DNA from: Gammaproteobacteria bacterium
GTDB lineage: Bacteria; Pseudomonadota; Gammaproteobacteria; Pseudomonadales; Porticoccaceae
DNA: 64,000 nt
Assembly (NCBI GenBank): GCA_018069465.1
Contig: JAGPUW010000008.1
Span: 186,001-250,000, forward strand
Direction: 5' to 3'
Shown here: piece after piece, positions 1 to 64,000 of the stretch
How the letters are laid out: every line of letters begins with the position of its first letter
Position numbering within the stretch: the first letter of the stretch is position 1
Program-made: the position numbers and the translations under genes
Notes under the pieces: model-generated
What the model was told of the DNA's origin: nothing
The model's input: the letters and a program-made list of their open reading frames with translations, nothing else
Database searches by the model: none

Positions 1-974
1 GCAAATTTAGCCATATTCGACTCGCCACCACAGGACTCACCCCGGTCAAATAGCCAGGCGGCCTTTTTCGCCATTAAGCTGGCTAGCTCGATTTCTGTTT
101 TTGCTTTCGCTAATGGATGTTGCAGGGCCTGATAGGCCCCGATGGGGCCATTAAACACAACGCGCTCGTTGGCGTATTCGACAGCCCGGCCCATGGCGTA
201 ACGACCAAGGCCTGCACAGATAAAGCCGACTAATATGCGCTCAGGATTCAGCGCGTCAAATAGTACACGGAAGCCTTTACCCACTTCACCGAGGACATTT
301 TCGGGGCCGACGTCTACATCGTCAAAAAATACCTGATACTGGGTTTCCGGTATTTTGATACTCACCGGGATGGGGTGCATCTCCACGCCCTTAGCTTTGG
401 TGGGCACAATAAACAGCGTAAAGCCATCGGTACTACGCTCGACCTGGTCGTGGGGAGTGGTGCGCGTCACCACCAGCATGTAGTCGGACTCAGCGGCATC
501 GGTAATAAAGGTTTTGCCACCATTAATTTTAAAGCGACCATCACCGCTCGCTTTAGCGATAGTGTTGGTCTTAATGGTGTTTGTGCCCGCGTTGGGTTCG
601 GTAATAGCAAAGCAAAAGCGCGTTTTACCAGAGCAGGCATCCGGCAAATAATGTTGTTTTTGTTCTTCTGTGCCGTAACTGGCGATTAGGCCTAAGCCCA
701 TCGTCGCGCCAATCACCAGGCTTAAGAGAGGGATGCCCTGCTCCGATAGACCCTCATTTAAAAGGCCCATTTCCATCATGCCCAGGCCAGAACCGCCGTA
801 GGCTTCTGGCACCATCACGCCAACGAAACCATCTTGCGCGACTTGCTGATACATATCGGTCGGAAAGCGACCTTTTTCGGCATATTCTAGCCAATGCTTG
901 CGGTCGAAAGTTTTCGCCAAATTGGCACCGTACTCGTAGATCATCCGCTGTTCTTCAGAAAGGGAAAAATCCAT
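1..974 (-). CDS. Acyl-CoA dehydrogenase, 3' end cut by window edge
   Basis: About 324 codons are present; the reading frame is still open at base 1. The protein starts MDFSLSEEQ at an ATG (972-974) preceded by a CGGAG ribosome site. It shows acyl-CoA dehydrogenase signatures: the flavin/substrate stretch CFAITEPNAGTNT, the TFITDAAESDY loop, and the C-terminal ERVVFNGPIGAYQALQHPLA segment. It would oxidise an acyl-CoA to the 2-enoyl-CoA with FAD. It lies 54 bases downstream of, and is clearly paralogous to, the gene at 1029-2192, so the two are probably co-transcribed. The substrate cannot be read from sequence. Family assignment is secure; the specific acyl chain is unknown. Confidence 0.93.
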   Translation of the reverse strand, partial: MDFSLSEEQRMIYEYGANLAKTFDRKHWLEYAEKGRFPTDMYQQVAQDGFVGVMVPEAYGGSGLGMMEMGLLNEGLSEQGIPLLSLVIGATMGLGLIASYGTEEQKQHYLPDACSGKTRFCFAITEPNAGTNTIKTNTIAKASGDGRFKINGGKTFITDAAESDYMLVVTRTTPHDQVERSTDGFTLFIVPTKAKGVEMHPIPVSIKIPETQYQVFFDDVDVGPENVLGEVGKGFRVLFDALNPERILVGFICAGLGRYAMGRAVEYANERVVFNGPIGAYQALQHPLAKAKTEIELASLMAKKAAWLFDRGESCGGESNMAKF

Positions 975-1028
975 CGTCTACACTCCGCTTGGTTTGATAA
1001 CTAGGTGTTTACTCATACTCACCAACAC

Positions 1029-2192
1029 TCAATAAGAGCGCGGCAAACCCATGACATGTTCAGCAATATAATTGTGGATCATTTCATTGTTAATAGGCGC
1101 TGTTTTGGTCAGCCGTACTAAAGGGTATAAATCAAAAATACCATACTCCTTAGTAAAGCCATTGCCACCAAAGCACTGTAACGAAGCGTCCACCGCTTTA
1201 ATACCCGCCTCGGAGGCCGCCAGCTTGGCCATATTGGCCTCTGCGCCACAGGGCTTTCCCTGATCAAATAACCACGCGGCCTTGCGCGCCATTAGCGATG
1301 CCATTTCAACTTCTGTTTTGGCTATTGCCAGCGGGTGCTGCAGGGCCTGATAAGCGCCAATCGGGCCGTTAAAAACAACTCGATCATTAGCATAGGCGAC
1401 GGCTTTATCCATTGCAAAGCGGCCGATGCCGGTACAAATAGCACCGCCGAGTATGCGCTCGGGATTGAGGGAATCGAAAAGAATATTAAAGCCTTTACCC
1501 ACCTCGCCGAGGACGTTTTCCGGCCCCAGCTCAACATCATCAAAAAACACCTGATATTGCAATTCGGGCAGGGCGATACTCACGGGGATGGGTTGCATTT
1601 CCACACCCTTGGCCTTGGTGGGCACAATAAACAGGGTAAAGCCGTCGGTTTTACGTTTAGTTTCACTCAGGGGCGTAGTGCGAGCGACGACCAATGCGTA
1701 GTCGGACTCCGCGGCATCGGTAATAAAGGTTTTATTGCCGCTAAGTTTAAAGCACCCATTGGCGGTCGGCTTGGCGAGGGTGCCGATATTGATGGTGTTG
1801 GTGCCGGCATTGGCCTCGGTAATCGCAAAGCAAAAGCGAATATCACCCTTGCAGGCAGCGGGTAGATAATTGTTGCGCTGGGCATCGCTGCCGTGCTCGG
1901 ACAACACTGACATGGTCATGCAGGCACCGACCACCAGGCTTAAAAGCGGAATGCCCTCGTTGGCAATACCCTCCTGAAACAGCAGCATTTCCAGCATCCC
2001 CAAACCGGCACCGCCAAAGGCTTCGGGTACCATGGTGCCGAGAAAACCATCGTCGGCGACTTGGCTGTACATTTCCTCGGGGAAGCGATGAATCTCTGCA
2101 TTTTCCATCCAGTACTTACGGTCGTAAGTCTTACTGAGACTCTTGCCGTATTGGTGAATCATGCTTTGTTCTTCAGATATATTAAAATCCAT
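1029..2192 (-). CDS. Acyl-CoA dehydrogenase (paralogue of the neighbouring gene)
   Basis: A 387-residue, full-length acyl-CoA dehydrogenase. The ATG follows a strong GGGAGG ribosome site. The N-terminal helical domain (MDFNISEEQ), CFAITEANAGTNT, the beta-domain loop FITDAAESDYALVVART and the C-terminal FGGNGFTKEYG are visible. In the C-terminal active-site segment, where medium-chain enzymes have IYEGT before SEIQ, this protein reads APIN before NEMIHN. By eye the usual catalytic Glu is therefore absent there, and the base must come from elsewhere, as in some other subfamilies. Near-identical architecture to the gene at 1-974 indicates a tandem duplication. The role is probably beta-oxidation of a branched or cyclic acyl-CoA, which is inference. 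Confidence 0.93.
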   Translation of the reverse strand: MDFNISEEQSMIHQYGKSLSKTYDRKYWMENAEIHRFPEEMYSQVADDGFLGTMVPEAFGGAGLGMLEMLLFQEGIANEGIPLLSLVVGACMTMSVLSEHGSDAQRNNYLPAACKGDIRFCFAITEANAGTNTINIGTLAKPTANGCFKLSGNKTFITDAAESDYALVVARTTPLSETKRKTDGFTLFIVPTKAKGVEMQPIPVSIALPELQYQVFFDDVELGPENVLGEVGKGFNILFDSLNPERILGGAICTGIGRFAMDKAVAYANDRVVFNGPIGAYQALQHPLAIAKTEVEMASLMARKAAWLFDQGKPCGAEANMAKLAASEAGIKAVDASLQCFGGNGFTKEYGIFDLYPLVRLTKTAPINNEMIHNYIAEHVMGLPRSY

Positions 2193-2584
2193 ACCACCTC
2201 CCGATGATCAGTATTGGCCGCTAAACTTTGTTTTTAGGCACCCGCTTTAGGCTGTCCTCTGTAGCGTTATAAAGGGTCAAAACAGAGATTCGCCAGCCAG
2301 CAGAGTAAGTGGCCGCCCAGCAACATACAATGACTATCCTTGACTTGATGGTCACATTGCTGGGGCAAGCTGAGACTATTGGCAGGCTGGTTTTTTTATG
2401 TAGAAAACACCTTCATCTAACAGCCATTATTAGTGCGACCTACGACAAACTAGCATCAGCCATAAATGGCGACAACCTCGACTCGATCACTGTGACAGCG
2501 AGAGACAAGCTAAGCCTATTATCAAGGTGCTAGAATCACGATAACTAACCTGCTTGCTGTACAGGGATAAACACCAACGCTGTT
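2193..2584. other. Intergenic region between divergent dehydrogenase and mltF
   Basis: This 392-base gap separates the divergent acyl-CoA dehydrogenase gene and mltF and must hold both promoters. I see no tRNA, strong hairpin or clear operator. A 74-codon open frame at 2309-2533 has no ribosome site and no recognisable protein pattern, so I do not call it a gene. Confidence 0.5.
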
Positions 2585-4066
2585 ATGAGTTTTGTATTGA
2601 TCCGCATGAAACGCTCTCTCTACCGTCTTACTTTGACAGCGGTGATCTTCGGGCTTTGTTTAACGCTGAGCAGCAGCCGCACCGCGTCAACACTGGAATC
2701 GGTACTGAATAAGGGTGTGTTGCGGGTTATTTCAATGATAGGCCCGAGCATTTACTTTCACGATGCCAGGGGCGATAACGGTTTTGAATACCTGCTGGCC
2801 AGGCAATTTGCAAAACAACTCAATGTCCAGCTCGACATCACCGTGATGGATGATCTGGCGGCAATACTCAACGCCACAGGTGGGCCAAAGGGCGATTTTG
2901 CGACGGCCAGCCTGACCGCAACGAAAGAACGGCGGCAATTTCTTCGCTTCACCGAGCCCTACACGTCGGTGCGTCAAACCCTGATTTATCGACTCGGCAA
3001 GTCGCGGCCAAAAAGCCTGGCTGATGTCATCGGCGGGCACCTGGTCGTACTGGCGGGCAGCTCCCACATAGAGCGTTTAAAAGCGCTAAAAAATAGCGAA
3101 TACCCGGATTTACAATGGCAAACGCTTGTCGATGGTGAAATGCTCAGCTTGATGCAGATGGTTCACGATGGCAAAGCTGACTATGCGGTTGTCGACTCCT
3201 CAGCTGTGGAACTCAACCGGGGGCTCTACCCTCGCGCTCGCCGGGCTTTTGACCTGTCGGAGGATGAACCCATCGCCTGGGCTTTTCCCGCCCATGGTGA
3301 CGACAGTCTATTGAAAGCGGCCAACCGTTTTCTGATTAGTTACGCGGCGAGCGGAGAGTTACAGCGTTTAGAGGATAGGTTTTTCGGCCACACCGACAAA
3401 TTCAGTGTTGGCGGCTCGCAACTCTTCCGCCACCGCATCGAAAGTCGACTAGCCAACTATGAAGCCCTCTTTAAAACCACCGCCGAGCAATACCAGGTGG
3501 ACTGGCAGCTACTGGCAGCTATCGCCTATCAGGAATCTCACTGGAACCCCCGCGCCAAATCGCCAACCGGGGTGCGCGGCCTGATGATGTTGACCCTGAC
3601 GACGGCCAAGGAAATGGGCGTTGCTAATCGTCTCGACCCGGAACAAAGCCTGCGTGGCGGCACCGAATATTTATTGCAGATAAAAAAGCGCATACCCACA
3701 GACATCGTCGAACCCGACCGCACCTGGTTGGCACTGGCCGCTTATAATATAGGCTTCGGCCATTTAGAAGATGCCCGCATACTGACAGAGCGCCATGGCA
3801 AGGACCCCGATCGCTGGCAAGATATTCGCAACTATCTACCCTTGCTACAGCAGAAAAAATACTACTCGACCCTGCGTTACGGCTTTGCGCGAGGCCGGGA
3901 GCCGGTGCAATACGTGCAAAACATCCGCCACTTTCACTCTATCCTGCGCTGGCATCAGATCGAAAAAGAACGCATGGAACAGGCGCAACGCCAGGCTATG
4001 CCAGATAAACTGCCGGCCTCATCGACCTCAAGCCTGGCACCGACTAACCTGCCCCTGTCGCTATAA
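2585..4066 (+). CDS. mltF: Membrane-bound lytic murein transglycosylase F
   Basis: A 493-residue, two-domain protein. Residues about 35-270 form a periplasmic solute-binding (SBP_bac_3-like) domain with the typical GVLRVIS opening, and residues about 290-430 form a goose-type lysozyme-like SLT domain. The catalytic glutamate is E317 in AIAYQESHWNP, followed by SPTGVRGLMMLT and LAAYNIGFGH. It cleaves peptidoglycan glycan strands non-hydrolytically to 1,6-anhydro-muropeptides in the periplasm. An N-terminal hydrophobic segment (about 13-30) serves as signal or anchor. The ATG at 2606 gives a cleaner signal peptide (MKRSLYRLTL) and may be the true start. It converges on tadA. Confidence 0.92.
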   Translation: MSFVLIRMKRSLYRLTLTAVIFGLCLTLSSSRTASTLESVLNKGVLRVISMIGPSIYFHDARGDNGFEYLLARQFAKQLNVQLDITVMDDLAAILNATGGPKGDFATASLTATKERRQFLRFTEPYTSVRQTLIYRLGKSRPKSLADVIGGHLVVLAGSSHIERLKALKNSEYPDLQWQTLVDGEMLSLMQMVHDGKADYAVVDSSAVELNRGLYPRARRAFDLSEDEPIAWAFPAHGDDSLLKAANRFLISYAASGELQRLEDRFFGHTDKFSVGGSQLFRHRIESRLANYEALFKTTAEQYQVDWQLLAAIAYQESHWNPRAKSPTGVRGLMMLTLTTAKEMGVANRLDPEQSLRGGTEYLLQIKKRIPTDIVEPDRTWLALAAYNIGFGHLEDARILTERHGKDPDRWQDIRNYLPLLQQKKYYSTLRYGFARGREPVQYVQNIRHFHSILRWHQIEKERMEQAQRQAMPDKLPASSTSSLAPTNLPLSL

Positions 4067-4127
4067 GTCCGTATTGGCAGTGATCTTCATCGCCAATTTC
4101 TGACACCCACTATGGGCTTGCCGAGAT

Positions 4128-4595
4128 TCACTTTTTACCCCGACGTCGGCGGAAGAAATTTTTCAATAAGGCACTGCTCTCTTCTCGCATCACCCCGCCA
4201 AGCCATTCCATATGATGATTAAAATGCGGCTGATCGAGCAATTGCAGCTGGCTAACCACCGCTCCCGCTCGGGGCTCATAGGCTGCAAAGACAAGGCGTT
4301 CAACCCGAGCATGAATCATGGCACCGAGACACATGGCACAGGGTTCGAGGGTGACGTAGAGAGTTGATTTGGGTAGTCGATAATTACGGCAAGCCTGAGC
4401 CGCTGATCTGAGCGCTTGAATTTCAGCATGTGCGGTGGGGTCACAGCCACCAATTGGGCAATTCCAGCCCTCACCCACTATAGCCCCATCGACCACCAGC
4501 ACCGCGCCAACGGGTACTTCGTCAGCCGCCTCAGCGCGCTCGGCCAGGGCCATAGCGCGAGCCATCCACTGATTATCGTCGGTCGTGACAGGCAT
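4128..4595 (-). CDS. tadA: tRNA-specific adenosine deaminase
   Basis: A 155-residue member of the cytidine deaminase-like superfamily. It deaminates the wobble adenosine-34 of tRNA-Arg(ACG) to inosine. The zinc site is complete: H56 with catalytic E58 in TAHAEIQ, and C86/C89 in LEPCAMC. The length and the MARAMALAERA opening fit bacterial TadA. It is a single gene, convergent with mltF, an adjacency common in gammaproteobacteria. The nearby MarR gene is on the same strand but separated by 62 bases and is functionally unrelated. Confidence 0.96.
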   Translation of the reverse strand: MPVTTDDNQWMARAMALAERAEAADEVPVGAVLVVDGAIVGEGWNCPIGGCDPTAHAEIQALRSAAQACRNYRLPKSTLYVTLEPCAMCLGAMIHARVERLVFAAYEPRAGAVVSQLQLLDQPHFNHHMEWLGGVMREESSALLKNFFRRRRGKK

Positions 4596-4657
4596 TGATC
4601 GATAACAAGAAATTAAGTCCCGGAGGCTTGGTTTAGCAAGGGAAAGTGTGAAGCCCC

Positions 4658-5116
4658 TTATTTTTTCCGCATATTACCCAGGATCTGGTTGAGCAGATTA
4701 AGGCTGTTGACCCTCTCCTCTTCACTCATGTGCTTAACACTGTCTTGGTAGAATTTTTTCACCTTGGGCTCGACCTTTTTACAGACTTCCCGGCCATAGG
4801 GCGTGAGGCGAATTTGTCGCGAGCGCAAATCGTCGGGGTTGACCACACGTTCGATATAGCCAGACGCCTCCATCCGTCGCAACACGCCATTGAGGCTCTG
4901 GCGACTAACCATCAGGTATTCAACCAGACCGTTAACCGTCATACCCTTGTCAAAACCGGGTCGCGTGAGAGAATCGAGGATGGACCACTGCTGAGCACTC
5001 ATATCAAATTCGCTAAGTACTTCAGCCGCTCTTCTCAGGGAAAGGTTCATCGCCTGATATAAGCGAAAAAACAGCTTCAGGGGAATTTCCGAGCTTACGT
5101 CGTCAGTTTCTGCCAT
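4658..5116 (-). CDS. badR: MarR-family regulator, probable BadR of the cyclohexanecarboxylate operon
   Basis: A 152-residue MarR-type winged helix protein. The recognition region lies around VEYLMVSRQSLNGVLRRMEASGYIE split by the helix turn (residues about 65-95), and the wing contains NPDDLRSRQIRLT. The ATG follows TAAGGATAT. It is divergent from the aliB-badK-badI-badH genes with a 189-base shared intergenic region. In Rhodopseudomonas palustris the MarR protein BadR represses cyclohexanecarboxylate genes and is relieved by 2-ketocyclohexanecarboxyl-CoA. The same role here is inferred from neighbourhood; the MarR family itself is clear. Confidence 0.72.
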   Translation of the reverse strand: MAETDDVSSEIPLKLFFRLYQAMNLSLRRAAEVLSEFDMSAQQWSILDSLTRPGFDKGMTVNGLVEYLMVSRQSLNGVLRRMEASGYIERVVNPDDLRSRQIRLTPYGREVCKKVEPKVKKFYQDSVKHMSEEERVNSLNLLNQILGNMRKK

Positions 5117-5305
5117 ATATCCTTACCGAGTGGAGGTTGCTCATTGTGTTATTCTTATTGGCTGGCAATATACCTTATTCAAGCAAAAGTTAATACTGAT
5201 CGAAACTCGTTTATATGACGCAAATCATGCGCCGATATACGAAAAAGACACAACAATAAAAGCTCTCTCAACAGCGTAAGCCAAACAATACTCAAGGATC
5301 ATAAT

Positions 5306-6463
5306 ATGGATTTCGGGCTCACTGATTTTCAACAGTCATTAGTCGACAGCGCCCGGCGCTTTGCCAACGACAAACTCGCCCCAGCCTATAAAGCGGGCGA
5401 CAAAGCTTGTGCGTTTAGTCGACCCTTAATTTCCGAAATGGGCCAGCTCGGCTTTATTGCCCCCGAGGCACACGAACAATACGGCGGCAGCGGACTCGAC
5501 GCCCTGACTTCCGGGCTCATCACAGAAGCCATTGCCGAGGGTGATATGAATGTTGCCTATGTGCCTATTAATGCATCCCTCGTCGGCAATTGCATTCTTA
5601 GCCACGCCCGGCCAGAAATTATTGAAGAGTTTATGCCCCGTATATGCGCTGGTGAAAATATCGCCTGTATCGGCTTAACCGAGCCCCGTGGCGGTTCCGA
5701 TGCGGCCGGTGTTGTACTCAAGGCGACATTGAATAACAGCGAGGAAGGCAATTTTTACCTGCTTAACGGAGAAAAAACATCGATATCGATGGCCCAACAA
5801 GCCGATATCTGCCTGATTTTTGCCCGCACCGGTACCATTGAAGAAAAAGCCCACGGGGTTTCCGCCTTTCTTGTCGACCTCAACGCCCCCGGCATTACCC
5901 GCACCCGCTTTGAGGATATTGGAGAAAAGTCAGTGGGTCGGGGTTCACTGTTTTTTGACGATGTACGCATTGATGAGAAATACCGCATTGGCGGCGAGGG
6001 CAAAGGTTTTGTACAGGTAATGCAGGGCTTTGATTTCAGTCGTGCGCTTATCGGTCTGCAGTGCCTCGCCCTCGCCCGCAAATGTCTGGATGAAACCTGG
6101 GAATATATTCAACAGCGCAAAACCTTCGGTAAAGTCCTCGCCGTTAATCAGGGCGTTACCTTCCCACTGGCCGAGGCCGAAACCCAGCTCGAAGGCGCAC
6201 GATTGGTGTGCCTCAAAGCGCTGTGGCTAAAAGCCCAGGGTAAGGACCACACGAAAGAAGCCGCAATGGCGAAATGGTGGGCGCCCAAACTGGCTTTTGA
6301 TATTACTCAGCAGTGTTTGTTAACCCACGGCCACGGGGGCTACAGCGACGAGCTGCCCTTTGAACAGCGCTTGCGCGATGTGCTGGGCATGCAAATTGGC
6401 GACGGCACCGCGCAGATTATGAAAATGGTGATTGCCCGGAGCTATGTCGGAAAACCCGCTTAA
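5306..6463 (+). CDS. aliB: Acyl-CoA dehydrogenase, probable cyclohexanecarboxyl-CoA dehydrogenase
   Basis: A 385-residue acyl-CoA dehydrogenase with an AAGGAT ribosome site. Visible signatures are CIGLTEPRGGSDAAG (residues about 121-135), the RKTFGK motif near 271 and GHGGYSDELPFEQRLRD near 342-358. At the usual catalytic Glu position the motif reads IGDGTAQI, placing Asp366 as the candidate base. It is the first gene of a co-directional set with a crotonase, BadI and an SDR, so the likely reaction is cyclohexanecarboxyl-CoA to cyclohex-1-ene-1-carboxyl-CoA. The dehydrogenase family is certain; the cyclic substrate is inferred mainly from badI. Confidence 0.75.
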   Translation: MDFGLTDFQQSLVDSARRFANDKLAPAYKAGDKACAFSRPLISEMGQLGFIAPEAHEQYGGSGLDALTSGLITEAIAEGDMNVAYVPINASLVGNCILSHARPEIIEEFMPRICAGENIACIGLTEPRGGSDAAGVVLKATLNNSEEGNFYLLNGEKTSISMAQQADICLIFARTGTIEEKAHGVSAFLVDLNAPGITRTRFEDIGEKSVGRGSLFFDDVRIDEKYRIGGEGKGFVQVMQGFDFSRALIGLQCLALARKCLDETWEYIQQRKTFGKVLAVNQGVTFPLAEAETQLEGARLVCLKALWLKAQGKDHTKEAAMAKWWAPKLAFDITQQCLLTHGHGGYSDELPFEQRLRDVLGMQIGDGTAQIMKMVIARSYVGKPA

Positions 6464-6523
6464 TAGATACTAGCAAATACTTTAATAACAACTACTTATA
6501 CAGTAATTTAAAAGAGAATAGTT

Positions 6524-7300
6524 ATGTCGCCCGTTATTGAAATCAGCCAACAAGATGGCGTTGGTATCATCAAATTGAACCGCCCCGAGCAATTTAATTG
6601 CCTGTCGATGGCGCTACACGAAAGTCTATATGAGGCGATGGATCAATTCGAAGTCGACAGCAGTGTGCGCGCTGTACTGATCGCCGCCAACGGTAAAAAT
6701 TTCTGCACCGGGGCCGATCTTGAAGAGGTTAGTGGCTTTCGCGACAGCGATGAAGATATTCGCGCCTTCCTGGAAACCGGGCTCGATACCTTGCGCAAAC
6801 TTGAGACATCGCCCCTGCCCGTGGTGATTGCTCAGCAGGGACTGGCCTTGGCTGGAGGGCTGGAACTGGTCCTCGCAGGCGACGTTGTCTTTGCGGGTAA
6901 AAGCGCACAACTCGGCGATCAGCACGCCCATTTCGGCTTGATACCCGGCTGGGGTGGCAGCCAACGCCTGCCCCGCTTGATTGGCCGCCGTCGCGCCCTT
7001 GAACTGATGCTCAGTGCGCGCTGGCTAAACGCGCAAGAAGCTCTCGATTTCGGTCTGGTTAACTATGTGATTGAAGATGAAAAACTGTTCGACAGTGCCC
7101 TCGCCTACTGTCAGCAGTTGAGCCAACGCAGCTCAGCCGGACTGGCGCTGATGAAACAATTAACCGACCGGGGACTGGACATGCCCCTTGAGCAAGGCCT
7201 GGCACTGGAACTCGATCTGGCCACACCGGCGCTGCGCAGCGAGGCGGTGAGCGAAGGCCTGAGAGCTTTCGGCGAAAAACGCGCGCCCAAATTTAGTTAG
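6524..7300 (+). CDS. badK: Crotonase-family protein, candidate cyclohex-1-ene-1-carboxyl-CoA hydratase
   Basis: A 258-residue enoyl-CoA hydratase/isomerase-fold protein, 60 bases after aliB. The oxyanion-hole region NFCTGADL (residues 59-66) and ALAGGLEL (109-115) are clear, as is GLIPGWGGSQRLPR. The first catalytic glutamate is kept as E114, but the second (Glu164 of rat crotonase) aligns with H134 in LGDQHAHFG. In a cyclohexanecarboxylate pathway this slot is filled by BadK, which hydrates the ring double bond to 2-hydroxycyclohexanecarboxyl-CoA. The Glu-to-His change means a variant mechanism or a different crotonase activity is possible, so the badK label is positional. Confidence 0.6.
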   Translation: MSPVIEISQQDGVGIIKLNRPEQFNCLSMALHESLYEAMDQFEVDSSVRAVLIAANGKNFCTGADLEEVSGFRDSDEDIRAFLETGLDTLRKLETSPLPVVIAQQGLALAGGLELVLAGDVVFAGKSAQLGDQHAHFGLIPGWGGSQRLPRLIGRRRALELMLSARWLNAQEALDFGLVNYVIEDEKLFDSALAYCQQLSQRSSAGLALMKQLTDRGLDMPLEQGLALELDLATPALRSEAVSEGLRAFGEKRAPKFS

Positions 7301-7444
7301 GCTGCGCTAAAGCAAAAATGAATAAAACTCGTCTCGTAACTGCTCCATCGTTACAATAAACCCACGCTGATCAGGACTAGCATAGCTTCCTGGTGCAGCG
7401 TTTCCCTTTAATGCGCTGAGCGCCAAGCAGAGGTAAAAAGCAAC

Positions 7445-8227
7445 ATGGATTATCAGGATATTATTTACCAAGTTAAGGGCGCAACCGCCTATATCACCAT
7501 CAACCGCCCCGAGGTTTACAACGCCTTTCGCGGTATCACCTGCGATGAACTAATCCATGCTTTCCAGAAAGCGGGCTGGAATAACAGCATCGGTGTGATT
7601 GTGCTCGCCGGCACTGGCGACAAAGCCTTTTGTACCGGTGGCGACCAGTCCTCCCACGATGGCCAATACGATGGCCGTGGCACTATCGGCTTACCCGTTG
7701 AAGAGCTGCACACGGTTATTCGCGATGTCCCCAAGCCCGTTATTGCCAAAGTACAGGGTTATGCCATCGGTGGCGGCAACGTGCTGGCGACGATTTGTGA
7801 TTTGACCATTGCCGGTGAAGACGCACAATTTGGTCAGGTTGGCCCCAAAATGGGCTCCATTGACCCCGGTTTTGGTACTGCCCTGCTGGCACAAATTGTC
7901 GGCGACAAAAAAGCCAAAGAAATCTGGTATATGTGCCGCCGCTACACGGCAGCTGAGGCCCAGGAAATGGGTCTGGTCAACAAGGTGGTTCCCAACGACC
8001 AGCTCGATGCCGAGGTGGATGCCTGGTGTGCTGAGCTGGAACAACGCAGCCCCACGGCCATCTCTATTGGCAAGCGCTCCTTCAATGCCGCCACCGAAAA
8101 TATTCGCGGTATCGCCAGCCTTGGCCTTGAAGCGCTGCGTCTTTATTACGATTCAGAAGAGTCCCGCGAAGGGGTTAATGCACTGGCTGAAAAACGCAAA
8201 CCCGACTTTCGTAAGTACGTAAAATAA
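7445..8227 (+). CDS. badI: 2-ketocyclohexanecarboxyl-CoA hydrolase
   Basis: A 260-residue crotonase-superfamily protein of the MenB-like branch. It closely resembles BadI of Rhodopseudomonas palustris as I know it: NAFRGITCDELI, AFCTGGDQSSHDGQYDGRG, VEELHTVIRDVPKPVIAKV, GYAIGGGNVLATICDLTI and GQVGPKMGSIDPGFG, ending in EKRKPDFRKYVK. D140 sits where MenB has its conserved Asp. The enzyme hydrolytically opens the six-membered ring of 2-ketocyclohexanecarboxyl-CoA to pimeloyl-CoA. An AGAGG ribosome site precedes the ATG. A 144-base gap before it could hold a separate promoter. This gene anchors the pathway assignment. Confidence 0.92.
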   Translation: MDYQDIIYQVKGATAYITINRPEVYNAFRGITCDELIHAFQKAGWNNSIGVIVLAGTGDKAFCTGGDQSSHDGQYDGRGTIGLPVEELHTVIRDVPKPVIAKVQGYAIGGGNVLATICDLTIAGEDAQFGQVGPKMGSIDPGFGTALLAQIVGDKKAKEIWYMCRRYTAAEAQEMGLVNKVVPNDQLDAEVDAWCAELEQRSPTAISIGKRSFNAATENIRGIASLGLEALRLYYDSEESREGVNALAEKRKPDFRKYVK

Positions 8228-8272
8228 ACATTAAGCTTGTAGTTTAATCAACTAATTTATAAGGATTTTATT

Positions 8273-9070
8273 ATGGATCTCGACTTAAAAGGCCGGTCCG
8301 TTATCGTCACCGGCGCCGCCTCTAATATTGGCCGCGCCATCGCCCTCAAATTTGCCGAAGAAGGCGCCAAAGTCACTATTGCCGATCTCGACGTTGAGAG
8401 TGGCGAAAAAGTAGCCGCCCTGGCGAGAGAAGCCGGCGCCGCCGATGCCCAGGTCATCAAAACGGATATCACCGACCTGGCCAGTGTCGAAAACCTCTTC
8501 GATACCGTTGCCTCCACCTTCGGCACAGTTGAAGCACTGGTCAACAATGTCGGCTGGGACGACCTGATGTTTTTCACCCAAACCACACCCGAGCTGTGGC
8601 AGAAGCTGATCGCCATTAACTACGTCGGCCTGTTGAACTGCACCAAAGTCGCATTGGGCCACATGACGCCAAATGGCGGTGGATCGATGGTATCGATCAG
8701 CTCCGACGCCAGCCGTCAGGGCGAGCCCCGCGAAGCGGTTTACGGCGGTTTAAAAGCCGCCACCAATAGCTTTATGAAAACCATCGCCAAGGAAAACGGC
8801 CGCTACAACATTCGCTGCAACTGCGTCTGTCCCGGTGTTACCGTGCCCGAAACCACTGATGAAACCAGTGAAAACAGCATGTGGAAAGATAAGGATGCGA
8901 TGTTTACCGAAGAACAATTCGTCGCCATTGCCAAGACCCTGCCACTAAAACGTATCGGCAAGCCTCAGGATGTGGCCAATGCCGTGGTGTTTTTATCCTC
9001 GCAGCATGTGGCGGGCTATATTACCGGTCAGGTACTCAGTGCCAGCGGTGGTTACAGCATGATTGGCTAA
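8273..9070 (+). CDS. badH: SDR dehydrogenase, probable 2-hydroxycyclohexanecarboxyl-CoA dehydrogenase
   Basis: A 265-residue short-chain dehydrogenase. The NAD(P) site is VTGAASNIGRAIA (residues 12-25), NNVG lies near 91-94, and the catalytic set is S143, Y157 and K161 in YGGLK. The C-terminal half carries CVCPGVTVPET and the usual LKRIGKPQDVANAVVFL. It follows badI by 45 bases with an AAGGAT ribosome site, and the pathway needs exactly one alcohol dehydrogenase between BadK and BadI, converting the 2-hydroxy to the 2-keto CoA ester. The SDR family is certain; the substrate is inferred from context. Confidence 0.8.
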   Translation: MDLDLKGRSVIVTGAASNIGRAIALKFAEEGAKVTIADLDVESGEKVAALAREAGAADAQVIKTDITDLASVENLFDTVASTFGTVEALVNNVGWDDLMFFTQTTPELWQKLIAINYVGLLNCTKVALGHMTPNGGGSMVSISSDASRQGEPREAVYGGLKAATNSFMKTIAKENGRYNIRCNCVCPGVTVPETTDETSENSMWKDKDAMFTEEQFVAIAKTLPLKRIGKPQDVANAVVFLSSQHVAGYITGQVLSASGGYSMIG

Positions 9071-9084
9071 AAACCCATCGTGAT

Positions 9085-9121
9085 AAAAAAAAGCTCTGCC
9101 AGATTGGCGGAGCTTTTTTTT
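9085..9121. terminator. Bidirectional intrinsic terminator
   Basis: A hairpin with arms AAGCTCTGCC and GGCGGAGCTT (one G-U pair) around a 4-base loop is flanked by an A-run on the left and a T-run on the right. It sits between the 3' ends of badH and the convergent MFS gene and can serve both strands. Confidence 0.85.
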
Positions 9122-9176
9122 ACGTGCTTTTTTACGCGCTTTTTCTACCCCGCCGCGCGTACTTTAACCCCTGGGT

Positions 9177-10355
9177 TTAAACGCTAGCGAGTTGATGTTT
9201 TGATTTGCGCCAGTAAAGCAGTGCCACTATCAGCAGCGCCAATATTGGCAAACTAATCAGCAACAATGCTTGCCAGCCAAGCTTGCTCAAGATCAAGCCC
9301 GCCAGCAGCGCCCCGACAGCTTGAATCCCAAAAATCGTAAAGTCATTCAAGGCCTGAACTTTAAAGCGCTCCGTTTCACGGTAGCCCTCGGGCAATAGCG
9401 TCGTACCGCCAACAAACAAAAAATTCCAGCCAATGCCGAGCAATACAAGCGACACCCAGTAATTGACAAAGTCATAGCGAGAGAAGATCACCAGCACCAT
9501 CACCAGTAAGGCGACAATGCCGAGGCTGATTAAGCCCTGCACACCGATGCGGCGAATAATCCACGGCACGAAGAAAGACGGTAGAAACATCGCCACAATA
9601 TGACTTTGAATCACCCATTTGGTATCCACCAGGCTATGACCGTTTTCAAAATGCATGTGCAGGGGTGTTGAGGTCATCACCAGACTCATAATCGCGAAGC
9701 CAGCACACCCGGAAATCACCGCAACCAGAATCACCGGCTGGGCGAGTATTTCTAGCAGAGGCCGCCCCTTGGCATCATTTTGTTGCTGATCTCTTTCGGG
9801 CTCGTTAAAGAAAAACAGCACCAAAAAAACAAGGATCGCCACCACCATCAGCAAGCCAAAAGAACCCTGGTAGGGCGTTGTCGTTAACAGCTCACCGCGC
9901 ACCGCAAGCTCAGGCCCTAGAAAGGCCGCACCAATACCGCCAATCAAGACCCGAGATGCCGCCTGGGGAACGTCCTCCACGGCAACACTTTCCATTGCCG
10001 CAAAACGGTATTGCTGACCGGCAGCCAGACCAACACCCAGCACCACAACCGCCAGCAGATAGGTCGTAAAACTCTGTAATTGCAGGGCATACATCGCCAA
10101 CACGCAACCAAGGCTGGCAATAAGCGCACAAAAAAGAAAGACTCGCTTGCGCTGAAAGCGCCGCATAGAAAGAATGACGGGGAGTGTGGCGATGGCAGAG
10201 CCGAGCACGAAAGCAGCGACGGGCATGGTTGCCAAACCGGGGTCAGGCGCCAGTGTTTTACCGATAATACTGCCGACAAAAATCACAAAGGAGGCAATCG
10301 ACATCGTTAGCGCCTGGCAAAGCATAAACAACCAGACATTATTGGCTACTTTCAT
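9177..10355 (-). CDS. MFS transporter
   Basis: A 392-residue, very hydrophobic protein with roughly 12 predicted membrane segments in two halves separated by a polar loop around residues 180-200 (NEPERDQQQNDAKGRP). The short basic cytoplasmic loop RRFQRKRVF between segments 2 and 3 and RRIGVQG in the second half fit the major facilitator superfamily. The ATG follows AAAGG at a good distance. It converges on the cyclohexanecarboxylate operon through a shared terminator, so a role in uptake of a related acid is possible, but nothing in the sequence shows the substrate. Confidence 0.88.
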   Translation of the reverse strand: MKVANNVWLFMLCQALTMSIASFVIFVGSIIGKTLAPDPGLATMPVAAFVLGSAIATLPVILSMRRFQRKRVFLFCALIASLGCVLAMYALQLQSFTTYLLAVVVLGVGLAAGQQYRFAAMESVAVEDVPQAASRVLIGGIGAAFLGPELAVRGELLTTTPYQGSFGLLMVVAILVFLVLFFFNEPERDQQQNDAKGRPLLEILAQPVILVAVISGCAGFAIMSLVMTSTPLHMHFENGHSLVDTKWVIQSHIVAMFLPSFFVPWIIRRIGVQGLISLGIVALLVMVLVIFSRYDFVNYWVSLVLLGIGWNFLFVGGTTLLPEGYRETERFKVQALNDFTIFGIQAVGALLAGLILSKLGWQALLLISLPILALLIVALLYWRKSKHQLASV

Positions 10356-11063
10356 TATTGAGAACCTTTGTTAAGCAGGCCCTAATGTAGCATGTAAAGC
10401 CAGTTCACGCCGCAGGCGTCAATTACCCCGCTTAATAGCAGAGCTTTATTATTGTATGGCCATAAAAAAGCCGATCCTCTCGGATCAGCCTTGATGTAAA
10501 AATAGGCCTTGAAACAGGTGCTGGATTTAAAGCACAAAGGCGCGTTTTAATCAGCGGAGCCCTTAGCTCACTAGCAGCACATTTTATGCCCTGAGAATTT
10601 AGCGCTCTATTTTAGGCGCCTCGGCTGTAAAAGCCGACCCTCCCGCTTATTGATTGCTGAGAAAGATAACCGCTGTTAATACGGCTAATGAAATGACGGC
10701 CAATGCGGCAACGGCATCAACGAAACTATCACTCTTCGCAGCTTTATCTTGATCACTCATACTCGTTCAACCTCGGCAGACCCAGCCACCTAATAAATAA
10801 GAAATGTAACCAAACTCGTCACCAAGCCCGGCCTCAAACCCTACACTTTAACTTTATAGCGAGGGCAGACATTAAAACGCGCTGCATTCTACCAGCCAGA
10901 GGGCTGACTGTCCCGACTCTTGTGGAGGGTCTTATGCCCTTTTTGGACGGGAATATGAAGAAAGGGTTTTTCACCTGATGGCTCTGGAAGGCTATGATTG
11001 CCGTCGCTGGGAATGCCCGAATTACTCGGCATTTCTGATAGTTAGGGAAGGAAGCAAGATTTT
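10356..11063. other. Intergenic region upstream of cysI (contains one small gene)
   Basis: This 708-base region holds the 37-residue membrane protein gene at 10647-10760 and otherwise no convincing gene. A hairpin with arms TCGGCT/AGCCGA at about 10621-10638 lies just beyond that small gene's stop. A second imperfect hairpin (AATGCC.GA/TCGGCATT) at 11012-11034 lies in the presumed cysI leader. A 91-codon frame at 10703-10978 overlaps the small gene on the other strand and looks non-coding. Confidence 0.4.
10647..10760 (-). CDS. Small single-span membrane protein (37 aa)
   Basis: Reading the minus strand from ATG 10760 gives a 37-residue protein that begins MSDQDKAAKSDSFVD and continues into one uninterrupted hydrophobic stretch (residues about 16-34, AVAALAVISLAVLTAVIF) before a short SNQ tail. 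A GAGG ribosome site lies 10 bases upstream, and a 6-bp hairpin follows the stop. A polar acidic/basic N-terminus plus a single helix is the layout of many small inner-membrane accessory proteins. I do not recognise the family; its neighbours are an MFS transporter and the siroheme reductase. Coding status rests on the ribosome site and composition. Confidence 0.6.
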   Translation of the reverse strand: MSDQDKAAKSDSFVDAVAALAVISLAVLTAVIFLSNQ

Positions 11064-12728
11064 ATGTACATTTACGACCAGCACGACAAAACTCTGATCG
11101 GCGAACGTGTCGCTCAATATCGTCGCCAGACCGACGATTACCTGGCGGGTAAAATACCCGATGGGGTATTCCTGCCTCTGCGCTTGCAAAATGGTTTGTA
11201 TGTACAGCGCCTCGCGCCCATGCTGCGCATCAACATTCCCTACGGCATGGTTTCCGCGACCCAGTTGCGCGCCCTGGCCCACATCACGCGCCAGTACGAC
11301 AAGGGCTACGCCCACTTTACCACCCGCCAAAACATCCAGCTCAACTGGCCTCAGCTGGAGGAGGTGCCGGATATTCTCGCCGAATTAGCGGCAGTGGAGA
11401 TGCAGGGCATACAGAGCAGTGGCAGCTGTATTCGCAACGTCACCTCCGATGAATTCGCCGGTATTAACCCCGATGAAATTGAGGACCCGCGCCCCTGGTG
11501 TGAGATTATCCGCCAGTGGTCAACGCTTCATCCTGAATTCGCCTTTTTACCGCGCAAATTCAAGATTGCGGTCAGCGGCGCTAAAAGTGACCGGGCCGCG
11601 ATTCAGGTTCACGACATTGGCTTACAAGTGCTTAGAAACGCCGCTGATGAAGTCGGCTTTAAGGTACTCGTTGGTGGTGGCCTCGGTCGCAGCCCCGCCA
11701 TCGGTGAAGTCATTAAAGACTTCTTGCCCGCCAAACATTTGCTGACTTATCTCGAAGCCATTTTGCGCGTTTACAACCGTTATGGCCGCCGCGATAATAA
11801 GTACAAAGCGCGCATTAAAATCCTGGTCAAAGCCTGGACCGCTGAGGTCTTCGCCGACAAAGTCGAGCAAGAATGGCTACAGCAAATCGACAGCCCCTCG
11901 ACACTGACCGATGCGGTAATTGCCCACGCCAAAGACTTTTTCACCAGCCCAGCCTATGAAAGCGTCGATGTCGCCAGCTGTGAAACGACACTGCAAAAGC
12001 TGGCTGGGGAGCAAATTGCCTTCGCCAAATGGCGCGACAGGAATGTGATTAGCCATAAAGTGGCCGGCTACTGCGCCGTGCATTTGTCACTCAAGCCCAC
12101 CGGCGTCGCCCCGGGTGATGTCACCGATAGTCAGCTTGAGGCAATTGCCGATTTGGCCGATCGCTACTCTTTCAGCGAAGTCAGAGTGACTCACCACCAA
12201 AACCTGGTGCTGGGCGATGTCAAGTTGAGCGACCTGCCCGAACTTTGGCAAGCGGCGAAAAAACTGGGCTTTGCAACGCCAAGTATTGGCACTTTGGTCG
12301 ATATGATTTGCTGCCCCGGTGGCGATTTCTGCTCACTGGCCAATGCCAAATCCATCCCCGTTGCCGAGGCTATTCAGCGGCGTTTTGACGATCTGGATTA
12401 TCTCTACGACCTGGGTGATATCAAACTCAATATCTCTGGTTGCATGAATGCCTGCGGTCATCACCACGTCGGCAATATCGGCATCCTCGGGGTCGACAAG
12501 AAGGGCGAAGAGTTTTATCAGATTCAGCTCGGCGGCAGTGCCCTCAACGATGCCTCGCTGGGTAAAGTCCTCGGCCCCTCCTTTTATGCCCACGAAGTAC
12601 CCGATGTACTGGAAAGAATTCTCCAGATCTACGTCGATAGGCGCATAGAAGGGGAAACATTCCTCGACACTCACCGCCGTATCGGCATCGCCCCTTTCAA
12701 GGAGTTTATCTATGCCAAAGCTGCTTAA
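11064..12728 (+). CDS. cysI: Nitrite/sulfite reductase hemoprotein (siroheme, 4Fe-4S)
   Basis: A 554-residue ferredoxin-type siroheme reductase with two repeated reductase halves. The first half contains GMVSATQLRALAHI and the siroheme-side HFTTRQNIQLNW (residues about 84-95). The metal-centre cysteines are C417 and C423 in CCPGGDFC plus C460 and C464 in SGCMNACGHH. It performs the six-electron reduction of sulfite to sulfide (or of nitrite to ammonia) in the cytoplasm. The partner DUF934 gene overlaps its 3' end, the arrangement seen for assimilatory sulfite reductase in pseudomonads, which favours sulfite. GGAAGGAAG precedes the ATG. Confidence 0.9.
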   Translation: MYIYDQHDKTLIGERVAQYRRQTDDYLAGKIPDGVFLPLRLQNGLYVQRLAPMLRINIPYGMVSATQLRALAHITRQYDKGYAHFTTRQNIQLNWPQLEEVPDILAELAAVEMQGIQSSGSCIRNVTSDEFAGINPDEIEDPRPWCEIIRQWSTLHPEFAFLPRKFKIAVSGAKSDRAAIQVHDIGLQVLRNAADEVGFKVLVGGGLGRSPAIGEVIKDFLPAKHLLTYLEAILRVYNRYGRRDNKYKARIKILVKAWTAEVFADKVEQEWLQQIDSPSTLTDAVIAHAKDFFTSPAYESVDVASCETTLQKLAGEQIAFAKWRDRNVISHKVAGYCAVHLSLKPTGVAPGDVTDSQLEAIADLADRYSFSEVRVTHHQNLVLGDVKLSDLPELWQAAKKLGFATPSIGTLVDMICCPGGDFCSLANAKSIPVAEAIQRRFDDLDYLYDLGDIKLNISGCMNACGHHHVGNIGILGVDKKGEEFYQIQLGGSALNDASLGKVLGPSFYAHEVPDVLERILQIYVDRRIEGETFLDTHRRIGIAPFKEFIYAKAA

Positions 12729-13221
12729 AGACAAAGCCATTGTAGACAATGACTGGCAGGTACTGCCCAAGGACTTCAGCGGTTCGCTGCCCGATGCGCC
12801 CTGCTTTGTGCCCCTCGACTACTGGCTGGCCAATAAAGATCAGCTGCAAAAGCCAGATTCTATTGGCGTTTGGCTCGATGCAGAACAGGAGCCGGAACAA
12901 CTCGCCGGCGATATTGCCGGGCTCCAGCATCTGGCAGTGAACTTCCCGAGCTTTATGGATGGACGGGGGTTTTCCATCGCTCGCCTCATCCGTGAGCGCT
13001 ACCAGTTTTCAGGTGAGCTGCGCGCCATTGGGCAGATTGTGCCCGATCAACTATTTTATCTGTCACGCTGTGGTTTTGATGCTTTTTGCCTTGACGCCCT
13101 GGCGCTTGACGACGAGGCCGACGACAAGCACAAGCTTGAAGACTATCTGGCAACCTTTAGTGTCACCTACCAGGCCTGTGTCAACGAGCAACAACCACTA
13201 TTTCGTCGCCGACACGGATAA
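12712..13221 (+). CDS. DUF934 protein, sulfite reductase accessory
   Basis: A 169-residue DUF934 family protein that starts inside the cysI 3' end (17-base overlap) behind an AAGGAG ribosome site. The conserved family region is visible as LAVNFPSFMDGRGFSIARLIR (residues about 79-98 within it), followed by LRAIGQIVPDQLFYLSRCGFDAF split across the middle. The family occurs almost only next to CysI-type reductases and is thought to support sulfate assimilation, but no catalytic role is established. The tight overlap indicates translational coupling to cysI. Confidence 0.88.
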   Translation: MPKLLKDKAIVDNDWQVLPKDFSGSLPDAPCFVPLDYWLANKDQLQKPDSIGVWLDAEQEPEQLAGDIAGLQHLAVNFPSFMDGRGFSIARLIRERYQFSGELRAIGQIVPDQLFYLSRCGFDAFCLDALALDDEADDKHKLEDYLATFSVTYQACVNEQQPLFRRRHG

Positions 13222-13291
13222 AGCCTCTGCGCATTAGCTCTTCCCTACCCCGTCTCCGATAGGCAAAATAGAGCGTTAGAGGGAGTAGTTC

Positions 13292-14458
13292 ATGGGTAGT
13301 GATGTTTTTCATTCGTTTGTATTGATTTTCAGCGGTGCCGCACTGGTGGCATCGCTCGCACTGTTTGCCCGTCAGCCACTCTTAGTTGCCTATATTGTAC
13401 TGGGGGCTATTCTTGGCCCCTACGGCACGGGCATGATTCCCGATGTTCACCTAATTTCTGAAATCTCCCACATCGGCATTATTTTTCTGCTATTTCTACT
13501 GGGTCTGGATATGCAGCCCCAGTCCCTGTTCAGCGTGCTGAAAAAAGTCACCCACGTAACCGTAATTAGCTCCGTGGTTTTTGCCGCCAGCGGCTACGGC
13601 ATCGCCTATCTCTTTGGCTTTACCCACCTGGAAAACCTGATCATCGGTGCTGCCATGATGTTTTCCAGCACCATCATTGGTATTAAGCTGTTGCCAACCA
13701 CCATTCTCCACCATCGCCATATCGGCGAGATGATGGTCGGCATGCTGCTAATGCAGGACTTTATTGCGATTTTTGTACTGCTGATTTTACTCAGTGGCGA
13801 AAACGGGCAGATTGATATTGGCCAGGTCGGCATTACCCTGCTGGCCCTCCCCCTCTTGGTGCTAGCCTGCATCGCCACCGTGCGCTATATATTATTACCC
13901 TTGTTGGCACGCTTTGACCGCATTGGCGAATATGTTTTTCTACTCGCCATTGGCTGGTGCCTGGGGGTCTCTGCCGCAGCAGAGTTTCTGGGATTATCGG
14001 CAGAAATTGGCGCCTTCCTTGCCGGTATCACCATTGCCACTAGCCCCATCGCCCAATATATTGCCCTGAGTTTAAAACCCCTCAGAGATTTCTTTTTAGT
14101 GATGTTTTTCTTTTCGCTCGGCGCCCAGTTCAACCTTGGCCTGTTGCCTGACGTTATTATCCCAGCGCTGGTTTTAGGTGGCGGAATGTTAATCATCAAG
14201 CCATTAATTTTTCGTTTTTTATTGCGCCGTCAAAGTGAGAAAAATCGCTTTGCATGGGATATCGGTTGCCGACTGGGACAAATCAGCGAGTTCTCTCTGC
14301 TGATTGCATACGTTGCCTTTAATGCTTCGTTAATAGGGGTAATCGCATCTCACCTGATTCAGGCGGCCGCGATTTTAACCTTTCTGTTGTCGAGCTATAT
14401 TGTGATTCTCAACTTCCCCAATCCCATTGCGATCAAAGACTCCCTGCGCCGGGATTAA
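13292..14458 (+). CDS. CPA2-family cation:proton antiporter
   Basis: A 388-residue membrane protein with about 12-13 segments and the KefB/Na-H exchanger fold. Diagnostic stretches are QPLLVAYIVLGAILGPYG, GIIFLLFLLGLDM, MMFSSTIIGIKLLP, MLLMQDFIAI and LSAEIGAFLAGITIA. It would exchange K+ or Na+ for H+ across the inner membrane. Unlike Kef proteins it ends soon after the last helix and has no RCK/TrkA-N nucleotide-binding domain, so any ligand gating must differ. GAGGGAG precedes the ATG. The ion is not determinable here. Confidence 0.9.
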   Translation: MGSDVFHSFVLIFSGAALVASLALFARQPLLVAYIVLGAILGPYGTGMIPDVHLISEISHIGIIFLLFLLGLDMQPQSLFSVLKKVTHVTVISSVVFAASGYGIAYLFGFTHLENLIIGAAMMFSSTIIGIKLLPTTILHHRHIGEMMVGMLLMQDFIAIFVLLILLSGENGQIDIGQVGITLLALPLLVLACIATVRYILLPLLARFDRIGEYVFLLAIGWCLGVSAAAEFLGLSAEIGAFLAGITIATSPIAQYIALSLKPLRDFFLVMFFFSLGAQFNLGLLPDVIIPALVLGGGMLIIKPLIFRFLLRRQSEKNRFAWDIGCRLGQISEFSLLIAYVAFNASLIGVIASHLIQAAAILTFLLSSYIVILNFPNPIAIKDSLRRD

Positions 14459-14495
14459 ACTTGGGGCGAAATGGCTGTTACAAATAAAGCCTGAA

Positions 14496-15551
14496 TCAAG
14501 CTAGGGGCGCAGGGCCCGTCAAGCGCTGCAACCAGCGCATAAGAAAGCGATCGCCACTACTTTCAAGGGCAAAGCCGAACTTTTCCGGCAAGCTCTTTTT
14601 GTGGGCGTAGGTGACGGTGTAAATATCCGCACTGTCGAGCTGGCCGGTTAAATATTCATCACTGGTTTTGGTATCATCAACCAGGCCTTTTTTGACAGCG
14701 GGAGCGCCGTACCAGACTTCGCCTGTCGCTATCGCCTCAATATCGAGGCCGGTGCGATGCTCGCCAACAAAAGCTTTGAAAAGTTCATGGGTGTCTTCTA
14801 ACTCCTCACGAAATTTCTCTCGTCCCTCATCGGTATTTTCACCGAGCATGGTTAAGGTGCGTTTGTATTTCCCCGCCGTCATCAGCTCAATATCAACATC
14901 GTGTTTTTTCAACAGGCGATGGACATTGGGGACCTGAGCAACCACACCAATGGAGCCGATCACCGCGAAGGGCGCGGCGAGAATTTGGTCGGCCACACAG
15001 GCCATCATATAGCCGCCGCTGGCCGCGACTTTATCAATACAAATGGTAAGCGGAACACCTTTCTTTTTAATGCGGTCAAGCTGACTGGCCGCAAGGCCGT
15101 AGCCCGGCACCATGCCGCCGCCACTTTCGAGACGCACCACCACCTCATCCTTACTGCTCGCCTGAGCCAGCACCGTGGTTATCTCTTCACGGAAACTATC
15201 AACCGCGGAGGCTCGCAGGTCGCCGTGAAAATCCAGTACAAAAACACGTTTTTTGACAAGCGGCGCAGCAGCGCTTTTCAGCGCTTTTTTCTCAGCTTTT
15301 TGCTCTGCTTTATGTGATTTCTTCTCTGCTTTTAATGCCGCTTTGCGCGTATCGGCGGGCACCACAACATCGGCCAGAACATCCGTCATTGTGCTAATCG
15401 TTTCATTGAAAGAAACGACTTCGATATGCCCCTTTTCGTGTTTCTTACCCTTCTGTCCGAGACTCGCCAGAATACCTGCAACAATCGCCACAGCAATAAC
15501 GACGGTTGCGGCTTTGGCCAGAAATAGCCCATATTCACTTAAAAATTCCAA
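14496..15551 (-). CDS. sohB: Inner-membrane protease SohB (S49 family)
   Basis: A 351-residue S49-family serine protease. One N-terminal membrane segment (about 8-32) is followed by a Lys/Ala-rich linker (66-100) and the ClpP-like protease fold. The Ser/Lys dyad is S178 in DKVAASGGYMM and K230 in TAGKYKRTL, and GSIGVVAQVPN lies between. The start codon is TTG (15549-15551) with AGAGG just upstream; no ATG exists before residue 55, so the rare start appears real. It acts in the inner membrane on the periplasmic side, and the substrates are poorly defined. Confidence 0.93.
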   Translation of the reverse strand: MEFLSEYGLFLAKAATVVIAVAIVAGILASLGQKGKKHEKGHIEVVSFNETISTMTDVLADVVVPADTRKAALKAEKKSHKAEQKAEKKALKSAAAPLVKKRVFVLDFHGDLRASAVDSFREEITTVLAQASSKDEVVVRLESGGGMVPGYGLAASQLDRIKKKGVPLTICIDKVAASGGYMMACVADQILAAPFAVIGSIGVVAQVPNVHRLLKKHDVDIELMTAGKYKRTLTMLGENTDEGREKFREELEDTHELFKAFVGEHRTGLDIEAIATGEVWYGAPAVKKGLVDDTKTSDEYLTGQLDSADIYTVTYAHKKSLPEKFGFALESSGDRFLMRWLQRLTGPAPLA

Positions 15552-15724
15552 AGAAACACCTCTATCGACAACTTGTCTATTCTCAACAAGTGTTTTGATA
15601 TATTGAAAACTATTATTGAAGTAATAGACGTGATTCTAACTGATATCGTCAGCTATCACTGCCAGGGAAGAAGAAAAACTTAATCGCTAAGAGACTTGAT
15701 GAAATACAGACAATGGGCCTTTAA

Positions 15725-17407
15725 CTAAGCGCCCAGAGTCGACAAACATTCATTGGCGACATCCAGCGAACTTTCATCCACGCTATCGCCTACCATACAG
15801 CCATCGAGGAAGTACTCCAGACAGACAATGGTATCGGCAAAGGCTTCGATGGCCTTGCCATCTTCGCCATCGCTATCCTTAAAGAGCACCTCTTTGGCGA
15901 GACTCAAACAGCGTTGTGCGAGGCTGGCCAAACGCGTCATATTGAGCATACTGGCGCTACCTTCAATTTCTGAAAAGGCCAGCTCCAGCTCGGGAGTGAC
16001 TTCTGCAGAAGCGTAACCAGAGGCCACGTTGTCGACCAGTTGCTTGATATCACTCAACCTTGAAGTCGTTTCGCTAACCACGGCAAGCTGTGCTGTCTTC
16101 AATAAGCTTTTTTGTAAGATGACCATCAACGGTTGATCTTCCCAGGCCTTAATTTGTTCCGCCTGAGGCCTTTTACCATAGAAGTCAGCCATCGCACACT
16201 CTACATGCAGTATGGCATCGGTGAATTCCGAGAGCATTTCGATGGGCAGACCCTTTTCATCACAGCTTTTGAGACGCGAGCAAAACTGCCTGTAGTGTCG
16301 AGCCATGCCTTTAAACCCGGCCTGTTCACACTCGTCAGCCAGAGCTTCGAAGCCCACATTCAACTCGTTGAGTATTTCGCCATTGCACAAAGAGGCCGCC
16401 TCATCGGCGTTGTCGAGCAGAGTTCGCAAACTCGACACCGATAGTGCCATCGATTCGAAAATACTCTTGTCAGCATCACGCTCGCCATTGATGGCGTTGC
16501 GCACTGACGAAATTGCCGAATCGCTAAATAATAATTCAGGCACGCCAATTTGCTGCGCCCGCTCGTCACTACTCATGTCCGTCATCGCCAACAGACTAAC
16601 GAAGGCTCGCCACAAGCCTTCTGGGTAGGGGTTTCGCGCCCCCTCCTCTGGTGTCGCCACTAACAGGCGCAGCTGTTTTTCCACCGCGGCAAGTAGGCGG
16701 ATTCGCTCCGGCTGCAGGCTTAATTTCTGTTCGGCAAAACCCTTGATGGTGGCGGCAAAAACCCACCAGTAATCACTTTCTCGCTCAGAAATGGCGACTT
16801 TCTGTAAGCGCCCTGCAACACGAAATAACTTAATCAGTGCCTTTTGACGATTGTTATTGCGGATAATGTCCAGCAGGCCCAGTTGATAAAGATGGTGCAG
16901 ACGCTTTAAACCTTCAGTTTGCGGGCCTATCACCTCTTCATCCTGAGCCAAACTAGCAAATGATGGCCACGCGATACCCTTGAGTAAGTGGTATTCGTAG
17001 AGCGGTGGCGCCCCTCTAAAGCGGCGCAGTGCCGTCATTTCGGGTAGTAAAATACAGGGGTTTTCACTTTTCTGCTCAACGATGGTCTCGATTAAACCCT
17101 CCGCTAGCTGCAAAGACTGGTCGAGTAATGGCTGTAGATCGTCGATGGCCTTATCGCCACTAATCACCGTATCGACCGCCGTAGCCATTTCGCTAAAGAG
17201 TCGCTTCATGCCGACGAGCTGGCTTATTTGAGCAGCACCACGCAGCTCAATTAACTGCACATTGAGGTCTTCTAAATGAGCGACGGTGAGAAGCTGTACC
17301 AAACCGTGGGCCGATTGAAGAACCGACTTATATTCGTTGCCGATGAACTCGAGTACCTGGGGATGTATATTTTGCATGTGTGGCTCGCTTGTCTCTACAA
17401 ATTCCAT
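15725..17407 (-). CDS. Large helical protein with degenerate HPt-like repeats
   Basis: A 560-residue, mainly alpha-helical protein of the type found in the N-terminal part of ChpA/PilL-like chemotaxis kinases, but with no kinase core, CheW or receiver domain. HPt-like helices appear near residues 52-80 (ELRGAAQISQLVGMKRLFSE) and near 478-505 (EIEGSASMLNMTRLASLAQR). In both, the phosphoacceptor His expected before LKG is missing (Ile and Ser occupy that position by eye). It is a single gene with an AAGG ribosome site, upstream of dnaQ but separated by 267 bases. It may be a scaffold or phosphotransfer-dead regulator. The function is unknown. Confidence 0.65.
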   Translation of the reverse strand: MEFVETSEPHMQNIHPQVLEFIGNEYKSVLQSAHGLVQLLTVAHLEDLNVQLIELRGAAQISQLVGMKRLFSEMATAVDTVISGDKAIDDLQPLLDQSLQLAEGLIETIVEQKSENPCILLPEMTALRRFRGAPPLYEYHLLKGIAWPSFASLAQDEEVIGPQTEGLKRLHHLYQLGLLDIIRNNNRQKALIKLFRVAGRLQKVAISERESDYWWVFAATIKGFAEQKLSLQPERIRLLAAVEKQLRLLVATPEEGARNPYPEGLWRAFVSLLAMTDMSSDERAQQIGVPELLFSDSAISSVRNAINGERDADKSIFESMALSVSSLRTLLDNADEAASLCNGEILNELNVGFEALADECEQAGFKGMARHYRQFCSRLKSCDEKGLPIEMLSEFTDAILHVECAMADFYGKRPQAEQIKAWEDQPLMVILQKSLLKTAQLAVVSETTSRLSDIKQLVDNVASGYASAEVTPELELAFSEIEGSASMLNMTRLASLAQRCLSLAKEVLFKDSDGEDGKAIEAFADTIVCLEYFLDGCMVGDSVDESSLDVANECLSTLGA

Positions 17408-17674
17408 ATAAAGCCTTATAAATCAATAGGCTAAAGCTGGAAAACGATCTGATATCTGATTAACTTTTCAACTATAGCAGACTGGCGATAGTACACGCGG
17501 TTACCAGGTCGCACTTTTAAGGTATCCAGCGCGAGGAATCGGCCCGCAAGGCGCTAAGAGAACACTCTGTAGCCATCGTGAAAACAGTAGGCATTAGAAC
17601 AGGCTCTAATAACGTTCTGCGGTTTTTAAGAGGGTTTATCAAGGCTGACGGGGTAACCAGCTGAGTCTTTGTCG

Positions 17675-18394
17675 TCACCGCTCGGCAAGGGGCCAGCGAC
17701 AGGCTTGCGCGCTCGATTGATTGATTTGCTCGAGTTTTTGCTGGTGCAGAGCCAGCTCCGTATCGCTAGCGCGAATCACTTTAAGGGGCTGGCGCTGAGC
17801 ACTGAGTCGACGAATTGCCGGCTCCGTTTCACCCTGCTCACCGTCACCCGAATTAGCGCCGAGTACGAGGTCGACCTGCCCTCCCGTCATCAGTAAATAG
17901 ACGTCGGCAAGAATCTCGGCGTCGAGCAAGGCACCGTGCAGGGTGCGCTGGGAGTTGTCGACGCCATAACGCTTGCACAGGGCATCGAGGCTATTGCGCT
18001 GCCCCGGGTGCATCTGGCGCGCCATTATTAGAGTATCGACAACACCTGAATCCCTTTCAAGGGGCTGATATTGGCCACCGAGTTTTTCGATCTCGGCATT
18101 GAGAAAGCCGAGATCAAAGGGTGCATTATGAATAACCAGCTCGGCATCGTTTACAAAGTCGATAAACTCAGCGACAACCTGGGCAAAGAGGGGTTTATCC
18201 GCCAAGTCTTCGTTGCTGATACCGTGAACTTCCATCGCCCCCGCATCAATCTCTCTTTGCGGATTAATGTAGCGGTGAAAGTGGCGCCCTGTGAGCTTGC
18301 GATTAATAATTTCGACACAGCCGATTTCAATAATACGGTGGTCGAGGGCGACCTCAAGGCCGGTGGTTTCGGTATCCAGTACAACTTGTCTCAC
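17675..18394 (-). CDS. dnaQ: DNA polymerase III epsilon subunit (3'-5' proofreading exonuclease)
   Basis: A 239-residue DEDDh exonuclease. Motif I is [10 protein letters not shown] with D7 and E9, motif II includes [13 protein letters not shown], and motif III includes [16 protein letters not shown]. It proofreads for the replicative polymerase. The start is a GTG whose first bases overlap the rnhA stop (GTGA), giving translational coupling in the run methyltransferase-rnhA-dnaQ. The C-terminal region (about 185-239) carries the polymerase-binding tail. Gene order and length are typical of gammaproteobacteria. Confidence 0.96.
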
Positions 18395-18834
18395 GCTTGC
18401 TCCAGTAGTTCGTCTATGCCGAGGTTGGCCAGATCATCGGCAATTTCGTTTTCCCGATGGCCACTATGGCCCTTAACCCAGTGCCAGTTAACGTGATGGC
18501 GCTGGGCCTGCTCGTCGAGCAGCTGCCACAGATCCTTATTTTTCACGGGCTTTTTGGCCGCCGTTTTCCAGCCCTTTGCCTTCCAGCCCTGTAACCACTC
18601 GGTAATGCCTTTGCGCACATATTGTGAATCGGAGGTCAGATCAATATGGCAGGTTTCGCTGACAGCCTCCAGGCCACGAATTGCCGCTAACAGCTCCATG
18701 CGGTTATTCGTGGTATGGGCTTCAGCGCCGTAGAGGCTTTTTTCAGTGCCATTGTAGCGCAGTAATACGCCCCAACCGCCGGGTCCTGGATTACCTCGAC
18801 AGGCACCATCGGTGAATATTTCTACAGCCTTCAT
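18391..18834 (-). CDS. rnhA: Ribonuclease HI
   Basis: A 147-residue RNase HI that degrades the RNA strand of RNA-DNA hybrids. The catalytic set is visible: D9 in [16 protein letters not shown]47 in [11 protein letters not shown]69 in TSDSQYV and D133 in NEIADDLA, one residue earlier than Escherichia coli numbering. The basic handle segment [17 protein letters not shown] is present. It overlaps the upstream methyltransferase (ATGA) and the downstream dnaQ (GTGA) by four bases each. Confidence 0.97.
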
Positions 18835-19631
18835 TGCTTAAGTTCCTTTTTTTTTGCACCTCTGTCCTCTGCTTGCACTTGCTTCAAGCCCACCAGCGAA
18901 CCGACTTTCAGCGGCGACCAGTAGCGCGCTTTAATGGGCCGCAGGGGGGTCACCATCTTTTGTGCAACAATCATATAAGAGGCACCTCTACTCAGATCCT
19001 GTCTGTTTAGTATTTTCTTCCAGGGTTTAAGCTGCTCGCCCGTCGGTTTATCACCATCCAGCGAACGATAGCTCACTTGAAATCCCAGTAGCTGCAGCCA
19101 ATCGACGATCCGGCTGCGCCGAAGACTATTATGTCGCCAAACTGCCTTATCCGAGTAAACCGCGCCCAACCACTTATAAAGACCGAACAGGCTCAGGGGG
19201 TTGAAGCCAATAATCACTATGTGCCCGCCCGCTGTGACCAGCCTGGCGGCCTCAATCAATGACTGGTGAGGGTGACTGGAAAAGTCGAGGACATGATGCA
19301 GTAAAACAATGTCGATGGTATCCGATGGCAGTGGCAGTGCATCAAAATCGCACTGGCAGGAAGCCTCGCTGTGGGCGCGAGATAATATAAATTTATGGCT
19401 TGGCTGCAGGTTTTCTAAAAGGCTGTGTCGAGGCGATATACCCAGCTGGCATAGTCGATAACCAAAGTAGCTCTTAAGGTTTTGTGCGCAGCAGTCTTTT
19501 TGTCGTTGATAAAGTCTTTGACCAAAACCCTCATCAAACCACTCGCCCAGCTGGTCCTGAACCAGTGGCAAAGGCGCGACACGGTATTTCCGTTTCAGCA
19601 AGTAGCGCAGGCTTAAACGGTCTTTGCCCAA
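18831..19631 (-). CDS. Class I SAM-dependent methyltransferase
   Basis: A 266-residue methyltransferase of the type-11 group found beside rnhA/dnaQ and gloB in pseudomonads. The core shows [20 protein letters not shown] followed by [22 protein letters not shown] in consecutive strands (residues about 98-150). Motif I is weak: the SAM-binding glycine loop expected before CQCDFDAL is not obvious. The start is TTG (19629-19631) with GAGAGG upstream; no earlier ATG fits. It is coupled to rnhA by a 4-base overlap and divergent from gloB. The methyl acceptor is unknown. Confidence 0.83.
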
Positions 19632-19715
19632 AGTGAGGCCTCTCGGTAATGACTTGTGAAGCGATGCATCTTATCATGGCTAAAAATGCGCTGAAAAGTA
19701 ACTGGAGAACTCATC

Positions 19716-20498
19716 ATGCCCCTTGTTATTCACACCATACCGGCATTTCAGGACAACTATTTATGGTTATTTCACCAGGCCGGCCAGCGCGCTGCTTTTG
19801 TCGTCGATCCCGGTGATGGCCAGCCAGTACTCGACTGCTTGCAGGAGCATGATCTGGACTTGGCGGGAATACTGATTACCCACCACCACCCCGATCACAC
19901 CGGTGGGATTAAAACCCTGCTGGCCCACTATGATGTCCCCGTCTATGGCCCCAACTCGGCGAATATCCCACAGATAAGTCATCGCCTCTACGAGGGTAAT
20001 TGCATTACCCTGGCTGATACCACTTTCTCGGTGCTCGAAATACCCGGCCACACCCTCGATCACCTTGCCTATACGGCGTCACCCGAGGGCCAAAGCCCGC
20101 TGGTATTTTGTGGTGACACGCTTTTTACTGCCGGTTGTGGGCGAATTTTTGAAGGTAGTGCCGAACAGATGTACCAATCCCTGCAAAAATTAGCCGCACT
20201 TCCCGACGCGACGCGCATTTACTGTGCCCACGAATACACACTCAGCAACCTGGCATTCGCCGCTGCCGTTGAACCCGATAGTCAAGCACTACAGGACAAA
20301 ACGGCTGATGATGAGAAAAAGCGTCAACAAGGGCTGCCCACCGTGCCCTCCACGCTGGCTGTTGAGCGTGAAACCAACCCCTTTCTGCGTTGCCATTTGC
20401 CCTCGCTGGCATTGGCGGCGAGTCAGCATAGCGCCCACCAGTTAAGTGCTCCCGTTGAGGTGATGCGAGAAATCCGCCTCTGGAAAGACAATTTCTAA
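19716..20498 (+). CDS. gloB: Hydroxyacylglutathione hydrolase (glyoxalase II)
   Basis: A 260-residue metallo-beta-lactamase-fold enzyme that hydrolyses S-D-lactoylglutathione to D-lactate and glutathione. The metal motif is THHHPDH (H56, H58, D60, H61), followed by PGHTLDHLAY, FCGDTLFTAGCGR and CAHEYTLSNLAFA. The C-terminal substrate-binding helices with TNPFLRC are present, so the protein is full length. GGAG lies upstream of the ATG. It is divergent from the methyltransferase and followed by mltD, a common gammaproteobacterial order. Confidence 0.96.
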   Translation: MPLVIHTIPAFQDNYLWLFHQAGQRAAFVVDPGDGQPVLDCLQEHDLDLAGILITHHHPDHTGGIKTLLAHYDVPVYGPNSANIPQISHRLYEGNCITLADTTFSVLEIPGHTLDHLAYTASPEGQSPLVFCGDTLFTAGCGRIFEGSAEQMYQSLQKLAALPDATRIYCAHEYTLSNLAFAAAVEPDSQALQDKTADDEKKRQQGLPTVPSTLAVERETNPFLRCHLPSLALAASQHSAHQLSAPVEVMREIRLWKDNF

Positions 20499-20619
20499 GG
20501 ATTTGAGAGCTATCTCAGCCTGGTGATGTGAGGCTTTTCTCAGCCTCTAAGCCGCGACTATTTCCAATTGTACGGTTAATCGAAATAATAGCCCCCCCTA
20601 TATAAGCACTTAGGCCTTT

Positions 20620-22152
20620 ATGAAATATTTGTTACTCCCGCTAACACTCAGTCTTAGTTTACTCACCGCTTGTGCCCAACAAATCTCGACGCCCCAAATC
20701 GAGCAAGGCCAGATCGCCCCGCTGCCAGGTTTTAGCAGCCAAGAGCCGACAGACAAGCGAGGCAATGAAGCTGAGACAAAGGTTGTCGAGCAAAGCAGCC
20801 CCGACGCTGATGTCGAAACAGTAGAACTCCCCATCGATGCCTGGCAAAAAATTGCACAGGCCCACGGCTTCGCTGGTGATATAAACAATACGCAGGTCAG
20901 TAAATATCGCGACTGGTATACCGGTAAGCAACGCTATTTTGACCGCCTTGGCACACGAGCGCAGCTGTATATGGCTCATATCGTTGAGGAATTAGAGCGC
21001 AACGAGCTACCCCTTGAACTGGCTCTGCTCCCCTTTGTTGAGAGCGCCTATAACCCCTTTGCCTACTCACCCAGCGGTGCGGCAGGGCTCTGGCAGTTTA
21101 TGCGCCCCACGGGTGACCACCTGGGTTTAAAACGTGATCAATGGTACGACGGGCGACGTGACGTCGTTAGCTCCACAGATGCCGCCATCCGTTATTTTCA
21201 ATACTTAAATAAGCGCTTTGACGGCGACTGGCTACTCACACTGGCTGCCTATAATGCCGGTGAAGGAACCGTCAGGAAAGCCATCAGGGCGAACCGTCGC
21301 CAGGGTAAAGCCAGTGATTTTTGGTCACTGCGTCTACCTGCAGAAACACGAGCCTATGTGCCGAAGTTGATTGCTCTGGCTCAGGTCACCGCCTCGCCAG
21401 CCGACTTTCAAGTGGTACTGCCGGAGATACCAACGCAAGTCTACTTTCAAATTGTTGAATTGCCACAACAAATAGATCTCTATCAGGTCAGCCTGCTCGC
21501 AGATATGAGTATCGATGGTGTCTATCGCCTCAACCCCGGTTGTCAGCAATCGGCGACACCACCCGAGGGCCCCCATCGCCTGCTAATCCCCCAGCACAAA
21601 ACAGCCAGTTTTCAGTCGCGACTTAACAGCACGCCCAAAGACCGCTGGCTTATCGTTCGTGAATACAAGGTGCAACAAGGCGATACCCTGAGTGAAATTG
21701 CCCAGCACCACGGGCTCGGTGCGCAAGCGCTGATGGCACAAAATAATATGACGTCGAGCAGGATTCGCGCGGGACAGGTGTTGAAGATTCCCAGTATCAG
21801 CTCGGCCTATCTGCCCAGCTTTGCCAGACCCACCCAGTATTATCGCGTCCGGCGTGGTGATAGCCTGTGGAAAATTGCTCACGCCTATCAGGTTAAAACG
21901 GTCAACCTGGCGCGCTGGAATGGTCTCAAGCACAGTGCCCCATTAAAAATCGGTAAGCGCTTGAAGATACGCGCCCCAGTACCTGTCAGCCAATCGCGTC
22001 AGCTCAGTTACAAAATCAAGAAGGGCGATTCACTGTCTCTGATCTCAAAGCAGTTCAAAGTAAGTGTCCGTGATATTGTGCGCTGGAATAAACTCAACTC
22101 TCGGGGTTTCATCAAAGCGGGGCAAACCCTTAGCCTCTTCCCCCGCTCCTAA
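20620..22152 (+). CDS. mltD: Membrane-bound lytic murein transglycosylase D with three LysM domains
   Basis: A 510-residue lipoprotein: a signal peptide ends in the lipobox LLTAC with C18 as the lipidated cysteine. The SLT domain spans about 125-260 with catalytic E141 in PFVESAYNPFAYSPSGAAG and LAAYNAGEGTVRKA. Three LysM peptidoglycan-binding modules follow, opening EYKVQQGDTLSEIA, YYRVRRGDSLWKIA and SYKIKKGDSLSLIS (about 348-392, 408-452 and 464-508). It cleaves glycan strands at the outer-membrane inner face. Some MltD proteins carry fewer LysM modules. Confidence 0.96.
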   Translation: MKYLLLPLTLSLSLLTACAQQISTPQIEQGQIAPLPGFSSQEPTDKRGNEAETKVVEQSSPDADVETVELPIDAWQKIAQAHGFAGDINNTQVSKYRDWYTGKQRYFDRLGTRAQLYMAHIVEELERNELPLELALLPFVESAYNPFAYSPSGAAGLWQFMRPTGDHLGLKRDQWYDGRRDVVSSTDAAIRYFQYLNKRFDGDWLLTLAAYNAGEGTVRKAIRANRRQGKASDFWSLRLPAETRAYVPKLIALAQVTASPADFQVVLPEIPTQVYFQIVELPQQIDLYQVSLLADMSIDGVYRLNPGCQQSATPPEGPHRLLIPQHKTASFQSRLNSTPKDRWLIVREYKVQQGDTLSEIAQHHGLGAQALMAQNNMTSSRIRAGQVLKIPSISSAYLPSFARPTQYYRVRRGDSLWKIAHAYQVKTVNLARWNGLKHSAPLKIGKRLKIRAPVPVSQSRQLSYKIKKGDSLSLISKQFKVSVRDIVRWNKLNSRGFIKAGQTLSLFPRS

Positions 22153-22269
22153 AAGACTTTAATGTAGCGGCTTTAGCTCAGTAGACATTGACAGACTGAA
22201 GCCCGTAAGAATGCAGGCATCAGTCTTTAGGGCCATCGAGCGCGTCATTATTTAGAGGCTACTCAGCTC

Positions 22270-24144
22270 TCACTTATCCATTTTTACCGTGGCATCTGCC
22301 AGAATTAATGACTCATAGCCCTGGTATTCGCGCTGTGCCAATGTACGGCTAGCTGACTGAGCCAGACTGTCGCGCCTTGCCGCGGAGATTTTATCCAGCT
22401 CACCTGAGTGAATCGCGGCCACAGAAAGAATCACATAATCACCGCTAGCGAGACCAAAACCGCTCGTTGCAGGCAGCGAGCTACTCGCCGGCAAACCGAA
22501 AGCATGATCGCGAATAGCCTCATCGACACGCTTATCAAAACGCGTAGTATCAAGATTAACCTGCCATGCCAGCCCCTCTTCCTGGGCGAGCTTCTCGATG
22601 CTTTTACCATTGGCGATTTGGGCTTGCAGTGCACGCGCCCTTTCTGCCAGTGCCTGCTTCGCTGACTCGTGCTTCAACGACGCAGTAATATCAGCAGCGA
22701 CGCTTGCAAAGGGGCGATAGGCTACTGGGTAGTGTTTGCGAACTTTTAGCACCACCACTCCGGCATCATCGAGTTCAACGATATCACTGGTATAACCGTT
22801 GTTCAGCACATCCTCCGCATAGGCCGCACTGACAATGGCAGGATAGGCCGCAAGGTCAGAACCACCGCTGCGCGGGAAGGGTTCGGTAGTGGCGACAACA
22901 AGGCCCATTTCCTGGGCTGGTTCTTCAAGGGTTTCAGCGTTGTATGACAGCTCTCGTAACTGCTCAATTTTTTGTGGCAGTAATTCGGCCGCTAACTGGC
23001 CTTTAAGCTTGGTTTCGATGGCGGCTTTTTCGTCTTCGAAGACTAAAGCCTGCGTTTTTTCTAGCTCAGTGAGGCGAATCAAGTGAATGCCGCTATCGGT
23101 CGTCACGGGTTTAGAAATCTCACCTTCAGAGAGGGCCAGTATGGCTGTTTCGAATTCGGCGGGAAAAGCACCCGACTCGACAAAGCCCAAATCACCACCC
23201 TGTTCGGCACTGCCCAAATCGTCACTGTGCTCACGGGCAAGCGCAGCAAAGTCACCACCTGCTGCAAGTTTGGCCTGAATATCGGCAATTTCAGCGGCCT
23301 GACTAGCATCGTCAGTTGGCTCAACAAGAATGTGGGCCACCCGCCGCCGCTCGGCAGCTTGGGCCATTTGTTGGCGGGCATCGAAGAGTTCGCGAACCAT
23401 GACCTCATCAACCTCGACGAGGTCCAACAAGTTGTTGGCCGATAATTGAATGTAATCGATGGCAAGCCTTTCTTCGGTGCGAAACGCTTCCTTGTGGCTT
23501 TCGTAATACGCCTTAACTTCTGCGTCTTCAACTTTTGTCTCGGCAACCAGGGGCGCAATTGGCACCGTCAGATAATAATAATTACGGCGCTGTTCAAATA
23601 TTCTTGCCGCCAACTCTAGATCAGCATCGGTAACAAAACCAGTATCGACAACGCCACTGGCAAATTGGCTGAGCAATAAACCATTGCTCATGTAGTCATG
23701 ATGCTCTCGCGGGGTATAACCCATTTGCCGAATAGCAAATTCGTACTTGTCCCGATCAAACTTGCCAGCACTTTGGTAGACATCAACAGTCTGTAGCAAG
23801 GAGGCGATAGTGGCAGGAGATACGCCCATATCAGTAGATAGTGCTGTTAGCTCCGCCGCCTTTTCTTTGATCAAACGCTCCTTGACCGGCCCCCGCAGCA
23901 TTGCATCGTCGAGCAATGCGGGATCGATATCGCCCAGTCGTTGCAGCAGACGTTGTTTATGAATAGCTAAAGCACGATCGACAACCAGGCGGGAAATGCT
24001 GTGCCCGTCGACTTCCAGCTCTGCGTCACTGGCGGGGCTATTTGAAAAAATTGAGTCAATGCCGACGAAAGCGAATGGCACGATGATCAAAATAACAATG
24101 AAAAAAGCAATCCCTTTCATGCCTTCACGGAAATCTTGCAGCAT
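22270..24144 (-). CDS. ppiD: Periplasmic folding chaperone PpiD (parvulin-like)
   Basis: A 624-residue inner-membrane-anchored chaperone. A single membrane segment (residues about 12-30) is followed by a SurA-N-like helical domain (about 36-190), a parvulin/PPIC domain (about 268-362: VAHILVEP, FAALAREHSDD, GGDLGFVESGAFPAEFE, GIHLIRL) and a second helical region. It assists newly translocated envelope proteins near the Sec translocon. It lies directly downstream of hupB, the usual clpX-lon-hupB-ppiD order. AAGGAATTAAA precedes the ATG. Confidence 0.95.
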   Translation of the reverse strand: MLQDFREGMKGIAFFIVILIIVPFAFVGIDSIFSNSPASDAELEVDGHSISRLVVDRALAIHKQRLLQRLGDIDPALLDDAMLRGPVKERLIKEKAAELTALSTDMGVSPATIASLLQTVDVYQSAGKFDRDKYEFAIRQMGYTPREHHDYMSNGLLLSQFASGVVDTGFVTDADLELAARIFEQRRNYYYLTVPIAPLVAETKVEDAEVKAYYESHKEAFRTEERLAIDYIQLSANNLLDLVEVDEVMVRELFDARQQMAQAAERRRVAHILVEPTDDASQAAEIADIQAKLAAGGDFAALAREHSDDLGSAEQGGDLGFVESGAFPAEFETAILALSEGEISKPVTTDSGIHLIRLTELEKTQALVFEDEKAAIETKLKGQLAAELLPQKIEQLRELSYNAETLEEPAQEMGLVVATTEPFPRSGGSDLAAYPAIVSAAYAEDVLNNGYTSDIVELDDAGVVVLKVRKHYPVAYRPFASVAADITASLKHESAKQALAERARALQAQIANGKSIEKLAQEEGLAWQVNLDTTRFDKRVDEAIRDHAFGLPASSSLPATSGFGLASGDYVILSVAAIHSGELDKISAARRDSLAQSASRTLAQREYQGYESLILADATVKMDK

Positions 24145-24190
24145 TTTAATTCCTTACCTTATCTAAATATTAGCCCGGTGCAAAAAGATG

Positions 24191-24212
24191 AAAGGCGCAT
24201 TTAAGCGCCTTT
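24191..24212 (-). terminator. Terminator downstream of hupB
   Basis: A perfect 8-bp stem, AAAGGCGC/GCGCCTTT, closes a 6-base loop between the hupB stop and the ppiD start. On the minus strand it is followed by CATCTTTTTG, so it can act as a partial intrinsic terminator for hupB. Confidence 0.7.
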
Positions 24213-24250
24213 CCCTACTACGTATTGACTACTCTAAAGTGGCGATTTAA

Positions 24251-24526
24251 TTAACTGTTCACCGCTTCTTTAAGAGCTTTACCCGCTTTAAAGCCGGGTA
24301 CATTGGCGGCTTTAATTTGGATTTCGTCGCCGGTCTTTGGATTGCGCCCTTTTCTCGCGGGGCGATGCTTAACAGCAAAAGTACCAAAGCCAACCAGCGA
24401 AACCGGATCACCCTTTTGTAAAGACTCCGTAATCGCTTCTACAACTGCATCCAGTGCTCTGCCGGCAGACATTTTTGACAAGTCAGCTGATTCCGCAATT
24501 GCGTCGATAAGCTCTGATTTATTCAC
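24251..24526 (-). CDS. hupB: DNA-binding protein HU-beta
   Basis: A 91-residue nucleoid protein. The N-terminal helices ([17 protein letters not shown]) and the beta-arm with [20 protein letters not shown] at its tip, match HU. It binds and bends DNA non-specifically and forms homo- or heterodimers. The start codon is GTG (24524-24526) with AGAGAGG six bases upstream. It lies between lon and ppiD with its own terminator, consistent with high independent expression. Confidence 0.97.
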
Positions 24527-24636
24527 ATTAAACCTCTCTAAATTTGATTGATGACCCTACAGCCTATTAGCGAATACGCTGGGACGAGACTTTATACCAA
24601 CCGCCCTTAGAGCGGTCAAGCACGCAAGCCGTTATT

Positions 24637-27072
24637 TTAGTGTGTACTAATACGTGATGCTGATTGATCGCCACTTTCGCCCTCTGACGATAATCCCGAG
24701 CCCAGCGATTTGCTGTACTCCTCGTCAGAAAGCGGCTTGGGCATTTGCTGTAAAGCCAACTCCAGAACCTCATCTACCCATTTCACCGGATGGATGGTCA
24801 AATCCGCCTTAATGTTATCGGGGATCTCTTTTAGATCACGTTCATTCTCTTTCGGAATAATGACTTCGGTAATGCCACCGCGGTGAGCAGCGAGAAGCTT
24901 TTCTTTCAGGCCGCCGATCTTCAACACCTGCCCACGCAAGGTGATTTCACCCGTCATGGCCACTGCTGCACGCACGGGAATATCGGTCAATACTGAGACC
25001 AGAGCTGTGCACATTGCTATACCGGCACTAGGGCCGTCTTTAGGTGTAGCACCCTCAGGCACATGAATATGTAAGTCGTAGTTGCGATGGAAGTCGCGAT
25101 GGATACCCAACACCTGTGAGCGGCTACGAACAACCGTCAACGCCGCCTGAATAGATTCTTGCATGACATCGCCGAGGGAGCCCGTTTTAATAATAGCGCC
25201 CTTGCCCGGTACCGCAGATGCTTCAATCGTTAACAGCTCGCCACCGACTGAAGTCCAGGCCAGCCCAGTCACCTGACCCACCTGGTTTTGATCTTCTGCG
25301 CGACCGAAGTCGAACTTGCGGACGCCGAGCATGTCCTCAAGTTCTTCAGTGCCAACATTGACCGCTTGCTGATCGGCATTCTTGGCATAACCGGTCACGA
25401 CTTTACGGCAGATCTTGGCAATTTCGCGCTCCAGACCTCGCACACCGGCTTCTCGGGTGTAGTAACGCACAATGTCGACAATGGCGGCGTCCGCAAGGGC
25501 AAGCTCTTCATCTTTCAAGCCATTGGCTTTACGTTGCTTAGGCAAAAGGTATTTCGATGCAATACTGGCTTTTTCCGCCTCGGTATAGCCAGGAATCCGA
25601 ATAACTTCCATGCGATCAAGTAACGGCCCGGGAATATTCATCGAGTTCGACGTGCAGATAAACATCACTTCGGACAAGTCGTAATCGACCTCCAGGTAGT
25701 GATCGTTAAAACTGTGGTTTTGCTCGGGGTCGAGAACCTCCAATAAAGCTGAGGAGGGATCGCCACGATGATCCATGCCCAACTTATCAACTTCATCGAG
25801 TAAGAAAAGCGGGTTTTTTACCGTTGTTTTAGCGATTTTCTGAATAAGCTTGCCCGGCAGGGAGCCAATATAAGTGCGTCGATGGCCACGGATCTCAGCT
25901 TCATCGCGAACGCCACCGAGGGACATGCGTACAAATTTCCGACCCGTTGCACGAGCGATGGATTCACCCAAAGAGGTTTTACCAACACCCGGAGGGCCCA
26001 CTAAACACAACACAGGGCCCTTTAGCTTTTTAACCCGACTTTGAACTGCCAGAAATTCAAGAATACGTTCCTTGACCTCATCCAGTCCGTAGTGGTCTTC
26101 ATTGAGAATTTTTTCAGCCAGAACCAGATCGTGGCGTACTTTAGAACGCTTTTTCCAGGGAACGCTGACCATCCAGTCGAGATAGCTGCGCACCACCGAT
26201 GCCTCAGCCGACATGGGTGACATCATTTTCAATTTATTGAGTTCGGCGGAAGCTTTTTTCAAGGCTTCTTTAGGCATGCCCGCTTCGTTAATGCGGCTTT
26301 CTAGCTGTTCGAGTTCATTGGGCACATCATCAATATCACCCAACTCTTTCTGAATCGCCTTCATTTGTTCGTTGAGGTAATACTCGCGCTGGCTCTTCTC
26401 CATTTGTTTCTTCACGCGGCCGCGAATACGCTGCTCAATCTGGGCAATATCAAGCTCAGACTCCATCAATACTAAAAGATGTTCAATGCGCAGCTTTTCA
26501 TCATTAATTTCGAGCACTTCCTGCTTCTGCTCAAGCGTCAGGGTCATATGGGTCGCCACCGTATCGGCAAGCCGCCCAGGCTCATCAATACCGGCCACCG
26601 TTGTCACCACTTCGGCCGGGATTTTTTTATTAAAGCCCACATATTCTTCAAAGGCATTGACGAGAGTACGAACCAGGGCATCGCGCTCATCCTCAACCGC
26701 AACGCCACTATCGATCACCGAGTAGTCGGCCACAAAGTAGCCATTGTGCTCTTCGATGGCATCGATATTAATCCGCTCAGAACCTTCGACCAGAACCTTC
26801 ACTGTACCGTCGGGAAGCTTGAGCAATTGCAAAATCGTAGCCACGGTACCAATGTCGTAGACCTCTTCAGGGCCGGGGTCATCGCAGGCCGCATCGCGCT
26901 GGGCAACCAGCACAATCTTTTTATGCTCTGCCATCGTGTCGTCCAGCGCGAGGATGGAGCGCTCGCGACCAACAAACAAGGGCACGACCATTTGTGGGAA
27001 AACCACAACATCTCGCAAGGGCAGCATCGGCAACCTTGTCGGCGTTAAATCTTTTACTGTTTCCTGTCCCAT
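24637..27072 (-). CDS. lon: ATP-dependent protease Lon
   Basis: An 811-residue LonA protease. The N-terminal substrate domain (about 12-205, [13 protein letters not shown]) is followed by the AAA+ module with Walker [12 protein letters not shown] and Walker [12 protein letters not shown], then the protease domain with catalytic Ser in [10 protein letters not shown] and Lys in [13 protein letters not shown]. It degrades misfolded and regulatory proteins in the cytoplasm. The gene is preceded by a sequence closely matching the sigma-32 heat-shock consensus (separate entry), as expected for lon. Confidence 0.98.
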
Positions 27073-27118
27073 TTTTACCTCTTATTCCAGTTCATGCTGG
27101 TTTGGGTGAATACCAATG

Positions 27119-27146
27119 GTATGGGGTCATTTTCGACAAATACAAG
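27119..27146 (-). promoter_or_regulatory. Sigma-32-type heat-shock promoter for lon
   Basis: On the minus strand CTTGTAT (27140-27146) and CCCCATAC (27119-27126) are separated by 13 bases. The RpoH consensus is CTTGAAA, an 11-16 base spacer, then CCCCATNT. The -10 element matches 7 of 8 positions, and the implied start lies about 40 bases before the lon ATG. Confidence 0.7.
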
Positions 27147-27150
27147 CACC

Positions 27151-27191
27151 CATAAACAATAACGGGCCACTGGGGCCCGTTATTGTTTATG
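27151..27191 (-). terminator. Long perfect hairpin overlapping the clpX stop codon
   Basis: An 18-bp perfect inverted repeat (CATAAACAATAACGGGCC and its complement) encloses a 5-base loop. The clpX stop codon (27187-27189) lies inside the upstream arm. No long T-run follows, but the stem contains a GC-rich core, so it probably ends clpX transcription and protects the 3' end, isolating lon. Confidence 0.7.
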
Positions 27192-28476
27192 TTTCGTCGC
27201 TCGCTGTCTTCAGCTGCTCGGGGTTGTCGTAAACCAGTAGTGGTTCAGAATCTCCCTTAATAACTGAAGCATCGACGACAACTTTATGCACATCCTTGCG
27301 AGAGGGAATGTCATACATACTTTCTAACAGAGTGTTCTCGATAATAGAGCGAAGGCCGCGTGCTCCGGTCTTACGAAGCAGTGCTTTTTCTGCAATAGCC
27401 TCGAGAGCATCCTGGCGGATATCAAGCTCAACATCCTCCATCTCGAATAAGGCAGTGTATTGTTTGACCAGAGAATTTTTGGGCTTGACGAGTATATTGA
27501 TGAGCGCATCTTTATCCAGCTCTTCAAGGGTAGCGACAACGGGCAGGCGACCGACGAACTCCGGAATCAAACCAAAGCGAATTAGGTCTTCTGGTTCCAA
27601 ATCAGTCAAAACCTCGCCAATGTTACTCTCTTCATCCTTACTGCTAACACTGGCAGAAAAACCAATGCCGCCCTTCTCAGAACGATCTTTAATGATTTTC
27701 TCGAGGCCGGAAAAAGCACCACCACAAATAAAGAGAATGTTGGAGGTATCAACTTGCAGGAACTCTTGCTGAGGGTGTTTGCGCCCACCCTGAGGTGGCA
27801 CCGAAGCAACAGTGCCCTCGATCAATTTGAGGAGTGCCTGCTGAACACCTTCGCCCGATACATCGCGGGTTATTGAGGGATTGTCAGATTTGCGAGACAC
27901 CTTGTCAATTTCATCGATATAAACGATGCCCTGCTGTGCTTTTTCGACATCGTAGTCGCACTTCTGCAACAATTTCTGAATAATGTTTTCGACGTCCTCA
28001 CCCACATAACCGGCTTCGGTCAATGTCGTTGCATCGGCAATGGTGAAGGGTACATCCAGGAGACGCGCAAGGGTTTCGGCCAGTAAAGTCTTTCCGCTAC
28101 CAGTAGGGCCCACCAGTAAAATATTACTTTTGCCAAGCTCAACGCCACCTTTGGCAGCCTTAGCACCTAGCTGAAGACGCTTATAGTGATTGTAAACCGC
28201 CACAGAGAGAACTTTCTTTGCGCGCAGTTGATCGATCACATATTCGTTGAGGGTTTCGCTAATCTCTATCGGCGTTGGCAGTTTTTCAACTGTCTCGCCG
28301 GATTTAGCTTCCTGCAGTTCTTCAGAAATAATATCGTTGCAGAGGTCGACACACTCGTCACAAATAAACACTGATGGCCCGGCAATAAGCTTGCGAACCT
28401 CGTGCTGGCTTTTGCCACAGAAGGAGCAATAGAGGAGCTTATCGCCATCTTTATCATCGCCGCTTTTTTCACTCAC
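27187..28476 (-). CDS. clpX: ATP-dependent Clp protease ATP-binding subunit ClpX
   Basis: A 429-residue AAA+ unfoldase. The N-terminal zinc domain has four cysteines (CSFC at 18-21, then CDEC). Walker A is [12 protein letters not shown], Walker B is [19 protein letters not shown] is the pore-loop motif, and [13 protein letters not shown] includes the IGF-like loop that docks on ClpP. It unfolds tagged proteins and feeds them to ClpP. The start is GTG with GAGGAT upstream. It lies 87 bases after clpP and ends in a strong hairpin. Confidence 0.98.
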
Positions 28477-28563
28477 TACATTATCCTCACATCTAATAAG
28501 TGTTTGTATTTACTGCACTTATTTCAAGACTTCACCAATACTAAGAAAAACAGGCTACATCGA

Positions 28564-29193
28564 CTAAGCGCGCTTGTCCAACACTTCGTCAACCAGACCA
28601 TACTCTTTCGACTCTTGCGCACTCATAAAGTTGTCGCGCTCGGTGTCAGCCGCAATTTTCTCAACCGTTTGACCAGTATGGGTAGCCATAGCCTTGTTCA
28701 GCTGTTCGCGGATTTTGAGTATTTCCTGGGCCTGAATATGAATGTCAGTCGCCTGGCCCTGGGCACCGCCACTGGGCTGATGGATCATGCAGCGGGAATT
28801 AGGCAGTAAAAAACGCTTGCCCGGAGTTCCAGCCGCAAGAAGAAACGCACCCATGCTAGCTGCCTGACCAATACACATGGTGCTGACATCGCACTTGATA
28901 AACTGCATGGTGTCATAAATTGCCATGCCAGCCGTTACCGAACCACCCGGCGAATTAATATAAAGGTGGATATCTTTGTCAGGATTCTCGGATTCCAGAA
29001 ACAGCAACTGGGCGACGACCAGGTTGGCCATAAAGTCTTCGACCGGACCGACGAGAAAAATCACACGCTCTTTAAGCAAGCGCGAGTAGATATCAAATGA
29101 GCGTTCACCGCGAGCAGTTTGCTCGACCACCATGGGCACTAAACCACCGGCCGCCCTGGTCTCATTATTATATTTCATACCATCATGGAGCAT
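28564..29193 (-). CDS. clpP: ATP-dependent Clp protease proteolytic subunit ClpP
   Basis: A 209-residue S14 serine protease. The catalytic triad is S113 in [10 protein letters not shown]138 in MIHQPSGG and D187 in ERDNFMS. The N-terminal loop region ([10 protein letters not shown]) needed for axial-gate formation is present. It forms a tetradecameric barrel that degrades proteins delivered by ClpX. It lies between tig and clpX in the canonical order. The start could be either ATG 29193 or ATG 29178. Confidence 0.98.
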
Positions 29194-29314
29194 AGTCTAT
29201 TCCCAGATTAATCAGTAAGAACTGCCCAACCGAGCCTGCAGTTACACCACAGGCCCTTACTTGAATGAAGTTAGGCGTCAGTTGCAGCTCACTACTCTAC
29301 ATCAAGCGTATAAA

Positions 29315-30652
29315 TCAGTCTTCACTATCGTCGTCAGACTTTTTTTCCTCTGCAGGATCTGGCGTCAGCGCACCTTTATAGTCTGTCGCCTCTTCTGCGA
29401 CATCGGCTAGACCGAGGATATGTTCCACAACTTGCTCTTCCATCACTGCCGATTGCACGCTATTGAGCAACTCTTCATTGTTGTAGTGATACTGGATCAC
29501 CTGCTCAGGGTCGTCGTAGCTAGCCGCGCGCTCTTCAATAAAGGCTTTAACTTTATCGTTATCGACAGTAATTTCAGCGACCTTAACAATTTCAGCCATT
29601 AACAGACCCAGCGATACTCGCTTGCCAGCCTCATCCGCGAATAGCTCGTCGGGGAAAATAGACATATCCATTTGCTGGGCACCACCAAACTGACCAACCA
29701 TTTGTTGGCGTAGCGCCTGAATTTCATTCGTCAGCAGAGCTTTGGGCGTTTCAATTGTATGTAATGCCTGTAGCTTATTCATCAAGCGGGATTTAACTTT
29801 GTTCTTAATCGCTGTTTCGAGCTCACGCTCCATATTCGAGCGAATCTCTACGAGGAATTTCTCTTCACCGCCCTCTTTGACACCAAACTGCTCGTAAAAC
29901 TCATCATTGAGTTCCGGCAGCGTTTGCTCTTTAACGGCATTCACTTTAACCGCGAACTCAACTGCAGCGCCGCGTAGGTCTTCGGCGTGGTAGTCCTCGG
30001 GGAAAGTCAGGCTAATGGTTTTTTCTTCATCGGCGGACAAGCCAACAACGCCATCTTCAAAACCGGGAATCATGCGCCCTGAACCCAGTACCAGGTCCGA
30101 AGCGTCGGCAGTACCACCGGGGAATTCCTCACCGTTTTGGGTGCCTTTATAGTCAATATTGACCTGGTCGCCGTCTGCTGCGGCGCGCTCGACCACATCC
30201 CAGTTGGCGCGTTGTTTACGCAAATTCTCAACCATGTCGGTGAGGTCTTCATCGGAGACCGTCGCCACAGGGCGAGATAGGCTGATCTGGGAGAAATCCT
30301 GTAGAGAGATTTCAGGGTAGACTTCGAAAGTCGCAATATATTCGAGGTCGGCACCCTCTTCATCTTTCACCGGCTCAATGGCGGGCTGTCCAGCGGGACG
30401 CAGCTCTTCTTTCGTCACCGCTTCATAAAAGGTGCGGCTCAATACTTCGCCAACCACTTCCTGGCGCACACCGGCACCAAAGCGTTGCTTGATCACCTTG
30501 GCGGGGATTTTCCCTTTGCGAAAGCCATCTATGCGTACTGTCTGCGATGCCTTCTGCAGGCGTTGAGCAATCTCTTTATCAATTTCTTCAGCGGGAACAC
30601 CCACAGTCATACGCCTTTCGAGCCCGGAGGTTGTCTCTATAGAAACCTGCAT
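29315..30652 (-). CDS. tig: Trigger factor
   Basis: A 445-residue ribosome-associated chaperone and prolyl isomerase. The N-terminal ribosome-binding signature GFRKGKIPAKVIKQRFG is at about residues 44-60. The FKBP-like domain spans about 150-245 (GDQVNIDYKGTQNGEEFPGG), and the helical C-terminal chaperone arms follow. The acidic tail (EEKKSDDDSED) is typical. A GTGAGGA ribosome site precedes the ATG. It heads the tig-clpP-clpX-lon-hupB-ppiD block. Confidence 0.97.
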   Translation of the reverse strand: MQVSIETTSGLERRMTVGVPAEEIDKEIAQRLQKASQTVRIDGFRKGKIPAKVIKQRFGAGVRQEVVGEVLSRTFYEAVTKEELRPAGQPAIEPVKDEEGADLEYIATFEVYPEISLQDFSQISLSRPVATVSDEDLTDMVENLRKQRANWDVVERAAADGDQVNIDYKGTQNGEEFPGGTADASDLVLGSGRMIPGFEDGVVGLSADEEKTISLTFPEDYHAEDLRGAAVEFAVKVNAVKEQTLPELNDEFYEQFGVKEGGEEKFLVEIRSNMERELETAIKNKVKSRLMNKLQALHTIETPKALLTNEIQALRQQMVGQFGGAQQMDMSIFPDELFADEAGKRVSLGLLMAEIVKVAEITVDNDKVKAFIEERAASYDDPEQVIQYHYNNEELLNSVQSAVMEEQVVEHILGLADVAEEATDYKGALTPDPAEEKKSDDDSED

Positions 30653-30729
30653 GGATTGTCCTCACTACAGTCAGTTAAATTTATGGATTAAGTCTGAAGT
30701 ACCCAACAGTGGGAATACTCAATATTAGT

Positions 30730-30814
30730 TGGTGCGGAAGGGGGGACTTGAACCCCCACGCCTTACGGCACTGGTACCTAAAACCAGCGTGTATACCAAT
30801 TTCACCACTTCCGC
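30730..30814 (-). tRNA. tRNA-Leu (anticodon UAG)
   Basis: An 85-base class II tRNA with encoded CCA. The 7-bp acceptor stem GCGGAAG pairs with CTTCCGC. The D arm has GAAATTGGTATACA. The anticodon stem CTGGT/ACCAG closes the loop TTTAGGT with TAG at 34-36. A long variable arm (GTGCCGTAAGGCGT) and a T arm GGGGGTTCAAGTCCCCC follow. It reads CUA and probably other CUN leucine codons. It lies upstream of tig. Confidence 0.97.
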
Positions 30815-31033
30815 TAAACCTGCTCGCGACGAGTCTCGCCACGATTTTTCTCAACCTGTACCCACGAGTTTGCCGGTACAAATTTTTCACTTATGCAGAG
30901 TAAGTCTTACCTCACCCCGCAAAGGGGCGCAGATTTTGCCACAGCGTCTGCTCGGGGGCAACCGGATACCCCGACATTCCCTCTTCTCATGTGTAAGAGT
31001 TTTTTAAAGCCCAGTTTGTGGACAACAGACTCG

Positions 31034-32398
31034 TCAAGCAGTGTGGGCTTGAGACAACAAAACAATGGCCTCTTCCCGCCCACAATTGCTAACGATAGTG
31101 GGCCTGCCCAGGGCGGGTAATAAGACAGCTTGCTCTGCTTTTAATGTCACACCATCACCAAGGCCAACATTGCCAGCGACCACCATCAGTAATTTATAAC
31201 GCTCACTGAGCAGTATTTGCCAGCGAGCGCCTGGCGACAAGGCGATACGCTGCACCTGAAAATCATCAAAGGCGACGACTTGTTCACGACACAAGCCCTC
31301 GCTCTCTTCGAGTACATCCAGCGGCTGTTCGGCCTCAGACTGCAGGGACATCAGCGCTACCGCTTCCGCCGTATCCCAGTGATCCTGGGTTAATACTTTT
31401 TGCCCAAAGGCGAGTATTTTTCGCTCATAAACCGGCGTCTGAAATTCCACCGTGCGCACGCCGTGCTGTAGGGCGTGGGGAGTCAGGCAAGGCACCTTGA
31501 CCACATCACCCTCACGCAGGCCTTGCATATGAGTGAAGCGGTTCATCGCCTTTCGCAACGCTGCTTCTTCTTGTTGAAGTTCTGGGGCCAGGCTTTTATG
31601 CCACTGTTTTAACAGGCCCGCAGCGACTGGCTGGTTTAAATCCAGGCCCTGATCACAACGCTGTTGATCAAAGATCCCGTCAATCTTACGCCTCACCTGC
31701 TCATAGTTTTGCACCGCTTGCAGATAGGCCTGGCGAAACGCCTCGGGGTCGGCAAACTCATCGCGAACCTTGGCAGCAAAGCCAAAACGAATGCCCCCCT
31801 CGCCATCGGGCCAACATTGCTGGTCGACATGGGTGACGACATAAACCTCACGCTTTTCCTCGTGGAGCTCAAAATAAAGATCGCCATAAACAGGTTCGGG
31901 CAGTGGGTCGAGAATTTTCAAGAGGTTCAAACTGACCGACTCTGCACCGAGCAAACGCTTGGGCAGCAGTGCTAGCAACCAGGGAATGGGTACACTGTAC
32001 TCGCCATCACTAAAGCCCGACTGGCCCCGTGCTTCGATGCCGGTATACCAGATTTCCCGCCCCCAGGGCTTGGCAATAGCAATCGGTGATAATAAAAGTG
32101 GGTGCTCCAGATTGAACACAGGGGCGGCCAAACCTGCGCCCAACAGGCTCAAGCTGTCACTGCTTAACGGCACGGCCATTGCGGCGAGAGCAGCCTCAAC
32201 TTGCGGCAATTTATCCGTTAGCAAAAGGCGCAAACCACATTTATTTTTAAAGAATATGGCCAGTAATTCGATAGCGGGAGCAGCGGGTAAATAATGTTGC
32301 GTGACCTCGTAGCGCAGTGTCAAAGCACTATCGGGGGATAGTAAAAACTGCTCAAGCGCCGCTTCCGGGCACAGCCCATTGCCAAGCTTTTTTATCAC
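31034..32398 (-). CDS. ManA-like (type I phosphomannose isomerase-related) cupin protein
   Basis: A roughly 454-residue protein resembling mannose-6-phosphate isomerase in parts: KPWGREIWYTGIEARG near residue 110, GDLYFELHEEKREVYVV near 175, and the late cupin segment LTPHALQHGVRTVEFQTP followed by VYERKILAFGQKV. I cannot confirm the full zinc-ligand set, so activity is uncertain. Two GTG starts compete; 32398 has GAGG six bases upstream, whereas 32410 does not. It is a lone gene between tRNA-Leu and a small lipoprotein. A sugar-phosphate isomerase-like role is possible; I would annotate it as an uncharacterised cupin. Confidence 0.65.
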   Translation of the reverse strand: MIKKLGNGLCPEAALEQFLLSPDSALTLRYEVTQHYLPAAPAIELLAIFFKNKCGLRLLLTDKLPQVEAALAAMAVPLSSDSLSLLGAGLAAPVFNLEHPLLLSPIAIAKPWGREIWYTGIEARGQSGFSDGEYSVPIPWLLALLPKRLLGAESVSLNLLKILDPLPEPVYGDLYFELHEEKREVYVVTHVDQQCWPDGEGGIRFGFAAKVRDEFADPEAFRQAYLQAVQNYEQVRRKIDGIFDQQRCDQGLDLNQPVAAGLLKQWHKSLAPELQQEEAALRKAMNRFTHMQGLREGDVVKVPCLTPHALQHGVRTVEFQTPVYERKILAFGQKVLTQDHWDTAEAVALMSLQSEAEQPLDVLEESEGLCREQVVAFDDFQVQRIALSPGARWQILLSERYKLLMVVAGNVGLGDGVTLKAEQAVLLPALGRPTIVSNCGREEAIVLLSQAHTA

Positions 32399-32613
32399 CG
32401 ATGACCTCACATTAATGGATTGGCGGACAGTTTAACAAAAGCGCCCAGGGCCACCGCGAACTTTAATAAAACATCTTGCCTGGAGGCAAGCATAAGCGTG
32501 CTTGATGTAAACGGCAAAAAGCATGATTAATAGTTGACCTTTCCCCCGTAATCGCTATAAATGCACCTCTCCTAATGCACACTGTATTAGGCTTGTTACC
32601 AAGGAGTTCCCTT

Positions 32614-32835
32614 ATGTCCATTTTTAAGAAACCCGCTTTTATAGCTGCGTTATTCAGCGTTGTTATTTTTGGCTTATCTGCTTGTGGAGGAGATGATTCC
32701 GATGCCGGTAATGCTGAAGAGTTGAGGGGAGCTGTGAAAAACGTCGCCTCCAAGGCCAAATCGACGGCAGAAACCGCCGTTGATCGTGTGGAAGATAAAA
32801 TAAAAGAACCTACCACCGGAACTGACGACGAGTAA
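32614..32835 (+). CDS. Small lipoprotein
   Basis: A 73-residue protein with a strong AAGGAG ribosome site seven bases before the ATG at 32614; a longer in-frame extension to 32575 lacks such a site. The signal peptide MSIFKKPAFIAALFSVVIF ends in the lipobox GLSAC with C24. The mature part is short, acidic and helical (LRGAVKNVASKAKSTAETAV), ending TTGTDDE, which resembles entericidin-like or small stress lipoproteins in layout only. The residue after the lipidated Cys is Gly, which favours the outer membrane. The function is unknown. Confidence 0.85.
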   Translation: MSIFKKPAFIAALFSVVIFGLSACGGDDSDAGNAEELRGAVKNVASKAKSTAETAVDRVEDKIKEPTTGTDDE

Positions 32836-32980
32836 ATACTCATAATAAAGTGTTGCCCCAGGCCATAACTTGGCTCGGGGCTGCGCTACTCACAGCCTAA
32901 CTCAATAGCACCTTAGGCCGCTTTACAGCAATAAGAAACTATCCCTCCACCCCTGCCCTTTTACTTCCCGCGCTCGCGTC

Positions 32981-33667
32981 TCAACTGCCCTGGCTCTGAT
33001 AAAAACGAATCTGTTTGACGCTTTCCAGCTCACCAAGATCGGGTTCAGTCACAGCGCGCACCTCACCGCAGAGGACAAACCCTTGCTCGGCAAAGTTTTT
33101 CACCCGCGAGTCGGCAACCACTACCTCATCGGCCACCTCACGAAAACGCTGAACCAGGGGTCTGTTGTCCGGATCGTAGAGCACATCCGCTGCAAACAGT
33201 ATGTCCACCTTGCCCGTGAAGTTAAAAAAATCATCCAGATACGCCAGTTCGACGCCATTCTCACTGGCATTCAATGCGCTGGCTTTCAGTGCTAGCGGAT
33301 CAATATCGCAGGCAATCACCTCAGCGGCCCCAGCCAATGCTGCGGCTATTGCGACAACGGCGGAACCGCAGCCGAAATCCAGTACTGTTTTACCTTTGAC
33401 TGAATGAGCGCCATTGAGTAGCCGTTCAGCCAGCGCCAGGCCGCTGCCCCAGCAAAAACTCCAATAGGGCGGATTGGCGAAAATAGCACGGGTTTCCTCT
33501 TCGCTCAGCGGTGCATCCATTCCATCCGGGTCGATCAACCAGAGTGTTAACCCTTGCCCAGCGGCATTTTCAACTTTAAGTGGCAAACGTTTTAAATGAG
33601 CAGAGGGCAATAGAGTCTGAATATGCGCCTCTAACTGGCGATGATAGGCGTGGGAAGCATCACTCAC
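32981..33667 (-). CDS. Class I SAM-dependent methyltransferase (COG3897-like)
   Basis: A 228-residue methyltransferase. Motif I is [20 protein letters not shown] (residues about 94-113), the acidic loop is ACDIDPLAL, and [11 protein letters not shown] precedes the acceptor site. The [21 protein letters not shown] segment is characteristic of the nicotinamide N-methylase/ETFB-lysine methyltransferase-like group, so the target may be a protein lysine. The start is GTG, overlapping the AI-2E permease stop (GTGA). It ends the seven-gene cus run. Confidence 0.85.
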
Positions 33668-34722
33668 CCCTCACCCTCCTGCTGCTTTTCAACTCTTAAC
33701 TGAGCCTTGCCAGAGCCGAGCATAATGCCAACCCATGCCGTTTCAGTGTCACTTTCCAGGGCAATTTTCACCAATATGGTCAGGGGAATAGACAGCAACA
33801 TTCCCACTGGGCCCAACACCCAGCCCCAAAAAACCAGGGACAGAAATACCACTAAAGGCGATAGATTCAAGTCCTTGCCCATCCAGCGTGGCTCCACCAC
33901 ATTACCAATCACCAGATTAATCGCTACATAGGCAAGGGCGAGGAAGCCGGCCTGCCCCGGCCCCAGTTGTATCAAAGCCAATAATACAGCGGGTATGGCT
34001 GCCAAAAAGGAACCCACCGTTGGCACAAAATTAAGCAGGAAGGCCAGCAGGGCCCACATCACCGGGTAATCAACCCCCTGTATCCATAACACTAAAAGCA
34101 CCAGTAAACCGGTGGCAAGGCTAAGTAAGGTTTTGATGGCGAGATAGCGATTAACACTGTTACTAAAGCTCTCCAGCCCTCCCATTGAGTGCTCGCCTGC
34201 ACCACGGGCATTGAGTAGCTTTTCCCGAAAACCCACCTCTTCAGCAAAAATAAAAATCACGGTGATCAAAATCAAAAAAGCATTGGTCATGACACTGCCA
34301 AAAGAGGCCAGCATATTGCCAACCAATTGCATCGCCACACCGGGGTTAAAACTTTGCTGCCATAACACCGGATCTAAGTCGATGCCAATGTTCGTCAACC
34401 ACTGCTGTACACCACTGCTCATAATTTGCAGGCGCGCCTGGTACTCGGGCAAATCGGCGCGAAAATCCCGGATCGAGGACCCAACCACCGCCCCCACTAT
34501 GATCCCCAGACAAACGACGCCGAGTACAATCAATAGAATAGCCAGACCGCTGGGAACCCGTCGGGATTTCAACCACCCCAACAACGGAGAGCAAATCAAG
34601 GCAATAAATACCGACAGTAAAAAAGGCACCAGTAAGGGCTCCGCCGCTTTAAGCCCGGCGACGACAATCACGAAAGCTGCCGCCAATAAAATAAATCGTG
34701 CTGCTGTTGAAAGATTATTCAT
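33664..34722 (-). CDS. AI-2E family (PerM-like) permease
   Basis: A 352-residue integral membrane protein of the UPF0118/AI-2E exporter family. About eight membrane segments are visible, with the family hallmarks [19 protein letters not shown], the soluble helical insert about residues 65-145, and the C-terminal block [27 protein letters not shown] in two adjoining parts followed by [17 protein letters not shown]. Members have been linked to autoinducer or ion efflux, so the substrate is uncertain. It overlaps genes on both sides by four bases. Confidence 0.9.
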
Positions 34723-35060
34723 TCATCAAGGTCCTGATGTTTTAACTCTTCAAGTATTAATTTAAGCGCCTGGGTGCCTTTTTCGGTGAACAGGGTCGCA
34801 CTGCAAACACCGACATATTCTGTCTCACCGAGGTCTGAACAACGCTGCTGAATGTCTTGCAAAAGCGCATTGTGGCGCACTGGAATGCCGATAAACACAT
34901 GCCAGTCATTCTCTGTGGCCCCACCAGCGAGCACAAGCTCTAATAGCGTAATGACGTTATTTTTATCGAGTCGATAGACAGGCGTTCCAATGCGTAAGAA
35001 TACCCACATTGCAGCCAATACAAGGACAAAGGTAAGCAGCAGTGTCAGTATAAAGTGCAT
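34719..35060 (-). CDS. Small membrane-anchored protein of unknown function
   Basis: A 113-residue protein with one N-terminal hydrophobic helix (LTLLLTFVLVLAAMWVFL, residues about 5-22) and a soluble alpha/beta C-terminal domain including ENDWHVFIGIPVRHNALLQD. I do not recognise a family. It lies six bases after the PRPP-synthetase-like gene and overlaps the AI-2E permease start (ATGA), so it is a true member of the operon and might serve the permease. Confidence 0.75.
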   Translation of the reverse strand: MHFILTLLLTFVLVLAAMWVFLRIGTPVYRLDKNNVITLLELVLAGGATENDWHVFIGIPVRHNALLQDIQQRCSDLGETEYVGVCSATLFTEKGTQALKLILEELKHQDLDE

Positions 35061-35066
35061 GATTAA

Positions 35067-35993
35067 TTAATCATTAACGTGGTGTTTTTGCTGATCCTGC
35101 AAGCATTCATTGATAGGGGTTAGCAGTAGATCGGTAATATCCATCGCATTAGACGAGTGCACAATGGTATTGGTGGTCGCCAACTCTTCGAGGCCTGCGG
35201 CAAGTAATTGCGCATCGACACCACCCACAAAGATGCCATGCACAGCGGCACATTTTATACGCTCAACACCCTGCGTTTGCAGTGCCGCGATGCATTTTAA
35301 AATAGTTTGGCCACTGGCGATAACGTCATCGATAACCACTGCCGTGTGCTGGTGATAAGGGCCTAAATCCGGCAGGGTGACACGCACATCGCGATCACCA
35401 AAGCGCTGCTTGGCGCCAATCACAAAAGGCTGGCCACTGTGAGCGGCAATCTGCGATACCCATTGTTCGCTCTCCGCATCGGGTCCCACCAGCAGTAGAT
35501 TTGCCTGCCCTTTCAGCCAGCCTGCCAACAACGGTGCCCCGGCGACCACACGGCTAGGCGTGGCATAAATCTCATCCAGGCTATGGTAGCGGTGCAGGTG
35601 GGGGTCGACCGTCACCAGCCAGTCTATTTGCGCGGATAACTGCTGGGCAAAAATTCGCGAGGTGATGGCCTCACCCTCGGCAAAGCGCTTGTCCTGGCGC
35701 ATATAACTTAAATAGGGCGCGACCAAACCCACCGAAGTGGCTCCCAATTCGCGCAAGGTCTGCAGTAAAAACACCAGCGGTAAATATTTGCGATTGGGAT
35801 GGGAGAGCTCAGCCAGCACAATGCAGTGCCTGCCCTGCACCGGCGTATCGATGCGCAGGTAGGACTCGCCATCGGGAAACAAACGCTGACTACTTTGACC
35901 CTGCTCAAAGCCAAGCTTGTCAGCCAAAGAGGCCGCCAGGGGATGGGGGTCAAGAGTAAAAATAAGGCCACCCTGGTTCGCCACACTTTTCAT
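35067..35993 (-). CDS. Ribose-phosphate pyrophosphokinase-like protein
   Basis: A 308-residue PRPP-synthetase homologue with the duplicated phosphoribosyltransferase fold. Visible motifs are LFPDGESYLRID, the catalytic loop basic residues in GAKQRFGDRDV, DPHLHRYHSL for metal/ATP binding, and the PRPP loop AVVIDDVIASGQTI. It would convert ribose-5-phosphate and ATP to PRPP. It is divergent from the housekeeping Prs type and is probably the accessory paralogue seen in pseudomonads. Its ATG overlaps the cusA stop by four bases, an unexpected coupling to metal efflux. Confidence 0.82.
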   Translation of the reverse strand: MKSVANQGGLIFTLDPHPLAASLADKLGFEQGQSSQRLFPDGESYLRIDTPVQGRHCIVLAELSHPNRKYLPLVFLLQTLRELGATSVGLVAPYLSYMRQDKRFAEGEAITSRIFAQQLSAQIDWLVTVDPHLHRYHSLDEIYATPSRVVAGAPLLAGWLKGQANLLLVGPDAESEQWVSQIAAHSGQPFVIGAKQRFGDRDVRVTLPDLGPYHQHTAVVIDDVIASGQTILKCIAALQTQGVERIKCAAVHGIFVGGVDAQLLAAGLEELATTNTIVHSSNAMDITDLLLTPINECLQDQQKHHVND

Positions 35994-38900
35994 TGCTCAT
36001 CTCCAATCATTGAATGCCGTGTAGTTGCCGTGCCAAGTTGAGCTTTGCGCCACAGATAATAAACGGCAGGTAACACCAATAAAACCAGCAACAGAGCACT
36101 GAGCATACCGCCAACCATGGGGGCGGCGATGCGACTCATCACTTCGGAGCCGGTGCCCGAACCCAGTAAAATGGGCAGCAGTCCGCCGACAATTGCAGCG
36201 ACTGTCATCATCACCGGCCGTACCCGCAGACCGGCACCGCGCAGCACTGCGCTGCGTAGTTTATCTGCGTCGAGGTCAATACTCTGGCTTTTACATTCGG
36301 CAACAGTCTGCAGCCAGGCCTGATTGAGATAGACCAGCATAATCACACCGATCTCTACCGCCACACCGGCCAGAGCAATAAAACCGACACCCACCGCGAC
36401 TGAGAAATTGTAACCGGCGAGGTACATTAACCACAGGCCACCAGCGGCGGCCACGGGCAAGGTGCCCATAATAATGAGTACTTCGGCGCTTCTGCGAAAG
36501 TTCAGATACAGCAGCAAGACGATGATCATCAAGGTTAATGGCACCACGTAGGCCAGTTTTTCTTTAGCCCGCAACATGTACTCGTACTGCCCCGACCAGG
36601 TCAGGGAGTAGCCCGCCGGCAAATCGATTTGTTCATTGACCGCCTGCTGTGCCCGCTTCACATAAGTGCCAATATCAACATTTTTAATATCGATAAAAGA
36701 CCAGCCATTCACTCGGGCGTTTTCACTTTTAATACCCGGCGGCCCGTCTTCAATATAAACCCGCGCCACATCAGCGAGGGCAATGCGCTGCCCCTGCGTG
36801 GTGACGATGGGCAGTAGCGCCAGTTGCTCGACAGAATCCCGATAGGCCTGGGGATAGCGAATATTTACCGGATAGCGCTCCAGGCCCTCGACAGTTTGGG
36901 TGACGTTGACACCGCCAATAGCGGTGGCGATCACCTGCTGTACATCGGCAATCGTCAAGCCGTATCGCGCCGCCCGTTCACGATCAATATCCACTTTAAT
37001 GTAGCGCCCACCGGCGACACGCTCTGAATACACTGACGCCGTACCTGGCACATCTTTAAGAATTGTTTCGAGCTGTAAACCAATGGCCTGAATTTCTTTT
37101 AATTGCGGCCCGGCGATTTTAATACCCACCGGCGTTTTAATTCCGGTGGCGAGCATATCGATGCGGGTTTTAATGGGCATTACCCAGGCATTGGTGACAC
37201 CGGGGAATTGCAGGCGCGCATCCAGCTCCTGTCTAATTTTCTCGGGCGTCATCCCTTCGCGCCATTGGTCGCGCTCTTTAAACTGAATAAAGGTCTCTAT
37301 CATATTCAGTGGGGCTGGGTCAGTGGCACTCTCGGCGCGGCCCATTTTTCCAAACACCGTTTTCACTTCGGGCACCGTGCGAATAAGTTTATCTGTTTGT
37401 TGCAGTAGCTCCCTCGCCTTGCCAATAGAAATACCCGGATAAGTGGTGGGCATGTACATTAAATCGCCTTCATCGAGAGAGGGAATAAACTCGCTGCCAA
37501 TTTGACTGGCCGGCCACAAGCCCAGCAGGGTCAATAAAAACGCTGCACTAATGGTTTTTTTGGGGTGGCGTAAGACCTTGCCCAAAGCCGGCAAATAGAG
37601 CTGGCGCAATAAACGGTTGAGGGGGTTTTTATCCTCGGCCCTAATATTACCGCGCACAAAATAGCCCATTAACACCGGCACCAAAGTAATCGCCAGCACC
37701 GCCGATGCCGCCATGGCATAGGTTTTGGTGTAGGCCAAGGGGGCAAACATTCGCCCTTCCTGAGCCTCCAGTGTAAACACCGGCAGGAAGCTGACCGTAA
37801 TAATCAGCAAACTAAAAAATAGCGCCGGCCCGACTTCGGTGGCGGCTTTGGCGACGACCTGCCAGCGATTTTTATCGGTGAGCACCTGCCCCTCCATGTG
37901 CTTGTGCATGTTTTCTATCATCACAATGGCGCCATCTATCATCGCGCCAATGGCAATAGCGATGCCCCCCAGAGACATGATATTGGCATTTAGACCCTGT
38001 AGATGCATGAGAATAAAGGCACTTAAAATACCCACCGGCAAACTGATAATGGCCACTAAAGAGGAGCGAATATGGAATAAAAAAACCATGCACACCAGGG
38101 CAACCACGGCAAATTCTTCAAGTAGTTTTTGCCAGAGATTCGCCACTGCCCGCTCGATAAGGCCCGAGCGATCGTAGACAGTGACCAGTTCGACGCCTTC
38201 GGGCAGGCCGCGCTTTAGCTCTTCCAGTTTGGCTTTGACCTTTTTAATCGTCTGCTGGGCATTATCGCCATAGCGCATAATGACAATACCACCGACGGTT
38301 TCACCCTCGCCATTGAGCTCGGCAATGCCCCGGCGCATTTGCGGCCCGAGGTTAATATCGGCAATATCACGCAGTAACAAGGGTGTACCTTTCACGTTCA
38401 TGCCCAGCGGAATGCTCTCAATATCGCCACGGTTTTGTAAATAACCACTAACGCTGACCATGTACTCCGCCTCACCCATCTCGACCACCGAGGCACCAAT
38501 TTCCTGATTGCTGCGCTGTACCGATTTTTGAACATGGCTGAGGGGAATACCAAAGGCGCGGAGTTTTTCCGGGTCAACCTTGATCTGATATTGCTTGACC
38601 ATACCGCCCACCGCAGCGACCTCAGAAACACCGGGCACCGTTTGTAACTCATATTGTAAAAACCAGTCCTGTATGCTGCGCAACTGGCTAATATCGTGTT
38701 TGCCGCTTTTATCGATAATGGCGTAAATATAGACCCAGCCCACTCCCGTGGCATCGGGGCCGAGTTGGGGCTTTGCCGTTGGTGGCAGGCTTGGAGCCAC
38801 CTGACTCAGATATTCAAGCACCCGGCTGCGCGCCCAGTACAAATCGGTAGCGTCGTCAAAAATCACATAAATATAGGAGTCACCGAAAAAGGAGTAACCG

Positions 38901-39148
38901 CGCACCGTTTTCGCGCCGGGCACCGACAGCATGGCTGTGGTGAGTGGATAGGTCACCTGATCTTCCACCACCTGGGGTGTCTGACCGGGATAGGAGGTTT
39001 TAATAATAACTTGTACATCGGAAAGGTCGGGGATGGCATCAATCGGTGTGTTTTTCAGCGAAAACAAACCAGCACCGACTAATATCAGCGCACCCAGTAC
39101 GACAAAGAAGCGATTGTTAATCGACCAATGAATAATTTTTTCTATCAT
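35990..39148 (-). CDS. cusA: Heavy-metal RND efflux pump, CusA type
   Basis: A 1052-residue HME-RND inner-membrane pump with about 12 transmembrane helices and two large periplasmic loops. The copper/silver methionine relay of CusA is recognisable: DEGDLMYMPT, EGMTPEKI and RIDMLATGI correspond to M573, M623 and M672 of the Escherichia coli protein. The proton-relay segment GGIAIAIGAMIDGAIVMIEN is intact. It exports Cu(I)/Ag(I) using the proton gradient with CusB and CusC. It overlaps cusB by four bases upstream and the PRPP-like gene by four downstream. Confidence 0.94.
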   Translation of the reverse strand: MIEKIIHWSINNRFFVVLGALILVGAGLFSLKNTPIDAIPDLSDVQVIIKTSYPGQTPQVVEDQVTYPLTTAMLSVPGAKTVRGYSFFGDSYIYVIFDDATDLYWARSRVLEYLSQVAPSLPPTAKPQLGPDATGVGWVYIYAIIDKSGKHDISQLRSIQDWFLQYELQTVPGVSEVAAVGGMVKQYQIKVDPEKLRAFGIPLSHVQKSVQRSNQEIGASVVEMGEAEYMVSVSGYLQNRGDIESIPLGMNVKGTPLLLRDIADINLGPQMRRGIAELNGEGETVGGIVIMRYGDNAQQTIKKVKAKLEELKRGLPEGVELVTVYDRSGLIERAVANLWQKLLEEFAVVALVCMVFLFHIRSSLVAIISLPVGILSAFILMHLQGLNANIMSLGGIAIAIGAMIDGAIVMIENMHKHMEGQVLTDKNRWQVVAKAATEVGPALFFSLLIITVSFLPVFTLEAQEGRMFAPLAYTKTYAMAASAVLAITLVPVLMGYFVRGNIRAEDKNPLNRLLRQLYLPALGKVLRHPKKTISAAFLLTLLGLWPASQIGSEFIPSLDEGDLMYMPTTYPGISIGKARELLQQTDKLIRTVPEVKTVFGKMGRAESATDPAPLNMIETFIQFKERDQWREGMTPEKIRQELDARLQFPGVTNAWVMPIKTRIDMLATGIKTPVGIKIAGPQLKEIQAIGLQLETILKDVPGTASVYSERVAGGRYIKVDIDRERAARYGLTIADVQQVIATAIGGVNVTQTVEGLERYPVNIRYPQAYRDSVEQLALLPIVTTQGQRIALADVARVYIEDGPPGIKSENARVNGWSFIDIKNVDIGTYVKRAQQAVNEQIDLPAGYSLTWSGQYEYMLRAKEKLAYVVPLTLMIIVLLLYLNFRRSAEVLIIMGTLPVAAAGGLWLMYLAGYNFSVAVGVGFIALAGVAVEIGVIMLVYLNQAWLQTVAECKSQSIDLDADKLRSAVLRGAGLRVRPVMMTVAAIVGGLLPILLGSGTGSEVMSRIAAPMVGGMLSALLLVLLVLPAVYYLWRKAQLGTATTRHSMIGDEQ

Positions 39149-40365
39149 TCGTCTCGCCCGCCACTCACTGCCATGCGCTGAAAATCGGAATCGATACTGG
39201 ATTCAGAGTCCAGTAAAAAATGGGCCGAGCTGACCACCCTGTCTCCCGCCTTAAGACCGTCAAGAATTTCAGCCTCGCTAGTACCAATGTGCCCCAGTGT
39301 CACCGCCACGGATTTAAAACGACCATCGCCCAGCGCCAATACCACCCTGTTTTGGCTGCCGGTACGGATAACGGCTTCGCGGGGTACTTGCAGGGTCGGC
39401 TGCGCGCCACCGCTGTGAATAATCACCTGGGCAAACATATTGGGTTTCAGCAGGGCATCCGTATTGGCAAAGCGCAAACGCACCCGCACGGTGCGAGTAA
39501 GGTTATCGAGAATGGGATAAATATAATCAACCTGCCCCCGCCACTGCCGACCCGGCAAATAATCCAGCGACATACTGACCTGGTCACCCTCGGCCAGCAC
39601 CCCGGCCTGTCGTTCAAATACCTGTGCCGTCACCCAAACTTCATCCAGGCCACCGACAGACATTAAGGCAGTACCGGGTTTTACAAACATACCTTCACGC
39701 ACACCCAAATTGGCAATAACACCATCTTGAGGCGAAGGCACGATGATGGCCTTTGTTGGCTTGCGGGATTTCCTCAAGGCATTAATTTGTGTTTGCGCTA
39801 CCTGTAAGGTCAGTAAGCGCTCCTCGGCTGAGCCGATCAAACGCCGATTACCGCGCTGCAGGGCGAGTACAAATTCCTCCTGAGCGGCCACTAGCTTGGG
39901 CGAATACAGGGCATATAATGGCTGGCCAGCCTGTACCGACTCCCCTTCTGATTTCACAAAGAGCTGCTCTACCCAGCCCTCCACGCGGGGGTGAATATGA
40001 ATCAAGCGGTCTTCATCAAAACCCACGTAGCCAACGGTGTTAATCACTATATCTAAAGGCTTAAACGCAACTACTGCCGTGCGCACACCAAGATTATTTT
40101 CAACCTGCGGCGTTATTGTCACCACCCCGGCACCTTTAATTTTACGGGCTGCCTGTGCTTCATAAACGGGCACTAGCGGCATACCCATTGGCGACAGGCC
40201 CGGCTCATCGCGTCGGTAGTTGGCATCCATCGGCGCTTGCCAATAGAGGGCTTCATTGGACGCTACTGTCACTTGGCTGCGATCGACAGATTGCCCATTA
40301 AAATAGGCTGTTGTCGCAATAACTCCGAGCAATAAAGCCAGTACAAAAATGCCAGAATTTTTCAT
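39145..40365 (-). CDS. cusB: RND efflux periplasmic adaptor, CusB type
   Basis: A 406-residue membrane-fusion protein. An N-terminal anchor helix (6-23) is followed by a heavy-metal-binding-like stretch YWQAPMDANYRRDEPGLSPM with GMPLVPVYE, then the lipoyl/hairpin region (VEGWVEQLFVKSEGESVQAG) and beta-barrel (VWVTAQVFERQAGVLAEGD). It bridges CusA and CusC and passes metal to the pump; methionines in the N-terminal region fit a Cu(I)/Ag(I) adaptor. One base separates it from cusC, and it overlaps cusA. Confidence 0.93.
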   Translation of the reverse strand: MKNSGIFVLALLLGVIATTAYFNGQSVDRSQVTVASNEALYWQAPMDANYRRDEPGLSPMGMPLVPVYEAQAARKIKGAGVVTITPQVENNLGVRTAVVAFKPLDIVINTVGYVGFDEDRLIHIHPRVEGWVEQLFVKSEGESVQAGQPLYALYSPKLVAAQEEFVLALQRGNRRLIGSAEERLLTLQVAQTQINALRKSRKPTKAIIVPSPQDGVIANLGVREGMFVKPGTALMSVGGLDEVWVTAQVFERQAGVLAEGDQVSMSLDYLPGRQWRGQVDYIYPILDNLTRTVRVRLRFANTDALLKPNMFAQVIIHSGGAQPTLQVPREAVIRTGSQNRVVLALGDGRFKSVAVTLGHIGTSEAEILDGLKAGDRVVSSAHFLLDSESSIDSDFQRMAVSGGRDE

Positions 40366-40366
40366 T

Positions 40367-41707
40367 TCATTTTTTCCTCAAAGCGTCGTTTATATGAACG
40401 TCATTCACATTAGCGATTTTTACATCAGCGCCGACCATAAAATAGTGCATTTTGGCCAATATTTTTTGCCGTTTTACACTTAACTGCAAAGCCATAATTT
40501 TAGTATTGAGCTCGGCAATACGGGCACGCATCACCTCGGCGAAGTCACCACCGTCGGTGGTGTAAGCCGCTAGCGTTGCATCGGCCTGATCGTGCATTTG
40601 CGGCAGTAAGTATTGTTGATAAAGCTGTTCCTGCTCGTCCACGCGCAACAATTCTGCCCCCGCCTGCTCGTAAGCTGAGCGTAATTCTCGCAGTAGTAAA
40701 TCCCGCTCAGTCTGGGCAGCGGCACGACGATGACTTGCCGCCAACACACGCTGATCCTGTCTGTTGGCCGTAAACAGCGGTAAATCGACGGTAATACTCA
40801 TGGACACAAAATCGGCCCGCTCATTGCCGCTCGGCGCCTCATCACGATAGGCATAAGCGGCATTGATAGCCCATTCGGGCTTGTATTGCTGGCGGGCCAG
40901 CTCCAGTCTGGTGGCGACAGATTCGATGTTGCGATCAAGGGCCCGCACCCGAGGGTGCTTCACAATGCCAGCCATTGTCTGCCGCTTATTTTCAAGCGTC
41001 ATGGGGGCCAGGCCATTTTTTTGAAGATTGCTTTGAAGATTGTCGCGCAAGACTCTATTAACCAGGGCCTCTGACAGCCATTCACCCAAGGCCTGTTGTG
41101 CGGCGTCGTGATCTTGCCAAAGCAGACTCAGCCGGGCCTTAAGTCGGCTCAACTCAAGCTCGGCACGAATCACATCTTGCTGGCGGGTTGAACCGGAGGT
41201 CGCCGTGTAATTGGCGTGGACAATATCAATCAATTGTTCGAATAAATGCCGATTATTTTCGATTAACGCCACGCTTTGCTGGGCAAGAAAAGCGTCGAAC
41301 CACAGCAAGCTCACTGTTAACGCAACGCGGGCTTTTCTGTCATCGCGCAAAAAGGGATAAGCCGCGCTTTGCTCACGTTTTATTCGGCGCTGTAATTTCA
41401 GCGTATCACCACGGGGAAACTTTTGAGCAAGACCCAGCTTAAACTGGCTCATAGGCTCCTGATCAAAGTCCAGCGTATCTGTCGCCAAATTCAGTAAGCC
41501 AAGGCTTAAGCGCGGGTCTGGCAGCTCTCCGTCGGCAATGCTTTCGGCCAGTAAGGCCCGCTCATTAAGCTCATTACCCTTTAACCAGGGGTCATTATTA
41601 TTGGCGTAGCTAATCGCCTCCCCCAGCCCCAGTGGCGCTGGCCCTGCCCAGACTGTATCAATAAAACCCGCTAACATTAGCGTCAAGCCAATGATTACAA
41701 TTCTCAT
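40367..41707 (-). CDS. cusC: TolC-family outer-membrane efflux protein, CusC-like
   Basis: A 446-residue outer-membrane channel protein with a signal peptide (IIGLTLMLAGFIDTVWA, cleavage near residue 21). It has the two repeated helical hairpins of OEP proteins, including a late GERADFVSMSITVDLPLFTA strand and RELRSAYEQAGAELLR helix. There is no lipobox, unlike Escherichia coli CusC. It heads the cusCBA run. Its start codon lies only 13 bases from a MITE-like element, so its original promoter region has been displaced or replaced. The exact metal is inferred from cusA. Confidence 0.88.
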   Translation of the reverse strand: MRIVIIGLTLMLAGFIDTVWAGPAPLGLGEAISYANNNDPWLKGNELNERALLAESIADGELPDPRLSLGLLNLATDTLDFDQEPMSQFKLGLAQKFPRGDTLKLQRRIKREQSAAYPFLRDDRKARVALTVSLLWFDAFLAQQSVALIENNRHLFEQLIDIVHANYTATSGSTRQQDVIRAELELSRLKARLSLLWQDHDAAQQALGEWLSEALVNRVLRDNLQSNLQKNGLAPMTLENKRQTMAGIVKHPRVRALDRNIESVATRLELARQQYKPEWAINAAYAYRDEAPSGNERADFVSMSITVDLPLFTANRQDQRVLAASHRRAAAQTERDLLLRELRSAYEQAGAELLRVDEQEQLYQQYLLPQMHDQADATLAAYTTDGGDFAEVMRARIAELNTKIMALQLSVKRQKILAKMHYFMVGADVKIANVNDVHINDALRKK

Positions 41708-41720
41708 TTCTGCTCACTTA

Positions 41721-41954
41721 AGGAGCCTCTGAACAAGTCATGAACTCGCATGCTGCACTTTAGGATATTCAGCGTCTGCGTCGCCTAAAGCGCCTACAGT
41801 TGGTACAAGCCTTCGCAATAGCTCGCTAGAGCCTGCCCCGTGAAACGCTTTGGGTATTACGTGCGGTTTGCGCCTCGCCTCAAGCGCCTACTTTTGGTGA
41901 ATCTAAACACCCTAAAACACAGCCTGCTTCGTCCAGACTTAATCAGAGGCTCCT
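41721..41954. mobile_element. MITE-like element with terminal inverted repeats and TTA target duplication
   Basis: A 234-base element has perfect 12-bp ends, AGGAGCCTCTGA and TCAGAGGCTCCT, extended by a further imperfect stretch (AAGTC shared, then scattered matches to about 45 bases). It is flanked by TTA on both sides (41718-41720 and 41955-41957). Internally, GTAGGCGCTT occurs twice as part of a longer degenerate direct repeat. There is no transposase gene. A 3-bp TNA target duplication fits IS5-family (IS1031-group) elements, so this is probably a non-autonomous derivative; that link is inference. Confidence 0.75.
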
Positions 41955-42106
41955 TTATTAGTTTTCCCTTGCCACTGTTAAGCCTAAAAAGACCCGGCAA
42001 TAGCAAACAAATTTATAACACCGCTGTGCGGCTATAGAAATAATAAGGAGTAAGTCTGTCGCTCCCACTATCCAGAAACACCTTTTTCAGGCGCAGCTAT
42101 CCTGTC

Positions 42107-42541
42107 TTAGTGGGTAATGGGGGGACGAAATAAAGTGCTACTGGCAGAAATTTTGCGCTGAAAAGAAGTGTCAGCGCGGACAAAAACTGCGGGGGGAAAG
42201 GTCGAAGAACTCAAGCTAGTCGGTAAATAAGCAGAACATAAACCCGGACAACAATCACAGTCAGACTGACAATCATCACCTTGGCTCATCGCCATAGCCA
42301 TATCATGAGCACTACTGCCCGCTGCCACCAAGGCTTCACTCAGGGGTGCTTGGCTCAAGTTCATTTCCGACCCGACGGGAGATTCGCCCATAGCCCTATC
42401 GGCATTCATCATGGCCTGAGCCGGATTGAGTGAAACGATGACAAACAGCAGGCTTAAGAGATAAGACAAGCACTGCCCAAGAATGGGCAATGATGCCTTC
42501 TTTGGGGAGCTGCTTGTTTTGTGGTTAGGGCTCATAGTCAT
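42107..42541 (-). CDS. Cysteine-rich exported protein, CopL/DUF2946-like
   Basis: A roughly 144-residue protein with an N-terminal signal or anchor (LSYLLSLLFVIVSLNPAQA) followed by a low-complexity region and a striking cysteine cluster, DDCQSDCDCCPGLCSAYLP, which could bind soft metals. The length and layout resemble small copper-resistance-associated proteins, but I cannot name a family firmly. The start could be ATG 42541 or 42535; a longer frame to 42586 is less likely. It lies between the cus operon (same strand) and divergent arsR, so it could belong to either metal response. Confidence 0.65.
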   Translation of the reverse strand: MTMSPNHKTSSSPKKASLPILGQCLSYLLSLLFVIVSLNPAQAMMNADRAMGESPVGSEMNLSQAPLSEALVAAGSSAHDMAMAMSQGDDCQSDCDCCPGLCSAYLPTSLSSSTFPPAVFVRADTSFQRKISASSTLFRPPITH

Positions 42542-42622
42542 CAAGTAGACCACAGGTACTGAATACGGTTCAAGACTGTATAGCACTCACCCCTGATAAT
42601 AGAGCCAACGCGCACAGCCACC

Positions 42623-42651
42623 TTGACTATATTTGGCCATACAAATATAGT
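42623..42651 (+). promoter_or_regulatory. arsR promoter fully covered by a 10-bp-arm palindromic operator
   Basis: A -35 box TTGACT (42623-42628), a 17-base spacer and a -10 box TATAGT (42646-42651) each match consensus at 5 of 6 positions. The palindrome ACTATATTTG-6-CAAATATAGT (42626-42651) spans both boxes, the classic layout for an ArsR/SmtB repressor site. The predicted start of transcription falls at about the arsR ATG (42659). Confidence 0.75.
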
Positions 42652-42658
42652 TGCCGCC

Positions 42659-43000
42659 ATGAATACTGACGAATATGCCAGCCTCTTTAAGTGTCTCTCC
42701 GAGCCAGTACGCCTGCGCATCCTCTTTCTTTTACTCGACAAGGGCGAGCTTTGTGTTTGCGATATTGTCGATACTCTGGGCCTCTCCCAAAGTGTGGTGT
42801 CCCGTCATCTTGCCTATTTGCGCAATAATAGTCTGCTCAGCACTCGCCGCGAGGGCGTGTGGATTTACTATCAGGTCATTAAAGTGTCACCCTTCATCGA
42901 TAAGCTACTGGCCTTATTTCACCGCTCCGGTGAAGACTCGGGTTCATTACAGAATGACCTGAAAATGTTCAGCACCTGTGCCAATCGAGACTGTAGCTGA
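42659..43000 (+). CDS. arsR: ArsR-family metalloregulator
   Basis: A 113-residue ArsR/SmtB winged-helix repressor. The helix-turn-helix is LSQSVVSRHLAYLRNNSLL (about 42-60) and the wing follows as TRREGVWIYYQ. The arsenite-type site ELCVCDIV has two cysteines in the alpha-3 position, and more cysteines occur at the C-terminus (STCANRDC). It would release DNA on binding As(III). I chose ATG 42659 over an upstream GTG because the protein then starts like its family. No ribosome site precedes it, consistent with a leaderless message from the overlapping promoter. Confidence 0.92.
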   Translation: MNTDEYASLFKCLSEPVRLRILFLLLDKGELCVCDIVDTLGLSQSVVSRHLAYLRNNSLLSTRREGVWIYYQVIKVSPFIDKLLALFHRSGEDSGSLQNDLKMFSTCANRDCS

Positions 43001-43055
43001 GCGCGCAGCTCTCGTTCGCCGGTTCAACACCATTTATTCACCATGCTTTAGTTGA

Positions 43056-43103
43056 TTGACAAGGTCTAAAACGCGCCAAGACATTTGTTTATACGCATAT
43101 GCG
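43056..43103 (+). promoter_or_regulatory. Candidate promoter and second ArsR-type palindrome before GAPDH
   Basis: A perfect -35 box TTGACA (43056-43061) is followed at 18 bases by a weak -10 (GACATT). Just downstream, CGCATATGCG (43094-43103) is a perfect 10-bp palindrome embedded in AT-rich sequence. It may allow ArsR or another repressor to control gap-arsJ separately. The evidence is weaker than for the arsR site. Confidence 0.35.
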
Positions 43104-43149
43104 CAATTAATAGACGAGTGCACAAACAGGGTTTTTGAGGGACAACGCC

Positions 43150-44172
43150 ATGACAATTAAAATAGGTATTAACGGCTTTGGCCGTATGGGGCGTCTGGCC
43201 CTGCGTGCCGCCTGGGACTGGCCAGAGCTGGAGTTTGTACATATTAACGAGCCTGCTGGCGATATTGCCAGCGCCGCTCACCTCTTAAAATACGACTCAG
43301 TTCATCGCACCTGGCCCCACGAAGTTAGCGTTGATGGGGACAAAATCGTTATCGATGGCAAAGCCATTAGCTATTCACAAAACAGCGAATTAGAGGCTTC
43401 GCCCTGGGCTGAAAGCAGTGTTGATGTATTACTTGAATGCTCGGGTAAGTTCAAAGCGCAGCAAGCCCTGGCACCCTGCTTCGATATTGGCATTAAAAAG
43501 GTCGTCGTTTCTGCCCCCATTAAAGACGGCACCTTGAATATTGTTATGGGTGTCAATGACCACCTCTATCGAGCCGATACCCACCATGTCGTCACTGCGG
43601 CATCCTGTACGACTAACTGCCTGGCACCAGTGGTTGATGTCATACAAAAAAAACTGGGCATTAAGCACGGCAGTTTTACCACCATTCACGATATTACCAA
43701 TACCCAGAGTATTCTTGATGAATATCACAGCGACCTGCGTCGCGCTCGCGCCAGTGGCCTGTCCTTAATTCCCACCACCACCGGCTCGGCAACGGCTATT
43801 GCGGAAATCTTCCCCGAGTTGGAGGGCCGCCTCAATGGCATCGCCGTGCGCGTACCCCTCGCCAATGCCTCACTGACCGACTGTGTGTTTGAAGTTGCCC
43901 GCCCAACGAGCGTTGAATTCGTTAATAAGGCTTTACAGGAAGCGGCAAATGGCAGGCTGGCGGGTATTCTGGGTTACGAAGAACGCCCTCTGGTCTCCGT
44001 CGATTACACCGACGATACGCGCTCCAGCATTATCGACGCCCCATCGACCATGGTGATTAATAAAACCCAGGTGAAAATCCTCGCCTGGTACGACAATGAA
44101 ATTGGCTACGTTAACCGGATGATGGAATTGGCGCTGAAAGTTGGGCGCTCCATTGCTAGTCCGGGCGAATAA
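43150..44172 (+). CDS. gap: Glyceraldehyde-3-phosphate dehydrogenase of the arsenate resistance operon
   Basis: A 340-residue GAPDH starting [16 protein letters not shown] at ATG 43150 behind GAGGG. The nucleophile is Cys153 in [11 protein letters not shown], and the C-terminal [12 protein letters not shown] is intact. With arsJ next to it, the known role is to use arsenate in place of phosphate to make 1-arseno-3-phosphoglycerate, which ArsJ exports. It lies 149 bases after arsR and 14 before arsJ. The GAPDH family is certain; the dedicated arsenic role follows from the arsR-gap-arsJ order. Confidence 0.93.
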
Positions 44173-44186
44173 TTGAAGCGCTAATA

Positions 44187-45458
44187 ATGAGCCACGCCTT
44201 GCGCCAATACATTATGGTTACGCTGAGTTACTGGGGTTTTACCATTACCGATGGTGCTCTGCGCATGTTGGTGGTGCTGTATTTTCACCAGCTCGGTTAC
44301 AGCCCCTTTGAAGTCGCCGCGCTTTTTTTGTTTTATGAATTTTTCGGCATGGTGACGAATTTATTCGGCGGCTGGCTGGCCGCTCGCACCGGACTCAACA
44401 CCACTCTGCACATCGGCTTGACCCTGCAAATGCTGGCACTGGGAATGTTGTTAGTTGACCCCAGCTGGCTCTCTGTTATCTATGTGATGGCCGCCCAGGC
44501 ACTATCGGGCATCGCCAAAGATCTCAATAAAATGAGTGCCAAAAGCAGTATTAAATTACTCCTGCCCGACAATGCCCAGGGCAAACTCTACCACTGGATA
44601 GCCCTGTTAACGGGATCGAAAAACACCCTGAAAGGTGCCGGTTTTTTTCTCGGCGCCTTACTGCTATCTAGCATCGGCTTTCGCGCCGCCATTGTGGTTT
44701 TATTTCTGGGCCTGATGCTGGTGTGCATCGCCAGCTTTCTGCTCCTCGATCGGGGCATGGGTAAAAGTCAGTACCAGCCAAAATTTCACGACTTGTTTTC
44801 AAAAAGCCCCGCCATCAACCGGCTTTCTGCGGCGCGATTTTTCCTTTTCGGCTCCAGAGACATCTGGTTTGTCGTTGCCCTGCCCGTCTATTTGCAAAGT
44901 GAATTGAACTGGGATTACACCGCCGTCGGCAGCTTACTGGCACTGTGGATCATTGCCTACGGCGCGGTGCAAGCCGTGGCGCCTAAAATCACCGCTCGCT
45001 TTAGTACCCATAAGCCCGATGGCAAAACCGCCCTGCACTGGGTTCTGCCCCTCAGTTTAATCCCCGCAGCAATTGCGCTAGCCCTGCACTACACACTGGC
45101 CGCACCGGCAGTAATTATCATTATTGGTCTGGCAGTCTTCGGAATATTATTCGCGATTAATTCTTCCCTGCATTCCTACCTTATCGTCGCTTATGCCCAG
45201 CGCGATGGCGTGTCACTCGATGTCGGTTTCTATTACATGGCTAACGCGGCTGGCCGTTTGGCGGGCTCTTTACTGTCGGGGTTAATCTATCAATGGCAGG
45301 GACTGGAAGCTTGTATGCTAGTGGCATCGGGTTTTATTGTCGCAGCCTGCCTACTCTCGATGGGTCTGGCCAAACACCAGCCGCAAACGCTTAACCAGCC
45401 GTGCCCGGTAAAAACTAAAGCCCGGGGTTCAATATCGCCATCACCGTCAAACAACTAA
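44187..45458 (+). CDS. arsJ: Organoarsenical (1-arseno-3-phosphoglycerate) efflux MFS transporter ArsJ
   Basis: A 423-residue MFS protein with about 12 membrane segments and the ArsJ-type opening MVTLSYWGFTITDGALRMLV. The conserved SGIAKDLNKMSAKSSIKLL and GSKNTLKGAGFF loops are present. It exports the unstable 1-arseno-3-phosphoglycerate made by the adjacent GAPDH, giving arsenate resistance without reduction. The tail after about residue 400 is polar (KTKARGSISPSPSNN). Its 3' end overlaps the convergent VIT1 gene by four bases. Confidence 0.93.
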   Translation: MSHALRQYIMVTLSYWGFTITDGALRMLVVLYFHQLGYSPFEVAALFLFYEFFGMVTNLFGGWLAARTGLNTTLHIGLTLQMLALGMLLVDPSWLSVIYVMAAQALSGIAKDLNKMSAKSSIKLLLPDNAQGKLYHWIALLTGSKNTLKGAGFFLGALLLSSIGFRAAIVVLFLGLMLVCIASFLLLDRGMGKSQYQPKFHDLFSKSPAINRLSAARFFLFGSRDIWFVVALPVYLQSELNWDYTAVGSLLALWIIAYGAVQAVAPKITARFSTHKPDGKTALHWVLPLSLIPAAIALALHYTLAAPAVIIIIGLAVFGILFAINSSLHSYLIVAYAQRDGVSLDVGFYYMANAAGRLAGSLLSGLIYQWQGLEACMLVASGFIVAACLLSMGLAKHQPQTLNQPCPVKTKARGSISPSPSNN

Positions 45459-46222
45459 TCAACTAGCCCTTTCAATAACACACCAGCGCCATAGGCCAGC
45501 ACCGCAGCGATACCACCAATACCGACAGTCTCAACAGCACCCAGCAAGCGGGATTGATTGACAAATCGAGCCTTGACCGCACCCACCCAAAGAAAAGCCA
45601 GCGCGGTTAAAATCGAGCTCCAGAAAAAGGTATTCGCCACTGCACCCGGGTTTATCCAGTTAAAAAGATAGGGCAGCAAGGGAATTAAACCGACGATAGA
45701 GAAAGCAACGAAGGTCGCAAAACCCGCTTTACTGGGGTTGTGATCCTGCAGGGTCATACCGTGCTCTTCCAGCAGCATGGTATCAATCCAACGCTCGTGG
45801 TCTGCTGTAATGACATCGACAACCTGGTCGAGTAACTCACCCTCGAAACCCTTCAATGCATAAATCTGCCGCACTTCTTCGCGCTCACCCTCCGGCCACT
45901 TATAAATTTCATCCTGCTCGCGCTTGCGCGTTTGCGCACGAAACTGGTTTTCCGCCCGCGTACCGAGAAAATTACTGACAGCCATACTGAAGCCGTCGGC
46001 TAGCAGGTTGGCAAAACCGAGAATAATAATCACCCCGGAGGACATTCCCGCACCGGCAACACCGGCGACAACAGCAAAGGTGGTAACCGCGCCATCCACA
46101 GCCCCGTAGACAAAATCTTTAAGATAGACGGAACCGGGGCCATCTTGCAGACGGCTGGCGATCTTCTCCGGTGTGTGAATGGCCTGATAAGTCGCTTTAT
46201 CTTCGTGTTTGATTTGACTCAT
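45455..46222 (-). CDS. VIT1/CCC1-family iron/manganese transporter
   Basis: A 255-residue membrane protein of the DUF125/CCC1 family. Membrane segments include DFVYGAVDGAVTTFAVVAG and GFANLLADGFSMAVSNFLGT; a cytoplasmic metal-binding helical insert follows (ENQFRAQTRKREQDEIYKWP to EEHGMTLQD), then three more helices. Family members move Fe(II) or Mn(II) out of the cytosol. It converges on arsJ with a 4-base overlap of coding ends and no room for a terminator. Detoxification of iron or manganese is the likely role. Confidence 0.9.
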   Translation of the reverse strand: MSQIKHEDKATYQAIHTPEKIASRLQDGPGSVYLKDFVYGAVDGAVTTFAVVAGVAGAGMSSGVIIILGFANLLADGFSMAVSNFLGTRAENQFRAQTRKREQDEIYKWPEGEREEVRQIYALKGFEGELLDQVVDVITADHERWIDTMLLEEHGMTLQDHNPSKAGFATFVAFSIVGLIPLLPYLFNWINPGAVANTFFWSSILTALAFLWVGAVKARFVNQSRLLGAVETVGIGGIAAVLAYGAGVLLKGLVD

Positions 46223-46280
46223 ATTAAAACTGTATTCCCCAACTGTACTTTCTGGCTTATGTGCTCAAAGGTAGAGCAAG

Positions 46281-47132
46281 GTGCGTATTTTAACCCAAAC
46301 AAAGCGACTAATCAGTTCGCAGCTGCACGAAGTTGGGGGCGAAGATAAGGTATCCAAAACCTCACACAAGCGAAGCAACAGTGCTATACAGGTCATTCCG
46401 AAAATCTCTGTGAGTCAGTATCATGCTCACACTCCTATTCTCATCGAGGCCGACGTGCACAACGCCAACCCCATCTTTGCAATTTGCGGAACACCCGGCA
46501 GTGGTAAAAGCACACTCGCCATTCATCTGGCGGAGGCTCTTAAACCGGCCAGCGATTCGAGTTCGGGGAGTCGCTCTACGGTACATATTGATATTGACCA
46601 CTATCAAAGCTTTACTGAGCAGGCCATCGATGACATACAACTGTGGTTGGCTGCAGGCGGCGATTACAATCTGTTTCAAATCCCCCAGCTGGATGACGAC
46701 CTCGTGGCTTTAAAAGAGGGCATAAGCACGCGCCTACCCGGAAGTGAGGAGCCAGTCACCGCCAATGGCCCGATCCTCTTTGAAAGCCATTTCGGGCGCG
46801 AGCACCACGCTTCTGGCCAGCACATAGACTTTATGATCTGGCTAGAAACCCCTCTCGATCTTGCCCTGGCACGCAATGTAAGGGCTTTCTGTGAGGATTT
46901 TTTAAGCGCTGAGGAGAGTCACCACCACGGACAAATACAGTGGCTGGAGGGCTATCTGCAAAACTATCAACAAAGTGTTCGCGCCACACTCGCACAGCAA
47001 TCCCGGCGACTCTCTGCGGCAGCCGATCTCATTCTTGACGGCCAGCAAAGTATAGAGTCACTGACTCAGCAGGCCCTCGGCGCCATTACCCAGTACATTG
47101 CAAAGGGCCATCAACGACAAGGGGATAGTTGA
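46281..47132 (+). CDS. P-loop kinase, uridine-kinase-like
   Basis: An up-to-283-residue ATP-binding protein. Walker A is GTPGSGKST (G70-T78 from the first GTG), followed by the uridine kinase-like VHIDIDHYQSFTEQAID and a Walker B/lid region FESHFGREHHASGQ. The 60 residues before the P-loop look uncharacteristic, so the true start may be a later codon, for example GTG 46410; no site has a good ribosome signal. It is coupled to the O-methyltransferase gene (TGATG). A small-molecule kinase is likely; the substrate is unknown. Confidence 0.72.
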   Translation: MRILTQTKRLISSQLHEVGGEDKVSKTSHKRSNSAIQVIPKISVSQYHAHTPILIEADVHNANPIFAICGTPGSGKSTLAIHLAEALKPASDSSSGSRSTVHIDIDHYQSFTEQAIDDIQLWLAAGGDYNLFQIPQLDDDLVALKEGISTRLPGSEEPVTANGPILFESHFGREHHASGQHIDFMIWLETPLDLALARNVRAFCEDFLSAEESHHHGQIQWLEGYLQNYQQSVRATLAQQSRRLSAAADLILDGQQSIESLTQQALGAITQYIAKGHQRQGDS

Positions 47133-48154
47133 TGCAAAACTATCGGGACTATCTGCGCGTCGATCAGTATTTACAGGATTTCATGCAGACGCAAATGCTC
47201 AAAGGTGCGCTCGATAACGGCCTCATCGACGCACTGATCAAAGGCCCCAGCGACTTTGCAAGCCTGCAAAAAATTAGCGCCACTGACGCCCCCGGGCTGA
47301 GCTTTTTACTCAAGGCACTGCTCCACAGCGGCGTCATCATAGAGGCGGGAAAACACTTTTCATTAAGCCCGGACTTTATCGAGGTATTGCCTTACCGCAG
47401 TCTGATCGAAGCTAAAATTTTCTTTGCCAACCTGCTTGCCCCCGACCTGCTTGAGCACCTCGACAGCTTGTTGAGCGATGAAGAAAAATTCATGCAAAAC
47501 TCGCATTTATTCGAGTTATTTGACTATCAACGAGCACTGCACAGCACACCGGAAAATTATCGTTTTACCGAGCGCTGGATGAAACTAACCAGCACTTTAA
47601 CCCGCTATGAGGGCCCCGCCTGTCTCGCCCACCACGATTTTTCCAGCTACCAAAAAATTATGGATATTGGCGGTAACAGTGGTGAATTTGTCCTACAAAT
47701 CACCCGTCAATATGCACAACTACAAGCCATCGTTATTGATCTACCCGTGGTCTGCGAAGTCGGCTCACAGCATGTCGGCAATTATCGAGAGGCAGAGCGC
47801 ATTCAGTTTATCAAGGCCGATGCGCTGACCGATAAACTGCCAGAAGAGCAGTGCCTGGTCAGCTTCAAGTCCATACTTCACGACTGGCCAGAAGCCGCCT
47901 GTCAGCGCTTTATTGAGCAAGCCCACAGCAGTCTGAAAGATAAGGGACAGGTACTTATTTTTGAGCGCGCTCCCATTCCAGCGTTTACGACCAGTCCCAG
48001 CTACGGCAGCCTCTCTACGCTACTGTTCTTCCGCTCCTATCGCCCGGCCGACATTTACCAGAACCTGCTGACGTGCGCCGGTTTCGTCGATATTCAGATA
48101 CAGACCATTGCCCTGGAAACGCCCTTTTATCTGATAACAGCGCGAAAAGCCTGA
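47132..48154 (+). CDS. SAM-dependent O-methyltransferase (COMT-like family)
   Basis: A 340-residue methyltransferase. An N-terminal winged-helix dimerisation domain (about 1-100, LLKALLHSGVI) precedes a Rossmann domain with motif I KIMDIGGNSGEFVLQ (about 178-192), VIDLPVVCEVG, and the COMT-type catalytic-His segment SILHDWPEAACQRFIEQ. AAGGGG precedes ATG 47132, which overlaps the kinase stop by one base. Members methylate hydroxyls of small aromatic or polyketide-like molecules. The tight coupling with a kinase suggests one pathway, but no further pathway gene is adjacent. Confidence 0.82.
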   Translation: MQNYRDYLRVDQYLQDFMQTQMLKGALDNGLIDALIKGPSDFASLQKISATDAPGLSFLLKALLHSGVIIEAGKHFSLSPDFIEVLPYRSLIEAKIFFANLLAPDLLEHLDSLLSDEEKFMQNSHLFELFDYQRALHSTPENYRFTERWMKLTSTLTRYEGPACLAHHDFSSYQKIMDIGGNSGEFVLQITRQYAQLQAIVIDLPVVCEVGSQHVGNYREAERIQFIKADALTDKLPEEQCLVSFKSILHDWPEAACQRFIEQAHSSLKDKGQVLIFERAPIPAFTTSPSYGSLSTLLFFRSYRPADIYQNLLTCAGFVDIQIQTIALETPFYLITARKA

Positions 48155-48203
48155 GTCCGAGCAATCGAGTCGCGGCCACAAAAAGGCCGAACGTCCGCTT
48201 GTA

Positions 48204-48545
48204 TTAAGACAGGCGCTCCTGCCAGCGGCCGCCATGTTCTGCCGCACAGGCTTCTTCACTATCAAAGCTCACTTGCCGCGCCATATCTTTCATGACAATG
48301 CCCACGGCACTTAATTTGTCGGCAATTAAACTGCGCAAAAAATCGTCGTGTTTAGCGAGTAATGCCCGTGTTAAATCACTATCGGTCGCGAATATACAGA
48401 CCACTGAAAGTGAGCCGGGAAAGCGGCTGTAATTGACGATATGGGTGAGCCATTCAAAGCCAGCCACCTCATCAAGTGCCACACCACAAACTTCTGTCAG
48501 TGCCTGGGTGATGGCCTTTTCAATTTTTTTATCGGTTTTTTTCAT
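48204..48545 (-). CDS. Uncharacterised small cytoplasmic protein
   Basis: A 113-residue soluble protein starting MKKTDKKIEKAITQALTEVC, with a central ALDEVAGFEWLTHIVNYSRF and SLSVVCIFATDSD strand. It resembles a conserved gammaproteobacterial protein that is often mislabelled as a Fis-family regulator; I see no helix-turn-helix. The function is unknown. It stands alone between the O-methyltransferase (convergent) and ytoQ. Confidence 0.78.
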   Translation of the reverse strand: MKKTDKKIEKAITQALTEVCGVALDEVAGFEWLTHIVNYSRFPGSLSVVCIFATDSDLTRALLAKHDDFLRSLIADKLSAVGIVMKDMARQVSFDSEEACAAEHGGRWQERLS

Positions 48546-48627
48546 TTAATGTTGGTCATAGCCTTGATAAAAACTACTCGGGATACAGATCGTTAAAGGG
48601 CCGGAAATTACATGGATTTAGCCGGTT

Positions 48628-49071
48628 TCACACTTTGCTAACGACATGCTTGAGGATTTCCACCACTTGATCCGGCGTTGTTGCCCACGCCATCGCCGCC
48701 GCATCGACCTCTTTCAGGGGATGGATAATATCCTCGCCGTGCAGGGTAATATACGGTGTGCCCATCGCCGCACAATAGCCGGCATCAAAAGCCGCATTCC
48801 ACTGCTTATATTTATCACCAAAACGCACCACCGCCAGATCACAGTTTTCAATCAGAGTTTTGCTGCGTATAGCGTTCACTTTCGCTGATTTATGATCGCG
48901 CCAAAAGCTCTTCTCCTCGCCACCCAGAACATCACCAGCACTATCGCTGGCACCGTGGTCGGTAACAGCGGAAGTGAAGACAACAGGCAGATTGCTTGCA
49001 TCACAACCGTCCTTTAATTGTTGCCGCCAGTCGGTGTGTATTTCGCCCGAAAGATAGACATTCCAGATCAT
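48628..49071 (-). CDS. ytoQ: YtoQ family protein
   Basis: A 147-residue protein starting MIWNVYLSGEIHTDWR at ATG 49071, chosen because AGAGGA lies six bases upstream; an in-frame extension to 49089 lacks this. The nucleoside 2-deoxyribosyltransferase-like fold is suggested by VYLSGEIH, LIENCDLAVVRFGDKYKQWN and AAFDAGYCAAMGTPYITLH in order. The YtoQ family has no established reaction, although the related fold acts on nucleosides. It appears monocistronic. Confidence 0.88.
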   Translation of the reverse strand: MIWNVYLSGEIHTDWRQQLKDGCDASNLPVVFTSAVTDHGASDSAGDVLGGEEKSFWRDHKSAKVNAIRSKTLIENCDLAVVRFGDKYKQWNAAFDAGYCAAMGTPYITLHGEDIIHPLKEVDAAAMAWATTPDQVVEILKHVVSKV

Positions 49072-49195
49072 ATGTTTTCCTCTATTCACTGAAAAACAAG
49101 AATAATTTCTTGCTGTTTATTTGCGGATATTAATTCATATTCACACTGAAAAAACAGACGCGTTGTATGGAGAAAACAAACCCACTTTAACTATT

Positions 49196-50461
49196 TCAAG
49201 GTAAACGGCTATTGATTTCAAGGTTCAAAGACTGCTCCATCTGCTCTGCACTTAATGGTCCCAGACGCCCCTCCAGATCCCCACTACTCGCTTGCCGCTG
49301 ATCCGACATAGCAATGCGCGCGACAACTTCAATCTGACGAATGCCGCTGGGTAAACGCTCAGGCGACAGCGCCATGGTGTCGTCAAACTCAATGGTCAGC
49401 GGCAAGTCGGCGACCCGCACACGCTGTGCAACCAGCGGCATGGGCATGCCCTGCCACTCGCGCAGATAGACAAATACAGTGGCATCGGGCGGTGCCACCA
49501 GCGGAGCCGGTAGTGAAACGCGCAAGCTAATCGACCAGTCGCTCACGGCTTCACCCAACAACGCTTTAGCTCGGCTGATACCGGAGCGCAGTGCTTTGGC
49601 GCTACTCGACATGGGTGCTGTGTTTTGCAGGGCCGCTTGCCAATAAGTGCTGGCGCCACGATAGTCCTGCTGGGCGAAGGCGCTTATGCCCAGTAAGCCG
49701 AGAGCACTGGCATTGCCGGGATCGGCTGCCAGTGCTTTGCGGGCATGTGCCTGCATCTCCTCGGTGGGGGTATTCCCCGCCAGAGAAAATAACACCTGGG
49801 CCAGTTCTGCGTGGACATTGGCATCGTCCGGGGCGACTGCCAATGCGCCGCGATAAGCGGTGACAGCTGCCTCAGTATTATTGCGCTCCTGTTCCAGTCG
49901 CGCCAGCAGCACCCAGTAGTACAAGTTATCGGGGCTTTTATGGGTGCCCTTTATTAAAGCGCTATGTAGTTTCTCGGCGATGGCACTTTTTGCATCCTGC
50001 CCTGTTGCTTGTTGACTCTGGCTTTGTTGCAACAGCCTGGCAATGTCCATATCGGTGGCCGCACCGAGCTGGCCATAAAGCAAGATAGAGAAAGCCAGCA
50101 CAACAAGGGCTGCGCCAATCAGCAACCAATTACCACTGTGGTCAACAGCGACCTGTAGAGAACTGACGCCATTGTTGTCCTTCAGCTTTACGTCCTCTAG
50201 CAAGCGTCTTTGCGCATCGGCAAGTAGCTCAACGTATTCACTCTCGCTCAGTTCACCGGCATCACGCTGGGCCTCGAGGCTTGTTTGTTGCTCTCGAAAC
50301 AGACCGACATTGAGTTCTTGCTGTTGATCACCGGCGCTAGTTAAAGCGCTGTCAATAACAGCCCTATTGCCACGACGACGTTTAACCGAGGGTATAAAAC
50401 TGTAGAGGACAAAGCTCAGGGCCATCACCAATAAGGCGCTTACCACTAACCAAAAACTCAC
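49196..50461 (-). CDS. ccmI: Cytochrome c maturation protein CcmI
   Basis: A 421-residue protein with two N-terminal membrane helices (about 3-22 and 112-131) flanking a cytoplasmic loop rich in Gln/Glu, then periplasmic TPR repeats (LYYWVLLARLEQERNNTEAA, ANVHAELAQVLFSLAG, ASALGLLGISAFAQQDYRGA) and a beta-rich C-terminal domain. CcmI recruits apocytochrome c to the CcmFH haem lyase. The start is GTG, overlapping the ccmH stop (GTGA). It is the last gene of the ccm operon. Confidence 0.92.
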   Translation of the reverse strand: MSFWLVVSALLVMALSFVLYSFIPSVKRRRGNRAVIDSALTSAGDQQQELNVGLFREQQTSLEAQRDAGELSESEYVELLADAQRRLLEDVKLKDNNGVSSLQVAVDHSGNWLLIGAALVVLAFSILLYGQLGAATDMDIARLLQQSQSQQATGQDAKSAIAEKLHSALIKGTHKSPDNLYYWVLLARLEQERNNTEAAVTAYRGALAVAPDDANVHAELAQVLFSLAGNTPTEEMQAHARKALAADPGNASALGLLGISAFAQQDYRGASTYWQAALQNTAPMSSSAKALRSGISRAKALLGEAVSDWSISLRVSLPAPLVAPPDATVFVYLREWQGMPMPLVAQRVRVADLPLTIEFDDTMALSPERLPSGIRQIEVVARIAMSDQRQASSGDLEGRLGPLSAEQMEQSLNLEINSRLP

Positions 50462-51027
50462 GATGATTCAACCTTTTCTGGGTTTGCCGTTTTATCTTGC
50501 TGGCTCTGCGTCTCTTCCAACAGGGCTTGCAGGGTCTCTTGCTCGCTGCCACTAAGAGCGGTTGGCGCAGCACTGGCACCACGCTTTTGACGCTGCACAA
50601 TAAAGACCACGACAAGTAAACCCAGCACTAGTAGTACCGCCGGGGTCAGCCACAGCAAATAAGTGCTGGCCTGTACTCTGGGCCGATAGAGAACAAATTC
50701 GCCGTAGCGGGCAACCAAATAATCACTGATTTGGGTATCGCTGGCGCCCTCTTCCAGCAAGCGGCGAATCTCGGTGCGCAGGTCAATGGATATGGGCGAG
50801 TTGGACTCAGCCAGGTTTTGATTCTGACATTTTGGACAGCGATATTCGGCCACTAACTGTTGATAACGCTCGCTCAATTCGGGGGTAGACAGGCGGTCTA
50901 CCTCTATCACACCCCAGGCGGGAAAGCACAGTACAAGTAATAGAGCAGACAGCGTTATGGCCCGCCAGTTAGCCAATGAGCCCTCTTTAAAATAACAACG
51001 CGCGCCCCCTGTGTCAGCGGCGATCAT
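50458..51027 (-). CDS. ccmH: Cytochrome c maturation protein CcmH
   Basis: A 189-residue thiol-redox protein. A signal peptide (about 20-39) is followed by the redox motif RCPKCQNQNLAESNSPISID, whose CxxC keeps the apocytochrome haem-binding cysteines reduced, and then a C-terminal membrane helix (about 125-148). It is the short CcmH lacking the TPR half, which is encoded separately as ccmI, as in pseudomonads. It overlaps ccmG upstream (ATGA) and ccmI downstream. Confidence 0.95.
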   Translation of the reverse strand: MIAADTGGARCYFKEGSLANWRAITLSALLLVLCFPAWGVIEVDRLSTPELSERYQQLVAEYRCPKCQNQNLAESNSPISIDLRTEIRRLLEEGASDTQISDYLVARYGEFVLYRPRVQASTYLLWLTPAVLLVLGLLVVVFIVQRQKRGASAAPTALSGSEQETLQALLEETQSQQDKTANPEKVESS

Positions 51028-51623
51028 TTGTCTGCCTCGGGCAAAGCATCACGCAGCAATTGATAGCGAGGCTGCAGGGACGTGCGCCACACTCTGTCAT
51101 CCACCACGCCAATATGCTTGTAACGAATCACTCCGAGATGGTCGACTAAATACGTTTCCGGCGCGCCAAAAACACCGAGGTCGAGACCCAAAGCGCCCTT
51201 GGCATCTACAATGGTTTGCTCATAGGGATCGCCGTATTTCGCCAACCACTGCTGGGCGGCGGCGACTTCATCTTTGTAATTGAGGCCGATTATGCGCACC
51301 CCAGTCTCGGCAATATCCAGCAAATAAGGATGCTCTACCCGGCAGGACACGCACCAGGTTGCCCATACATTTAACAGCGATACCTGGCCGAGAAAAATAC
51401 TCTCATCGAGCACTTCACCGGGGTCTGCCACAGTCGCGTTATTATCAGCCGCGCTAGTATTACCGGCGTTTAAACCGCCAAGCGCCGGTAATTGAAAAAC
51501 GGGCACCGGGCGACTAATTAAAGCCGAGGGCATGGCATTGGGATCGCGACCAAGGCCCCAGTACAACATGGCGGCGAGCACCACAAAAATAATTAAGGGA
51601 ATAAAAAGTTTAATTCTTTCCAC
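51024..51623 (-). CDS. ccmG: Thiol:disulfide interchange protein CcmG/DsbE
   Basis: A 199-residue membrane-anchored thioredoxin-like protein. The N-terminal anchor (about 5-24) is followed by VFQLPALGG and the active site WATWCVSCRVEHPYL, then GVFGAPETYLVDHLG with the cis-Pro region. An unusual acidic/Asn-rich insertion (NTSAADNNATVADPG) precedes the first strand. It passes electrons from DsbD to CcmH and apocytochrome. The start is GTG, four bases after the ccmF stop. Confidence 0.95.
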   Translation of the reverse strand: MERIKLFIPLIIFVVLAAMLYWGLGRDPNAMPSALISRPVPVFQLPALGGLNAGNTSAADNNATVADPGEVLDESIFLGQVSLLNVWATWCVSCRVEHPYLLDIAETGVRIIGLNYKDEVAAAQQWLAKYGDPYEQTIVDAKGALGLDLGVFGAPETYLVDHLGVIRYKHIGVVDDRVWRTSLQPRYQLLRDALPEADK

Positions 51624-51627
51624 AGCG

Positions 51628-53670
51628 TTAACTTTCCTTCTTGGCGACGGCTAGGATGGGGCTTGCTTCGCTCTGCTGCGAAACAGACGGCTGCTTAACA
51701 TCAACCCGAGTTTTTCGATAGCGCTTGTCGAACGCGGCTATTACGCCACCCAGAGCTATCATCATTGCCCCCAGCCATATCCAGCGAATGTAGGGTTTAA
51801 CGTAAACCCGTACCGACCATGCGCCATCACCCAGGGGTTCGCCGAGAGCCACGTAGAGATCCCGAAACAGGCCGCCGTCGATATCGGCCTCGGTCATCAT
51901 ATTGCCAGTCGCCAGATAGCGCCTTTTTTCTGGCGCCAAATGGGTAAAAGGTTTTATGGCCAGGTTTGCTCCATCCCCACCCTCTGCACCGACAACGAAG
52001 ACATCAAAGCGACCCTGCTGCGCAATATAATTGGGGCCACGAACTTGCTCGACGCTATGGAATAAAAAGCCATAGCCCGCCACCTCAATGTGCTCACCGA
52101 TGACCAGTCTGACATCGCGCTGATCACTGTAATTACTGGTTAGGGTAATGCCAATGGCAAGCACGGCAATACCCAGGTGGGCGATCACCATGCCCCAATA
52201 GCTCTTGTTCAAGCGGCCAAGGCCAACGCGACGACTGTGCGAGTGCTGAGATTTTTTCCAGACATCTTGCAGGGTAATAAGTGTTAACCAAAGCGCGGCA
52301 GTTAAGCCCAGCAGTGCGGCAATTTTTAGACTCCAGCCCGCCAGCAGCAGCCATAGCACGGCTAGTGCAGGACTCAGTAACAAGGGTGCCTTTACCAAAG
52401 AACGCAGCCTGTTAGTGCCCTGTCGCTTCCATTGCAAGCTGGCACCGACACCCATTGCCAGCACCAGCAACAGGCCCAGAGGTACAAAGAAAAAATTAAA
52501 ATAGGGTGGACCCACTGAGATTTTCCCCCAACCCAGCACATCGGCCACCAGGGGATAAAGCGTGCCCAACAGAACCATAGCCAGTGTTACCACCAGCAGC
52601 ACGTTGTTGAGCAGTATGCCCGCCTCGCGAGACAGCCAACTGAAACTGGCCGTCGCGCCAAGCGTTGAACTGCGCAGGGCAAAGAGCAGTAGCGAGCCGC
52701 CAATCACCACGCCGAGAAAGGCGAGGATAAACACCCCTCGCGTGGGGTCTGTCGCGAAGGCGTGAACCGAGGTTAGCACCCCTGAGCGAACCAGAAAGGT
52801 ACCCAGTAAACTCAGGGAAAAGGCCAGTATCGCCAACAGTAAAGTCCAGCTGCGAAACAGGCCGCGTTTTTCCGACACGGCGAGGCTATGGATTAATGCC
52901 GTGCCCGCGAGCCAGGGCATCAGCGAGGCATTTTCTACTGGGTCCCAAAACCACCAGCCACCCCAGCCTAGCTCGTAATAGGCCCACCAACTGCCGAGAA
53001 AAATACCCACCGTCAAAAATGACCAGGCGGCATTGGTCCAGGGCCGAGTCCAGCGCGCCCAGGCCGAGTCCATACGCCCGGCCAACAAGGCCGCGATGGC
53101 AAAGGAAAAAGCCACCGAAAAACCGACATAACCCATGTAGAGCATGGGCGGATGAATAATTAGGCCGATATCCTGCAACAGTGGATTGAGATCTTTGCCA
53201 TCCATGGGCGGAAATGGCAGGAGACGCTCAAAGGGGTTGGAGGTGAACAGCATAAAGAGATAAAAGCCGACGGCAATCATGCCCATCACTGACAGCACCC
53301 GAGCCACCATGTCGGCTGGCAGGCTGCGACTAAACATAGCGACGGCCAGAGTCCAGCCCGCCAGTATCAGCGCCCAAAGTAGCAGCGAACCCTCGTGGGC
53401 GCCCCACACAGCGCTGACCTTGTAGTAATAGGGTAAAAGCGAATTCGAATTGTTGGCGACATAGGCAAGTGAAAAGTCGTCCTGTACAAACGCCGTCACC
53501 AGACAGCCGAAGCTGATGGCGACAAAGACGAATTGTCCGCAACTCAGTGGCCGTGCTGTGCCGATCCACAGGGGCTTATTGGTGAGGGTTCCGGCGAGGG
53601 GAATAAGCGCCTGAGCGAAGGCCAGGCAAAAGGCCAAAATCAGGGCAAAGTGACCCAGCTCGGCGACCAT
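51628..53670 (-). CDS. ccmF: Cytochrome c haem lyase subunit CcmF
   Basis: A 680-residue polytopic membrane protein of the haem-handling family. The tryptophan-rich haem-binding signature is WGGWWFWDPVENASLMPW (about residues 235-252), with conserved HPPMLYMGYVGF and WGAHEGSLLLW nearby and a large periplasmic loop before the last helix. It attaches haem to apocytochrome c together with CcmH and CcmI. The start overlaps the ccmE stop by one base. The C-terminal tail ends in a polar cytoplasmic stretch. Confidence 0.97.
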   Translation of the reverse strand: MVAELGHFALILAFCLAFAQALIPLAGTLTNKPLWIGTARPLSCGQFVFVAISFGCLVTAFVQDDFSLAYVANNSNSLLPYYYKVSAVWGAHEGSLLLWALILAGWTLAVAMFSRSLPADMVARVLSVMGMIAVGFYLFMLFTSNPFERLLPFPPMDGKDLNPLLQDIGLIIHPPMLYMGYVGFSVAFSFAIAALLAGRMDSAWARWTRPWTNAAWSFLTVGIFLGSWWAYYELGWGGWWFWDPVENASLMPWLAGTALIHSLAVSEKRGLFRSWTLLLAILAFSLSLLGTFLVRSGVLTSVHAFATDPTRGVFILAFLGVVIGGSLLLFALRSSTLGATASFSWLSREAGILLNNVLLVVTLAMVLLGTLYPLVADVLGWGKISVGPPYFNFFFVPLGLLLVLAMGVGASLQWKRQGTNRLRSLVKAPLLLSPALAVLWLLLAGWSLKIAALLGLTAALWLTLITLQDVWKKSQHSHSRRVGLGRLNKSYWGMVIAHLGIAVLAIGITLTSNYSDQRDVRLVIGEHIEVAGYGFLFHSVEQVRGPNYIAQQGRFDVFVVGAEGGDGANLAIKPFTHLAPEKRRYLATGNMMTEADIDGGLFRDLYVALGEPLGDGAWSVRVYVKPYIRWIWLGAMMIALGGVIAAFDKRYRKTRVDVKQPSVSQQSEASPILAVAKKES

Positions 53671-54188
53671 TAGTAGCCCGCCTCAGTTGAATCGAGCGCT
53701 TTGCTTTTTGTTTTATTCAGAGCATCACCTGCCGCTTTAGCGCTACTGGCTTTAGCTTTTTTATCAATGGCTTGCTGCATGGCATCGGCCACTTCCGGCG
53801 GTGTGTATTCTTCATCGTGCTTGGCCAGTACTTGCTGGGCAACAAACGCCCCGTCATCACCCAGAGCACCCGTGGCAACGGCCGCCTCATCCTCGGCAAA
53901 GAGGTCGGGCAAAATGCCGGAATAATGAATTAACAGCGTTGCCGAACCATCACTGACAAGAAAGGAGCTGTCCAGAGAATCCGCTGCGCGCTGCAAACTA
54001 TCGACCACCACCATGCCACCGACACGAATCTGTGTATTGCTGGGCGCCTCACCGGCGGCGATCTGTGAGGGGGTGTAAAACAAGTTGATGTTTTCTCGCA
54101 GGGCGTAACTCAGCAGACCGACGACAAGTGCCGCTATCACCACAATAAACACCACGACCAATAAGCGTTGTTTGCGTGCAGGCTTCAT
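53670..54188 (-). CDS. ccmE: Cytochrome c maturation haem chaperone CcmE
   Basis: A 172-residue periplasmic haem chaperone with an N-terminal anchor (10-30) and OB-fold. The covalent haem histidine is H124 and the axial tyrosine Y128 in AKHDEEYTPPE, with the same spacing as H130/Y134 of Escherichia coli. The C-terminal tail beyond 135 is Lys/Ala-rich and probably disordered. It overlaps ccmD (ATGA) and ccmF by one base. Confidence 0.96.
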   Translation of the reverse strand: MKPARKQRLLVVVFIVVIAALVVGLLSYALRENINLFYTPSQIAAGEAPSNTQIRVGGMVVVDSLQRAADSLDSSFLVSDGSATLLIHYSGILPDLFAEDEAAVATGALGDDGAFVAQQVLAKHDEEYTPPEVADAMQQAIDKKAKASSAKAAGDALNKTKSKALDSTEAGY

Positions 54189-54391
54189 TGGCTCTCACCT
54201 CTGCGTCGCTGCGCCTGCTGTTGTGTACGCAAAAGTTGTGTGCGCAAATCGACGAGCAATGCGCGCTGGCGACGCAGGGGCGCAAGTGCCAACCAGGCCA
54301 TGACTGCCAGGCTGATGCCGTAGGCTCCCCAGACGTAAGGACCGTGTCCACCCATGGCGATAAAAGCATCGAAATTTTCAAATTGAAACAT
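54185..54391 (-). CDS. ccmD: Haem exporter protein CcmD
   Basis: A 68-residue single-helix protein. The start at ATG 54391 gives the typical MFQFENFDAFIAMGGHGPYV, followed by a membrane segment (WGAYGISLAVMAWLALAPL) and a basic cytoplasmic tail rich in Arg/Gln. It helps release haem-loaded CcmE from the CcmABC complex. A longer in-frame extension to 54418 would run into the upstream repeat and is unlikely. Confidence 0.92.
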   Translation of the reverse strand: MFQFENFDAFIAMGGHGPYVWGAYGISLAVMAWLALAPLRRQRALLVDLRTQLLRTQQQAQRRRGESQ

Positions 54392-54416
54392 TGGCTGTGT
54401 TCTCTTTGTTACGCGC

Positions 54417-54480
54417 AAAATCTAGTTGCGCGAAAATCTAGTTGCGCGAAAGTCTAGTTTCGCGAAAGTCCAGTTAGGTG
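54417..54480. repeat. Four tandem 16-base repeats between ccmC and ccmD
   Basis: Four consecutive 16-base units read AAAATCTAGTTGCGCG twice exactly, then AAAGTCTAGTTTCGCG and a decayed AAAGTCCAGTTAGGTG. The block fills most of the 92-base gap between the ccmC stop and the ccmD start, whereas nearly all other junctions in the operon are tight or overlapping. Confidence 0.9.
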
Positions 54481-54483
54481 AGC

Positions 54484-55221
54484 TTACTTCCCTTCGGCTA
54501 ACTCTTTAACCCAGGTCGTACGGCGTTCACGCAGAAGAATTTCCGTGCGTGTATTGAGCAGTAAGACCAGAGCATAAAAACAGTAGAAACCGAGAATCAT
54601 CACCAGCAGCGGCTTAAACATATCCGGGTGCATGGAGGGTGCGCCACTCAACTTGATTGTCGCGGGCTGGTGCAATGTGTACCACCAGTCCACCGACTTA
54701 TAAATAATCGGGATATTAACCGTGCCCACCAGCGCCAAAATAGCACAGGCACGAGCGGAAGTTTCCCGAGTGCTGAAAGAACGGGACAGGGCGATAATGC
54801 CGATGTAAAGAAACAAAAGTACCAGCATGGAGGTGATTCTGGCGTCCCATATCCAGTAGGTGCCCCAGGTTGGCTTGCCCCAGACCGCGCCCGTAAACAG
54901 CGCGATAAACGTCAGGGCAGCGCCCAAGGGTGCAGCCGCGACCATCACCATATCGGCCAGCTTCATTTTCCAGATCATGCCAACAGCACCCGCCGCGGCC
55001 ATCACATAGTAGCCCGCCAAAGCCAAAAATGAGGCCGGCACATGAATGTAAATAATCCTGAAGCTATTACCCTGCCGTGCATCCTGCGGCGCAAAGGCCA
55101 GACCCCAAACCACACCCGTCGCAATCAACACCACGCAAGCCACTGCCAGCCAGGGCAAGAACTTACCACTGATTTGATAGAACCAGCGTGGCGAACCCAA
55201 TTTGTGAAACCACTGCCACAT
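54484..55221 (-). CDS. ccmC: Haem exporter permease CcmC
   Basis: A 245-residue membrane protein with six helices. The WWD-type domain reads WGKPTWGTYWIWDARITSML (about 116-135), flanked by the conserved periplasmic histidines in IYIHVPASF and in YTLHQPATI. It forms the CcmABCD complex and delivers haem to CcmE. It starts 50 bases after ccmB, and the repeat block follows its stop. Confidence 0.97.
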   Translation of the reverse strand: MWQWFHKLGSPRWFYQISGKFLPWLAVACVVLIATGVVWGLAFAPQDARQGNSFRIIYIHVPASFLALAGYYVMAAAGAVGMIWKMKLADMVMVAAAPLGAALTFIALFTGAVWGKPTWGTYWIWDARITSMLVLLFLYIGIIALSRSFSTRETSARACAILALVGTVNIPIIYKSVDWWYTLHQPATIKLSGAPSMHPDMFKPLLVMILGFYCFYALVLLLNTRTEILLRERRTTWVKELAEGK

Positions 55222-55271
55222 AGATAATTACCTGCTAATGTCTGTTAGCGCCTGTCGCTCGTTAGAGTCAA

Positions 55272-55952
55272 CTAGCCGTTAATACCGACTTTGAGTGCAC
55301 CGGCTGCCGCAAAGGGCGCCACCAATAAAGTGAAAGCCGAAACCGCCGCCAAGATGGCCAACACGCCGCCGTAGCTCATACCGTCAACCGCCCTTTGCAC
55401 GGCACTGCTACCAAAAATTAATACCGGCACATAGAGCGGCATCACCACTAGAGACAGCAAAACACTGCCTTTGTGCAAGGCCACTGTCAGCGCCGCACCC
55501 ACAGCACCGATCAAACTAAAAACCGCCGTGCCCAGCACCAGTCCCAGTAACAGGGGCAAGAAGCCGGCTTGCGGTAGCGACAGCATAAGGCCGAGCAGGG
55601 GCGCGAACAAAACCACCGGTAAACCACTGACCAGCCAGTGGGCAATTATTTTCGCCAGCACCAACAACCACAGGGGTTGGGGGCTGAGCATCATTTGCAC
55701 CAGCGAACCATCGGCAAAATCGGCCTGAAACAAATTATCGAGAGCCAGTAGTGTCGCCAGCAGGGCGCTAATCCAGATCATGCCCGGTGCCATGGCCGCC
55801 AGACGGGCCGGCTCGGGGCTAATCCCCAGCGGTACCAATGTCACTACAATCAGGAAAAAAAACAGCGGATTAAGCAGGTCGCCACGGTGGCGCATGGCGA
55901 TGGACAAATCGCGGTGAATGACACCAAAGAAAGCACCGCTCAGGGTAGTCAT
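55272..55952 (-). CDS. ccmB: Haem exporter ABC permease CcmB
   Basis: A 226-residue ABC permease with six membrane helices. The start at ATG 55952 (MTTLSGAFFGVIHRDLSIAM) lies one base after the ccmA stop with AGGCGG upstream. The conserved LDNLFQADFADGSLVQMMLS stretch (about 70-90) is clear. It couples to CcmA ATP hydrolysis to release holo-CcmE. A longer frame reading into ccmA (to 55979) is unlikely. Confidence 0.95.
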   Translation of the reverse strand: MTTLSGAFFGVIHRDLSIAMRHRGDLLNPLFFFLIVVTLVPLGISPEPARLAAMAPGMIWISALLATLLALDNLFQADFADGSLVQMMLSPQPLWLLVLAKIIAHWLVSGLPVVLFAPLLGLMLSLPQAGFLPLLLGLVLGTAVFSLIGAVGAALTVALHKGSVLLSLVVMPLYVPVLIFGSSAVQRAVDGMSYGGVLAILAAVSAFTLLVAPFAAAGALKVGING

Positions 55953-55953
55953 T

Positions 55954-56592
55954 TTATAGCGCCGCCTCTGCCATGGCATCCAACGCCAGGGTGCGAACAG
56001 CCGGGTTTGCCAGTGGCTGATGGCTACTCAGCACCACTGCCCCGCCGTTTTCGACATGCGCGAGTAATAGCGCTTCTAGGTCGGCAATGCCCTGTACATC
56101 CAGCGCAGTGAGTGGCTCGTCGAGCAACCAGAGGCGGGCTTGTGTCATGCACAGTGTCGCCAGCGCCGCACGACGTAGCTGACCGGCAGAGAGGGTATAA
56201 CAGGGAACATCTTCAAAACCGGCCAGTCCGATACGGGCCAGAGCTGCGGCGCTAGTGCAACGACTTAGGGGGTGGAGTTTACTCAGCCACTGCAGGTTTT
56301 CACGGGGTGAAAGTGCCGATTTGAGGCCGGCCTGATGGCCGATAAAAGCCACATCGGCCAAATACTGCTGGCGGCATTTGGCAATATCTTCACCCAACCA
56401 GCGCAAAGTACCGATATTAAGGGGCTCAATGGTCGCCAGAATATGTAACAGGGTAGATTTACCGCAGCCGTTGGGGCCGGTAATTTGGAGGATTTCGCCA
56501 GCCTTGATAGCGCCGGACAGATCACTGAACAGGGGCCAGTCATCCCGCTCGAAAGTCAGCGCTTGAAACTCCAGCAGTGGTTGCGACGACAA
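55954..56592 (-). CDS. ccmA: Haem exporter ATP-binding protein CcmA
   Basis: A 212-residue ABC ATPase. Walker A is GPNGCGKSTL (about 39-48), the signature motif is LSAGQLRRAALA, and Walker B is LWLLDEPLTALD, with the switch His in SSHQPLA. The start codon is TTG (56590-56592) with GGAGGGGG upstream. It is the first gene of the nine-gene ccmABCDEFGHI operon and powers release of haem-loaded CcmE. Confidence 0.95.
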   Translation of the reverse strand: MSSQPLLEFQALTFERDDWPLFSDLSGAIKAGEILQITGPNGCGKSTLLHILATIEPLNIGTLRWLGEDIAKCRQQYLADVAFIGHQAGLKSALSPRENLQWLSKLHPLSRCTSAAALARIGLAGFEDVPCYTLSAGQLRRAALATLCMTQARLWLLDEPLTALDVQGIADLEALLLAHVENGGAVVLSSHQPLANPAVRTLALDAMAEAAL

Positions 56593-56696
56593 GCCCTAAC
56601 CCCCTCCATAAATGAAGGGCGCATTATGCCCCAAAAGTGCTGTGTGTGCAGACTGCTTACAGGGAATAGAAACAGCTCAGTGGGACGGCCAAAGGC

Positions 56697-56876
56697 TTAT
56701 TCGAACTCGTAATCGGCGATTTGTCGATCGAGCCGACGTTGTTCTAATTTCTCCTCTAGACGTCGGCGCTGGTCACTGGAAAGATTGTTCGATTGCTTGT
56801 CCTCACGGGGCTGATCAAGCTTACCGCGTGGCTCACTATAAGGCTCTTCTAGCCCGTCAAAATCATCATCACCCAT
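56697..56876 (-). CDS. Small acidic/basic protein, PA3496-like
   Basis: A 59-residue protein from ATG 56876, preferred because GGGAG lies eight bases upstream; longer in-frame starts exist to 56957. It is highly charged: an acidic opening (MGDDDFDGLEEPY), then RRRLEEKLEQRRLDRQIADY, a single amphipathic helix. It resembles the small PA3496-type proteins of pseudomonads, whose role is unclear. It is monocistronic, upstream of the ccm operon on the same strand. Confidence 0.65.
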   Translation of the reverse strand: MGDDDFDGLEEPYSEPRGKLDQPREDKQSNNLSSDQRRRLEEKLEQRRLDRQIADYEFE

Positions 56877-57094
56877 ACCGAAATCTCCCAACTTCGATAC
56901 CATTAATCGGAAACGTCTTTTGCTGAACCACTGTCTGCCAAAATCCCTGTAAGCCAATTACTGTAAGTAAAGACAAGGCCAAACAAAATACGTCGAGTAC
57001 TGGTGCCATCGCGATTGCGCACAAGGGCCAGCTAGGCGAAAAATAAGCTTATAAACTCTGATCGTCAAGGACGTAAAATTTATAAAAGGAACTA

Positions 57095-57727
57095 CTACTC
57101 AGAAGTTTTTTTCTGCCCAGGCAGTCCCTCGAGGTGAACCAGATCCTCTGGGCGGTCAATATCGTTTAATACCGGCAATTCAAAGTAGGATAGTTGCAAA
57201 GCCGCCAGTCGCGCTCGGGTTTGCGCCAGCACCTGAGGGCTACTCCACGACACACCGTCAAACACGCCGGGGGCGGCGGTTTTCATGGCAATCAATACAT
57301 AACCACCATCTTCGGCGGGGCCAAGTACAACATCCACTGTTTCGAGAGCAAGTAGGCACTGGCGTAAATAGTTGCGATTAATGGCCGGGCAATCACTGCC
57401 AATGAGTAGCACCGACTGCCAGTGCCCCAGCCCTGTGGCAATGGCTGAATGCATGCGTTGACCGAGGTCGGCACCGCGTTGATGTTTAATCGTCGGCAGG
57501 GGCTGCAGACTTTGGAAAAACCCCGCGCTGTCTTCGCCACTAATCCACAGCTGGCTCTGGCAAAGGGCTGCGCGGTGAATTGTTTGATGAGTCCGCCGCA
57601 CAAGGTCGCAGTGTAGCGCCAGGCTTTGCTCGACACTGAGCTGGGGCTGCATGCGGGTTTTCACCTGCCCCAGCTGCGGGGCTTTGGCAAACTGAATAAG
57701 CAGAGCACCGGGAAACTCGTCGCTCAA
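57095..57727 (-). CDS. TIGR04282-type glycosyltransferase (arsenosugar locus)
   Basis: A 210-residue protein of the DUF2064/TIGR04282 family with a nucleotide-sugar transferase-like fold. Hallmarks are FAKAPQLGQVKTRMQP (residues about 13-28), GADLGQRMHSAI, IGSDCPAINRNYL and GPAEDGGYVLIAM. Members cluster with ArsS and TIGR04283 proteins and are thought to help build arsenosugars, though the reaction is unproven. The TTG start has GAGG upstream and lies 15 bases after the TIGR04283 gene, so the three genes form an operon. Confidence 0.88.
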   Translation of the reverse strand: MSDEFPGALLIQFAKAPQLGQVKTRMQPQLSVEQSLALHCDLVRRTHQTIHRAALCQSQLWISGEDSAGFFQSLQPLPTIKHQRGADLGQRMHSAIATGLGHWQSVLLIGSDCPAINRNYLRQCLLALETVDVVLGPAEDGGYVLIAMKTAAPGVFDGVSWSSPQVLAQTRARLAALQLSYFELPVLNDIDRPEDLVHLEGLPGQKKTSE

Positions 57728-57742
57728 AGGACTGGCCTCAGC

Positions 57743-58477
57743 TCAAGGCTTTTCGGGGGGATAGTAGCGCTGCTCAAGAAGCGTCGGTGAAACACCAAAG
57801 AAATAGGCCAGTCGCAGACGCCACATTAAGAAAATAGTCGGCCAAATACCGTCGCGCTGCCACTTGCGCCCGGAAGTCTCCGCCTTGGCACTGACAAAGA
57901 GCGGACGGGATTGGCGCTTCAGGCGCTTGCTCAGTTCAATATCTTCCATCAGTGGAATATCGGCAAAGCCATCAATCTGCTCAAACACTGCGCGCTTAAC
58001 AAACTGACATTGATCGCCCGTGCTAATACTCGTTAAGAAAGAGCGCTTGTTCATAAACCACTGCACGACGCGCAATAGCGCTGGCGCCCCTCTAACCTTA
58101 ACCCCAAAAAAACCCCAGACCGAGGAGGTGAAATTAAACACCACCATGATATCTGGCAAATTTACGGGCAGCCGTGTATCGGCGTGGAGAAAAAGTAGCC
58201 ACTGCCGATCGGCTAAAGCAGCGCCGGCGTTCATCTGGCGTGCCCGGCCCTTGTCACAGCTGATAACCTGGTCGGCCAGTGGTGTCGCCACGGCAATGGT
58301 GTCGTCGTCACTGCCACCGTCGACCACAATAACCTGAACCCCCTGTTTTCTCAGCGCCTGTAAACGCCGCAGGCAGGGATAGATTTCTTCCGCTTCATTG
58401 AGCACGGGGATAATTATCGACAGAGGTAGAGAGTCACTGTCGGCAGCAGGTGAATCATTCATTGAAGCCTTATCCAT
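57743..58477 (-). CDS. TIGR04283-type glycosyltransferase (arsenosugar locus)
   Basis: A GT2-family glycosyltransferase of about 244 residues. LSIIIPVLNEAEEIYPCLRR opens the catalytic domain, VVDGGSDDDT and LFLHADTRLP carry the nucleotide-sugar and DxD-like acidic residues, and FFGVKVRGAPALLRVVQWF and LMEDIELSKRLKR follow. I place the start at ATG 58477 because GAGGAA of the arsS 3' end lies 10 bases upstream; ATG 58495 and 58462 are alternatives. It overlaps the end of arsS. It likely transfers a sugar moiety in arsenosugar assembly, inferred from the locus. Confidence 0.88.
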   Translation of the reverse strand: MDKASMNDSPAADSDSLPLSIIIPVLNEAEEIYPCLRRLQALRKQGVQVIVVDGGSDDDTIAVATPLADQVISCDKGRARQMNAGAALADRQWLLFLHADTRLPVNLPDIMVVFNFTSSVWGFFGVKVRGAPALLRVVQWFMNKRSFLTSISTGDQCQFVKRAVFEQIDGFADIPLMEDIELSKRLKRQSRPLFVSAKAETSGRKWQRDGIWPTIFLMWRLRLAYFFGVSPTLLEQRYYPPEKP

Positions 58478-58484
58478 CGTTGAT

Positions 58485-59489
58485 TTATTCCTCATGTAAA
58501 GAGCCCCCGCAACTACTGCCCTGCCCTGCCGTACAGGCGTAACAGTGCTCGCCGACCACAATGGGCTGCGCTGAAAAATCACGCGTCAGTAAATCCCGCA
58601 AATGGGGGCGCGCTCTATCGGAGCCGATCAAGCTAGATTGACTGCTGCTGGCCTTATTGCCTGAATTGATCGCTAATTCGAGCATCTGATTGAAATCACA
58701 ATCGTACAAATAACCCTGCCAGTCGACACTCAGTAACTGTCGGCACATCACCGTTCGCAGATTATCGGCACTGAAATTATCTTTTAACAATTGCATGTAG
58801 GCTTCGTACTCACCTTTCGCCAATAACATGGCACCATAGCGCTTAATGGGCATATTGGTAATGGTGAAAAGCTGGTCAAATTGCAGACCAAATTCCTGCT
58901 GTAAATGGGTTTTATACTCTTGCTCAAGAGCGGCCTGGGGTGGCGGTAAAAAAGTGCCATTGGGGTTGTATACCAAGTTTAATTGCAGGCCTTTACCCTG
59001 CCCATAGCCCAGCTCATTCAAGTTTTTAAGCGCTGTAATACTCGTTTCAAAGATGCCCTTGCCCCGTTGCTCGGCGACATTTTGTGCGGAGTAACACGGC
59101 AGTGAAGCGACAATATCAACACCCTGGCTGGCGAGAAACGCCGCCAGATCTTCATAACCAGGCTCTTGCAAAATCGTTAGATTACAGCGATCGATTACAG
59201 TGACACCAAGCTCGCGTGCTCGCTCAACAAGATAGCGAAAGTGGGGGTTCATCTCCGGCGCACCACCGGTTAAATCGAGGGTTTTTAATTGCCGCTGTTG
59301 CAGCACCTCAAGCACCAGATCAACCTGCTCGCGATCCATTAACTCGCGGCGTTTAGGGCCGGCATTGACATGGCAGTGGGTGCAACTCAAATTGCAGAGG
59401 TAACCGAGGTTGACCTGCAGGGTCTGCGGCACTTCGCGCTGCATCGCGGGAAAGTCAGTGGTTAATAAGAGGGGGCGAGTATCAAGCAC
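58485..59489 (-). CDS. arsS: Arsenosugar biosynthesis radical SAM protein ArsS
   Basis: A 334-residue radical SAM enzyme. The cluster motif is CNLSCTHC with C32, C36 and C39, followed by LDLTGGAPEMNPHFRYL. A C-terminal cysteine-rich extension (GEHCYACTAGQGSSCGGS) fits an auxiliary iron-sulfur site. ArsS is proposed to attach a 5'-deoxyadenosyl group to methylated arsenic, giving the precursor of arsenosugars. The start is GTG. The usual partner ArsM is not present in this window. Confidence 0.93.
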   Translation of the reverse strand: MLDTRPLLLTTDFPAMQREVPQTLQVNLGYLCNLSCTHCHVNAGPKRRELMDREQVDLVLEVLQQRQLKTLDLTGGAPEMNPHFRYLVERARELGVTVIDRCNLTILQEPGYEDLAAFLASQGVDIVASLPCYSAQNVAEQRGKGIFETSITALKNLNELGYGQGKGLQLNLVYNPNGTFLPPPQAALEQEYKTHLQQEFGLQFDQLFTITNMPIKRYGAMLLAKGEYEAYMQLLKDNFSADNLRTVMCRQLLSVDWQGYLYDCDFNQMLELAINSGNKASSSQSSLIGSDRARPHLRDLLTRDFSAQPIVVGEHCYACTAGQGSSCGGSLHEE

Positions 59490-59588
59490 GATTTTTACAT
59501 TCCCAGCAATTGTTCAAACAATATTGTTTTTTATAAACACTATAGAAAGCATAGCCAATATAGGCCGATCCACCATCATAGTAGAGTC

Positions 59589-60200
59589 TTAACGGACGCT
59601 CTCTTTAACCGGACGAAAGGATTGTCGATGCACGGGACACGGCCCAAGCTCTCGCAGGGCCGCAAGATGGCGAGCCGTGCCGTAACCTTTGTGGGCGGCA
59701 AAGCCATAGCCCGGATAAAGCGTATCAAGTTCGACCAACTCAGCATCGCGACTTACCTTGGCAATAATCGATGCAGCGCTGATTGCCGCAATCCGGCCAT
59801 CGCCACCCACCACGGCCTGCGCGGCATAATCCCACTTCGGCAGCCTATTGCCATCGACCAACACCAGCTCCGGTGTCAAAGGTAGCGCATCAACGGCTCG
59901 CACCATGGCGAGCATTGTCGCCTGGAGGATATTGATCTCATCGATTTCGTCAACGCTGGCTCTACCCAGCGTCCAATGCAGCGCCTTTTCCCGAATCTCG
60001 TGATACAAACTTTGGCGGCGTTTCTCACTCAGTTTCTTGGAGTCTGCCAGGCCGGCAATGGGACGAGCAGGGTCGAGAATGACCGCCGCTGTCACCACGT
60101 CGCCAGCCAGTGGGCCACGGCCGACTTCGTCAACGCCCGCCAGTAGTCGTATCTTCTGCCACTGGGGATTCAATTGAGGCTGGCGGGTACGCGTGGTCAT
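59589..60200 (-). CDS. rnhB: Ribonuclease HII
   Basis: A 203-residue RNase HII from ATG 60200, which overlaps the lpxB stop by one base (TGATG); the longer frame to 60269 would run into lpxB. The DEG-type motif [10 protein letters not shown] (D24, E25) and [10 protein letters not shown] are present, with the C-terminal [17 protein letters not shown]. It cleaves at ribonucleotides embedded in DNA. It sits at the end of the lpx block as usual, but dnaE does not follow. Confidence 0.95.
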
Positions 60201-61360
60201 CAGTGGGTCTTGGCCTTTTGGGCAATCACCGAAAGTACGGCTGCGGCCGCTTTCTCGTTGCCATTGCACTTAATCTGTTGGTGTAACTGAGTAAAGTCAC
60301 TGCGCAGCTGGACGGCCAGCGCCGAGTTGCCCAAACGTGCTAGTAAGAGCGCGGTAAGGCTTTGTGCGGTGGCATCATCTTGCAGGACTTCGGGCACCAA
60401 CTCTCGGCCTGCCAACAGGTTGGGCAGGGAAACGTAGGGGACTTTCAACATTCTGGAGATAATCGCGTGGCTCAGCCAGCCGGTTTTATAGCTGACCACC
60501 ATGGGCTTTTTCAACAGCATTGCCTCCAGGGCTGTCGTCCCAGAAGCGAGCAGCACGACATCGGCCGCCTCCATTGCCAAGTGGGACTGACCATCGAGCA
60601 CGGTGATCGGTAAATCCCCAGCCTCGGCCAGCATGCTATCAATTTGTTGACGCCGCGCAGGGTTAGCCGCCGGTAAGACAAATGACAAGGTGGGGTTTTC
60701 TTGCAAACACAGTCTTGCCGCATCAAGAAACAAGCGACCTAATAGCGCGACTTCAGACTGGCGGCTGCCGGGCAATAATGCTATCACCGGGCCATCGTTG
60801 CTCAGATTGAGTTGTGCCCGCGCACCGAGCATATCCGGCTGCATCGGCAAATCATCGGCCAGCGGGTGACCCACGAAAGTCACCGGCACATTGTGACGCT
60901 GATAAAATTCAGCCTCAAAGGGCAACAAGGTGAGCATATGATCGACTGCCCGAGCAATTTTTTTAATCCGCCCCTGGCGCCAGGCCCAGACGGAAGGGCT
61001 GACATAGTGCACCGTTGGAATACCGACCTTTTTTAAACGCAGCTCAATGCCAAGATTAAAATCCGGTGCGTCGATACCAATAAAGACATCGGGGGGCTGG
61101 GCGATAAAATGCTGCACCAGGCCACGGCGCATGCGCAGTAACTCAGGTAAACGCTTTAAGGGTTCAACCAGGCCCATTACCGACAGGGTCTCCATCGGAT
61201 AAAGAGAGTGACAGCCCAGGGCTTGCATCTTGCTACCGCCAACACCTTCAAACACCGCATCGGGGTGAGACTTTTGCAGGGCCGCCATCAAACCCGCACC
61301 GAGCTGGTCACCAGAGGCCTCGCCGACGACAAGGCCGATACGTAAAGGAGGATTAGCCAC
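60200..61360 (-). CDS. lpxB: Lipid-A-disaccharide synthase
   Basis: A 386-residue GT19 glycosyltransferase that joins UDP-2,3-diacylglucosamine and lipid X to form the lipid A disaccharide at the inner membrane. The family signatures are [13 protein letters not shown] near the N-terminus, [29 protein letters not shown] and [10 protein letters not shown]. The start is GTG, two bases after the lpxA stop. It overlaps rnhB by one base. Confidence 0.97.
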
Positions 61361-61362
61361 GA

Positions 61363-62139
61363 TTAACGAATAATACCGCGCTCGGTATTATTGATCGAAT
61401 CGATAAGCGGCTGCAGCACGTCGCGATGTTCTTCGTTGGCAAGAATACGAGTCAGCGCCTCATCGAGTTTTAAACCCTGGCGATAAAGGATTTTATAAGC
61501 CTTGTTAATCGCCGATATTTGCGCTCTATCGAAACCTCTGCGCTCCAGGCCAACCTTGTTGATGGTGCGCGGTTTTGCCGGGTGCCCCGCCGCCATCACG
61601 TAGGCAGGTAAGTCTTGATTGAGATAAGCACCGGCACCCAAAAAGGCATGGGAGCCAATTTTGACGAACTGGTGAATCAGCGTGTAGCCGGAGAGAAAAA
61701 CCCAGTCGCCAACATGAATGTGGCCGGATATAGAGGCATTGTTAACCAGTATATTGTGATTGCCGACCACGCAATCGTGGCCAACATGCACATAGGCCAT
61801 AAAGAGGTTGTCGGAGCCAATGCGTGTTTCGGCGTTATCTTGCACCGTGCCGCGGTGTACCGTGACGCCTTCGCGGAAAGTATTATTGTCACCGACGATG
61901 AGATGGGTTTCCTCACCCTGAAACTTCATATCAGGGGTATCTTCACCAAGGGTTGAAAACTGAAAAATACGGTTGTTTTCACCGATGACAGTCGGCCCTT
62001 TGAGCACTACATGGGAGTGAATAACACAGTTATCACCAACCTCTACATTGGGGCCAATTTGTGTCCAGGGGCCAACTTCAACGTTTTCGCCAAGTTGTGC
62101 AGAGGGATCAATAATTGCTGCGGGATGTATCTTTGTCAT
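61363..62139 (-). CDS. lpxA: UDP-N-acetylglucosamine acyltransferase LpxA
   Basis: A 258-residue left-handed beta-helix acyltransferase that catalyses the first step of lipid A synthesis. Hexapeptide repeats run from IDPSAQLGENVEVGPWTQIG to about residue 180. The catalytic His is in AYVHVGHDCVVGN, and the C-terminal helical domain carries RRGFDRAQISAINKAYK. It lies between fabZ and lpxB in the canonical order. Confidence 0.97.
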   Translation of the reverse strand: MTKIHPAAIIDPSAQLGENVEVGPWTQIGPNVEVGDNCVIHSHVVLKGPTVIGENNRIFQFSTLGEDTPDMKFQGEETHLIVGDNNTFREGVTVHRGTVQDNAETRIGSDNLFMAYVHVGHDCVVGNHNILVNNASISGHIHVGDWVFLSGYTLIHQFVKIGSHAFLGAGAYLNQDLPAYVMAAGHPAKPRTINKVGLERRGFDRAQISAINKAYKILYRQGLKLDEALTRILANEEHRDVLQPLIDSINNTERGIIR

Positions 62140-62204
62140 ATTTTCAATTCACACCATTCAACACCCAGGTAGCGCACTTCACTTAAGCGCGCCACCCAAT
62201 AAAG

Positions 62205-62648
62205 TTACTTGGCATTATCACCCTGCAGTGCACAGAGGATAGTCGCTCGGCAAACCAGTTGATCGTCAACGTGGGCACTGCAGATAAAACGCCAGATATT
62301 GCGTTTATTGGAGTCAATTTCAGCTTTCAGCATGAGGCGATCACCGGGTACAACCGGTCGCTTAAAACGCACATCGTCGGCACCGGCGAATAAATACAGG
62401 GAGTTATCACCCTCCTGCTTATTGACGGAGGCAAAACCGAGTAATCCCGCAGCCTGGGCCATGGCTTCAATAATCATCACCCCGGGAAAAATAGGCCGGT
62501 CGGGGAAGTGGCCGTTAAAGACCTCTTCATTGGCGGTGATGTTTTTATAGGCGAGAATGGTTTTGCCCAGCTCTATCTCCACTACCCTGTCGACCAATAA
62601 AAAGGGGTAGCGGTGGGGGAGCAATTTTTTAATTTCTTCAATATCCAT
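62205..62648 (-). CDS. fabZ: 3-hydroxyacyl-ACP dehydratase FabZ
   Basis: A 147-residue hot-dog-fold dehydratase starting [16 protein letters not shown] at ATG 62648, chosen for its AAGGA ribosome site and standard length; the frame extends to 62678. The catalytic residues are H47 in [11 protein letters not shown] and E61 in MIIEAMAQ. It dehydrates 3-hydroxyacyl-ACP in fatty acid synthesis and competes with LpxD/LpxA for 3-hydroxymyristoyl-ACP, explaining the conserved linkage. Confidence 0.97.
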
Positions 62649-62724
62649 TGAATTCCTTAGACATAAAATTCTGTACACATAAAATAGAGACTACGGTGAC
62701 TTAAGGCTTCTCGCCAAGACTATT

Positions 62725-63762
62725 TTATTCCAGCTTATCTTTTTCGAGGCTATTTTTTTCCAGCTTTTTTAAACGTTTAGCCATATCATCGAGCTGACCA
62801 AAACGTACGGCATTTCTCCGCCAAACTGGTGTTTCATACATCAATAAACCCGAGGAGTAGGAACCCGCTTTACTGGTCGATTTGGAAATAGTACAGCGCG
62901 CCATCGCTACCACGCCGTCGCCCACAGAGATATGGCCAACCGCACCTGCCTGCCCTGCAAAGACGCAGTTCTTGCCTACGGTAGTGCTACCGGCAATAGC
63001 CGAGTAAGCAGCCATGGCGGTGTTTTCACCAATGTGTACGTTGTGAGCAATTTGTACGTGGTTATCGAGAATCACGCCATCGTCAATAACCGTGTTGCCG
63101 AGGGCTCCGCGATCAATCGTCGTACAGGCGCCAATTTCGACATTGTCGCCAATTTCGACACCGCCAAGCTGGTGAATTTTCACCCACTTGCCACCATCGT
63201 TGGCAAAACCAAAACCGTCGGCACCAATCACCGTGCTGCTGTGTATCACCGCATTGCGGCCAATGCTAACACCGTGATAGACACTGACATTACTGTGTAA
63301 ACGCGACCCACTGCCAATGGTAGTGTCGTTGCCAATCGAAACCCCTGGGCCGATGATAACGCCAGCGTCGATTCTCACCCGCTCACCGATGGTCGCGTGG
63401 GGGCCAATACTCACCGCATCAGCCAACACGGCGGAGCCAGCGACCACCGCCGTGGGGTGAATGCCGCTAAGGGGCTGGGCGCTGCGATCAAACCAGGCGC
63501 TAATTCGGGCATAAGCGACGTAGGGATTAGCAATAATAAGCGCGTTGCCTTGCAAGGCATCGGCAAATCGCGCATCAACGAGCACCGCACTCGCCTCAGT
63601 CGTGCCCAAATAACGTTCATAGGCCTTGCTGGCAAGAAAGCTTAACTCCCCCTCTCCCGCCTGCTCAAGGGTATTTAAACGCTGAATGCGACATGCCGGA
63701 TCACCTCGAAGCTCGGCTCCGAGGTAGTCGGCTATCTCTTGCAGACTATAAGTTGCACTCAT
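62725..63762 (-). CDS. lpxD: UDP-3-O-(3-hydroxymyristoyl)glucosamine N-acyltransferase LpxD
   Basis: A 345-residue acyltransferase that adds the N-linked hydroxyacyl chain in lipid A synthesis. The N-terminal uridine-binding domain (about 1-100) is followed by a left-handed beta-helix of hexapeptide repeats, with the catalytic His region VQIAHNVHIGENTAM and GQAGAVGHISVGDG. The C-terminal coil ends in a basic helix. It lies 76 bases before fabZ and 11 after skp. Confidence 0.97.
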   Translation of the reverse strand: MSATYSLQEIADYLGAELRGDPACRIQRLNTLEQAGEGELSFLASKAYERYLGTTEASAVLVDARFADALQGNALIIANPYVAYARISAWFDRSAQPLSGIHPTAVVAGSAVLADAVSIGPHATIGERVRIDAGVIIGPGVSIGNDTTIGSGSRLHSNVSVYHGVSIGRNAVIHSSTVIGADGFGFANDGGKWVKIHQLGGVEIGDNVEIGACTTIDRGALGNTVIDDGVILDNHVQIAHNVHIGENTAMAAYSAIAGSTTVGKNCVFAGQAGAVGHISVGDGVVAMARCTISKSTSKAGSYSSGLLMYETPVWRRNAVRFGQLDDMAKRLKKLEKNSLEKDKLE

Positions 63763-63773
63763 CGAGGGGCGTC

Positions 63774-64000
63774 TTACTGCGTTTTCTTGTTCATGCGATC
63801 AACCAGCTTACCGGTCAAATCTTTTTCAGGTGTGGCTGAAATCACGGCCTCGCGCTGTAACAACAGCGTGATTTTGCCCTCTTCGACCAACTCTTTAATG
63901 GCCTCAAGTGCCTTCGGCTGTAGCTCCTGCATAATACGGTTTTGTAATTCTTTAATTTCCGCCTGCAGTTTGCGCGAGACTAGCTCCATATCGGCACGCA
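63774..64000 (-). CDS. skp: Skp/OmpH family periplasmic chaperone, 5' part beyond window
   Basis: Only the C-terminal 75 codons are present; the frame is open to base 64000 (upstream residues read RAD before MELVSRKL). The visible part is the coiled-coil tentacle and closing strand of Skp/OmpH: KLQAEIKELQNRIMQELQP, AIKELVEEGKITLLLQREAV, and the tail DLTGKLVDRMNK. Skp holds unfolded outer-membrane proteins in the periplasm. Its position before lpxD is canonical. Confidence 0.9.
   Translation of the reverse strand, partial: RADMELVSRKLQAEIKELQNRIMQELQPKALEAIKELVEEGKITLLLQREAVISATPEKDLTGKLVDRMNKKTQ

What the first reader, a model, noticed from the sequence alone, without database searches (positions are those of the whole stretch)
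4658..9070. Compact cyclohexanecarboxylate-to-pimeloyl-CoA module in a gammaproteobacterium
Seen: a MarR gene divergent from acyl-CoA dehydrogenase, crotonase, BadI and SDR genes, with a strong BadI match. Known: in Rhodopseudomonas palustris the same activities (AliB, BadK, BadH, BadI, controlled by BadR) convert cyclohexanecarboxyl-CoA to pimeloyl-CoA. Inference: this organism degrades alicyclic (naphthenic) acids, probably aerobically. The CoA ligase AliA is not in the window.
Basis: partly seen in the sequence, partly recalled or inferred. Interest (0 to 1): 0.6.

Follow-up and report, generated by a model that had tools for sequence, protein, structure and literature searches.

The report
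Variant ring-opening operon for alicyclic acids
A marine gammaproteobacterium carries a compact gene set that very probably opens cyclohexane-type rings and turns them into a seven-carbon chain; the pathway is known, but two of its middle enzymes are unusual versions.

Summary
In detail: a MarR gene (4658-5116, -) is divergent from acyl-CoA dehydrogenase, crotonase, BadI and SDR genes (5306-9070, +). AliB (552 bits) and BadI (456) are by far best matched by their namesake models, each just below its curated cut-off. BadI keeps Ser138/Asp140/Tyr235 and nests among BadI of other bad-ali clusters. The MarR is this genome's BadR (162 bits to a profile of 22 cluster MarRs; next 31). AliA is on contig C2 (680 bits) beside a second AliB. 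In 58 genomes (own included) AliA and BadI occur together in 14, BadI alone in 1, neither in 43. COX1 genes, CYP153-like P450s and no BcrC hit favour aerobic alicyclic-acid degradation.

'Same activities' needs qualifying. The SDR lies in a clade separate from BadH, found in a few other BadI clusters. The crotonase has a conserved His where hydratases have their first catalytic Glu. The known BadR operator is in 27 of 40 intergenic regions of other clusters but 1 of 13 here. So this is a variant of the known pathway, already reported in gammaproteobacteria (PMC9795900); the exact substrate is unproven.

The parts
4658..5116 (-). badR: MarR-type repressor, divergent from the operon
   Evidence: ORF; profile of 22 MarRs from other bad-ali clusters gives 161.8 bits here, the only other match in the genome 31.2
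5117..5305 (.). Divergent promoter/operator region; no canonical BadR site CAAN4TTG; candidate inverted repeat ATGACGCAAATCAT at 5215-5228 (weak)
5306..6463 (+). aliB: cyclohexanecarboxyl-CoA dehydrogenase-type acyl-CoA dehydrogenase
   Evidence: TIGR03207 552 bits, next model 251; Asp in the IGDGT motif as in other AliB proteins extracted
6524..7300 (+). badK-like crotonase, probable hydratase of the cyclohexene-1-carboxyl-CoA product; His in place of the first catalytic Glu
   Evidence: same-strand neighbour directly downstream of AliB in six loci outside the family and on a Nitratireductor plasmid
7445..8227 (+). badI: 2-ketocyclohexanecarboxyl-CoA hydrolase (ring opening)
   Evidence: TIGR03210 456 bits; S138/D140/Y235 invariant in alignment A1; nested among BadI of other clusters
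8273..9070 (+). SDR in the BadH position: probable 2-hydroxycyclohexanecarboxyl-CoA dehydrogenase of a clade separate from BadH
   Evidence: TIGR03206 216 bits vs cut-off 431; tree; orthologs in BadI clusters L109, L137, L138, L155, L160

Best explanation
A BadR-controlled operon for aerobic breakdown of a cyclohexanecarboxylate-type (naphthenic) acid. AliA, encoded elsewhere, makes the CoA thioester. AliB dehydrogenates it at C1-C2. The crotonase adds water across that double bond, using one acidic residue plus a His. The SDR oxidises the C2 hydroxyl to a ketone. BadI hydrolyses the 2-keto ring to pimeloyl-CoA or an alkyl-pimeloyl-CoA, which enters beta-oxidation. Shown by sequence: family identity of AliB, BadI and BadR, linkage, conservation, and AliA co-occurrence. 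Inferred: the reactions of the crotonase and SDR, substrate, and inducer. Relative to the R. palustris/Aromatoleum pathway, the hydratase and alcohol-dehydrogenase positions are filled by non-orthologous or atypical enzymes and the operator has diverged.
For: Family scores. Window BadI in a supported clade nested among BadI of other clusters. BadR profile 161.8 vs 31.2 bits. AliA candidate 680 bits, next AMP-ligase 281. AliA (>=600 bits) and BadI (>=350 bits; thresholds set after seeing the scores) over the 58 genomes, all also: both 14, BadI only 1, AliA only 0, neither 43 (Fisher p 1.5e-12; relatives are not independent, and at most 20 candidates per genome were scored). The SDR clade occurs in the BadI cluster of 5 of the 75 named loci outside the family. 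In those five genomes no BadH-model hit exceeds 216.3 bits, against 328 in the BadH-type genome G102. AliB is directly followed by this crotonase type in L110, L112, L118, L120, L121, L149 and a Nitratireductor plasmid. Two COX1, no BcrC. Two CYP153-like P450s.
Against: None of AliB, BadI or the SDR passes its curated NCBIfam cut-off, and the crotonase passes none of those shown, though proteins in other clusters can fail too: BadI of G079 464.8, BadH of G079 368.6 and of Marinobacter 350.5. A second BadH-like SDR (C24:161348-162079, 270 bits, 42-48% to BadHs) could do the dehydrogenation instead. The crotonase is missing from the block in G017 and G027. No pimC equivalog: best 312.7 vs cut-off 624 (pimD not searched). 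No operator motif was seen upstream of the C2 aliA (by eye) and no site with up to one mismatch lies on C2. Substrate untested.
Confidence: 0.7

Rival explanations
1. The operon acts mainly on a substituted ring (alkyl-naphthenic acid or monoterpene-derived cyclohexane acid) rather than on cyclohexanecarboxylate itself; the unusual crotonase and SDR reflect that substrate.
For: SDR orthologs occur in Polaromonas JS666, Noviherbaspirillum and Hydrogenophaga in clusters with ABC-transporter and TetR-like genes (JS666 annotated, also CaiB and a P450; the other two read by eye from ORF starts), with no MarR hit and no AliA of the BadI-cluster type in the Noviherbaspirillum and Hydrogenophaga stretches held. 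A badKHI cluster without aliAB/badR was suggested for monoterpenes in Aromatoleum (Weiten et al., as cited in PMC9795900; that paper itself not seen). An array of six acyl-CoA dehydrogenases lies just upstream, and relatives of these accompany the same SDR or crotonase types in JS666, Cycloclasticus and Nitratireductor.
Against: AliB, BadI and BadR are of the types of the known clusters and co-occur with AliA; I identified no terpene-specific gene in the loci examined, but did not search the genome for one.
Confidence: 0.2
2. The linked SDR is not the functional BadH; the orphan SDR on C24 is, and the linked SDR does a side step.
For: The orphan scores higher on TIGR03206 (270.1 vs 215.3 bits) and reaches 48% to BadH proteins. 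In G010 its counterpart lies near thiolase-, SDR- and acyl-CoA-dehydrogenase-like genes, and two AMP-ligase-like genes lie 3.5-10 kb away in the own genome (by eye).
Against: Hits of the orphan's score class (229-279 bits) were not reported in G003, G004, G006 and G034, which all have BadI and the linked SDR; but only 37 of 56-65 candidates per genome were scored there, so this absence is not firm. In the own genome it sits beside a radA-like gene with no BadI, AliB or crotonase recognised nearby. The linked SDR is found in BadI clusters of distant lineages.
Confidence: 0.15
3. A generic beta-oxidation operon, with BadI a MenB-like enzyme of another role.
For: No curated cut-off is passed by AliB, BadI or the SDR; MenB is the nearest family with solved structures.
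Against: The BadI model beats the best MenB model by 127 bits; nesting among BadI of other clusters; BadR and AliA association.
Confidence: 0.05

Closest known systems
bad-ali cyclohexanecarboxylate pathway of Rhodopseudomonas palustris and Aromatoleum sp. CIB (PMC9795900)
   Same: AliB, BadI and a MarR-type BadR; one gene for each of dehydrogenation, hydration, oxidation and ring hydrolysis; regulator divergent from catabolic genes
   Different: SDR from a clade separate from BadH; crotonase without the first catalytic Glu; CAAN4TTG operator missing; aliA on another contig with a second aliB; gene order aliB-ECH-badI-SDR
Marinobacter salarius plasmid pHL2708Z5 cluster (H16/L167)
   Same: Gammaproteobacterial BadI (67% identical), annotated aliB and MarR gene
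   Different: AMP-ligase linked, a BadH-type SDR (350.5 bits) and a crotonase with the usual Pro-Glu motif
Polaromonas sp. JS666 plasmid 2 cluster (H31/L169)
   Same: SDR 69% identical to the window SDR; acyl-CoA dehydrogenase 63% identical to the upstream ACAD
   Different: No BadI annotated in the 24.8 kb seen; TetR, CaiB/BaiF, ABC transporter, MaoC and P450 genes instead

Membership tests
AliB (TIGR03207) | Score over curated cut-off 575.35 | tested here: not met
   552.2 bits, 23 short; next model 251; Marinobacter AliB 601.8 passes
AliB (TIGR03207) | IGDGT motif (Asp near the C-terminus) shared by cluster AliBs | tested here: met
   Asp in 74 of 74 distinct rows extracted with the G079 AliB query; with the window AliB query 79 of 81, 2 rows without the pattern; both own-genome AliBs have it
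BadI (TIGR03210) | Score over curated cut-off 467.6 | tested here: not met
   455.9 bits; 5 of 97 genomes pass; G079, with BadR, AliB, BadH and AliA linked, also fails at 464.8
BadI (TIGR03210) | Ser/Asp/Tyr residues equivalent to the MenB active site (recalled as catalytic) | tested here: met
   S138, D140, Y235 invariant in 10 of 10 rows; Ser and Asp in 91 of 91 distinct BadI, the simple Tyr pattern matched 62 of 91
BadI (TIGR03210) | Groups with BadI of other bad-ali clusters | tested here: met
   Tree of 95 rows, quick method, SH-aLRT support only
BadH (TIGR03206) | Score over curated cut-off 431.2 | tested here: not met
   215.8 bits; but 0 of 58 genomes passes
BadH (TIGR03206) | Falls in the clade of cluster BadH proteins | tested here: not met
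   Two separate groups, both 100/99 support; 20 SDR rows and 21 BadH rows; some outgroup branches long
BadK-type enoyl-CoA hydratase | Two catalytic Glu (rat ECH Glu144 and Glu164; names recalled) | tested here: not met
   His at the first position in 25 of 25 rows (19 distinct sequences), Glu or Asp at the second; alignment to 5zai; R. palustris BadK itself not in hand
BadR | Outstanding match of the genome to a profile of cluster MarRs | tested here: met
   161.8 vs 31.2 bits, two matches at E<=1 among 23 candidates
BadR | CAAN4TTG operator in the divergent promoter | tested here: not met
   0 in 5117-5305; 1 of 13 family intergenics vs 27 of 40 of other clusters
bad-ali pathway | AliA cyclohexanecarboxylate-CoA ligase in the genome | tested here: inconclusive
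   680 bits, cut-off 792 not reached (by 0 of 58 genomes), next ligase 281
bad-ali pathway | Growth on and induction by cyclohexanecarboxylate | not testable with these tools
   Experiment needed

The most novel reading that the evidence does not exclude
A second, stereochemically or substrate-distinct version of alicyclic ring opening: a His/acid crotonase hydrates the ring alkene differently (for instance to the other 2-hydroxy stereoisomer, or on alkyl-substituted rings) and a dedicated non-BadH SDR oxidises it, both feeding canonical BadI. Against strict coupling: Rhodobiaceae/Parvibaculum loci L118, L120 and L121 combine the His-type crotonase with BadH; G017 and G027 have the SDR without the crotonase in the block; L109, L155 and L160 have the SDR without such a crotonase in the stretch held.
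Probability: 0.2. Interest if true: 0.5.

Novelty: new variant of a known kind. Interest (0 to 1): 0.33.

Why it matters
Naphthenic acids are toxic components of petroleum wastes, and their degraders are usually recognised by matches to aliA/aliB/badH/badI. Here the AliA, AliB, BadI and BadH models all fall below their curated cut-offs and BadH is replaced, so routine annotation could miss or mislabel such organisms. If the crotonase and SDR work as proposed, they show that the two middle steps can be exchanged around a fixed AliB-BadI pair, and they give an easy test of hydratase chemistry with one catalytic acid replaced by His.

Tried and rejected
Considered and rejected: (1) BadH for the SDR, by the tree and score. 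(2) AliA absent from the genome: it is on C2. (3) Anaerobic benzoyl-CoA route: no BcrC hit; only that one subunit family was searched. (4) MenB for the BadI gene, by scores. (5) Shared BadR regulon with the C2 aliA pair: no common motif seen upstream of aliA by eye, no near-site on C2. (6) The inverted repeat ATGACGCAAATCAT as a firm operator: one exact site in the genome, 20 sites with up to 1 mismatch against 8 for the reversed control. In the 13 family regions it is exact or within 2 mismatches in 6 of 7 genus members (in G004 at a different place) and 3-5 mismatches off in the rest, so it stays weak. (7) Strict coupling of His-crotonase and SDR: contradicted by L118/L120/L121.

Led nowhere: paper searches on Porticoccaceae with methylcyclohexane, the 50_400_T64 record, JS666 with cyclohexanecarboxylate, Weiten/monoterpene, and badH+badI+Cellvibrionales. 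One search found no pimC equivalog. The AliB tree was badly rooted by a distant outgroup and held some genes twice with different starts; it serves only to show that the window and C2 AliBs are two groups. Crude ORF calls in GC-rich loci failed and were replaced by tblastn. No structure was predicted; conclusions on residues rest on alignments.

Changed on checking: the absence of the orphan SDR from four genomes rests on a capped scoring, so rival 2 went from 0.12 to 0.15 and the main reading from 0.72 to 0.70.
Full report
What is there. The window is G000:C29:186001-250000 of a 3.6-Mb draft genome in 49 contigs, listed as 97.6% complete. The five ORFs of the finding are real and at the stated places. 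Relatives with named records are Cellvibrionales bacterium NORP45 (BadI 98% identical), Gammaproteobacteria bacterium 50_400_T64 (97%), two uncultured gammaproteobacterial MAGs (96% and 81%) and Cellvibrionales bacterium UBA5860 (84%). The family name Porticoccaceae is my recollection and comes from no call on this genome.

Conservation. MltF-TadA-MarR|AliB-ECH-BadI-SDR is kept in 7 of 7 genomes of the genus, except that no TadA hit was found in the G001 stretch. In a second genus it is kept in G010, G021, G030 and G037; in G042 the contig ends inside AliB. In a third genus, G017 and G027 have MarR, AliB, BadI and SDR but no crotonase hit between AliB and BadI, and the short G034 contig has crotonase, BadI and SDR. 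G040 and G046 are contig ends and were not examined further.

Identities. AliB: TIGR03207 552.2 bits (cut-off 575.4), next model 251. BadI: TIGR03210 455.9 (cut-off 467.6), next 328. The SDR: TIGR03206 215.8 (cut-off 431.2). The crotonase: generic enoyl-CoA hydratase models only, none of the 25 shown over its cut-off. The cut-offs are strict: BadI of G079, which has BadR, AliB, BadH and AliA linked, scores 464.8, and its BadH 368.6. Positions S138, D140 and Y235 of BadI are invariant in the 10-row alignment; that these are the catalytic residues is recalled from MenB and BadI work.

Regulator. A profile of 22 MarRs from other bad-ali clusters gives 161.8 bits for the window MarR; the only other match in the genome has 31.2. 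The 22 are those of 23 loci I named that passed a length filter, out of 47 MarR hits outside the family. The likely operator differs. CAAN4TTG occurs in 27 of 40 distinct divergent intergenic regions of other clusters (about 1.8 expected at 50% G+C) but in 1 of 13 of this family (0.5 expected), and not in 5117-5305. Regions within each set are related, so these are not independent counts. Candidate repeats are weak.

Missing ligase. The best AliA match is G000:C2:81109-82713, 680 bits, the next ligase 281. It is followed by a second AliB-like gene (489 bits on TIGR03207; about 52% identical to the window AliB). This aliA-aliB pair is kept in 11 of 11 family loci with this AliA type; the other AliA types of G034, G006 and G003, and that of G081, show no such AliB. 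Over the 58 genomes (own included; all also), with BadI at 350 bits or more and AliA at 600 or more: both 14, BadI only 1 (G027), AliA only 0, neither 43. G008 has a weaker ligase match, 413 bits. Fisher p is 1.5e-12. The thresholds were set after seeing the scores, relatives are not independent, and at most 20 ligase candidates per genome were scored.

The SDR. A tree of 52 SDRs puts 20 window-type SDRs in one group and 21 BadHs (from 22 sampled at random among 56 hits) in another, both with 100/99 support; several outgroup branches are long. Window-type SDRs also occur in the BadI clusters of L109 (gammaproteobacterium) and L138 (Pseudomonadales), after AliB, and directly before BadI in L137 (Panacagrimonas), L155 (Noviherbaspirillum) and L160 (Hydrogenophaga). 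That is 5 of the 75 loci outside the family among the 80 best that one search returned. The L138 copy is split over two reading frames in that record. In these five genomes no BadH-model hit exceeds 216.3 bits, against 328 in the BadH-type genome G102; the split L138 gene itself was not listed. The Cycloclasticus genome G103, whose locus L112 has AliB-ECH-BadI without an SDR, carries a window-type SDR (63%) on another contig. In the BadI tree of 95 rows the SDR-type rows need two changes of label, in two places among BadH-type rows. So the partner appears to have been exchanged around a canonical BadI more than once. A competing candidate exists: an orphan SDR at C24:161348-162079 scores 270 bits and is 48% identical to the nearest BadH. 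In the own genome it sits by a radA-like gene, with two AMP-ligase-like genes 3.5-10 kb away; in G010 its counterpart has beta-oxidation-like genes nearby. Hits of its score class were not reported in G003, G004, G006 and G034, but only 37 of 56-65 candidates were scored there.

The crotonase. Where hydratases have the first catalytic Glu, the window protein has His, in 25 of 25 rows (19 distinct sequences). One row is the window itself and five (L086-L090) are re-fetched copies of genomes already counted. The second acidic position is Glu or Asp. Other crotonases have Pro-Glu there: the one divergent from the ligase in the Marinobacter cluster, the one beside BadI in Cupriavidus basilensis, and nine proteins in seven further loci, five of them 682-686 aa multifunctional types. 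In four more proteins my pattern found no motif. The window type is nevertheless tied to AliB: it directly follows AliB in L110, L112, L118, L120, L121 and L149, and overlaps the end of an AliB-like gene on a Nitratireductor plasmid. In L138 the SDR lies between them. I therefore read it as the functional BadK with altered catalysis. That single-acid crotonases can hydrate (feruloyl-CoA hydratase/lyase) is recalled, not checked.

Setting. The genome has two COX1 genes, no BcrC hit, 29 crotonase matches and three P450s. Two of these P450s match 7ant, labelled only cytochrome P450, best, and CYP153A7 next (558 and 595 bits). Each is followed by a gene that looks like a FAD-dependent reductase (by eye). 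This suits oxidation of alkylcyclohexanes to alicyclic acids and aerobic degradation; it is circumstantial. Passages of PMC8166890 report Porticoccaceae in oil-polluted samples and a Porticoccaceae MAG with cddA.

Known or new. PMC9795900 was seen as abstract, passages, and sections 21-22 in full. It shows that the bad-ali pathway works with and without oxygen in Aromatoleum, is widespread including Pseudomonas and Marinobacter, and often lacks a linked badK. PMC4547698 and PMC4591350 (passages) assign such genes by homology in Cupriavidus and Rhodococcus. None of my ten paper searches listed a paper on this SDR or crotonase variant, but they were not specific to it and most subscription journals are outside the library, so absence from print is not shown. 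Verdict: new variant of a known kind, modest interest.

Noticed in passing
window 1029-2192 (-) and upstream; L036:3900-11193: Six tandem acyl-CoA dehydrogenase genes of 387-388 aa; the other five are 68-74% identical to the window copy. Two copies show in the fetched stretch of each of the six other genus members. Relatives at 60-64% accompany the same SDR or crotonase types in Cycloclasticus, Polaromonas JS666 and Nitratireductor.
   Followed up: partly
G000:C2:79783-82722 (L001): aliA followed by a second AliB-like gene (489 bits on TIGR03207), conserved as a pair across the family; why the genome has two AliB types is unexplained.
   Followed up: partly
G000:C24:161348-162079 (L173:13343-14089): Orphan SDR closer to BadH than the linked SDR, next to radA-like and replication-like genes.
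   Followed up: partly
L182:5936-8569 and L183:5564-8181: Two CYP153-like P450 genes, each followed by a gene that looks like a FAD-dependent reductase.
   Followed up: partly
L169 (Polaromonas JS666 plasmid 2): Cluster with the window-type SDR, window-type ACAD, ABC transporter, CaiB, MaoC, TetR and P450, 2Fe-2S and FAD-oxidoreductase genes; substrate unknown.
   Followed up: partly
L178 (Cycloclasticus genome G103, contig C93): Window-type SDR beside alpha/beta-hydrolase, MaoC-like, HpcH/HpaI-type lyase and window-type ACAD genes.
   Followed up: partly
window 9177-10355 (-): MFS transporter convergent with the operon and kept near it in the genus and in genus g5; might be an acid transporter or unrelated.
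   Followed up: no
window 35990-41707 (-): Three adjacent genes that look like a heavy-metal RND efflux set (by eye from the ORF list).
   Followed up: no
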